Source: Flavobacteriaceae bacterium
GTDB lineage: Bacteria; Bacteroidota; Bacteroidia; Flavobacteriales; Flavobacteriaceae
DNA: 37,253 nucleotides
Reading direction: 5' to 3'
NCBI GenBank assembly: GCA_017856205.1
Contig: JAFMFL010000008.1
Span: forward strand, 1 to 37,253
Below, in pieces: positions 1-37,253 of the stretch. How positions within the stretch are numbered: position 1 is the first letter of the stretch; each line of letters starts with the position of its first letter. The translations under genes and the position numbers were made by a program. The notes beneath the pieces are model-generated. The model did no database searches, was not told the DNA's origin, and saw only the letters and a list, made by a program, of their open reading frames with translations.

Positions 1-846
1 AAGCCACAAAGTCCTGCGGTTTCAGTAGCCATTGCACTTCTAGACGAGCAGTTTGAAGCATTTGCCAAAAAGCATTTCACGAAGATAAAAGCGCGACTAA
101 AAATTGACGACGAGCAGCTAAAAGACTGCATGAACGAAATTGAAAAACTTAACCCAAAACCTGGTGCGGCATTTGGTAGCGATACGAAAATGAATGCGCA
201 AATTGTTCCTGATTTTACTATTCAATTGATTGACGGACAACTCAATCTTATTCTCAACGGGCGTAATGCACCTGAATTACATGTTTCTTCGGAATATCGT
301 AACATGCTTTCGGGCTACAAAGAAGCCAATAAAAAAAGTAAAGAGCAGAAAAAAGCCGTGCAATTTATCAAGCAAAAGCTAGATGCAGCACGGTGGTTTA
401 TTGATGCCATAAAGCAACGCCAACACACGCTATACGAAACCATGAAAACCATCATGGATTTTCAGCAAGACTATTTTCTCACTGGCGATGAGCAACAACT
501 AAAACCCATGATTTTAAAAGATATCGCCGACCGTATTGGCATGGATATTTCTACAGTTTCTAGGGTTGCCAATAGTAAATATGTGGATACGCCTTATGGA
601 ACTAAATTGGTAAAGTGGTTTTTCTCGGAAGGAATTACCAACGCTGCGGGCGAAGATGTTTCAACCATAGAAGTAAAAAAAGCTTTGGGCGATGTGATTG
701 CTGCTGAAGACAAAACCAGTCCGTTTACGGACGAACAATTGATGAATATCATGAACGAAAAGGGCTATCCCATTGCCCGCCGAACCGTGGCAAAATACCG
801 TGAAATGATCGGCGCCCCTGTAGCACGACTGCGGAAAGAGTTATAG
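1..846 (+). CDS. rpoN: RNA polymerase sigma-54 factor, 3' part
   Basis: Sigma-54 directs RNA polymerase to -24/-12 promoters and needs an AAA+ activator to open them. The frame is open from base 1 without a stop, so the gene begins before the window; the ORF-track start at 130 is an internal Met. Visible parts are the core-binding region, a helix-turn-helix (around MDISTVSRVANSKYV) and the C-terminal RpoN box ARRTVAKYRE, which recognises the -24 element, just before the end LRKEL. Its TAG stop overlaps the convergent small membrane gene by six bases. No defect is visible in the part present. Identification is firm from the RpoN box. Confidence 0.96.
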   Translation, partial: KPQSPAVSVAIALLDEQFEAFAKKHFTKIKARLKIDDEQLKDCMNEIEKLNPKPGAAFGSDTKMNAQIVPDFTIQLIDGQLNLILNGRNAPELHVSSEYRNMLSGYKEANKKSKEQKKAVQFIKQKLDAARWFIDAIKQRQHTLYETMKTIMDFQQDYFLTGDEQQLKPMILKDIADRIGMDISTVSRVANSKYVDTPYGTKLVKWFFSEGITNAAGEDVSTIEVKKALGDVIAAEDKTSPFTDEQLMNIMNEKGYPIARRTVAKYREMIGAPVARLRKEL

Positions 847-1104
847 ATTTTTTCTTTTTCTATCGTATCGATCAGTAAAAAGAAAGCCTAATCCAGCAAG
901 GATGTGCCCCCAACCAAAGAGGCTGTTTTCTTCAATTAAATTGAGTACTCCCAAGAAAATCAAAAAAATAACGTAGATATGTACTGAAATTCTGCGTAAC
1001 CGTTCTCGTTTGACCTCCGAGAGTTTGAAAACACGAATTATAAAATAATTTAACGCAAGTAGCACAAGAAGAGTAACCGCAAGAATAAGTAGTCCTTTTA
1101 TCAT
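841..1104 (-). CDS. Small hypothetical membrane protein (87 aa)
   Basis: I do not recognise a named family. The protein has a hydrophobic N-terminal segment (about residues 3-24, ILAVTLLVLLALNYFII), a short basic stretch, a second hydrophobic segment (about 42-58, VIFLIFLGVLNLI) and a weaker third one (about 66-77). It is therefore probably an inner-membrane protein with two or three helices, ending in a charged RYDRKRKNL tail. It lies downstream of the DUF4270 gene on the same strand with an 80-base gap, and its stop overlaps the end of convergent rpoN. Nothing in the sequence suggests a specific role. Confidence 0.7.
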   Translation of the reverse strand: MIKGLLILAVTLLVLLALNYFIIRVFKLSEVKRERLRRISVHIYVIFLIFLGVLNLIEENSLFGWGHILAGLGFLFTDRYDRKRKNL

Positions 1105-1184
1105 ATTTTTAGATTTTGGGTGTCCTAAAAATACAATATTAATACAAACTTGTCCTTGCTATGCTATTTTATATAGCCGATTAA

Positions 1185-2894
1185 TTATTCAATCTCTGTG
1201 TAGAACAGTTCCAACTGTAACTTTAAATCTGCAAGCGCAGGGTCAGTTGGGGTTGGTCCTACAAATACGGCCGACTTTGGTGAGGAAACGGTACCGGCAG
1301 GTATTTTATTTATAGAGGTATTGTCAACTTTTGCCATAGCAACAGCACCTTGCGTAGCAAATGCATTAGTGATTGACACTCGTAATGGTGCATTGACAGA
1401 ATCCTTGCTGATGATATCACGCAAATATTCAGTTAGCCTAATCTTGTAATAGTGGTTGTCATCATTTTTTACTAAAAATCCACCATACACCAACTTATTT
1501 TGGGTGCCAATAACGGACGCGTCTCTCAGGAAATCAATGATAGGCGCATTGGTATTGGCATTATACAAATACAAACGATTTGGAAGGCTTAAACCATGTT
1601 GCTCAACTGCTTGTTTGTCAATATGAAATGTGAGATTAGCTTCATTCAGCAACATTGACTTTCCTTTTATTGCTTCAAGTTCTTCATTGTCCTCAAATAG
1701 GGTAATGGTGGCTACACTTCCAAGCCCGCCCCCTAAGGCAATTTGTGTTGGTGCAGCAGCCGAAACTATACTGTTAAGCTCTGGTGCTGCAGCAGTCGTT
1801 TTAGTTATCGTATTAAATTTAAGCACCCCTGCATTAATCAAAAACTCCTTATTCTTATCTTCTATTTCAACAGGGTCGGTGTCTGGTTTTTTTGCTTTGT
1901 AGGTGTATGCAATTCGAATACTCATCCTATCAAAATCCAGCAACATAAGCATTGGTGAGCTAAAGTTGCTTGTTTCAATAGAAATAGATCTGAAATAGTC
2001 TAGCCAAAGTTCTGCTGTAGAGAGTTCAGTTGCGCCCTCCTTGTTAATGAGAAGTTGCTGAAAAATAGCTTTGTCTAATGGTACTCTAAGTCTCGGAGTT
2101 AGATTGTTATTCTCACCCTCAACAATAATTTCATTGAAGTTTAGATTAATATTCGCACTGCCAAGCTGCTGTTCTTTATACGTGCCAAAATTAAAATTAG
2201 AGTAATAGGGTTGGAGTTGTTCAAAGTTTTGATCAGGATCCAGCTGACGTAAAAAGTAGTTTAGTTTAGTTACTTCCACATCAAAAGTTGTCTCCCTATT
2301 TCCAAAGAGGGAATCAATGGCATACAATTTTTTGTCGGGGTATGGGTTTTCGGTCTCAGCGTCTCGTCCGTCTGGCGTTCCGTCGCCATCGGTATCAGGG
2401 TTTGTAGGATCCGTTCCGTTATTTCGTTCCGCAATATCGCTCACACCGTCACCGTCTGAGTCGCTATTTGGGTCCGAATCGTCAATGTCGTATTCGTCAA
2501 TCAATCCATCACTATCTGCATCTATTCTATTGGTGAAAAATGGAATTTCCAACCATACGTCTGTAATGGTTTCTTGCTCATCAAAACTTTCTGAGCTTTC
2601 TAATGCAGCACTTTTATCACCAAAAGTGGGTGCATACGAACTCAAATTAAATTGAGAAACCACAGCGGCAGCTGTTGTTCCAAACAAATTATCACGGTAT
2701 TCACCTAGTTGCAAGACCGCGCCTGTATTTGTCTGTGCCACATCGATTAGCGTATGTGAAACTTTTACTGGATAAAGTACCTTTTTTGCTTGAATAGTAT
2801 TTGGAGGGAATACCTCAGCGCCAACTTCATTAAACTTTTTATCGCATGAAACTAGGGCAAGCACAAGTGCAATAGGGAGAAATTTTTTAATCAT
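1185..2894 (-). CDS. DUF4270 lipoprotein with calcium-binding repeat insert
   Basis: Predicted exported lipoprotein of about 569 aa. I start it at the internal ATG (MIKKFLPIALVLALVSC) because this gives a clean lipoprotein signal with lipidated Cys17 and places it 7 bases after the upstream glycogen-synthase-like gene; the longer ORF start would overlap that gene. The body matches the Bacteroidota DUF4270 family. Residues about 123-187 hold an Asp-rich run (DADSDGLIDEYD, DSDGDGVSD, DTDGDGTPDG) like thrombospondin type 3 calcium-binding repeats. The function of DUF4270 is unknown to me. Two-gene operon with the upstream gene is likely. Confidence 0.88.
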   Translation of the reverse strand: MIKKFLPIALVLALVSCDKKFNEVGAEVFPPNTIQAKKVLYPVKVSHTLIDVAQTNTGAVLQLGEYRDNLFGTTAAAVVSQFNLSSYAPTFGDKSAALESSESFDEQETITDVWLEIPFFTNRIDADSDGLIDEYDIDDSDPNSDSDGDGVSDIAERNNGTDPTNPDTDGDGTPDGRDAETENPYPDKKLYAIDSLFGNRETTFDVEVTKLNYFLRQLDPDQNFEQLQPYYSNFNFGTYKEQQLGSANINLNFNEIIVEGENNNLTPRLRVPLDKAIFQQLLINKEGATELSTAELWLDYFRSISIETSNFSSPMLMLLDFDRMSIRIAYTYKAKKPDTDPVEIEDKNKEFLINAGVLKFNTITKTTAAAPELNSIVSAAAPTQIALGGGLGSVATITLFEDNEELEAIKGKSMLLNEANLTFHIDKQAVEQHGLSLPNRLYLYNANTNAPIIDFLRDASVIGTQNKLVYGGFLVKNDDNHYYKIRLTEYLRDIISKDSVNAPLRVSITNAFATQGAVAMAKVDNTSINKIPAGTVSSPKSAVFVGPTPTDPALADLKLQLELFYTEIE

Positions 2895-2901
2895 TCGGGT
2901 T

Positions 2902-3705
2902 TTAAAATTCAGTCTGATAAAAGGTTTCGTGGGCATCAAGCGCATCGGATTCTTTACTTAATTCCAAAATAGGTTTTGAGCTGCTGAAAGCAATCTTTTT
3001 TACTACATCACTGACTTCTTCACTCGCAATAATAATGCCATCTGAGTGCTGCACCGCATTTGAATACAATGCATCAAGCGTTGGTTTTTTCAAATCGATC
3101 ATGTGTTCAGCTTCTATACCATCAAAAGCAATTTTTGAAAACAAATCTCCACCTAATTTTCCTTCAAAAGGAGGCGCAAAGAAGGAGGTCACGATTTTGG
3201 TATTTGCAAGCAACGGCTCATCCTTATAATAAAACTTACAATAAAGCGGCACCAAAGCAGCTATCCAACCCTGAACATGAATAATATTGGGTGACCAATT
3301 CAATTTTTTTACTGTTTCGATGACCCCCTTAGCAAAGAAAATAGCCCGTTCTTCGTTGTCAGCATAAAGCTTTCCGCTTTCTTCAGCATATAATCCACGA
3401 CCTTTAAAATAATCTTCGTTATCAATAAAGTACACTTGCATTCGCTCTTTTGGAATAGACGCCACTTTGATAATCAATGGCATGTCTATATCATTGACAA
3501 CCAGATTCATGCCTGAAAGACGTATCACTTCATGTAATTGATGACGGCGTTCGTTAATCAATCCGTATTTTGGAATAAAAATCCGCGTTTGCCCACCACG
3601 ATCATTAACCATTTTTGGGATTTCAAACGCCAAATTGGAAAGCTCAGTATGTGGAAGGTACGGTACGACTTCTGATGATATGTATAATATCTTTTTGTCT
3701 TTCAT
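2902..3705 (-). CDS. Glycogen/starch synthase-like protein, N-terminal GT5 domain only
   Basis: The sequence resembles the N-terminal Rossmann domain of GT5 glycogen synthases: KILYISSEVVPYL at the start, EIPKMVNDRGGQTRIFIPKYG, YFIDNEDYF, and NIIHVQGWIAALVP. At 267 aa it is about half the usual ~480 aa and lacks the C-terminal ADP-glucose-binding domain. The position of the family's KTGG loop reads PHTE (residues 18-21). Standalone proteins of this kind are commonly annotated as glycogen/starch synthase in flavobacteria, but ordinary ADP-glucose transfer is doubtful. It heads a unit with the DUF4270 lipoprotein and has a consensus promoter box upstream. Confidence 0.82.
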   Translation of the reverse strand: MKDKKILYISSEVVPYLPHTELSNLAFEIPKMVNDRGGQTRIFIPKYGLINERRHQLHEVIRLSGMNLVVNDIDMPLIIKVASIPKERMQVYFIDNEDYFKGRGLYAEESGKLYADNEERAIFFAKGVIETVKKLNWSPNIIHVQGWIAALVPLYCKFYYKDEPLLANTKIVTSFFAPPFEGKLGGDLFSKIAFDGIEAEHMIDLKKPTLDALYSNAVQHSDGIIIASEEVSDVVKKIAFSSSKPILELSKESDALDAHETFYQTEF

Positions 3706-3737
3706 AAAGGAGCAAGTCGTATTTGTGGATTAGAATG

Positions 3738-3745
3738 CAAATTTA
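3738..3745 (-). promoter_or_regulatory. Promoter -7 box (TAAATTTG) for the glgA-like/DUF4270 unit
   Basis: On the minus strand this reads TAAATTTG, an exact match to the Bacteroidota TAnnTTTG box, 32 bases before the glgA-like ATG. No TTTG -33 element is visible at ideal spacing. Confidence 0.5.
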
Positions 3746-3791
3746 CTAAAAATTTAAACGACTTTTGTGCTCAATCACTACGTGCTTAACT

Positions 3792-4628
3792 ATGTCGCTA
3801 TATCGTAAATTAAAAGAGGTTCATAATACACGTCAAAAACAACGGGCATATCAGTCTGGTTTGGTTCCCACTATGGGCGCATTACACCAAGGACATCTAG
3901 CACTAATAGCACAAGCAAAAGAAGAAAACGAAAGTGTTTGGGTAACCATTTTTGTGAATCCAACCCAATTTAACAATCCTTCCGATTTGGATGCCTACCC
4001 TGAAAGTCTTGCTGCTGATGTGGAGGCAATTCACGGCATTGATCCGAACATAAATGTTTTTGCGCCAACGGTTTCAGAGATGTACCCTGAAAAAGCGGAG
4101 GCAAGTACATTCTCATTTAATGGATTAGATAAGGTAATGGAAGGGGCAGACCGCCCAGGACATTTTAATGGAGTTCTTACAATTGTATCTAAGCTATTTG
4201 AAGCCATAAAACCCCATCGAGCCTATTTTGGAGAAAAAGATTTTCAACAGTTACAAATCATTAAAAATTGGGTAGATAAATCAGCAATTCCTACAACCAT
4301 AGTATCGTGTCCTATCGTAAGAGAAGCTAACGGGCTTGCCATGAGTTCGCGAAACGTACTTCTTTCAAAAGCTGTTAGAGCCGAAGCGGGTTTTATTTTC
4401 GAAACCCTAAAATATTGCGCTGGCAGAGGGATGAAAAAAACAGATATATACACCCACATTGCAAATGCCTTTGCAAAACATCCAAAGTTTACCCTGAACT
4501 ACGCTATGTGCGTTGATGAAAATACACTGCAGGAAGTTTTTGAAGTTAACCCACATAAAAAGCAACGTATTTTTGTGGCAACTTCTGTAGAAGGGGTTCG
4601 ATTAATCGATAATATCGCATTAAATTAA
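3792..4628 (+). CDS. panC: Pantoate--beta-alanine ligase
   Basis: Condenses pantoate and beta-alanine using ATP, the last step of pantothenate (CoA precursor) synthesis in the cytosol. Visible signatures are the HxGH-type nucleotide motif in VPTMGALHQGHLAL, FVNPTQFNNPSDLDAYP, the pantoate region RPGHFNGVLTIVSKLF, YFGEKDFQQL and the KMSKS-like AMSSRNVLLS. The ATG at 3792 gives 278 aa. The track's 3765 start is a TTG; it would add nine residues and restore an N-terminal strand seen in relatives, so the exact start is uncertain. panD follows 167 bases downstream with its own promoter-like box. The upstream neighbour is divergent. Confidence 0.95.
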   Translation: MSLYRKLKEVHNTRQKQRAYQSGLVPTMGALHQGHLALIAQAKEENESVWVTIFVNPTQFNNPSDLDAYPESLAADVEAIHGIDPNINVFAPTVSEMYPEKAEASTFSFNGLDKVMEGADRPGHFNGVLTIVSKLFEAIKPHRAYFGEKDFQQLQIIKNWVDKSAIPTTIVSCPIVREANGLAMSSRNVLLSKAVRAEAGFIFETLKYCAGRGMKKTDIYTHIANAFAKHPKFTLNYAMCVDENTLQEVFEVNPHKKQRIFVATSVEGVRLIDNIALN

Positions 4629-4649
4629 AGCACTCTTTTTTTTAAACTA

Positions 4650-4727
4650 TTCTCGATATAATTTCTGAATGCGATGAGCATGTCATATCGAGTGAAATTC
4701 TGAAAAAAATTTAGTTCGAGATATGAC
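4650..4727. repeat. Degenerate copy of the TCGAG palindromic repeat
   Basis: The panC-panD gap contains TTCTCGATA, GTCATATCGAGTGAA and AGTTCGAGATATGAC. These resemble the arms of the longer inverted repeat at 9950-10095 (GTTCTCGATA, GTCAGTTCGAGTGA). An internal inverted pair GTCATATC / GATATGAC is present. It is probably a decayed or variant member of the same dispersed family. Confidence 0.45.
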
Positions 4728-4783
4728 TTATTCAAATTATTTTCCTACAGTTTTATAAACTTAAATGAGTTGATTAAAATAAG

Positions 4784-4791
4784 TACATTTG
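4784..4791 (+). promoter_or_regulatory. Promoter -7 box (TACATTTG) for panD, leaderless spacing
   Basis: TACATTTG matches TAnnTTTG exactly and is followed by CGCC and then the panD ATG. The transcript would start at or within a few bases of the start codon. The same TTTGCGCCATG string precedes glyS and thiL. Confidence 0.55.
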
Positions 4792-4795
4792 CGCC

Positions 4796-5146
4796 ATGCA
4801 AATTGAGGTTTTAAAATCTAAAATTCATCGTGTAAGTGTCACGGGTGCCGAGTTAGACTACATTGGCAGCATTACCATTGACAAAACCCTTATGGATGCT
4901 GCAAATATCATTGCAGGCGAAAAGGTGCAAGTAGTAAATGTAAACAACGGCGAGCGACTTGAAACCTATGTCATTGAAGGGTTAGCAGATTCAGGTGAAA
5001 TTACCCTTAACGGGCCTGCTGCACGAAAAGTACAAAAAGGAGATGTGATTATTATCATCAGCTATGCCAGCATGACTTTTGAAGCCGCCAAATCTTTTAC
5101 CCCAACATTGATTTTTCCAAACACCTCCACTAATACCCTGGACTAA
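4796..5146 (+). CDS. panD: Aspartate 1-decarboxylase
   Basis: Makes beta-alanine from aspartate, feeding PanC. It is a pyruvoyl enzyme made as a proenzyme that cleaves itself between Gly24 and Ser25; the site is visible as YIGSITID. Other family hallmarks are [16 protein letters not shown] at the start, [14 protein letters not shown]-like sequence ([15 protein letters not shown]) and [19 protein letters not shown]. Length of 116 aa is normal for the family. It lies between panC and a membrane protein gene whose start is only five bases beyond its stop. No PanZ-like maturation factor is visible in the window. Confidence 0.97.
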
Positions 5147-5150
5147 TTCC

Positions 5151-6107
5151 ATGTCTTCATTCCTTAAGCTCCTTAAAAATGTAGTTCCATTAGGGCTTGG
5201 GCTGTATTTGGTATATTTTTCATTTGCAAGTACCACTGAGGAAGATCGCGCACAAATTATCGCTGCTGTCAAACAAGCCGATTTAAAATTTGTGCTTTTA
5301 TCCTTAGTTTTTGGCGCATTAAGTCACCTATCCCGTGCCTATCGTTGGAATTTTTTACTCAAACCCCTTGGCTACCAACCCTCGTTTATCATTAGAACGC
5401 TTACCGTAATGATTTCCTATTTCTCCAATTTAGGTATTCCTCGCTCTGGAGAAGTATTACGCGCTACCGCATTGGCAACTTATGCCAATGTTCCGTTTCA
5501 TAAAGGCTTTGGTACCATCGTTACCGAGCGTATCATTGACCTCATATTATTGTTCTCCTTTATTGGTTTCGGCTTTTTGCTTCATCGTGATTTGCTCTTA
5601 GAGGTTATTGGGGGTCCAATATTTAACCCCTATACCTTACTTTGGATAGCAGCAGCTGCGGTGCTGTTTTTTGTGTTCATTCGAAAACTTAAACACTCAC
5701 AAAAATTGTGGGCTTTAAAAATTGTTGGTTTTTTTAATGGGCTTTGGGCGGGAATGCTATCGGTGCGCACCTTGAAAAATAGATGGGCGTTTATAATGCA
5801 CACGTTGTTTATATGGGGAATGTATTTGATGATGTTTTGGGCGGTTACCTTTGCCCTGCCCGAAACAAGCGGATTGTCTCTTTCGGCTATTCTTCCAGCA
5901 TTTATTGCTGGTGGTTTTGCTATGTCTGCCACAAATGGCGGAATTGGTTTATATCCGTTGGCGGTAGCTGCAGTACTGCAAGCTTTTGAGGTGTCTTATC
6001 CCCAAGCCTTGGCGTTTGGTTGGGTTATGTGGACAGGGCAAACCCTCATGGTAGTGGTATTTGGTAGCCTTTCTTTTTTACTCCTTCCCATTTTGTCCAA
6101 AAAATAA
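5151..6107 (+). CDS. Flippase-like / LPG synthase transmembrane-domain family protein
   Basis: A 318-aa multi-pass inner-membrane protein of the lysylphosphatidylglycerol synthase TM-region / UPF0104 family. About seven or eight hydrophobic segments can be traced, with the family-type stretches SHLSRAYRWNFLL, FSNLGIPRSGEVLRATALA and ERIIDLILLFSF, and the glycine-rich FIAGGFAMSATNGGIGLYPLAV near the end. It lacks any aminoacyl-transferase domain, so the substrate is unknown; lipid or isoprenoid-linked substrate movement is the family's usual suggested role. It is closely spaced between panD and radA and probably co-transcribed. Confidence 0.88.
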   Translation: MSSFLKLLKNVVPLGLGLYLVYFSFASTTEEDRAQIIAAVKQADLKFVLLSLVFGALSHLSRAYRWNFLLKPLGYQPSFIIRTLTVMISYFSNLGIPRSGEVLRATALATYANVPFHKGFGTIVTERIIDLILLFSFIGFGFLLHRDLLLEVIGGPIFNPYTLLWIAAAAVLFFVFIRKLKHSQKLWALKIVGFFNGLWAGMLSVRTLKNRWAFIMHTLFIWGMYLMMFWAVTFALPETSGLSLSAILPAFIAGGFAMSATNGGIGLYPLAVAAVLQAFEVSYPQALAFGWVMWTGQTLMVVVFGSLSFLLLPILSKK

Positions 6108-6120
6108 GTAGCTTCGCTTA

Positions 6121-7470
6121 ATGGCAAAAGTCAAAAAAGCATTTTTTTGTACCCACTGTGGTACACAACACACACAATGGCAGGGGCAATGTAGCTCTTG
6201 TAAAAGCTGGAACACACTTCAAGAGGAAGTTTTGGACAACCCCAAAAAAGCGGCATGGCAATCTGAAAAAGCTGCGCCTATAAAGGCAAGTCCTGTGCGT
6301 ATTCAAGATGTAGCCATAGATGCACTAAAGCGACTTTCTTCTGGCGATCCTGAACTCGATCGTGTGTTGGGCGGGGGAATTGTGCCTGGTGCCATGATGC
6401 TTGTGGGCGGTGAACCCGGCATTGGAAAATCTACATTATTGCTACAAGTTGCACTTTCTGTCACAGGAAAAGTGGTTTATGTATCCGGAGAGGAAAGCGA
6501 ACAGCAAATTAAACTACGAAGCGCACGTGTGACTGAAGAAAGTAGCGAATGTTATTTACTAGCAGAAACACATACGCAATCGCTTTTACACCATTTAGGT
6601 AAACTACAACCCGCACTTGTTGTTATTGATTCCATTCAAACATTACATTCCGATGTCATTGATAGTACCGCAGGAAGCGTATCACAAATTCGCGCCTGTA
6701 CTGCCGAATTGCTACAGTTTGCCAAAAGCACACAAACACCTGTTTTTTTGGTAGGGCATATTACCAAAGATGGTGCCATTGCAGGACCAAAAGTGCTGGA
6801 ACATATGGTAGATACTGTGCTCCATTTTGAAGGGGACAGAAATCATGTCTATCGCATTTTACGTGCCCACAAAAACCGTTTTGGTACTACGGCTGAATTG
6901 GGCATTTACACCATGGCACAAGAAGGACTTTTGCCTGTTGCCAACCCTAGTGCGTTGCTTATTTCTTCTGAAAGTGCTGGGCTTAGTGGACACGCCATTG
7001 GTACTACTGTTGAGGGCATTCGCCCCATGCTGATTGAGATGCAAGCCCTTGTAAGTTCTGCCGTATATGGGACACCGCAGCGCAGTAGCACAGGTTTTGA
7101 TAACAAACGTCTAAACATGCTGTTGGCGGTTTTGGAAAAACGCGCTGGCTTTCAGTTAGGCGCAAAAGATGTGTTTCTAAATCTTGCTGGTGGACTTCGC
7201 CTTGACGATCCGGGATTGGATTTGGCGGTTATGGCGGCCATTCTCTCCAGTAGTTTGGATGTTGCTATTCCTAAGGGCTATACGTTTGCTGCCGAGGTAG
7301 GACTTTCGGGCGAATTGCGCAATGTTCCCAAAATGGAACAACGTATGCAAGAAGCCACAAAACTAGGCTTTGAGCGTATGGTCGTGGCGCAAAAAGTACC
7401 CGCAGCACCCAAAGGGCTGGAGCTTATTCGGCTAGCTACCATTCAAGAGGTAGTAGCGCATTTGTTTTAA
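6121..7470 (+). CDS. radA: DNA repair protein RadA
   Basis: RecA-like ATPase that promotes branch migration during recombination repair. An N-terminal C4 zinc finger is visible (Cys10, Cys13, Cys24, Cys27 in CTHCGTQHTQWQGQCSSC), then Walker A GEPGIGKST (about 97-105), the RadA-specific KNRFG motif (about residue 250) and a C-terminal Lon-like domain (about 285-449). Length of 449 aa is typical. It starts 13 bases after the flippase-like gene. A weak box, TAGCTTCG, sits four bases before the ATG, so an extra internal start is possible. Its stop overlaps the convergent aldo/keto reductase by four bases. Confidence 0.97.
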   Translation: MAKVKKAFFCTHCGTQHTQWQGQCSSCKSWNTLQEEVLDNPKKAAWQSEKAAPIKASPVRIQDVAIDALKRLSSGDPELDRVLGGGIVPGAMMLVGGEPGIGKSTLLLQVALSVTGKVVYVSGEESEQQIKLRSARVTEESSECYLLAETHTQSLLHHLGKLQPALVVIDSIQTLHSDVIDSTAGSVSQIRACTAELLQFAKSTQTPVFLVGHITKDGAIAGPKVLEHMVDTVLHFEGDRNHVYRILRAHKNRFGTTAELGIYTMAQEGLLPVANPSALLISSESAGLSGHAIGTTVEGIRPMLIEMQALVSSAVYGTPQRSSTGFDNKRLNMLLAVLEKRAGFQLGAKDVFLNLAGGLRLDDPGLDLAVMAAILSSSLDVAIPKGYTFAAEVGLSGELRNVPKMEQRMQEATKLGFERMVVAQKVPAAPKGLELIRLATIQEVVAHLF

Positions 7471-8504
7471 GGCGAAGGGTTTGGCATTCGGTTATGCACG
7501 GCATCAATTTCTGCTAAAATATCTTCTGATAAGGTTACATCGGCAATAGCAATGTTTTCAGCCAACTGCGCCATGGTGGTGGCGCCAATAATATTGGACG
7601 TTACAAAAGGGCGATCCGTAACAAATGCTAACGAAAGCTGCGTTAACGACAACTGATGCTTTTCCGCAATCTTGGCATAGGCTTCTGTTGCTACCGTGGC
7701 TTCTTTGCTGCTATACCGTGCCATACGGGGAAATAATTTTAACCTGCTTTTTTCGGGCAGATTTCCACCGCGGTATTTTCCAGTAAGCACACCAAATGCT
7801 AACGGGGAATATGCCAATAATCCCAATTGTTCTCGATGCGAAACCTCCGCATTTCCCACCTCAAAAGTACGATTGAGCAAGGAGTACGGGTTTTGAATCG
7901 TTTTCATTCGGGGTAGGTTTTTGTGTTCGGCTAAGGCAAGGTATTTCATCGCACCCCAAGGCGTTTCATTAGATATACCTATCTGTCTTATTTTTCCTTC
8001 TTTAATAAACTCGGCAAGGGTTTCTAAAACTTGTTGAAAATTGATTTCCCATTGCTCATTTTCATCTGGTGCATAATCTCGTTTTCCAAAAAAATTGGCG
8101 TTGCGTTCGGGCCAATGCAGTTGGTATAAATCAATGTAATCTGTTTTTAAGCGCATCAAACTTCCTTCCAACGCCTCACGAATGCTATCGGGCGTAAAGC
8201 CCGTGGTGCGAATGTGAGCGGTATAAGCACCTGGTCCTGCAATTTTGGTGGCTAACACTACCTTATCGCGGTTTTTACGCTGCTCAAACCAATTGCCGAT
8301 AATCCGCTCCGTGTCGGCGTAGGTTTCTGCGTTGGCAGGAACAGGGTACAGTTCTGCTGAATCAAAAAAATTCACTCCTTTTTCTAGGGCGTAATCCATT
8401 TGTTCAAAGCCATCGTTTTGCGTGTTTTGGTTGCCCCAAGTCATGGTGCCTAGGCAAATTTTACTCACCCGAATATCGGTGTGCGGAATTGTCGTGTATT
8501 TCAT
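7467..8504 (-). CDS. Aldo/keto reductase, Tas-like
   Basis: NADP(H)-dependent oxidoreductase of the aldo/keto reductase superfamily, 345 aa. Overall length and sequence resemble E. coli Tas: KYTTIPHTDIRVSKICLGTM at the start and QNPYSLLNRTFEVG in the middle. Catalytic tetrad residues are visible: Asp and Tyr in FFDSAELYPVP, Lys in VVLATKIAG and His in YQLHWP. The nucleotide-binding end is present as IGATTMAQL. The substrate cannot be told from sequence. It lies three bases after the exonuclease III gene on the same strand, so the two are probably one transcript. Confidence 0.93.
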   Translation of the reverse strand: MKYTTIPHTDIRVSKICLGTMTWGNQNTQNDGFEQMDYALEKGVNFFDSAELYPVPANAETYADTERIIGNWFEQRKNRDKVVLATKIAGPGAYTAHIRTTGFTPDSIREALEGSLMRLKTDYIDLYQLHWPERNANFFGKRDYAPDENEQWEINFQQVLETLAEFIKEGKIRQIGISNETPWGAMKYLALAEHKNLPRMKTIQNPYSLLNRTFEVGNAEVSHREQLGLLAYSPLAFGVLTGKYRGGNLPEKSRLKLFPRMARYSSKEATVATEAYAKIAEKHQLSLTQLSLAFVTDRPFVTSNIIGATTMAQLAENIAIADVTLSEDILAEIDAVHNRMPNPSP

Positions 8505-8507
8505 AAT

Positions 8508-9272
8508 TTAAATTGCTAGCGTTACACCTACAGGACAGTGGTCAGAGTGGATAGCTTGGGGAAGTATAAATGCACGTTCAATATTGTTTTTAAGCGGTTC
8601 AGAAACCATGGCGTAATCAATGCGCCAACCCTTATTGTTATTTCGGGCATTGGCGCGGTAACTCCACCAACTATAATGATGTGGCTCCTTATTTATATGT
8701 CGAAACGAATCCACAAAACCGCTACGAATAAAGCCGTCTAGCCAAGTACGTTCTTCGGACAAAAAGCCCGAAACCTTTGCATTGCGCACCGGGTCGTGAA
8801 TATCTATGGCTTCATGGCAAATGTTGTAATCGCCACAAATGACCAAATTAGGAAAGTCTTTTTTTAGGGTATCTATGTAGGATTGAAAATCATCCATATA
8901 GGTGAATTTATACGCCAAGCGATCGGGGTTGGTACCCGAAGGCAAATACAAACTCATTACAGAAACATTGTCAAAATCAACACGCAAATTGCGCCCTTCG
9001 GTATCCATATAATCTATACCTGTGCCGTAGGCAACATTATTGGGTTTTTGCTTACACAAAATAGCAACAGAGCTATACCCCTTCTTTTGTGCCGAAAACC
9101 AATAGTGATACGGATAGCCTGCCTTTTCAAAAACCGTAAGGTCAAGTTGCTCGGGCCGGGCTTTGGTCTCCTGAAGGCAAAGCACATCTGGCGATGCCGC
9201 TTGTAACCAATCCAAAAAACCTTTGTTGAGTGCCGCACGAATGCCGTTTACATTGTATGAAATAATTTGCAT
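8508..9272 (-). CDS. xth: Exodeoxyribonuclease III / AP endonuclease
   Basis: Removes nucleotides 3' to 5' and cuts abasic sites in base excision repair. All core motifs of the exonuclease/endonuclease/phosphatase fold are present: SYNVNGIRAA, LCLQETKA, VMSLYLPSG, ICGDYNICHEAID, WRIDYAMVS and SDHCPVGV. I place the start at MQIISYNVNGIR (254 aa), the family's normal N-terminus, rather than the track's start five residues upstream. It precedes the aldo/keto reductase by three bases. The gene upstream is divergent, with about 65 bases between start codons. Confidence 0.95.
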   Translation of the reverse strand: MQIISYNVNGIRAALNKGFLDWLQAASPDVLCLQETKARPEQLDLTVFEKAGYPYHYWFSAQKKGYSSVAILCKQKPNNVAYGTGIDYMDTEGRNLRVDFDNVSVMSLYLPSGTNPDRLAYKFTYMDDFQSYIDTLKKDFPNLVICGDYNICHEAIDIHDPVRNAKVSGFLSEERTWLDGFIRSGFVDSFRHINKEPHHYSWWSYRANARNNNKGWRIDYAMVSEPLKNNIERAFILPQAIHSDHCPVGVTLAI

Positions 9273-9308
9273 AGGGCTAAAATACAAACTAATGGCACAA
9301 ATTTTGCG

Positions 9309-9316
9309 TATATTTG
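9309..9316 (+). promoter_or_regulatory. Promoter -7 box (TATATTTG) for the exported protein at 9338
   Basis: Exact TAnnTTTG match lying 21 bases before the ATG at 9338. It supports that start over the track's TTG at 9314, which lies inside the box. Confidence 0.5.
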
Positions 9317-9337
9317 AGTAAACTAAATCTACTTTTC

Positions 9338-9910
9338 ATGAATAAGCTACTTATTATTTCGTTTGTTTTATTAGTGTTTTTCTGTGGCTATGCGCAGGAA
9401 GATGAAAAAGTTACCAAAGTTGAAGTCGTAAATCAATTTGACGAAGTTGAAGTCCATGAAAAAAATGAGATTCGGCTCAATGCTCTTGATTTAATCATGC
9501 ATCCTGCACTAAGTTTAAGCTATGAAAGAATTTTAAATGAATCTAACGGTTATGGCGTATCATTATTTGCAAATTTTGGCGACCATGACGCAACCTATCA
9601 AAATTTTTCCATTACACCTTATTACCGATTCTACTTTTTAAACAGAAAAGATTATGGTGCAAGTGGACTTTTTGTAGAAGCATTTAGCTCTTTTTCATCT
9701 GTTGATTTTGATGAAAAGCAAAATAGTAACTCTAATGAATTCCAAATATACATGGGTGTAGGTCTTGGGAAAAAGTGGGTTAATCGAAACGGATTTTCAT
9801 TTGAAACATTTGTTGGTGTTGGACGCTACTTTATAAACAGAGATACGGACAACTACTCCCATCCAGATGCCCACGGGCGTTTTGGTTTGTCTATAGGGAA
9901 AAGGTTTTAA
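9338..9910 (+). CDS. Hypothetical exported protein, probable small beta-barrel
   Basis: The family is not recognised with certainty. I start it at MNKLLIISFVLLVFFCGYAQ, a classic signal peptide ending in the YAQ cleavage pattern, giving 190 aa. A short charged, valine-rich linker (KVEVVNQFDEVEVHEKNEI) follows. The rest shows alternating patterns such as LSLSYERIL, GYGVSLFANFGD, YYRFYF, FVEAFSSFSS, IYMGVGLGKKWV and FVGVGRYF, with a C-terminal GRFGLSIGKRF, which suits an outer-membrane beta-barrel of the DUF3575 type. It is monocistronic, followed by the palindromic element. Confidence 0.72.
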   Translation: MNKLLIISFVLLVFFCGYAQEDEKVTKVEVVNQFDEVEVHEKNEIRLNALDLIMHPALSLSYERILNESNGYGVSLFANFGDHDATYQNFSITPYYRFYFLNRKDYGASGLFVEAFSSFSSVDFDEKQNSNSNEFQIYMGVGLGKKWVNRNGFSFETFVGVGRYFINRDTDNYSHPDAHGRFGLSIGKRF

Positions 9911-9949
9911 GGCGTTATTGTAATTTAGGGATATAATTGAAAAAATTAT

Positions 9950-10095
9950 GTCAGTTCGAGTGATTTTGAGGAACGAAAAAATCATATCGAGAACAAATTC
10001 AAAAACTAAATGTTTACAGGTTTTATAACAATCCAGAAGACACGTTCTCGATACAAATTTTACTCATTTCAATCGTAAAATTCACTCGAACTGAC
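9950..10095. repeat. Nested inverted repeat, MITE/REP-like element
   Basis: The 146-bp element has outer arms GTCAGTTCGAGTGA (9950-9963) and TTCACTCGAACTGAC (10081-10095), complementary over 14 bases, and inner arms TATCGAGAAC (9985-9994) and GTTCTCGATA (10044-10053), complementary over 10 bases. It fills the gap between convergent genes (exported protein and glyS), so it could form a hairpin or cruciform and help end transcription on both strands. No ORF lies inside it. A related degenerate sequence occurs at 4650-4727. Confidence 0.72.
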
Positions 10096-10131
10096 GGCGT
10101 TTTTAAATAGAACGTTGGATTTTAAATTCCC

Positions 10132-11664
10132 TTACTTAAGCCAGCTTTCAAAAGCAATTGCTTTACTAAGTTTCGAATTTGCTTCAGCTATGCTAAGGCG
10201 TTCTTGTTCCATGCTATCGCGGTGGCGTAGCGTTACGGTTTGGTCTTCCAGCGTTTGGTGGTCAACCGTAATGCAAAACGGCGTTCCCAGCGCATCTTGT
10301 CGTCGGTAACGACGACCCACAGCATCCTTTTCATCATAGGTAACTGCCATGTCCCATTTAAGGTCATTGACAATGTCTTTGGCAATAGCTGGTAAGCCAT
10401 CTTTTTTGACTAACGGCAACACGGCTACTTTAGTGGGCGCTACCACAGCGGGCAAGCGCAACACCGTTCTGGTTGAGCCATCTTCTAAGGTTTCGTCTTG
10501 TAATGCATGTGAAAACACCGCCAAAAACAAGCGGTCTAAACCAATGGAGGTTTCCAACACATAAGGCACATAGTTTTCTTGTCGTTCCGGATCAAAGTAT
10601 TGCAGCTTTTTACCCGAGTATTTTTCGTGACTTCCAAGGTCAAAGTCGGTGCGGGAATGAATCCCCTCCAACTCCTTGAATCCAAATGGAAAACGAAACT
10701 CGATATCACAAGCTGCGTCGGCGTAATGCGCCAATTTTTCGTGGTCGTGAAAGCGATAATTGTCTGCTCCTAACCCCAACGAATGGTGCCATTTTAAGCG
10801 GGTTTCTTTCCAGTGTGCGTACCATTCTTTTTGTGTCCCCGGCGGAATAAAAAACTGCATTTCCATTTGCTCAAACTCACGCATACGGAAAATAAACTGC
10901 CGAGCTACAATCTCGTTTCTGAACGCCTTCCCTGTTTGGGCAATCCCAAAAGGCAATTTCATGCGTCCCGTTTTTTGAACATTTAAAAAGTTTACAAAAA
11001 TTCCTTGTGCGGTTTCGGGGCGTAAATACAATTCGGTAGCACTTTCAGCAGAAGCACCCAATTTGGTGCCAAACATCAAATTAAATTGCTTGACTTCTGT
11101 CCAGTTTTTTGAGCCCGACAACGGACACACAATCTCCAATTCTTCGATGAGTGCCTTCACGTCTGCCAAATCTTCGTTTTCTAACGATTTGCCCAATCGT
11201 TTTAAAATGGCATCGCCTTTTTCTTTGTAGCCCACAACGCGCGGATTGGTGCTTAAAAATTGTTCTTTATCAAACGCATCGCCAAAACGTTTAGCAGCTT
11301 TTTGGACTTCTTTGTCAATTTTTGCATCCAACTTTCCTACATAATCCTCCACCAACACATCGGCGCGATAGCGCTTTTTGGAGTCTTTATTATCAATAAG
11401 CGGATCGTTAAACGCGTCCACGTGCCCAGAAGCCTTCCACGTGGTCGGGTGCATCAAAATAGCAGCATCCAATCCCACAATATTTTCATTGAGTTGCACC
11501 ATGGCTTTCCACCAATACTCGCGTAAGTTTTTTTTCAACGCAACACCCTGCTGACCGTAATCATACACGGCACTAAGCCCATCATAAATTTCACTAGAAG
11601 GAAACACAAACCCATACTCTTTGGCATGGGACAATACTTTTTTAAACAAATCTTGGTCTGCCAT
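10132..11664 (-). CDS. glyS: Glycine--tRNA ligase, dimeric alpha2 type
   Basis: Charges tRNA-Gly with glycine. This is the single-chain eukaryote/archaea-like class II enzyme of 510 aa, not the bacterial alpha2beta2 form. Visible are the N-terminal SHAKEYGFVFPSSEIYDG and GPXG-like YDYGQQGVALKKNLREYWW, motif 2 around IAQTGKAFRNEIVARQFIFRMREFEQMEMQ, the glycine pocket (FPFGFKELEGIHSRTDFDL), motif 3 ETSIGLDRLFLAV and a C-terminal anticodon-binding domain (KVAVLPLV, DALGTPFCITVD). The ATG has a TATTTTTG box ending four bases upstream, suggesting a leaderless message. Confidence 0.97.
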   Translation of the reverse strand: MADQDLFKKVLSHAKEYGFVFPSSEIYDGLSAVYDYGQQGVALKKNLREYWWKAMVQLNENIVGLDAAILMHPTTWKASGHVDAFNDPLIDNKDSKKRYRADVLVEDYVGKLDAKIDKEVQKAAKRFGDAFDKEQFLSTNPRVVGYKEKGDAILKRLGKSLENEDLADVKALIEELEIVCPLSGSKNWTEVKQFNLMFGTKLGASAESATELYLRPETAQGIFVNFLNVQKTGRMKLPFGIAQTGKAFRNEIVARQFIFRMREFEQMEMQFFIPPGTQKEWYAHWKETRLKWHHSLGLGADNYRFHDHEKLAHYADAACDIEFRFPFGFKELEGIHSRTDFDLGSHEKYSGKKLQYFDPERQENYVPYVLETSIGLDRLFLAVFSHALQDETLEDGSTRTVLRLPAVVAPTKVAVLPLVKKDGLPAIAKDIVNDLKWDMAVTYDEKDAVGRRYRRQDALGTPFCITVDHQTLEDQTVTLRHRDSMEQERLSIAEANSKLSKAIAFESWLK

Positions 11665-11668
11665 GGCG

Positions 11669-11676
11669 CAAAAATA
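11669..11676 (-). promoter_or_regulatory. Promoter -7 box (TATTTTTG) for glyS, leaderless spacing
   Basis: The minus strand reads TATTTTTG, then CGCC, then the glyS ATG. It is an exact TAnnTTTG match at the same four-base spacing as panD and thiL. Confidence 0.5.
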
Positions 11677-11723
11677 GGATAAGTTTACTAATTTACACCG
11701 TGCCTTAATCAGAACATTAGCCT

Positions 11724-12410
11724 ATGCTGAATGATTTACTTGCCGTTTGGTTTCCACAATGCTGTTGGAATTGTAAGCAACCCCTTGCTACAAAGCAAAA
11801 ATGGCTTTGCGTGAACTGTTCCACACAACTTCCAAAAACCTATTTTGAGCATGAAGAAAACAATGCGTTAAAAGTGTTGCTGCGCCAATACCTTCCATTG
11901 GAAGGGGCGTATGCGCCCTTTTATTTTTTGCAACACTCGCCCATTCAGGCGCTTATCCATGCACTAAAATATCAAGGAAAGAAGAAAGTAGCCGAATGGA
12001 TCGCACAGCAAAGCGCACAACTTATTCCAAAAGAACACCCTATCTTACAATGTGATGGCATTGTGCCGGTACCACTGCACCCGTCCCGACAACGTAAAAG
12101 AGGTTACAATCAAGTAACAGGCTTTGGGCAATATTGGGCAACTCGTTTGGGAGTGCCGTATTTAGACCATCTATTAGTGCGAAAAAATCAAACTAAAACC
12201 TTAGCGCGTATGTCGCGGGAAGCGCGCTGGGAAGAGGTAAAAAATGCCTTTTCGGTACAATCAAAAAAAGAATACAAACACCTGTTATTGGTAGACGATG
12301 TGATTACCACAGGAGCCACGCTAACTGCTTGCGGAAATACCTTGCTAAACGGGTCATGTACTAAAATTTCGGTTTTGGGAATGGCATATGCACAAAACAT
12401 CCTTCCGTAA
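11724..12410 (+). CDS. comF: ComF family phosphoribosyltransferase-like protein
   Basis: ComF-type protein of 228 aa, tied to DNA uptake in competent bacteria and widely conserved in others. The N-terminus holds a four-cysteine zinc-binding pair (CWNCKQPL and CVNC). The middle carries ALKYQGKKKVAEW and VPVPLHPSRQRKRGYNQ. The C-terminal phosphoribosyltransferase motif is LLLVDDVITTGATL. It is divergent from glyS and 27 bases before the Ig-like lipoprotein gene on the same strand. Biochemical activity of the PRT fold here cannot be judged. Confidence 0.93.
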   Translation: MLNDLLAVWFPQCCWNCKQPLATKQKWLCVNCSTQLPKTYFEHEENNALKVLLRQYLPLEGAYAPFYFLQHSPIQALIHALKYQGKKKVAEWIAQQSAQLIPKEHPILQCDGIVPVPLHPSRQRKRGYNQVTGFGQYWATRLGVPYLDHLLVRKNQTKTLARMSREARWEEVKNAFSVQSKKEYKHLLLVDDVITTGATLTACGNTLLNGSCTKISVLGMAYAQNILP

Positions 12411-12425
12411 GCAAGAAAATAGTCG

Positions 12426-12433
12426 TTATTTTG
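12426..12433 (+). promoter_or_regulatory. Imperfect -7 box (TTATTTTG) four bases before the Ig-like lipoprotein
   Basis: TTATTTTG matches seven of eight counted positions loosely (T for A at position 2) and is followed by CGCT and the ATG at 12438, at the same spacing as panD, glyS and thiL. Confidence 0.35.
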
Positions 12434-12437
12434 CGCT

Positions 12438-14033
12438 ATGCTTAAACGGGTTTTTGTTGCGCTTTTGATTTGCTCTGTGTTTGTGCAATGTGCACGTCGT
12501 GGTTCACCCACCGGTGGCCCAAAAGACGAAACCCCACCCGTTATGTTACGTGCCGAACCACCTCAGCAGTCTGTTCAGTTTAAAGAAGACCGCATCCGCA
12601 TTTATTTTGATGAATATATCAAGCTAAATAAACTCAATGATCAACTTGTTGTTTCACCGCCTCTTGAGCAAACCGCTTATGTGATTTCGCCACAAAGCCA
12701 GGCGGCAAAATATGTTGAAATCGAATTTTTGGACTCCCTTGCTCAAAACACCACCTATACCTTTAATTTTGGGGAGAGTGTGGTGGACAACAACGAAGGT
12801 AATCCGTTTTCTTATTTCTATTATGTGTTTTCCACGGGTGCTACCATAGATTCCCTCAAGTTACGCGGCACCATTTCCGATGCTTTTTCCCGTACCCCCG
12901 AATCCTTTGTTTCGGTAATGCTTTTTCCCATAGATAGTACCTATACCGACTCGGTTATTTACAAAAATAAGCCGCTCTATTATACCAACACACTAGACAG
13001 TCTTACTGAGTTTTTGATGCCCAATCTCAAAGCAGGCGATTATCTTTTGGCTGCTGTAAAAGATGTATCCAAAAATTATGTTTTTGACCCTTCGGTAGAT
13101 AAAATTGATGCCATAAGCCACGTCATTACATTGCCGAACGATAGCTTATTTCAGCTATCGCTCTTCAAGGAAGATCCAGCATTTGATTTTGGCAAAGCCT
13201 ACCAAGCAGGAAAGCAACGTATAGGGTTTGGATTTAAAGGGAGTGATGCCGTTTCCATTGAACTTAAGGAAACCGTTAATGACAGTTTTGCTTCAATGGT
13301 TTCACGTGACCGTGAATCCGATACGCTCTACTATTGGTATAAAGGAATTGATGCCGATTCGCTGCGTTTTACCTTACGCCACGACACCTTGACAAAAGAG
13401 TATGCCTTTCGAGTTCGAAAAGCGGAACCCGATTCGCTACAAATTTCTTTTGAGCCAAAAGGAACGCTGCATCTTAGCGACACGCTGAAACTTATTACCA
13501 ATACTCCCATCAAAAAACTTGTACAAGACTCCATGAGTCTACGAGCAAAAGATTCGACGCAAATACCCTTTACGCTTACGCAAAAAGGCATGCATGAGCT
13601 ACATGTTTTGTTTGATATCTTTCCTAACGAAAAATACCAACTCGAGCTCCTTCCGGGTGCCGTAACAGATTTTTTTGACATTGCAAACGATAGCCTTTCA
13701 ACGTCTGTTAGCACCAAAAGCAGGGTAGATTATGGCAACCTGTCATTAAGGTTAGCCAATGTGCCTTCGTATCCTATTTTTATTGATTTGATAAATGAAA
13801 AGGAGGAAATTGTTCGGAGCAAGTATATCGAAGAAGAACGTGGGTTATATCGCTTTGCCTATCTGTTGCCAAACAAATATTATGTGCGTGTTCGAGTAGA
13901 TGAAAATGCTAATGGCAAATGGGACACAGGGAACTTTTTAGCAGGAAAAAAACCTGAAGCGGTATATCACTTTCCGCCACTTTTAGATGTGCGTGCCAAC
14001 TGGGAATTACAAGAACAATTTATTCTAGAGTAA
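12438..14033 (+). CDS. Ig-like (Big_5) domain lipoprotein
   Basis: Predicted exported lipoprotein of 531 aa. The signal MLKRVFVALLICSVFVQC ends at candidate lipid-bearing Cys18, followed by the stretch SPTGGPKDETPPVM that is typical of this Bacteroidota family. Residues about 30-125 form an SbsA-type Ig-like domain (VQFKEDRIRIYFDEYIKLN, NTTYTFNFGESVVDNNEGN). Later regions look beta-rich, ending in a carboxypeptidase-regulatory-like segment (NKYYVRVRVDENANGKWDTGNF). It lies just after comF, and its 3' end overlaps the convergent nitrilase gene by 14 bases. Exact role unknown. Confidence 0.86.
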   Translation: MLKRVFVALLICSVFVQCARRGSPTGGPKDETPPVMLRAEPPQQSVQFKEDRIRIYFDEYIKLNKLNDQLVVSPPLEQTAYVISPQSQAAKYVEIEFLDSLAQNTTYTFNFGESVVDNNEGNPFSYFYYVFSTGATIDSLKLRGTISDAFSRTPESFVSVMLFPIDSTYTDSVIYKNKPLYYTNTLDSLTEFLMPNLKAGDYLLAAVKDVSKNYVFDPSVDKIDAISHVITLPNDSLFQLSLFKEDPAFDFGKAYQAGKQRIGFGFKGSDAVSIELKETVNDSFASMVSRDRESDTLYYWYKGIDADSLRFTLRHDTLTKEYAFRVRKAEPDSLQISFEPKGTLHLSDTLKLITNTPIKKLVQDSMSLRAKDSTQIPFTLTQKGMHELHVLFDIFPNEKYQLELLPGAVTDFFDIANDSLSTSVSTKSRVDYGNLSLRLANVPSYPIFIDLINEKEEIVRSKYIEEERGLYRFAYLLPNKYYVRVRVDENANGKWDTGNFLAGKKPEAVYHFPPLLDVRANWELQEQFILE

Positions 14034-14793
14034 ACGCATCGCGATCGTCCAAAAACGGGAGCTTTTTGCGCAATTTATACAGCTCATTTTTATCAAATTC
14101 AGCTAAAGCAATAGATGTCGGTGCTTCAGCAAATGCTATTTCGTCGCCAAGGGCATTGTACGCCGCCGAAGCACCCGGATATTGCAAAAGATATGCATCT
14201 TTCCCAGTGCGATTTACCCCAACAGAAAATGCCATGTTTTCTATAGCACGCGCACGCAGCAGCGTGTTCCATGCTTGAATACGTGCGGAAGGCCAATTCG
14301 CAACGCAAATAAGCAAATCGTAGTTGTCCGTATTACGTGCAAATACCGGAAAACGCAAATCGTAGCACACTAACGGACGTATGCGAAACCCTGCGTATTC
14401 GATTAGTCTGCTGCCCTTTCCAGCGTTGTAAATCCGCGCCTCTCCCGAAGGCGTATAGGGATGCGCTTTGTCATAGGTGTCTAACTGTCCGTTTGGGTGT
14501 GCAAAAATAAATCGATTATAAAATGCATTATTTTCTTTGATGGCAAGACTTCCGCAAACGGCTACATGGTGTTGTTTTGCCATCTGTTGCATCCAAGAAA
14601 CAGAAGAACCGCTCATGGGTTCGGCAACGTCGCTGGGTGTCATCGTGAAACCTGTTGCCCACATTTCGGGCAGTACAATAAGGTTTACACCTTGAGGTAA
14701 CTCTTCTATAAGCTGCTCAAATGCCAATTGATTTGCGGCAGGGTTATGCCAATGCAAATTGGTTTGAAGTAAGGCGGTGTGTAGGATTTCCAT
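14020..14793 (-). CDS. Nitrilase-superfamily amidohydrolase, omega-amidase (YafV) type
   Basis: Carbon-nitrogen hydrolase of 257 aa resembling E. coli YafV and omega-amidases that deamidate alpha-keto-glutaramate-type compounds. The Glu-Lys-Cys catalytic triad is visible in LIVLPEMWATGF, TYDKAHPYTP and LVCYDLRFPVFARN. NWPSARIQAWNTLLRARAIEN is also characteristic. It is reverse-strand, 51 bases after sdhB, but has its own TAGTTTTA box four bases before the ATG. Its 3' end overlaps the convergent lipoprotein gene. Substrate assignment is by resemblance only. Confidence 0.92.
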   Translation of the reverse strand: MEILHTALLQTNLHWHNPAANQLAFEQLIEELPQGVNLIVLPEMWATGFTMTPSDVAEPMSGSSVSWMQQMAKQHHVAVCGSLAIKENNAFYNRFIFAHPNGQLDTYDKAHPYTPSGEARIYNAGKGSRLIEYAGFRIRPLVCYDLRFPVFARNTDNYDLLICVANWPSARIQAWNTLLRARAIENMAFSVGVNRTGKDAYLLQYPGASAAYNALGDEIAFAEAPTSIALAEFDKNELYKLRKKLPFLDDRDAFTLE

Positions 14794-14797
14794 TAGA

Positions 14798-14805
14798 TAA
14801 AACTA
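14798..14805 (-). promoter_or_regulatory. TAnnTTTA-type box (TAGTTTTA) before the nitrilase gene
   Basis: The minus strand reads TAGTTTTA, TCTA, ATG. It is one base off TAnnTTTG and has the same four-base spacing to the start codon as other genes here. Confidence 0.35.
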
Positions 14806-14844
14806 CTGATTTAAATTAAAAAGGTAGTTTATCTTTTAACTCCG

Positions 14845-15591
14845 TTACCCCTTTACATTCGCTGAGAGATACTCACGGTTCATACGGGCAATATTTTCTA
14901 GCGAAATACCCTTAGGGCATTCCACTTCGCAAGCTCCAGTATTGGTACAATTTCCAAAGCCTTCATCGTCCATTTGCTTAACCATATTTAGCACACGATC
15001 TGTTGCCTCCACTTGTCCTTGTGGCAGAAGTGCATACTGCGATACTTTAGCCGAAACAAACAGCATGGCAGATGCGTTTTTACATGTTGCCACACATGCC
15101 CCACAGCCAATACATGCTGCTGCATCAAATGCCTTGTCGGCATCTGCTTTTTCTATAGGAATGGCGTTGGCATCTTGGGTATTTCCAGAAGTGTTTACCG
15201 AAACAAAACCCCCAGCGTGTTGAATGCGATCAAATGACGAGCGATCAACGACCAAATCTTTAATTACCGGAAATGGCTTTGCTCGAAATGGCTCAATATG
15301 AATGGTATCACCATCTTTAAATTTGCGCATGTGCAACTGGCAAGTAGTAATCAGTCGATCTGGGCCGTGAGCTTCTCCATTGATAAACATAGAGCATGCT
15401 CCACAAATACCCTCTCGACAATCATGGTCAAAAGCTACAGGGTCAATGCCTTGGTCCATCAGTTGCTCGTTAAGCACATCCATCATTTCCAAAAACGACA
15501 TATCTGGTGAAACATCGTCAAGCGAATAGGTGTGCATGCTTCCTTTTGCGGTGGCGTTTTCTTGTCGCCAAATTTTTAATGTCAGTTTCAT
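14845..15591 (-). CDS. sdhB: Succinate dehydrogenase / fumarate reductase iron-sulfur subunit
   Basis: Carries electrons between the flavin and membrane heme/quinone sites of complex II. The N-terminal [2Fe-2S] ligands are Cys58, Cys63, Cys66 (CREGICGAC) and Cys84 (TTCQLH). The C-terminal half holds the ligands of two further clusters in [15 protein letters not shown] and [16 protein letters not shown]. Length of 248 aa is usual for the type B enzymes of Bacteroidota. It is the last sdh gene, but it is separated from sdhA by 505 bases that hold a four-helix-bundle gene. How it is transcribed past that insert is unclear. Confidence 0.97.
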
Positions 15592-15602
15592 ATGTTACCC
15601 TA

Positions 15603-15650
15603 TTAAGTTAATAGTTATTGGTTAATAGTTATCTGTTAGTTATTATTATT
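15603..15650. repeat. AT-rich repeat flanking the four-helix-bundle gene, left side
   Basis: This contains two copies of GTTAATAGTTAT and further TTAGTTAT units. Its reverse complement resembles the ATTAACTRATAACTATT units on the other side of the gene (16032-16084), giving imperfect inverted flanks. Confidence 0.5.
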
Positions 15651-16019
15651 CTCTGCGCTTTTAACCAAATAGTTTATATACCCATTAAGAATTTTGATGT
15701 TCTCAAAAATATCTTTTCTTATTTCATTTAACATGTTTTCAGAAATATAGCCCTCCTCATTGGCTACAATTACTTGGTCTAAAACCTCGTATAGTGAACC
15801 CCTTGAAGTTCTACAAAACTGTGCGTTTTCACGAAAGTGAAATCTGCCATAGCCTTCAGCAATGTTATGCGTTACGGATCTTACAGCGCGAACAATTTGC
15901 GAAGTAAGACCAAACTTTTCATCATTGGGAAATGTCTTTACCAACTCAGAAATTTTAATTCTTAACCGCCTAGCTTTTTTCCAACAATCCAAATCTTCAA
16001 ATGTTTTTATGTCACTCAT
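15636..16019 (-). CDS. Four-helix-bundle protein (23S rRNA IVP / S23 family)
   Basis: A 127-aa all-helical protein. I start it at MSDIKTFEDLDCWKKA, where the ATG precedes the family's typical opening (F..L..W..A..L). Other hallmarks are FGLTSQIVRAVRSVTHNIAEGYGRF and a late NGYINYLVKS. Relatives are encoded inside 23S rRNA intervening sequences or scattered through Bacteroidota genomes; their function is not established. Here it lies between sdhA and sdhB on the same strand, flanked by AT-rich inverted repeats, as though inserted into the operon. Nothing in the sequence links it to respiration. Confidence 0.9.
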   Translation of the reverse strand: MSDIKTFEDLDCWKKARRLRIKISELVKTFPNDEKFGLTSQIVRAVRSVTHNIAEGYGRFHFRENAQFCRTSRGSLYEVLDQVIVANEEGYISENMLNEIRKDIFENIKILNGYINYLVKSAENNNN

Positions 16020-16031
16020 TAAAAAAACCAT

Positions 16032-16084
16032 TAACTGTTTACCTATTAACTGATAACTATTTCCTATTAACTAATAACTATTGC
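16032..16084. repeat. AT-rich repeat flanking the four-helix-bundle gene, right side
   Basis: Units of CTATTAACTGATAACTATT and CTATTAACTAATAACTATT occur in tandem, with a further ATTAACTGTTTAC. They mirror the left flank at 15603-15650 in inverted orientation. Confidence 0.5.
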
Positions 16085-16096
16085 CTTTTGCCTAAT

Positions 16097-18100
16097 CTAC
16101 TTGTACGATCGCGTTTTAAGTTCAATATTTTCATAATTCAGTGCTTCCTTATGCAACTTGGCATCGCTTGGCTCGCCGTTGTATTCCCATGCCGAAACAA
16201 AAGTGAAATTAGCATCGTCACGAAGGGCTTCGCCTTCTGGTGTTTGCGATTCTTCTCTAAAGTGGCCTCCACAAGACTCGGTGCGCTCTAAAGCGTCTTT
16301 GGCAAACAATTCGCCCAACTCTAAAAAATCTGCTACACGAAGTGCTTTTGCCAGTGGCTCGTTGAACGAGTCAGCTGTTCCAGGTACAAAAACGTCTTTA
16401 TAAAACTCCTCTCGAAGCGCTTTAACTTCTTTCATGGCTTCTTTTAATCCATCTTCATTGCGAGACATCCCACATTTGTTCCAGATGATTTTACCCAATT
16501 TTCGATGGAAATAATCTACCGTTTTGGTGCCTTTGTTGTTCATAAAGGCATCTATTTGCGCTTGAACGCGCTGCTCTGCAGCTTCAAACTCTGGTGTATC
16601 TGTAGAAATAGGTCCTGTGCGAATATCATCTGCCAAATAATCGCCGATGGTATAGGGCAACACAAAATAGCCGTCTGCCAATCCTTGCATAAGCGCAGAT
16701 GCACCTAAGCGGTTGGCTCCATGATCTGAAAAATTGGCTTCGCCGATAGCAAAACAGCCGGGAATAGTGGTCATAAGATTATAATCAACCCATACGCCGC
16801 CCATGGTATAATGCACTGCTGGATAAATCATCATCGGAGTTTCGTATGGATTCTGATCTACGATTTTCTCGTACATCTGAAACAAGTTTCCATACTTTGC
16901 CTTTATAATTTCCTTCCCCAATTTTTGAACCAGTGCGGTATCATTTTCATCCAATCCCTTTACATGCGCTTTTTCTTTTCCGTAACGAATAATGGCATCC
17001 GCAAAATCGAGGAAAACTGCCTCGCCGGTTTTGTTTACGCCGTAGCCTTCATCGCAGCGTTCTTTGGCAGCACGCGATGCCACATCTCTTGGCACAAGGT
17101 TACCAAAGGCAGGGTAGCGACGCTCCAAGTAATAGTCGCGATCTTCCTCTGCCAAATTGGTGGGTTTAAGTCGTCCTTCACGAATGGCTTCTGCGTCTTC
17201 CTTCTTCTTGGGAACCCAAATGCGTCCATCGTTTCGGAGCGACTCCGACATTAAAGTTAATTTTGATTGATGATCGCCTGAAACGGGAATACACGTTGGG
17301 TGAATTTGTGTAAAGCATGGATTGGCAAAATATGCCCCTTGCTTATGTATTTTCCAAGCTGCCGTTACGTTGCTTCCCATAGCATTGGTGGACAAATAGA
17401 ATAAATTTCCATATCCGCCTGAGGCAATAACTACGGCATGTGCTGCATGGCGTTCAATTTCGCCAGTAACCAAATTTCTTGTAATAATCCCTCTTGCTTT
17501 GCCGTCCACTTTTACCAAATCTAGCATTTCGTGACGGTTATACATTTTGATTTTACCACGCCCTATTTGACGGTTCATAGCAGAGTACGCACCCAATAAC
17601 AACTGCTGTCCGGTTTGGCCTTTAGCATAAAATGTTCTGGACACAAGTACACCCCCAAACGAACGGTTATCCAAAAGTCCGCCGTAATCACGAGCAAAGG
17701 GAACTCCCTGTGCGACACATTGGTCAATGATGTTAGCAGAAACCTCTGCCAAACGATATACATTTGCTTCGCGAGCACGGTAATCGCCGCCTTTTACGGT
17801 ATCATAAAACAAGCGATAGGTGGAATCGCCATCTCCTTGATAATTTTTCGCTGCATTAATTCCTCCTTGTGCAGCAATGGAGTGCGCACGTCTGGGAGAG
17901 TCTTGGAAACAAAATGCTTTTACGTTATAGCCCAATTCGGCTAGTGTAGCTGCGGCAGAACCTCCCGCAAGCCCCGTACCCACTACAATTACGTCAATCA
18001 AACGTTTGTTTGCAGGGCTTACAAGGTCAATATTGTTTTTATGGTTGGTCCACTTTTCGGCAATTGGACCTTGGGGAATTTTAGCGTCTAGTGTTGCCAT
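16097..18100 (-). CDS. sdhA: Succinate dehydrogenase / fumarate reductase flavoprotein subunit
   Basis: Catalytic subunit of complex II, oxidising succinate to fumarate. The Rossmann FAD motif is [19 protein letters not shown] (about 39-57), and His73 in [11 protein letters not shown] is the predicted covalent FAD attachment. Substrate and FAD regions are visible in [24 protein letters not shown] and [25 protein letters not shown]. Length of 667 aa fits the type B (Bacteroidota/epsilonproteobacterial) class. It starts two bases after the sdhC stop, so these two are co-transcribed. sdhB normally follows directly but here is displaced. Confidence 0.97.
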
Positions 18101-18102
18101 AT

Positions 18103-18762
18103 TTAGTGATTTAAAAAGTGAAAAATAGCGATAAAAGCATACCCTACAGGAATACCAATGGCATACAATTTTCCAAACGATTTTACAGCAGGAGTATATT
18201 TGTTATTAAAGCCCATAGATTGAAATGCTGAGGAAAAACCATGTAATAGATGCAACGCCAAAAAGAAGAATGAAATAACATACAACACCACACGTGTTAG
18301 GTCTTCAAATTTGTGCACCAACTCTTCGTAATAACGGGTTGGATCTTCAGGTAATACTTCGATGTATTTGTAATTCATTTCGGGTACCCAAAAATCATAA
18401 AAATGTAAGGCCAAAAATGCCAATACCGTGGCGCCAGAAATCAGCATGTTTCGCGAAACCCAACTTGCATTAGCGCTTCCTTTGTACACGGCATAGCGTG
18501 TACCCCGAGCGCGTTTGTTTTGAATATCAAGGACAAACCCCATCACAAAGTGAAAAATTACTCCAAAGATGAGTATGGGCTGGAGTAAAAACTGCACTAT
18601 GGGGTTAGTACCCATAAAGTGCGAAAACTGGTTGAAAATAGCTTCGCTAAAAACAGATGTTATGTTGATGACAAAATGTTGCAGCAAAAAGATCATTAAG
18701 AAAATACCAGACAGTGCCATGGCTACTTTTCTGAGGATGGTTGAAGATAAGGTGACTCCCAT
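18103..18762 (-). CDS. sdhC: Succinate dehydrogenase cytochrome b subunit
   Basis: Single-polypeptide di-heme membrane anchor of type B complex II, 219 aa. I start at [19 protein letters not shown]; the track's upstream start is a TTG. Five hydrophobic segments are visible (for example [74 protein letters not shown] and [17 protein letters not shown]). Histidines within them ([25 protein letters not shown]) are the candidate heme ligands. It heads the sdhC-sdhA unit behind a good promoter match. Confidence 0.95.
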
Positions 18763-18783
18763 AGTTTTGGCTTTTGTTGGGTA

Positions 18784-18815
18784 CAAAATTAGGTGCTGAA
18801 CGCCTGAACGCCAAA
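18784..18815 (-). promoter_or_regulatory. Promoter for sdhCA (TTTG -33, TAATTTTG -7)
   Basis: On the minus strand TTTG (18815-18812) is followed after 20 bases by TAATTTTG (18791-18784), then 21 bases to the sdhC ATG. Both elements match the Bacteroidota primary sigma consensus. Confidence 0.6.
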
Positions 18816-18903
18816 GGTTTTAGGTTATTTAGGATAATTCTAACATCCTTTCTGTTTTTTGTTTAAATAACAAGAAAAAATATTTCTGGCGATTCTAACA
18901 AAA

Positions 18904-21723
18904 CTACTCTATTGTTAGCTTCGTTTTTACTTCATTGTTCCATAAAAGGGTGTAAGTACCTTTGGGTAAATACGTATTGCCATCGTCTGCAGGTTCTATC
19001 CCTGTTTTATGTTTTCGGTTAAATGATTTCACCATATCTGGCTGCATCACTAAGCCATATGGAATTTTCTGAAGTCCTTTAGATAGCTGAATAGCTTCTT
19101 CGTGAACTACAACTCCTTTTTCAGAAGTCACTGTGAACACACCATCGGTATGATTTTGCGCAAAGAAAGTCCAATTAAATTTTGGCGTGTAGGCGTCATA
19201 CCAAACCCTGCTTTTTTGCCCCCATCTTTTACTGTGCTTTATTTGTTCTGGTTCAAGAATAGCAACAGATTGGGTAAGAAGGTTTGGTATCTGCTGTACC
19301 TCCTCTAATGGCAATATATAAATAGATCGACCGTGTGTTCCCACAAGCAAATCGTTTTCTTCCGTTTGGATAAACAAATCATGAACGGCAACTCGTGGCA
19401 TGTCACTGTCTGCCAAATGCCAATAAGTGCCTTGATTTACACTGATGTACAATCCATTATCTGTTCCAAGATAAAGCAATTGTTCATCTGTGAAATCCTC
19501 CCGAATAACGTTTACGGGAGCATCGGGTAAATTAGAAGAAATGCTTCGCCATGTGGCGCCCAAATCATCCGAAACATACACATAAGGAGTAAAATTATCC
19601 CAGCGGTAGCCGTTTAGTGTAACATAAATCCGAGAGGGGTTATGCGCTGAAAATTGCACCCTGCTCACCCATAAATGCTGAGGCAAATCGTCACTAATAC
19701 ACGACCATGTAGTGCCGCTATCTTTGGTAAAATGGATAAGTCCATCATCTGAACCTACAACAAGTTGTCCAAAAGTAAACGAAGACTCATCAATAGTAGT
19801 AATTGTTCCGTAAGGCACATTCCCTTTTTTTCCTCCTGTGGTTAAGTCGTCAGAAATGGCCACCCATTCATCTCCTTTGTCCATAGAACGATGTAGCTTG
19901 TTGCTGCCCAAATACAAGATGTCGTTGTTGTGTGGGGACAGTAAAATGGGTGTTTGCCAATTAAATCGCAGTGGTGCATCTCCTAATTTATGCTTCGGTT
20001 GAATATATGTGCGTTTATTTTTTTCTCTGTTAATACGAAAATAATTTCCAAACTGATAGCCTGTGTAAACGATATTTGCGTTGCGCTTATCTACTTGAAT
20101 TTGCATGCCATCGCCGCCCATAATATTCGTCCATGCATTGTGTCCCGATTGATGCCATGCTACACTCTCGCGACTGTCATGAGGTGCTTCCCAAACGCCA
20201 TTGTCTTGTAAACCCCCATACACGTGATATGGCTTTTGATTATCAGCATAAACCGTATAAAATTGCCCAACCGATGGCTGATTCGCTTTTATCCAATTTT
20301 TTCCACCATCATAGCTAAGGTTTACACCCCCATCGTTTCCGTTAATGAGATGTTTTGGGTTGTTGGGGTTTATCCAAAGGGCGTGATGATCCACATGAGC
20401 GTTTGGCGCATCTAATGAGCTGAATGTTTTTCCGCCATCGGATGAAGTAAGCATTGGTACGCCGTATATATAAACACGACTGCTATCTGTTGGTGCAACA
20501 TGAATCATTCCAAAATAGTAGCCATAGCTATAATATACATCATCCAAAAAACCTTCGTGGGTTTTTATCCACGACTGTCCGCCGTCTTCACTTTTATATA
20601 CCTGAGCACCTATTACAGGCGTGTCAAACAAATCGGCGTTTGCATCAGTCAAATACAGTGCAATATCCGAAGGTTTTAGGGTGCCATTTAGCACTGCTTT
20701 GCGCATGCTTTCGGCGGTATGTTCTTTAGGAAAATCATTGTCTTTTAAAAAATTGTCGAGTAATTTGGTATCTATTGCCATAAAAGCTTCCAACGAAATC
20801 CCCTCAAAATCTTTTTTTGTCAATTTTTTGCTTGCCTCTTGTTTTAAAGGACGTCTATCTTGATTGTCAACAATAGCATAAACCGTTTGGGCATCAAAAG
20901 CCGCCACGCCAATACGACCAACACCATCGCCTTGAGGAAAACCACTATTTGAGGTAGTTATGCGTTTCCATGAATTACCTCCATCGGTACTTTTGTAAAT
21001 CCCTGACGCACTTCCACTACCCGAAAAATTCCATGCTTTGCGGTCTTTTTCCCAAGCAGCAGCATATTGCACCATAAAATCTTCTGGTGCTGCGCTGATT
21101 TCAATAATTCCAGTAGTGTTATTTAAAGACAATGTTTGCTGCCAAGTTTGTCCTCCATCGATAGATTTATAAATACCTCGAGTAGGGTTTTCAGAGTATA
21201 AATGCCCTGTAACCCCTACAACAACTACGTTGGGGTCGTGAGGGCTGATTTCAATTTTGCCAATATGATGCGCGTCTTCCAACCCCATATGCTGCCAACT
21301 TTTGCCTTTGTCTGTTGATTTTAAGATCCCGATGCCTGCATAGGATGAACGTGAGGCATTGTTTTCGCCCGTTCCAACATAAATTGTATGTGTAGGCCAA
21401 TGCACGGCAATATCTCCGATATTTTGCGTGGGGCTGTTGTCCATGACTGGTGAAAACGTAGTGCCGTTGTTGTTGGTGTACCACAATCCACCAGAGGCAT
21501 AAGCCACATAAAACTCATAGGTTGCGTTTGGATTCACCGCCAAATCGGTCACGCGACCGCTCATTACGCTTGGACCAATATTAGTTAACGGTAATTTAGC
21601 TACAAGCGATTGCGCTATTAATTCATCTATTTTGGTAGTGGTTTGAAGTAATTTAGAAGGCGATGTAGGTTTAGGTTGCCCAAGGGCAACTGCAAATCCA
21701 AGAAGAAATAAGATGTATTTCAT
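18904..21723 (-). CDS. Exported Asp-box (BNR/VPS10-like) repeat protein
   Basis: A predicted exported beta-propeller protein of 939 aa. The start at MKYILFLLGFAVALGQ gives a signal peptide; the longer track start is not needed. About ten Asp-box turns are visible, such as STDKGKSW, SIDGGQTW, STDGGNSW, SEDGGQSW, SSDGGKTF, SYDGGKNW, SMDKGDEW, TKDSGTTW, SDDLGATW and SVNQGTYW. Such proteins are often labelled glycosyl hydrolase or sortilin-like, but no sialidase catalytic set is evident, so enzymatic activity is unproven. No type IX secretion sorting domain is seen at the end, which reads LLWNNEVKTKLTIE. Its start lies 41 bases from the divergent aminopeptidase gene. Confidence 0.86.
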   Translation of the reverse strand: MKYILFLLGFAVALGQPKPTSPSKLLQTTTKIDELIAQSLVAKLPLTNIGPSVMSGRVTDLAVNPNATYEFYVAYASGGLWYTNNNGTTFSPVMDNSPTQNIGDIAVHWPTHTIYVGTGENNASRSSYAGIGILKSTDKGKSWQHMGLEDAHHIGKIEISPHDPNVVVVGVTGHLYSENPTRGIYKSIDGGQTWQQTLSLNNTTGIIEISAAPEDFMVQYAAAWEKDRKAWNFSGSGSASGIYKSTDGGNSWKRITTSNSGFPQGDGVGRIGVAAFDAQTVYAIVDNQDRRPLKQEASKKLTKKDFEGISLEAFMAIDTKLLDNFLKDNDFPKEHTAESMRKAVLNGTLKPSDIALYLTDANADLFDTPVIGAQVYKSEDGGQSWIKTHEGFLDDVYYSYGYYFGMIHVAPTDSSRVYIYGVPMLTSSDGGKTFSSLDAPNAHVDHHALWINPNNPKHLINGNDGGVNLSYDGGKNWIKANQPSVGQFYTVYADNQKPYHVYGGLQDNGVWEAPHDSRESVAWHQSGHNAWTNIMGGDGMQIQVDKRNANIVYTGYQFGNYFRINREKNKRTYIQPKHKLGDAPLRFNWQTPILLSPHNNDILYLGSNKLHRSMDKGDEWVAISDDLTTGGKKGNVPYGTITTIDESSFTFGQLVVGSDDGLIHFTKDSGTTWSCISDDLPQHLWVSRVQFSAHNPSRIYVTLNGYRWDNFTPYVYVSDDLGATWRSISSNLPDAPVNVIREDFTDEQLLYLGTDNGLYISVNQGTYWHLADSDMPRVAVHDLFIQTEENDLLVGTHGRSIYILPLEEVQQIPNLLTQSVAILEPEQIKHSKRWGQKSRVWYDAYTPKFNWTFFAQNHTDGVFTVTSEKGVVVHEEAIQLSKGLQKIPYGLVMQPDMVKSFNRKHKTGIEPADDGNTYLPKGTYTLLWNNEVKTKLTIE

Positions 21724-21752
21724 GGTTTTAATTTTATGTGAATATAATTTTT

Positions 21753-21760
21753 TTACTTTA
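21753..21760 (+). promoter_or_regulatory. Weak box (TTACTTTA) four bases before the aminopeptidase P gene
   Basis: TTACTTTA is two bases off TAnnTTTG and is followed by CGAT and the ATG at 21765, the same spacing as stronger boxes in the window. Confidence 0.25.
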
Positions 21761-21764
21761 CGAT

Positions 21765-23048
21765 ATGAAATATACACCACTCCCCGCATCTGTTTTTAGC
21801 CAACACCGCCAACAATTTATGGCACAGCTAAAACCCAATAGTATTGCTGTTTTTAACTCCAATGATATTTACCCCATCAGTGCTGATAGCACCCTGCCCT
21901 TTGCTCAACATCGTGATTTGTTTTACCTCACGGGCATTGACCAGGAAGAAACTGTCCTTATCTTATATCCCGATGCCAAAGACCCCGCACAGCACGAAAT
22001 GGTTTTTGTACGTGAAACCAATGCACATATAGCCATTTGGGAAGGATATAAACTTACCAAAGAAGAAACCACTAAGTTATCGGGAATAGAAACGGTTTTA
22101 TGGACAGATAACTTTGAAAAAACCTTTTTAGAATTAGCAAAACAAGTTGACCACATTTATATCAATACCAACGAACACTACCGCGCTAAGGTAGAAACTC
22201 AAACCAGAGAAGATCGTTTTATTAATTGGTGTAAGGAGCAATTCCCTAAGCACACTTACGAAAAAAGTAATTTTATTTTACAAGCCCTTCGCAGCGTAAA
22301 AGACCCCAAAGAAATTGCGCAAATACAACATGCTTGTGATATTACCGAAAAAGGATTTAGACGTATTTTAAGCTTTGTAAAGCCCGGCGTTTGGGAGCAT
22401 GAAATTGAGGCAGAGTTTGCACATGAGTTTTTGCGTAATCGTTCCAAAGGGTTTGCCTACACGCCCATTATTGCTTCCGGGGCTAACAGTAATGTGTTGC
22501 ACTACATAGAAAATTGCAGACAATGCAAAGAAGGCGATGTACTACTGCTGGATGTTGGTGCCGAGTACGGCAATTATTCCTCAGATATGACAAGGACTAT
22601 ACCTGTCTCTGGACAATTTACCCCACGCCAACGTACTGTTTATGATGCCGTACTTAAAGTGAAAAATGAAGCCACACAATTGCTGCAACCTGGCGTTTTA
22701 TGGAAAGAATTCCACAAAGAAGTGGGCAAACTAATGAGTAGCGCACTGGTGGATTTGGGATTGCTAACAAAAAAAGAAGTTGCCGAAAACGCCGAGGCGT
22801 ATAAAAAATATTTTATGCACGGGACTTCGCATCATTTGGGGCTAGATACTCATGACTACGGATTGCTTGACAAACCCATGCAAGCCAATATGGTATTTAC
22901 GGTAGAGCCCGGAATTTACATTCCGTATGAGGGTTTTGGCATACGCATTGAAGACGATGTTGTGATACAATCTAGTGGTGCGCCTAAAAATCTAATGGCA
23001 AATATTCCCATTAATCCCGATGAAATTGAGGAGTTGATGAACACTTAA
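21765..23048 (+). CDS. Aminopeptidase P family Xaa-Pro peptidase (M24B)
   Basis: Removes an N-terminal residue that precedes proline. I start at the ATG giving MKYTPLPASVFSQHR (427 aa); the track start is a GTG. The N-terminal creatinase-like domain carries FNSNDIYP and LFYLTGIDQEE. The C-terminal pita-bread domain holds the dinuclear metal ligands: Asp in LLLDVGAEYGNYSSDMTRT (two Asp), His in HGTSHHLGLDTHD, Glu in TVEPGIYIP and Glu in IRIEDDVVI. No signal peptide, so probably cytosolic. Convergent with thiL, overlapping it by four bases. Confidence 0.95.
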   Translation: MKYTPLPASVFSQHRQQFMAQLKPNSIAVFNSNDIYPISADSTLPFAQHRDLFYLTGIDQEETVLILYPDAKDPAQHEMVFVRETNAHIAIWEGYKLTKEETTKLSGIETVLWTDNFEKTFLELAKQVDHIYINTNEHYRAKVETQTREDRFINWCKEQFPKHTYEKSNFILQALRSVKDPKEIAQIQHACDITEKGFRRILSFVKPGVWEHEIEAEFAHEFLRNRSKGFAYTPIIASGANSNVLHYIENCRQCKEGDVLLLDVGAEYGNYSSDMTRTIPVSGQFTPRQRTVYDAVLKVKNEATQLLQPGVLWKEFHKEVGKLMSSALVDLGLLTKKEVAENAEAYKKYFMHGTSHHLGLDTHDYGLLDKPMQANMVFTVEPGIYIPYEGFGIRIEDDVVIQSSGAPKNLMANIPINPDEIEELMNT

Positions 23049-24082
23049 AATGCCTTCCAGCCTTGGGCTTTTAGTGGAATAACTTCATTTCCGCGGGTAA
23101 CCAAGCAAGCCCCGTCTGCTTTTGGAGTCATATGCCCAATAACGCTAAGGTTTGGATTGCCTTTAATCTTGTCGTAGTCTTCTTGTTTTATGGTAAAAAG
23201 CAATTCATAATCTTCACCACCACTTAAGGCAATGGTTGTACTGTCTATGTTAAACTCCTCGCAAACAGCAATAAACTGTGGATCTAGGGGAATTTTGTCT
23301 TCGTATAATCGACACCCCAAATCGCTTTGGGTACACAAATGCAATACTTCAGAAGAGAGTCCGTCACTGATATCAATCATAGATGTTGGCACTACACCCA
23401 ACTTTTCAAAAAGAGTAACAATGTCTTTTCTGGCTTCGGGTTTGAGCTGACGTTCCACCAAATAGGTGTAGGGGTCTAAATCGGGTTGGTGGTTGGGGTT
23501 GGCTTTAAACACTTCATTTTCACGCGCCAATACTTGTAAGCCCATATAGGCAGCACCCAAATCGCCCGAAACTACCAAAAGCTCACTTTCGGTGGCACCG
23601 CTGCGTTTTACAACTCCTGTTTTAGGCGCCACACCAACTGCCGTAACCGAAAGTTGTAGTCCCTGTTTGGAAGATGTGGTATCACCACCCACTAAGTCTA
23701 CGCCATAGGTTTTGCACGCCAAATGCACCCCTGCATACAATTCCTCCAATGCCTCCAGCGTAAATCGGTTGGAAACCGCCAACGACACTAACACTTGCGT
23801 TGCTTGTGCATTCATGGCATAAATATCTGACAGGTTCACCACCACCGCTTTATACCCCAAATGCTTCAGCGGCATATAGCCCAAATCAAAGTGAACGCCC
23901 TCGACTAACATATCCGTACTAACAACAGTTTCACCATCGTGCTTTAATACAGCTGCATCGTCTCCGATGCTGAGTTTTGTAGAAGGCAAGGTTGCTTTTG
24001 CTGCTTTCGTAAGATGCTCAATAAGGGCAAACTCGCCGAACGATTCCAACGTGGTTTTGGAAGGTTTTTGGTCTTCAATCAT
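23045..24082 (-). CDS. thiL: Thiamine-monophosphate kinase
   Basis: Phosphorylates thiamine monophosphate to the active cofactor thiamine pyrophosphate using ATP. Family motifs are visible: SIGDDAAVL near the N-terminus, STDMLVEGVHFDL, VNLSDIYAMNA, the metal-binding VDLVGGDTTSS, VVSGDLGAAYMGL and a C-terminal ISDGLSSEVLH and LSGGEDYELLFT. Length of 345 aa is usual. No other thiamine gene or TPP riboswitch is nearby. The ATG follows TAAGTTTG after exactly four bases, so a leaderless mRNA is predicted. Confidence 0.96.
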   Translation of the reverse strand: MIEDQKPSKTTLESFGEFALIEHLTKAAKATLPSTKLSIGDDAAVLKHDGETVVSTDMLVEGVHFDLGYMPLKHLGYKAVVVNLSDIYAMNAQATQVLVSLAVSNRFTLEALEELYAGVHLACKTYGVDLVGGDTTSSKQGLQLSVTAVGVAPKTGVVKRSGATESELLVVSGDLGAAYMGLQVLARENEVFKANPNHQPDLDPYTYLVERQLKPEARKDIVTLFEKLGVVPTSMIDISDGLSSEVLHLCTQSDLGCRLYEDKIPLDPQFIAVCEEFNIDSTTIALSGGEDYELLFTIKQEDYDKIKGNPNLSVIGHMTPKADGACLVTRGNEVIPLKAQGWKAF

Positions 24083-24086
24083 GGCG

Positions 24087-24094
24087 CAAACTTA
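24087..24094 (-). promoter_or_regulatory. Promoter -7 box (TAAGTTTG) for thiL, leaderless spacing
   Basis: The minus strand reads TAAGTTTG, CGCC, ATG, an exact TAnnTTTG match. The box-to-start string TTTGCGCCATG is identical to those before panD and glyS. Confidence 0.55.
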
Positions 24095-24170
24095 GCGTAT
24101 TTTGTTGTGATGTGTTTTTGCACACAAGCAATGTTTTATTGCGCTATTTGTAAACCCTATAACATTACTA

Positions 24171-24199
24171 TTGTATCCTCGTGAAATGTGGTATATTTG
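24171..24199 (+). promoter_or_regulatory. Promoter of the SUF operon (TTG -33, TATATTTG -7)
   Basis: TTG at 24171-24173 is followed after 18 bases by TATATTTG at 24192-24199. The sufA ATG lies 27 bases beyond, leaving a short untranslated leader. No obvious IscR- or Fur-like palindrome is seen beside it. Confidence 0.6.
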
Positions 24200-24226
24200 T
24201 ACTTTGGAATTAATCCAAATAAGGCT

Positions 24227-24556
24227 ATGATTAAAGTTTCTCCAGAGGCTCGAGACCAAGTGGTGCAGATGATGCAACAGGATGGCGTTAACACGCAGTC
24301 GCACTTTGTGCGCGTGGGTGTCAAAAGCGGCGGATGCTCAGGCTTGTCTTACGAGCTCACTTTTGATGAAGCGCTTAGTGATAACGATAAAGTTTTTGAG
24401 GACAATGACGTGCGCATTGTAGTTGATAAAAAAAGCTTTTTATATCTTGTAGGAACTACCCTCGAATATTCGGGAGGATTAAACGGCAAAGGATTTGTAT
24501 TTAACAATCCGAATGCCAACAGAACGTGTGGGTGCGGCGAAAGTTTTTCGCTTTAA
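24227..24556 (+). CDS. sufA: A-type Fe-S carrier, HesB/IscA/SufA family
   Basis: Carries assembled Fe-S clusters to target enzymes. The start at MIKVSPEARDQVVQMM gives 109 aa, the normal size; the longer track start begins within the promoter. The three conserved cluster-binding cysteines are visible: one in GGCSGLSYEL and two in the C-terminal CGCGESF. FNNPNANRTCGCG is typical of the family. It is the first gene of the SUF operon and ends nine bases before sufB. Confidence 0.93.
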   Translation: MIKVSPEARDQVVQMMQQDGVNTQSHFVRVGVKSGGCSGLSYELTFDEALSDNDKVFEDNDVRIVVDKKSFLYLVGTTLEYSGGLNGKGFVFNNPNANRTCGCGESFSL

Positions 24557-24565
24557 AAAATTGCT

Positions 24566-26011
24566 ATGGCATACACAGAAGAAGAATTAAAAAAAGAACT
24601 CGAAACCAAAGAGTACGAATACGGTTTTTACACCGATATTGAGTCGGATACGTTTCCTGTGGGATTAAACGAAGACGTGATTCGAGCTATTTCGGCACGC
24701 AAAAACGAGCCGCAATGGATGCTCAAATGGCGGTTGGAAGCCTATGAAAAATTCCTTCAAATGGAAGAGCCCGACTGGGCAAACGTAAACTATCCTAAAC
24801 CCAATTTGCAAGAAATCGCCTATTACTCTGCACCAAAGACAAAAGCCAAATACGACAGTTTGGACGAAGTAGATCCCGAACTGCTACAAACTTTTGAGAA
24901 ACTAGGCATTTCACTAGAAGAACAAAAACGATTGGCGGGCGTAGCGGTAGATATTGTGATGGACTCCGTATCGGTAGCCACCACATTTAAAGATACGTTG
25001 GCAGAAAAAGGCATTATTTTCTGTTCCATTTCGGAAGCCATTCAAGAACATCCCGAATTGGTACAAAAATACATTGGCACCGTAATTCCCCGAACTGATA
25101 ATTATTACGCTGCGCTCAATTCTGCTGTTTTCTCTGATGGTTCATTTTGCTACATCCCCAAAGGGGTGCATTGTCCTATGGAGCTTTCTACCTATTTCCG
25201 CATCAATCAAGCAGGGACTGGGCAATTTGAACGCACACTTGTCATTGCAGATGAAGGTAGTTATGTAAGTTATTTGGAAGGCTGTACGGCACCTGCCAGA
25301 GACGAAAACCAACTACACGCAGCTGTGGTAGAACTCATTGCGCTTGACGATGCTGAAATCAAATATTCTACCGTACAAAATTGGTTTCCAGGAGATAAAG
25401 ACGGTAATGGTGGTGTATTTAATTTTGTGACCAAACGTGGGATTTGTCACGAGCGTTCCAAAATTTCATGGACACAAGTGGAAACAGGCTCAGCGGTGAC
25501 ATGGAAATATCCGTCATGTATTTTGAAAGGTAACGATAGCATTGGTGAATTCTATTCCATTGCGCTTACCAACAATTACCAACAAGCGGATACGGGTACC
25601 AAAATGATTCATTTGGGCAAACGCACCAAAAGCACCATCATTTCTAAAGGGATTTCTGCTGGACACTCCCAAAACAGCTACCGCGGATTGGTAAAAGTGG
25701 GGGCAAATGCCAAAAATTCACGGAATTTTTCGCAGTGCGATTCGCTTCTTATGGGGAATAAATGTGGGGCGCATACTTTTCCGTACATTGAAGCCAAAAG
25801 TAAAACCGCCAAAATAGAACACGAAGCCACCACCAGTAAAATTGGAGAAGACCAAATTTTCTACTGTAACCAACGTGGCATTGATACCGAAAAAGCCATT
25901 GCCCTTATTGTAAATGGTTTTAGCAAAGAAGTATTGAATAAACTACCAATGGAGTTTGCTGTGGAAGCGCAAAAACTACTCGAAATTTCACTCGAAGGCT
26001 CTGTTGGATAA
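24566..26011 (+). CDS. sufB: Fe-S cluster assembly scaffold SufB
   Basis: Scaffold subunit of the SufBC2D complex on which clusters are built from cysteine-derived sulfur. The 481-aa sequence carries the family's core: PEWMLKWR-like [75 protein letters not shown] and the C-terminal [26 protein letters not shown], which holds the conserved cysteine used in assembly. It lies between sufA and a small lipoprotein gene, and is separated from sufC by the latter. Confidence 0.97.
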
Positions 26012-26021
26012 ATCCTAAATC

Positions 26022-26375
26022 ATGAGAACATTATTTTTAATTTTACTTATAGCTTTTGCTACTGCTTGTACGCAATCGTCCAAAAAAACAGATACAAATC
26101 CACAGTTTTACGGTGAGTTTTTATACCTGGCAGATGCCGCTGTGCTAAACACAGGCACGGAGATTTATGGCGTCATTATTGATGAAAAGATGCATGAGTT
26201 ACACGACTTATGTAGCCCACTAAAACGCGATGAATTCGATATGATTGCGGTTTATGTCAAAGGAAAAGTAGAAAATAAAAATCCTGACGAAGAAGGTTGG
26301 GACAAACGCATTAAAATAACATCGATAGATTCACTTGTAAATCCTACCGATAATTCCATTCTCAAACCCAATTAA
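26022..26375 (+). CDS. Small hypothetical lipoprotein within the SUF operon
   Basis: The product is 117 aa with an N-terminal lipoprotein signal (MRTLFLILLIAFATAC, lipid-bearing Cys16). The mature part (FYGEFLYLADAAVLNTGTEIYG, IAVYVKGKVENKN) is small and beta-rich and might be an OB-like fold, but I do not recognise a named family. It sits ten bases after sufB and three bases before sufC, so it is co-transcribed with cytosolic Fe-S assembly genes although the product should be exported to the envelope. Its role is unknown. Confidence 0.8.
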   Translation: MRTLFLILLIAFATACTQSSKKTDTNPQFYGEFLYLADAAVLNTGTEIYGVIIDEKMHELHDLCSPLKRDEFDMIAVYVKGKVENKNPDEEGWDKRIKITSIDSLVNPTDNSILKPN

Positions 26376-26378
26376 CTT

Positions 26379-27125
26379 ATGCTAAGCATAGACAATTTAC
26401 ATGCCGGTTGCGAAGGCAAAACCATCCTTCAGGGGATTAACTTAGACGTGAAACCTGGTGAAGTACACGCCATTATGGGGCCTAACGGTTCGGGTAAAAG
26501 TACCCTTTCAACAGTAATTGCCGGACATGAAGAATACGATATTTCACAAGGAAGTATTTTGTTTGACGGGGAAGATATTGCCGAACTTAGCGCAGACGAA
26601 CGTGCACACAAAGGCATCTTTTTGTCGTTTCAATACCCTGTGGAAATTCCTGGCGTTTCGGTAACTAATTTTATCAAAACAGCTATCAATCAAACTCGAA
26701 AAGCGCAAGGGCTTGATGACATGCCTGCCAACGAAATGCTAAAGAAAATCCGTGAAAAAGCGGCACTTTTAGAAATCGATTCACGGTTTTTGTCCCGCTC
26801 ACTCAACGAAGGGTTTTCGGGGGGTGAAAAAAAACGCAACGAAATTTTTCAAATGGCAATGCTTGAACCCAAACTTGCCATTTTGGACGAAACGGATTCG
26901 GGGCTTGATATTGATGCGCTACGCATTGTGGCAAATGGCGTAAACAAACTCAAAGGCAAAGACAACGCCATTGTGGTTATTACGCACTATCAGCGTTTAT
27001 TGGATTATATTGTTCCTGACTTCGTACATGTATTGCACGAGGGCAGAATTGTAAAATCGGGAACTAAGGAATTGGCTTTAGAGCTTGAAGAAAAAGGCTA
27101 CGACTGGATAAAGCAAGGTGCATAA
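26379..27125 (+). CDS. sufC: Fe-S cluster assembly ATPase SufC
   Basis: ABC-type ATPase that powers conformational change in the SufBCD scaffold. All ABC motifs are visible: Walker [11 protein letters not shown]-loop [12 protein letters not shown], signature [14 protein letters not shown], Walker [14 protein letters not shown] and the switch His in [13 protein letters not shown]. Length of 248 aa is typical, and it has no membrane domain partner, as expected for SufC. Its stop overlaps the sufD ATG region by one base. Confidence 0.97.
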
Positions 27126-28441
27126 TGGATTTAAAAGAAACCTTATTGTCTTCCTATTTGGCGTTTGACGCTCAAGATGGTCCGCAGCGCAAACTACAAG
27201 ATCAGCGTGCGGCTGCCATTGAGGTGTTTGAACAGCAAGGGTTTCCAACCAATAAACAAGAGGATTGGAAATATACTTCCTTGCGAAATCTTACGAAAAA
27301 CCTGTTTTCGGTGTTTCCTAAAGAGGAAGTAAACTTAACGATTGAAGACATAAAGCCTTACATTTTACAAGACGTTGACACCTATAAAATTGTGTTTGTA
27401 GATGGTGTTTACAACGCTTATTTGTCTGAAACAACCCACGAAGGTGTGGACATTTGTTTGCTTTCTGCCGCCTTAACCAAGCGCAAATATGCCCCTGTAA
27501 TCAAAAAATATTTTAACCAAATTGCTGAAAAAGAAGAATCGCTTACGGCACTGAACACAGCCTTTACTAAAGAAGGCGCATACATTTATGTGCCCGAAGG
27601 AAAAGTGGTAGAAAAACCAGTCCAAATTATTCATTTTGCCACTGACAAAAATCCAAATTTGTTGCTGCAACCACGCAACCTGATTGTGTTGGAAAAAAAT
27701 GCTGAAGTGCAAATCGTGGAGCGCCATCAAAGTTTGACAAATGGTGCTGCGTTTACCAATGTGGTTACCGAAATTTTTACGGAACAAAACGCCCAATTGG
27801 ATTACTACAAAATTCAAAACGATCATACGGAAGCATCGCTGATTGATAGCACCTATATTTCGCAGCAAAAACACAGTCATGCCAAAGTCCATACGTTTTC
27901 CTTTGGCGGCAAGCTCACGCGCAACAACCTAAATTTCTACCACAAAGCTCCTGAAATCAATTCCACCATGAAGGGCATCACGCTTATTGAAGGAAAGCAA
28001 TTTGTGGATCATCATACGCTTGTGCATCACGCCCACCCCAACAGCAAAAGTCATCAAGACTACAAAGGTATTTTTGCCGAAAATGCCACAGGAGTTTTTA
28101 ATGGAAAAATTATTGTAGAAAAAGAGGCGCAAAAGACCAATGCGTTCCAACAAAACAACAACATTTTGATGGACGATAAGGCAAGTATTAACACCAAACC
28201 ACAACTTGAGATTTTTGCAGACGACGTGAAATGTAGCCACGGTTGTACGATTGGTCAATTGGATGAGGATGCACTCTTCTACCTCCAAACACGTGGTATT
28301 CCCAAAAAGGAAGCACGCGGATTGCTTACCTATGCCTTTGCAAACAATGTGCTGCAAAGTGTCCAAATTGATTCTGTAAAAAAGCGTATCAACAAATTGA
28401 TAGCTAACAAATTGGGTGTAAATATTGGATTTGATGTTTGA
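27125..28441 (+). CDS. sufD: Fe-S cluster assembly protein SufD
   Basis: Partner of SufB in the scaffold complex, needed for iron entry and clusters. The 438-aa protein shows the N-terminal FPTNKQEDWKYTSLRNL, the beta-helix core (HTLVHHAHPNSKSHQDYKGIF) and the C-terminal DDVKCSHGCTIGQLDEDALFYLQTRGIPKKEARGLLTYAF, which is highly characteristic. It overlaps the end of sufC by one base and the start of sufS by eight bases, consistent with translational coupling. Confidence 0.96.
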   Translation: MDLKETLLSSYLAFDAQDGPQRKLQDQRAAAIEVFEQQGFPTNKQEDWKYTSLRNLTKNLFSVFPKEEVNLTIEDIKPYILQDVDTYKIVFVDGVYNAYLSETTHEGVDICLLSAALTKRKYAPVIKKYFNQIAEKEESLTALNTAFTKEGAYIYVPEGKVVEKPVQIIHFATDKNPNLLLQPRNLIVLEKNAEVQIVERHQSLTNGAAFTNVVTEIFTEQNAQLDYYKIQNDHTEASLIDSTYISQQKHSHAKVHTFSFGGKLTRNNLNFYHKAPEINSTMKGITLIEGKQFVDHHTLVHHAHPNSKSHQDYKGIFAENATGVFNGKIIVEKEAQKTNAFQQNNNILMDDKASINTKPQLEIFADDVKCSHGCTIGQLDEDALFYLQTRGIPKKEARGLLTYAFANNVLQSVQIDSVKKRINKLIANKLGVNIGFDV

Positions 28442-29660
28442 GACTTCGCTTGATTTAGCGCAAATTCGAAACGACTTTCCCATTTTGCATCGTGAGGTAA
28501 ACGGTCAACCGTTGGTGTATTTGGATAATGCAGCAACCTCGCAAACACCTCTTCCTGTAATCAACGCCATAAGCGATTATTACAAACACACCAACGCCAA
28601 CATTCATAGAGGCGTTCACGCATTAAGCCAAGAGGCAACAGATCAATTTGAAGCGGCAAGACAAAAAATTCAAAAGCATTTTAATGCGGCAAAAGCCCAT
28701 GAAATTATATTGACTTCTGGGACAACGCATGCCATCAATTTGGTAGCAAACGGATTTGCTTCGCTGCTTAAGCAAGGAGACGAACTTATCGTATCTGCCT
28801 TAGAACATCACGCCAATATTGTGCCCTGGCAAATGCTTTGTGAGCGCACGGGGGCAACGCTCAACGTTATTCCGATGACGGACGAAGGAACGCTTGACAT
28901 AGAAGCCTTTGATGCTTTGGTAAATTCCAAAACCAAAGTGGTGTTTGTAAATCATGTTTCTAACGCACTTGGCATTATCAACCCCATAGAACACATTATT
29001 GAAAAAACGCACGCGGTAGGAGCTGCCGTACTTATAGACGGCGCACAAGCAACGCCGCATTTGGTTCCCGATGTGCAAGCCCTAGATGCAGATTTTTATA
29101 CCACCTCTGCGCATAAAATTTGCGGTCCAACAGGAATTGGTATGCTTTATGGAAAGGAGGAATGGTTGCGAAAGCTTCCCCCTTATCAAGGTGGTGGTGA
29201 AATGATAGACCAAGTAACTTTTGAAAAAACAACTTATGCCGATTTGCCACATAAGTTTGAAGCGGGCACGCCAAACATTGCAGGTGGTGTTGGTTTTGGT
29301 ACAGCTATAGATTATATGAATAGCATTGGATTTGACGCCATTGCAGCCCATGAAAACAATTTGCTTCAACATGCCACAGATAAGCTAAAGCAAATTGATG
29401 GCTTGCGTATTTATGGCGATGTGTCAAATAAGGTTGCTGTTATTTCATTTAATGTTGACGGCCTGCATCCTTACGACATTGGCACATTGTTAGATAAAAT
29501 GGGCATTGCCGTGCGCACAGGGCATCATTGTTGCCAACCGATTATGGATTTTTACCAAATTCCAGGAACGGTGCGGGCATCGTTTGCCTTTTACAATACC
29601 CACGAAGAAGTAGAACGATTTGTAACTGGCGTTGAAAAAGCAGTTAGTATGTTGCGTTAA
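28434..29660 (+). CDS. sufS: Cysteine desulfurase SufS
   Basis: PLP enzyme that takes sulfur from cysteine for cluster building, giving alanine and an enzyme persulfide. The ATG at 28434 (MFETSLD, 408 aa) lies inside the end of sufD; the track start is a TTG. Visible are YLDNAATSQTP, ALEHHANIVPWQ, the PLP-binding lysine in TTSAHKICGPTGIG, GGGEMIDQVTFEKTTYADLPHKFEAGTPNI and the catalytic cysteine region AVRTGHHCCQPIM. It belongs to the class II SufS/CsdA type, matched to the SufE that follows after 16 bases. Confidence 0.97.
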   Translation: MFETSLDLAQIRNDFPILHREVNGQPLVYLDNAATSQTPLPVINAISDYYKHTNANIHRGVHALSQEATDQFEAARQKIQKHFNAAKAHEIILTSGTTHAINLVANGFASLLKQGDELIVSALEHHANIVPWQMLCERTGATLNVIPMTDEGTLDIEAFDALVNSKTKVVFVNHVSNALGIINPIEHIIEKTHAVGAAVLIDGAQATPHLVPDVQALDADFYTTSAHKICGPTGIGMLYGKEEWLRKLPPYQGGGEMIDQVTFEKTTYADLPHKFEAGTPNIAGGVGFGTAIDYMNSIGFDAIAAHENNLLQHATDKLKQIDGLRIYGDVSNKVAVISFNVDGLHPYDIGTLLDKMGIAVRTGHHCCQPIMDFYQIPGTVRASFAFYNTHEEVERFVTGVEKAVSMLR

Positions 29661-29676
29661 TATGTATCTTTAACCT

Positions 29677-30102
29677 ATGAGTATAGCAGCACAACAAGAA
29701 GAAATTGTATCAGAGTTTGCCCTATTTGACGATTGGATGCAACGCTACGAATACATGATTGAATTGGGAAAATCCTTGCCACTCATTGCGCCCGAGTACA
29801 AAACTGACGATCACATTATCAAAGGGTGTCAAAGTAAAGTTTGGGTACACGCCGAACTTGAAGATAACAAAATTGTGTTTACTGCTGATAGCGATGCCAT
29901 TATTACTAAAGGCATTATTGCCATTCTCATTCGTGTGTTTTCAAATCAACATCCCAAAGATATTTTGGCAGCCGATACGACTTTTATTGACGAAATTGGA
30001 CTTAAAGAACACCTTTCGCCAACTCGTGCAAATGGGTTGGTTTCTATGATTAAGCAACTTAAAATGTACGCCATAGCGTACCAAACGCAACTCACATCAT
30101 GA
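29677..30102 (+). CDS. sufE: Cysteine desulfuration protein SufE
   Basis: Accepts the persulfide from SufS and passes it to SufB. The acceptor cysteine is Cys51 in HIIKGCQSKVWV, the same position as in E. coli SufE. The helical start (FALFDDWMQRYEYMIELGKSLP) and the C-terminal LSPTRANGLVSMIKQLK also match. Length of 141 aa is normal. The stop overlaps the sufT start (ATGATG) by four bases, so the two are likely coupled in translation. Confidence 0.96.
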   Translation: MSIAAQQEEIVSEFALFDDWMQRYEYMIELGKSLPLIAPEYKTDDHIIKGCQSKVWVHAELEDNKIVFTADSDAIITKGIIAILIRVFSNQHPKDILAADTTFIDEIGLKEHLSPTRANGLVSMIKQLKMYAIAYQTQLTS

Positions 30103-30413
30103 TGGATACTGCTGCACTTGGAGAAAAAATCGTTAAGGTTTTAAAAACCATTTATGACCCTGAAATTCCTGTAGATATTTACGAATTGGGGCTCATTTAC
30201 GACGTGTTTGTTAATGAAGACAACGACGTAAAAATATTGATGACGCTTACCACACCCAATTGCCCTGTTGCGGAAAGTCTTCCACAAGAAGTAAAGGAGA
30301 AAGTGCGCTCTTTGGACGAGGTTAAAGAAGTAGAATTGGAACTTACATTCGACCCCCCGTGGACGCGCGATTTGATGAGCGATGAAGCCAAACTTGAACT
30401 CGGGTTTTTGTAA
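30099..30413 (+). CDS. sufT: SufT / MIP18-family (DUF59) protein
   Basis: Small 104-aa protein of the DUF59/MIP18 family that takes part in Fe-S protein maturation. The core motifs are YDPEIPVDIYELGLIYDV, TLTTPNCPVAESLPQEV with the conserved cysteine, and FDPPWTRDLMSDEAKLELGF. It overlaps sufE at its start and DUF2480 at its end by one base, so it belongs to the operon. A second ATG follows the first, so the true start may be one codon later. Confidence 0.93.
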   Translation: MMDTAALGEKIVKVLKTIYDPEIPVDIYELGLIYDVFVNEDNDVKILMTLTTPNCPVAESLPQEVKEKVRSLDEVKEVELELTFDPPWTRDLMSDEAKLELGFL

Positions 30414-30925
30414 TGGCAAAAGAAATTGTCAATCGTGTGGCAAACAGTGCCCTTCAAGTAATTGACTTGGAGGAATTTTACCCTGAAGGACCTCGCACAT
30501 TGCTTTCCATTACTGATTTTTTGGATGAGGGCGTAGTGTTACGTGAACAATCGTTTAGAGAACGTTTGGAAAACCATAATTGGACAACTTATAAAGGTCA
30601 TTTTGTAGCGGTGTATTGCCCAGAAGGTGTACTGGTGCCACAATGGGCTACGCTACTTTTGGTGCGCTATTTGCAGCCTGTAACCAAAACTGTTATAGTA
30701 GGGACCATTGACGATTTGGAACGCTATCTATTCACTGAAAAATTAGCTGTTTTTGATACCACGCCATACCAAAATGGACTAGTAATCATAAAGGGCTGTG
30801 CCAACAAGGCCGTTCCGCAACAAGCTATGGGCATATTGGCGGCAAAATTAATTCCTGTGGTGCGAAAATTATCTTACGGCGAAGCCTGTTCTTCTGTACC
30901 TTTGTATTCGAAATCTAAAAAGTAG
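30413..30925 (+). CDS. DUF2480 family protein
   Basis: A 170-aa cytosolic protein of the DUF2480 family, which is largely restricted to Bacteroidota and has no known function. Characteristic stretches are IVNRVANSALQVIDLEEFYP, DFLDEGVVLREQSFRERL, PEGVLVPQWATLLLVRYL and VPQQAMGILAAKLIPVVRKLSYGEACS. No catalytic motif or membrane segment is visible; the cysteines in VYCPEG, KGCANK and GEACSSVP could bind a metal but this is a guess. It is within the SUF operon after sufT, which hints at a link to Fe-S handling. Confidence 0.9.
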   Translation: MAKEIVNRVANSALQVIDLEEFYPEGPRTLLSITDFLDEGVVLREQSFRERLENHNWTTYKGHFVAVYCPEGVLVPQWATLLLVRYLQPVTKTVIVGTIDDLERYLFTEKLAVFDTTPYQNGLVIIKGCANKAVPQQAMGILAAKLIPVVRKLSYGEACSSVPLYSKSKK

Positions 30926-30928
30926 TCC

Positions 30929-31813
30929 ATGAAAAAAAGCATTGCGCTTTGTTTTATCCTTATAAATGCCATGCTTTATGCCCAAACCGACTCCGTGCAA
31001 ACCCCAGAAACAGATTGGAAAAAGGGTGGTGTAGCCAAACTTCTTTTTAATCAAACGGCATTTAGCGAATGGGCATCGGGTGGGCAAAATAGTATTTCGT
31101 TGAGTTTTCATGCCGATTACGATCTTAACTATAGCAAAAACGGATGGAATTGGGACACCAAATTTTTAGGTGATTTTGGGCTGACCAAACTCAGTGGCAC
31201 CAAGTTTTTACGCAAAACCAATGACCGCTTTGACTTGCAATCTTTTTTAGGCAAAAAATTTAGCACTACATGGAGCTATTCTACCGTATTTGGGCTAAAA
31301 ACACAGTTTGCACGTGGCTACATTTACGGCGAAGATACAGAGGGCAACGAAACCCGAACCCTTAGAACTCATTTTTTCTCCCCTGTTTACATTCAGTTGG
31401 GGGTTGGTTTGTATTGGAAAAAGTCCAAAGATTTGTGGGTAAACATTGCCCCTTTTACCCAACGACTAACCTTAGTAAGCCGAAAGTTTACAATGGATTT
31501 GCCCGAGGGCAAAGAATATTTTGGGGTGCGTAAAGGGGATAACCATCGCTTTGAATTGGGTGCGTCTGTAAATGCATTTTACAAGTTTTCCCCCATGGAA
31601 AATATGACCCTTGAACAACGTCTTGGGTTGTATTCTGACTATTTGGATAAGGCAGAAAATGTGGATATAGACTACCAAATTGCTGCCGAACTACAAGTAA
31701 ATGAATATGTATCTACCAACCTAATTCTTCAGTTGGTTTATGATGACAATGCGGTGCAGCGCCTACAGGTTCGCGAAGTATTTGGCGTGGGAGTACGAAT
31801 GGCATTAAAGTAG
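30929..31813 (+). CDS. DUF3078 exported protein
   Basis: A predicted exported protein of 294 aa. A signal peptide (MKKSIALCFILINAMLYAQ) is followed by the family's W..GG...L.FNQ..FS.W..GG pattern (WKKGGVAKLLFNQTAFSEWASGGQNS). The remainder is alternating and aromatic-rich, consistent with an outer-membrane beta-barrel; LGVGLYWKKSKDLWVNIAPFTQRLTL and EVFGVGVRMALK fit that. Function is unknown. It begins three bases after DUF2480, so may ride on the SUF transcript. A truncated paralogue follows it 100 bases downstream. Confidence 0.88.
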   Translation: MKKSIALCFILINAMLYAQTDSVQTPETDWKKGGVAKLLFNQTAFSEWASGGQNSISLSFHADYDLNYSKNGWNWDTKFLGDFGLTKLSGTKFLRKTNDRFDLQSFLGKKFSTTWSYSTVFGLKTQFARGYIYGEDTEGNETRTLRTHFFSPVYIQLGVGLYWKKSKDLWVNIAPFTQRLTLVSRKFTMDLPEGKEYFGVRKGDNHRFELGASVNAFYKFSPMENMTLEQRLGLYSDYLDKAENVDIDYQIAAELQVNEYVSTNLILQLVYDDNAVQRLQVREVFGVGVRMALK

Positions 31814-31880
31814 CGTTTTTAGCGATTTAACTGCTTAACGAACACTCCGACTTTGCTCAGCATCCTAGTGATATCTTTTT

Positions 31881-31888
31881 TATATTTG
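31881..31888 (+). promoter_or_regulatory. Promoter -7 box (TATATTTG) before the DUF3078 remnant
   Basis: Exact TAnnTTTG match 24 bases before the remnant's ATG at 31913. The promoter has outlived most of the gene it served. Confidence 0.5.
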
Positions 31889-31912
31889 CAGCGTTAACCT
31901 AAATCTTATACA

Positions 31913-32053
31913 ATGAAAAACTACTTATGGATGCTTCTTTTTTGTGGTACCCTTACTTTTGCACAAACCGACACTGAAACCACACATTGGACCAAAAACG
32001 GCAAAGCCTCACTGTTGTTCAATCAAGCTACGTTTAGTAATTGGGTGTCATGA
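31913..32053 (+). pseudogene. Truncated DUF3078 paralogue (first 46 codons only)
   Basis: The reading frame gives a signal peptide (MKNYLWMLLFCGTLTFAQ), then HWTKNGKASLLFNQATFSNWVS, then a TGA stop. It aligns with the start of the neighbouring intact DUF3078 protein (WKKGGVAKLLFNQTAFSEWAS) and breaks off just before the conserved GG. The roughly 240 residues of barrel are missing, and the following 136 bases up to hflX do not continue the family in any frame I can see. It is too short for the ORF track. Deletion of a tandem duplicate is the simplest reading. Confidence 0.85.
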
Positions 32054-32189
32054 TGTGTTGAATGGGTTCTCTTTTTTCATTGCTAACGTTTGGTTTGTAT
32101 CCCCCAAAAACGTTCTCAAATGCTATGTGGTGTAAAGAACAGATTTAGGGTTTGTTCTATGCTAATTTAGCAAAAAAATTAGCCAAATG
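32054..32189. other. Non-coding stretch after the DUF3078 remnant, with hairpins
   Basis: Contains an inverted pair AACGTTT (32085-32091) / AAACGTT (32108-32114), a six-base pair AGAACA / TGTTCT (32136-32158), and GCTAATTT / AAATTAGC (32161-32183, seven-base loop). None has a convincing poly-T tail. It lies between the remnant and the end of convergent hflX; it is possibly deletion debris plus weak termination structures. Confidence 0.4.
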
Positions 32190-33401
32190 CTATTGCTCTA
32201 CTTCAATTTCTGGATAGAGAAAATGGTTGTATGGAAAACGGTTTATGTGCAATTCTCGCACCTTTTGATAAAGGCGTTGCCTAAAGTGCTGTAGGTTTGT
32301 TTTTTTGGCCGCTGAAATAAACACCGCATCTCCTTGGGTTTTTGCCATCCAGGTTTCTTTCCATTCTTCAAGTGAATAGTGTTCAGTGCCGCGTGTAGCA
32401 ATCAAATCGGTTTCATCAAAGGTTTCGGGTGTATATGCATCAATTTTATTAAACACCATTAGCGTAGGCTTGTCTTGCACCTTTAGTTCGGCAAGGAGCT
32501 CGTTGACAGAATTAATATGCTGCTCAAACTGCGGATGTGCCAAATCTACCACATGCAAAAGCAGGTTTGCTTCGTGAACTTCGTCTAGAGTGCTTTTAAA
32601 ACTCTCTACCAATTGGGTGGGCAGTTTGCGGATAAATCCTACCGTATCGGAAAGTAAAAAAGGGAGGTTTTCTACCACCACTTTTCGCACTGTGGTGTCC
32701 AATGTTGCAAAGAGTTTGTTTTCGGCAAAAACATCGCTTTTGCTTAGCACGTTCATAAGCGTAGATTTTCCCACATTGGTATAGCCTACCAATGCCACGC
32801 GCACCAAAGCACCTCGGTTGCCTCGTTGGGTTGCCATTTGGCGGTCAATGGTGGTCAGTTTCTTTTTAAGCAATGATATTTTATCTCGGACAATACGGCG
32901 GTCGGTTTCAATTTCGGTTTCTCCAGGACCACGCATTCCAATACCTCCACGTTGGCGTTCTAAGTGTGTCCAAAGCCCTTTTAGTCGTGGCAACAGGTAC
33001 TGATATTGCGCCAACTCTACCTGTGTTCGGGCATAGCTGGTTTTGGCGCGCTGCGCAAAAATGTCTAAAATAAGACCCGTGCGGTCTAAAATTTTACATT
33101 TTAATAGCTCTTCTATATTGCTTTGTTGCGCTGGAGTTAATTCATCGTCAAAGATAACAGTGCTAATGTCATGCGTTTTTACATAGGCGAGCACGTCTTC
33201 CATTTTGCCAGTTCCAATAAAGGTTTTGGGATTTGGAGTGTCTAGTTTTTGAGTAAAGCGTTTTTTTACCTCGCCGCCTGCGGTAAGGGTCAAAAATGCC
33301 AACTCGTCCATATAGTCTTGGACTTGTTGTTCGTTTTGTTGCTGATTGATAATCCCAACAAGTACGGCATACTCGAAATGATGTGTTTTTTGTTCAATCA
33401 T
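32190..33401 (-). CDS. hflX: GTPase HflX
   Basis: Ribosome-associated GTPase that rescues stalled or hibernating ribosomes under stress. The start at MIEQKTHHFEYAVLVG overlaps the upstream stop as ATGA, giving 403 aa. The N-terminal HflX domain and the linker (RLKGLWTHLERQRGGIGMRGPGETEIETDRR, typical of the family) precede a G domain with Walker A GYTNVGKST (about 206-213), DTVGF and NKID. It is last in a reverse-strand run after the lpxH-like gene; translational coupling is likely. Confidence 0.96.
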   Translation of the reverse strand: MIEQKTHHFEYAVLVGIINQQQNEQQVQDYMDELAFLTLTAGGEVKKRFTQKLDTPNPKTFIGTGKMEDVLAYVKTHDISTVIFDDELTPAQQSNIEELLKCKILDRTGLILDIFAQRAKTSYARTQVELAQYQYLLPRLKGLWTHLERQRGGIGMRGPGETEIETDRRIVRDKISLLKKKLTTIDRQMATQRGNRGALVRVALVGYTNVGKSTLMNVLSKSDVFAENKLFATLDTTVRKVVVENLPFLLSDTVGFIRKLPTQLVESFKSTLDEVHEANLLLHVVDLAHPQFEQHINSVNELLAELKVQDKPTLMVFNKIDAYTPETFDETDLIATRGTEHYSLEEWKETWMAKTQGDAVFISAAKKTNLQHFRQRLYQKVRELHINRFPYNHFLYPEIEVEQ

Positions 33402-34159
33402 GTTGCCTCCCAAGTGCTAAGACTCAGCGTATTGCCATCAAAAACGGCGTAGGTGTTATACTCTAGCCAATCCCCCAAATTGATGTAGCGCGATGTTTTG
33501 GACAACTCAATATCCAGCGGCAAATGCCGATGTCCGAAAATAAAATAATTAATGTTTTGCGTTTCCAATTTTTTACGACAATAATGTACCAGCCATTCGC
33601 CTTCAGCTCCATTATACACTTTATCCTCATTTCCGGATATTAGGCGGTTTTTGAGGGAAAGATATTGGGCAAAGCGCATTCCCAAATCGGGGTGAATAAG
33701 GCGGTACATCCATTGAATAAAAGGATTGCGAAACACTTTTTTCATACGCTTATAGCCCTTGTCGCCAGGACCAAGTCCATCACCATGCCCAATCAAAAAT
33801 GATTTGCCGTTAAATTCAAGTTTTTGGGGTTCGAAGAGTACAGGAATTCCCAATTCGGTTTCAAAATAGTCTTGCATCCACATATCGTGATTTCCCACAA
33901 AAAAATAGATGGGAATCCCACTATCGGCAACCTCAGCGAGCTTCCCTAAGACTCTTACAAATCCTTTAGGGATTACTCGCTTGTATTCAATCCACACATC
34001 AAACAAATCGCCCAACAAGTAAATGGCGGCGGCATCATCTTTGACTTTATCGAGCCAGGCAACGAATTGCTTTTCGCGCACCTTGCTTTTTTCAAGATTT
34101 GGTGCGCCCAAATGATTGTCGGAAGCAAAATAGACTTTTTTCCCTTTGGGTATGTTCAT
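33398..34159 (-). CDS. lpxH: UDP-2,3-diacylglucosamine diphosphatase-like phosphoesterase
   Basis: Calcineurin-like metallophosphoesterase expected to act in lipid A synthesis, cleaving UDP-diacylglucosamine to lipid X. I start it at MNIPKGKKVYFASDNHLG (253 aa). Metal ligands are in SDNHLG, LLGDLFDVW, FVGNHDMW, IGHGDGLG and FGHRHLP. Length and motifs fit LpxH-type proteins of Bacteroidota, though the DNH in place of DFH and related phosphoesterases leave the exact substrate slightly open. It overlaps hflX by four bases. A TACTTTTA box lies four bases before its ATG. Confidence 0.88.
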   Translation of the reverse strand: MNIPKGKKVYFASDNHLGAPNLEKSKVREKQFVAWLDKVKDDAAAIYLLGDLFDVWIEYKRVIPKGFVRVLGKLAEVADSGIPIYFFVGNHDMWMQDYFETELGIPVLFEPQKLEFNGKSFLIGHGDGLGPGDKGYKRMKKVFRNPFIQWMYRLIHPDLGMRFAQYLSLKNRLISGNEDKVYNGAEGEWLVHYCRKKLETQNINYFIFGHRHLPLDIELSKTSRYINLGDWLEYNTYAVFDGNTLSLSTWEAT

Positions 34160-34163
34160 GGTA

Positions 34164-34171
34164 TAAAAGTA
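34164..34171 (-). promoter_or_regulatory. TAnnTTTA-type box (TACTTTTA) before lpxH
   Basis: The minus strand reads TACTTTTA, TACC, ATG. It sits in the 16-base gap after queD and could give lpxH-hflX their own leaderless transcript. Confidence 0.3.
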
Positions 34172-34175
34172 CAAA

Positions 34176-34625
34176 TTACTGGTCAGCAGCGTACCACTCG
34201 GCAAAAGAGGTTGCTGTTTCTTGGAGCCTTAAATGGTGAAGCTTAATATTGTGAGGAAGTTTAGCCTTAATTTTTGCGGCAAAGTCAATAATCATTTCCT
34301 CACTAGTAGGCTGATAATCTACTAATAATACCTTATGTCCGCTTTCTTCTAGTGTCGCTGCTAAAGCTACGTGAGGCGTGTTTTTATTAAAAACAGTAGC
34401 GTGATCAAACACATCTACAATTTCATCTATGACTATTTTTTTTAGGTCTTTGAAGTCGATAACCATGCCGTATTTGACATGGTTTGGGTCGCTGATAGGT
34501 GTGCCAATAACAGTGACATCTAGTTTATAGCTATGTCCATGCACATTTTTGCAAAGACCATCATAGCCATAAAGTGCGTGTCCCGTTTCAAATGAAAAGC
34601 TTTTGGTAATACGAATTTTACTCAT
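34176..34625 (-). CDS. queD: 6-carboxytetrahydropterin synthase QueD family
   Basis: Pterin enzyme of the queuosine/7-deazaguanine pathway. The ATG at 34625 (MSKIRITKSFSFETGHAL, 149 aa) lies two bases after the upstream stop. Zinc-binding His residues are in FETGHAL and NVHGHSYKL, the catalytic Cys is in GLCKNVHGHS, and the relay residues lie in FDHATVFN and LRLQETATSFAEW. Without other que genes nearby, a tetrahydrobiopterin-synthase-like role (PTPS family) is an alternative. It is in the middle of a reverse-strand run. Confidence 0.93.
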   Translation of the reverse strand: MSKIRITKSFSFETGHALYGYDGLCKNVHGHSYKLDVTVIGTPISDPNHVKYGMVIDFKDLKKIVIDEIVDVFDHATVFNKNTPHVALAATLEESGHKVLLVDYQPTSEEMIIDFAAKIKAKLPHNIKLHHLRLQETATSFAEWYAADQ

Positions 34626-34627
34626 CA

Positions 34628-35383
34628 CTAGGCTTTAAGTTGTTGAAGCGTTTTTTGTGTTTCGGGCAAAAGTAAGAGTCTTCCCGAAATTTCAGCGTTT
34701 TTTGGAAGAAGTTCTTCCCAATGATCAGTGTTTGCCCAAAAGGTTTTGTTAAGTTCTGCGACGGCTTCTGGAGCATACTTTGCCAACTGCTCGGCTTTAG
34801 CAATGGCTGCATTATTAGCTGCGTCAAAATCTTCATATACTTCTGTAAAAAGACCGTGTTTTAGTGCCCAATCAGCAGATTTCCATTGGTTGGGTTGTAA
34901 GGCTAAAGAGGCTAATGCCGCCGTTCCAATTTTACGTTCCACCGCTGGGGCAATTACAAAAGGACCAATTCCAATCGCCAATTCGGATAGGCGTACTTGT
35001 GCGGCTACAGTAGCCACAGTATAATCGCAAGCAGCAACAATACCCACACCGCCACCTATGGCTTTACCGTGAATACGTCCAATTATGGGTTTTGAACACA
35101 AACGCATAGCGTTTATCAGGTTGGCAAATCCCATAAAAAAGGTTTTTCCTTGTTCAGGGGTTTGTACCTCTAAAAGCTCATCAAACGAAGCCCCCGCACA
35201 AAAGGCTTTAGAAGGATTGCTTTGTAATAAAATAGCGTGAACACCATTGTCTTTTGCAGCCGCGTTTATGGATTTCGTAAGTGCAGTTAATTGCGCTTGT
35301 TGGAAACAGTTATGCTTTGGATGCGCAAAGGTAATGGTAGCCACACCGTTTTTGTGTTGGGTTGTAAGCGTTCCTATTGTCAT
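34628..35383 (-). CDS. Enoyl-CoA hydratase/isomerase family protein
   Basis: Crotonase-fold protein of 251 aa acting on acyl-CoA thioesters. Oxyanion-hole regions are visible as AFCAGASFDELLEV and GRIHGKAIGGGVGIVAACDYTVA. The site of the second catalytic Glu in hydratases reads LSELAIGIGPFVIAPAVERKIG, where a Glu is present near the family position. The exact substrate and whether it hydrates or isomerises are not clear from sequence. It overlaps the upstream DUF616 gene by four bases and is two bases from queD, so all are one transcript. Confidence 0.92.
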   Translation of the reverse strand: MTIGTLTTQHKNGVATITFAHPKHNCFQQAQLTALTKSINAAAKDNGVHAILLQSNPSKAFCAGASFDELLEVQTPEQGKTFFMGFANLINAMRLCSKPIIGRIHGKAIGGGVGIVAACDYTVATVAAQVRLSELAIGIGPFVIAPAVERKIGTAALASLALQPNQWKSADWALKHGLFTEVYEDFDAANNAAIAKAEQLAKYAPEAVAELNKTFWANTDHWEELLPKNAEISGRLLLLPETQKTLQQLKA

Positions 35384-36144
35384 GCCGTTGGCTTTGGATG
35401 TTTTATGCGTCCAAAAATACGTTTTAGTTTGTAACGTAAATACTTGCCTTTATAGCTTTTGCGGTGAACACCAATCATGTAAAAATACGGATTGTTACGC
35501 ACGTCACCGTTAATAATGAAAGGCGAGAAGTTGTTTTTCCAAGCAGCGAAGTTAAAACTGAGTTGGTCGCGCTTACTGCCATGGCAAAATTCATCCCACC
35601 ATGTTTCCATTGTTTTGATGACATCAGGATGGTGGTGATTTCGCAACATTACAGTTGCCACAATCAGACCATTGTTTTCTGGATATCCACTATCACGATA
35701 GCGTTTCATATGGGTTTCCATTACCTTAAAATCATCTTTCAACACGCCGCTTTCATGGTATAAATCGATAATGGCTTGGTGTTCTTTGTAAACACAGTCA
35801 CGCGCATCGGAACATTGATTGTGGTCAAAAATTCCCATTGGCGCATGTGCCAACACCTCTTTAAGTAATGGAATTGGATTTCTAATCAGTAAGATGTTAC
35901 CGTCCATGTAAATAGAGTAATCGTACTCTTTTAAATACGCGTGTGGAACAATTTTAGGGTGTCTGGACGTACGTGCCGGACTAAGTGCTTTGGCGTGAAG
36001 GGGAATTATTTTCCATGTTTTTGAGCGGAAATTTTGATCGGTAAAGCAAACATAATCTATTCCATCAAATTTTGGCTGTGGTAGAAGTCCATCATACGGT
36101 CCTATGATAGTAGTATAAACGACAATCTTAGCATTGTGTTTCAT
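35380..36144 (-). CDS. DUF616 / glycosyltransferase-like protein
   Basis: A 254-aa protein of the DUF616 (TOD1/MUCI70-type) family, related to nucleotide-sugar glycosyltransferases. The start VVYTTIIGPYDGLLPQP, then DYVCFTDQNF, ARTSRHPKIVPHAYLKEYDYSIYMDGNI, DHNQCSDARDCVYKE and the AWKNNF near the end are typical. The MDGN replaces a DXD-like site and could bind metal. No transmembrane segment is seen. It heads the reverse-strand run and has a TAATTTTA box four bases before its ATG. Confidence 0.82.
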   Translation of the reverse strand: MKHNAKIVVYTTIIGPYDGLLPQPKFDGIDYVCFTDQNFRSKTWKIIPLHAKALSPARTSRHPKIVPHAYLKEYDYSIYMDGNILLIRNPIPLLKEVLAHAPMGIFDHNQCSDARDCVYKEHQAIIDLYHESGVLKDDFKVMETHMKRYRDSGYPENNGLIVATVMLRNHHHPDVIKTMETWWDEFCHGSKRDQLSFNFAAWKNNFSPFIINGDVRNNPYFYMIGVHRKSYKGKYLRYKLKRIFGRIKHPKPTA

Positions 36145-36148
36145 GGTA

Positions 36149-36156
36149 TAAAATTA
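36149..36156 (-). promoter_or_regulatory. TAnnTTTA-type box (TAATTTTA) before the DUF616 gene
   Basis: The minus strand reads TAATTTTA, TACC, ATG: one base off the consensus, at the four-base spacing seen for several genes. Confidence 0.35.
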
Positions 36157-36193
36157 AGACTTTATTTGACGATGTGGACTTTATGATTTTTAG

Positions 36194-36201
36194 TAAGTTT
36201 G
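36194..36201 (+). promoter_or_regulatory. Promoter -7 box (TAAGTTTG) for tRNA-Ala
   Basis: Exact TAnnTTTG match ending nine bases before the first base of the tRNA. This leaves room for a very short 5' leader. Confidence 0.55.
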
Positions 36202-36209
36202 CCTTCTGC

Positions 36210-36283
36210 GGGGATGTAGCTCAGTTGGCTAGAGCGCTTGACTGGCAGTCAAGAGGTCGAGGGTTCGAATCCCTTCTTCTCCA
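36210..36283 (+). tRNA. tRNA-Ala, anticodon GGC
   Basis: A full cloverleaf can be drawn: acceptor GGGGATG with CTTCTCC, D arm GCTCAGTTGGCTAGAGC, anticodon stem CTTGA/TCAAG around loop CTGGCAG (anticodon GGC, reads GCC/GCU) and T arm GAGGGTTCGAATCCCTT. The G3:U70 pair that marks alanine tRNAs is present. Pair 6:67 is a T-T mismatch. The discriminator is A and CCA is not encoded. A strong terminator follows directly. Confidence 0.96.
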
Positions 36284-36290
36284 CGGCATT

Positions 36291-36328
36291 ATTCCCTAAA
36301 ATAATTTTTATTTTAGGGAATATTTTTT
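36291..36328 (+). terminator. Rho-independent terminator after tRNA-Ala
   Basis: ATTCCCTAAAAT (36291-36302) pairs perfectly with ATTTTAGGGAAT (36310-36321), extendable by two A-T pairs to a three-base loop, and is followed by a T6 run. The symmetric A/T runs could let it act for the convergent gene at 36410 as well. Confidence 0.85.
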
Positions 36329-36343
36329 ACTTATATTCTTCAT

Positions 36344-36355
36344 CTGTTCGAACAG
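36344..36355. repeat. 12-bp perfect palindrome CTGTTCGAACAG
   Basis: A perfect dyad, CTGTTCGAACAG, between the tRNA terminator and the end of the LamG-like gene. It might be an operator or a chance palindrome. No neighbouring start codon makes it an obvious regulator site. Confidence 0.3.
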
Positions 36356-36409
36356 GTGTGAAAAAAGCAAGTAAACTATGTGACTGGTTGCTAATCCACC
36401 ATAGTTGAT

Positions 36410-37253
36410 TTACTTCTTCTTAATTACACTTATCTCATCAAATAATGTTGGCACTCCCAAACCCCATTTGGTTTGTGATATCAGCGAGATTCTATTAAAA
36501 CTGGATGAATAGCTCAAAAAAGCATCAGGGGCGGTAGATGGGCTTACATAGTCAAAGCTATTGAGCTCAGGGTCAACCCAAATACTCGTTTTATTATTGT
36601 CAAAGTCCATCTGAATAATGATAAACTGTGCTGCAGATGAGCCTTTTAAAACCACTCCTGTATCAACAATATCGGATGGTTCACTACTTAACCTGGTCTT
36701 TGCCAGATAAATATTTCCATTTTTTCTACGAACAACTAATTTATCAACAGCATCTTCCATCAAAATAAAGTAATTATTTTTTGCTCCATTTGCATCAGAA
36801 TCGGAAAAGTTATTGAATTGCACCAAAAATTGCACGTAATAAACTCCCGAGTTAATAGATTCACTTAAATTCCTAAAACTAAAACAAGCAATATCCGTCT
36901 GCTGATCGTCATTTCCTAAATAATTACCAACAGATTCCAGGTTATGATAGGTCATTTCAGAACGTAGCGACGAAGAATAAACCCCTCCGTATGAAGAACT
37001 AGACTTGATTATATAGTGCATATTTCTAACGCTAAACCAACTTTGGGAGCTGGAATCATTATCCCATGCTTCACTCCATCCATAACCACCGCTTTTATTA
37101 TATAAAGTAGTCCCTTGGTCGTAATCGAAGCCTTCATAAGCAACAATACTGTAGGGTTTTAAATTTTGTAATTCCTGTTGCATAGTATTGATTTGATTTT
37201 GCATTTGAGCAATCAATAGATCTATCTCTTCTTTAAAATAAACGTCTGGTTTG
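36410..37253 (-). CDS. Coiled-coil plus LamG/concanavalin-like protein, 3' part
   Basis: The track starts this at a TTG (37216), but the frame stays open to the window end (reading ...PDVYFKEEIDLLIAQ), so the true start lies outside. The visible N-terminal part is a short heptad-like coiled coil (IDLLIAQMQNQINTMQQELQNL). After it comes VAYEGFDYDQGTTLYNKSGGYGWSEAW, a pattern common at the start of LamG/concanavalin A-like jelly-roll domains, running to the C-terminus (GVPTLFDEISVIKKK). It may be an exported adhesin- or fibre-like protein. No type IX sorting domain is visible at its end. The family is not certain. Confidence 0.7.
   Translation of the reverse strand, partial: KPDVYFKEEIDLLIAQMQNQINTMQQELQNLKPYSIVAYEGFDYDQGTTLYNKSGGYGWSEAWDNDSSSQSWFSVRNMHYIIKSSSSYGGVYSSSLRSEMTYHNLESVGNYLGNDDQQTDIACFSFRNLSESINSGVYYVQFLVQFNNFSDSDANGAKNNYFILMEDAVDKLVVRRKNGNIYLAKTRLSSEPSDIVDTGVVLKGSSAAQFIIIQMDFDNNKTSIWVDPELNSFDYVSPSTAPDAFLSYSSSFNRISLISQTKWGLGVPTLFDEISVIKKK

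Follow-up and report, generated by a model that had tools for sequence, protein, structure and literature searches.

The suf operon of the window (the whole 37,253-nt stretch of DNA that was analysed) contains, between sufB and sufC, a gene for a small lipoprotein with an NlpE_C-type domain. Conservation at this site across the Flavobacteriaceae confirmed that the gene belongs stably to the suf operon and is not a chance insertion.

The lipoprotein gene within the suf operon

Features of the locus are collected in Table 1. The lipoprotein reading frame starts with ATG and is separated by 10 nt from the sufB stop and by 3 nt from sufC; its coordinates, the signal peptide and the lipobox (FATAC, Cys16) agree with the initial annotation, which had placed a 117-aa lipoprotein at this position. 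The lipobox Cys, whose lipidation is predicted, was present in 56/56 distinct orthologues with an assignable start, the starts having been picked to yield a lipobox wherever possible; an additional ORF (L041) has a lipobox and no ATG start. A surface-export signal was also examined: directly after the Cys, an acidic residue is lacking in the window copy, and K-N-D is found in the majority of orthologues from outside the genus. The flanking genes were identified using Pfam as encoding SufA-type, SufB, SufC, SufD, SufS, SufE and SufT/DUF59 proteins, and no match to an RNA element was found in the suf leader or the gap using Rfam.

Table 1. Positions of genes and control elements at the suf locus of the window
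Feature	Position	Strand	Details
Probable Bacteroidota-type suf promoter	24171..24199	+	TTG 24171-24173, 18-nt spacer, TATATTTG at 24192-24199
Palindrome TTTGGA-N5-TCCAAA, probable suf operator	24203..24219	.	Sequence TTTGGAATTAATCCAAA
sufA-type Fe-S carrier	24230..24556	+	PF01521; ORF listed from 24188 GTG, ATG in 24228-24230 region used
sufB	24566..26011	+	PF01458/PF19295
suf-linked lipoprotein, 117 aa	26022..26375	+	Signal peptide 1-15, Cys16 (predicted lipidation), linker to ~27, NlpE_C-type OB domain ~28-105
sufC	26379..27125	+	PF00005 (ABC)
sufD	27125..28441	+	PF01458
sufS	28440..29660	+	PF00266
sufE	29677..30102	+	PF02657
sufT / DUF59 Fe-S assembly protein	30099..30413	+	PF01883
DUF2480 protein	30413..30925	+	PF10652; overlaps sufT stop; also suf-linked in other genera
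DUF3078 protein, Sec-type signal peptide	30929..31813	+	PF11276; 3-nt gap after DUF2480; second exported product of co-directional run

Upstream of sufA, a TAnnTTTG box was found in all compared loci, and the TTG-18 nt-TAnnTTTG arrangement there is one that we take to be the Bacteroidota promoter type. Gaps of 10 and 3 nt are too short to contain a promoter of the lipoprotein's own. The protein would therefore be produced along with SufBCDSE, with the sufA promoter as the most likely origin of the transcript, in line with the earlier proposal that it is under the same control as Fe-S assembly. The E. coli suf operon (sufABCDSE) likewise places Fe-S assembly genes under stress control; to our knowledge, it carries no lipoprotein.

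The TAnnTTTG box is followed by the palindrome TTTGGA-N5-TCCAAA, the exact form of which occurs once per genome in four genus genomes, at the suf promoter (position checked by coordinates in the window, and in the other genomes by contig and position adjoining suf matches). It was present in 7/8 of the genus upstream regions compared, variants of it lie at the corresponding position in some further genera, and sites with ≤1 mismatch numbered 3 in the window vs 0.24 expected. The palindrome is probably an operon-specific operator of suf. Its single occurrence in each genome, at suf, does not support its identification as a Fur box. The genus genomes have a single Rrf2-family regulator, which in the window's genome is L098 (G000:C67); it has clustered cysteines, adjoins sulfate-assimilation genes and is no more than a candidate for the suf regulator.

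The initial annotation had described the operon as otherwise wholly cytosolic, which holds for sufA to sufT but not beyond, where the co-directional run continues with genes for a DUF2480 protein and an exported DUF3078 protein; the suf operon may thus end with a second envelope protein. A partnership between the lipoprotein and this putative outer-membrane protein would fit the export of both from the same strand run and the sufT-DUF2480-DUF3078 order, which was kept in several other genera, but it is very unlikely, DUF3078 having been recovered near suf in only 5/8 genomes tested.

Conservation and selection at the sufB-sufC junction

For the family survey, one genome per genus was sampled (201 genomes), and matches with E < 1e-20 in a profile search were counted as strong homologues. 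These were found in 109/201 Flavobacteriaceae genera, each with a single strong match and no second one elsewhere in the genome. Formosa maritima and Salinimicrobium terrae are among the species that carry the gene. The lipoprotein gene lies beside sufB and/or sufC on the same strand in 109/109 of the gene-bearing genera (107/107 of those checkable among the matches listed, the remaining two settled by reading the DNA). In genomes without it, sufB and sufC are spaced by 13–122 nt in 33/42 cases among the matches listed with both genes. About half of the genera lack the lipoprotein, so Suf assembly as such does not require it. Within the window's genus, the gene lies at the sufB-sufC site in 15/17 genomes; the two genomes without it are also without sufC and therefore look like assembly gaps (partial assemblies). 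The 15 relatives found in genome contigs all adjoin suf genes, several of them in the same assemblies as the genus set. Where the initial annotation had allowed for a chance insertion absent from this site in all close relatives, the gene was thus found to be kept there, both across genera and within the genus.

No homologue was found outside the Flavobacteriaceae in order- and phylum-wide draws, in which sampling was modest and many of the listed genomes belong to the Flavobacteriaceae. No earlier report of the linkage between suf and the lipoprotein was found in the literature searched, which is not proof of absence.

Within the genus, the dN/dS of the lipoprotein was 0.15 for the whole protein and 0.11 for the mature part, compared with 0.02 for sufB and 0.03 for sufC, using only the closer pairs (28/105), as many pairs are near saturation at synonymous sites. 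The lipoprotein evolves faster than its neighbors yet is clearly constrained, and it is under purifying selection. Its protein distances correlated with those of sufB (r 0.70, Mantel p 0.0005) and sufC (r 0.82), and outside the genus with r 0.42 and r 0.69, respectively, which is consistent with descent of the lipoprotein together with the suf operon. The gene has also been retained in a reduced genome of roughly 1.4–1.7 Mb.

The same junction holds other genes. A ~290-aa lipoprotein with a metallo-beta-lactamase fold, related to AHL lactonases, was found in 24 genera; its gene lies in the sufB-sufC interval in 22 of the 24 (L066-L075 among them), and seven of these 22 also have the NlpE_C lipoprotein there. 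Judged by position and family, this lactonase would be of the MomL type. One or both envelope proteins are encoded at the junction in 124/201 genera, and genera with the NlpE_C lipoprotein have the MomL-type gene somewhat less often than those lacking it (Fisher p = 0.048). In Muricauda olearia, momL lies between sufB and sufC and is co-transcribed with suf; an iron chelator raised the suf genes ~2-fold, and under iron shortage or peroxide indole increased both momL and suf further, in a report in which the word "lipoprotein" does not occur (PMC5484670). The suf linkage of MomL-type genes is wider than this single published case. Both MomL and the NlpE_C lipoprotein are exported proteins encoded between sufB and sufC; unlike the latter, the lactonase is a metallo-beta-lactamase-fold enzyme of ~290 aa, unrelated in sequence, whose position in suf had already been published.

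Genes of the 23S-rRNA-intervening-sequence type (IVP, four-helix-bundle) were found between sufB and sufC in two genera; therefore, the junction also accepts unrelated inserts. Genes of this type were observed inside suf operons at L064, L065 and L013 (2077-2549), in the sufB-sufC or sufA-sufB interval, the L065 copy having been checked with Pfam.

A passenger, which was among the options of the initial annotation, would occupy a junction that tolerates inserts and have no link to Fe-S assembly. The MomL-type genes (22 genera) and 23S-rRNA-IVP-type genes (two genera) at the same junction favor such a reading, but it is made highly improbable by the exclusive linkage to sufB and sufC with no strong second copy elsewhere, by purifying selection and co-divergence with the suf genes, and by retention in the reduced genome. 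A mobile or chance insert was rejected on the grounds of suf linkage and selection. The further proposal that the junction is a dedicated place for envelope proteins in a two-sided Fe-S stress response, with the NlpE_C lipoprotein as the envelope reporter of iron/Fe-S status, is unlikely.

Domain identity and fold

The initial annotation had left the domain unnamed. Its assignment to the NlpE_C type was made from a Pfam scan of the orthologues and a fold search with a model of the window protein; the window copy alone matched no Pfam or NCBIfam family. NlpE_C (PF17185) was matched by 26/38 orthologues at E ≤ 0.01 (best 4.4e-8) and the NCBIfam NlpE model by 18/38, and among 40 relatives the sole NlpE_C match above the curated cut-off was the lipoprotein orthologue in G022 (29.2 bits vs a gathering cut-off of 22). 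The AlphaFold2 model has the order b-b-b-a-b-b with a core pLDDT of 91–96, and its top three PDB matches in Foldseek were E. coli NlpE (2z4i/2z4h, probability 1.00), with modest E-values (2.4e-3 to 5.6e-3) and a TM-score of 0.56. A sequence-only PDB search and direct hhalign against the single E. coli NlpE were weak, one alignment having only 16 columns; alignment with NlpE gave the common motif G-x-F/Y-x-Y-x-A-D-A-A. Based on the model, the mature lipoprotein is predicted to be a single OB-fold domain of the NlpE_C type.

The OB-fold domain, the motif and the lipoprotein anchor are shared with E. coli NlpE/CutF (PF04170 + PF17185; PDB 2z4h, 2z4i). Unlike NlpE/CutF, the suf-linked lipoprotein has no N-terminal lipocalin-like signalling domain, CXXC or C-domain disulfide cysteines, is encoded in the suf operon and, in the searches made, is confined to the Flavobacteriaceae. 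With the N-terminal domain (PF04170) absent, the mature protein of ~100 aa comprises the OB domain only. Because it lacks both the N-domain and the C-domain disulfide cysteines, the window protein is an NlpE_C-domain lipoprotein and not an NlpE sensor. A split NlpE with a separate N-domain partner was considered and rejected, as the presence of the lipoprotein is not associated with that of N-domain proteins (18/109 vs 15/92 genera, Fisher p = 1.0) and no PF04170 gene was found in the window's genome (83% complete).

Apart from the lipidated residue, no cysteine is present in 40/56 orthologues. Members of the window's genus have an additional Cys (residue 64) that is not a feature of the wider family, in which one other sequence has an extra Cys. 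As no Cys pair or His is conserved family-wide across the orthologues, neither a thiol redox switch nor a metal site of the Cys/His kind is likely from the sequences. A thiol redox sensor was rejected for want of a family-wide Cys.

These features bear on two roles raised in the initial annotation, a reporter of iron or redox status at the envelope and an aid to iron uptake. As an envelope sensor, the lipoprotein would inform a membrane signalling protein about the state of iron, redox or lipoprotein trafficking, in the way that NlpE signals to CpxA. The NlpE_C homology and, by analogy, co-expression with a stress operon would suit this role, as would the link between the disulfide of the E. 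coli NlpE C-terminal domain and sensing of DsbA-dependent oxidation (PMC6593411); however, the absence of the NlpE N-domain, which alone suffices for Cpx signalling (PMC6538781), the lack of further cysteines in most orthologues and the failure of lipoprotein presence to track separate N-domain proteins leave a sensor unlikely.

In metal handling, the lipoprotein would bind iron, a siderophore, haem or another metal and aid uptake or storage upon Suf induction. The lipoprotein may plausibly share its expression with an iron-responsive operon (PMC5484670), the iron-regulated genes of Riemerella also include SUF genes (PMC5609570), and acidic residues are conserved (Asp38, Asp54, Asp73). Such a role is nevertheless quite unlikely: no His or Cys is conserved family-wide, no TonB receptor or transporter gene lies within the operon, there is no similarity to known metal binders, and the lipoprotein sequence has no feature pointing to iron uptake.

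Proposed role and significance

We give about an even chance to the reading of the lipoprotein as an envelope accessory that is produced along with the Suf machinery and acts as an adaptor or ligand binder, not as a thiol redox switch. By analogy with momL, output of the lipoprotein would rise under conditions that call for more of the Suf machinery (iron shortage, peroxide). The protein would be anchored in the envelope, probably in the outer membrane, and its OB domain would bind a partner there, either a protein of the envelope or a small ligand, with the conserved Tyr49, Lys68, Asp73 and Gly92-Trp93 as possible contacts; its sequence points to no particular partner or ligand. The lipoprotein would then serve as an envelope-side accessory of the Fe-S/iron-stress regulon.

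Among the genera sampled from this abundant marine family, more than half have an NlpE_C-type envelope lipoprotein tied to their core operon for Fe-S assembly. The lipoprotein and momL together suggest that cytosolic Fe-S stress is coupled with an envelope or extracellular answer, and a single small gene is now available for testing this coupling of Fe-S stress and the envelope.
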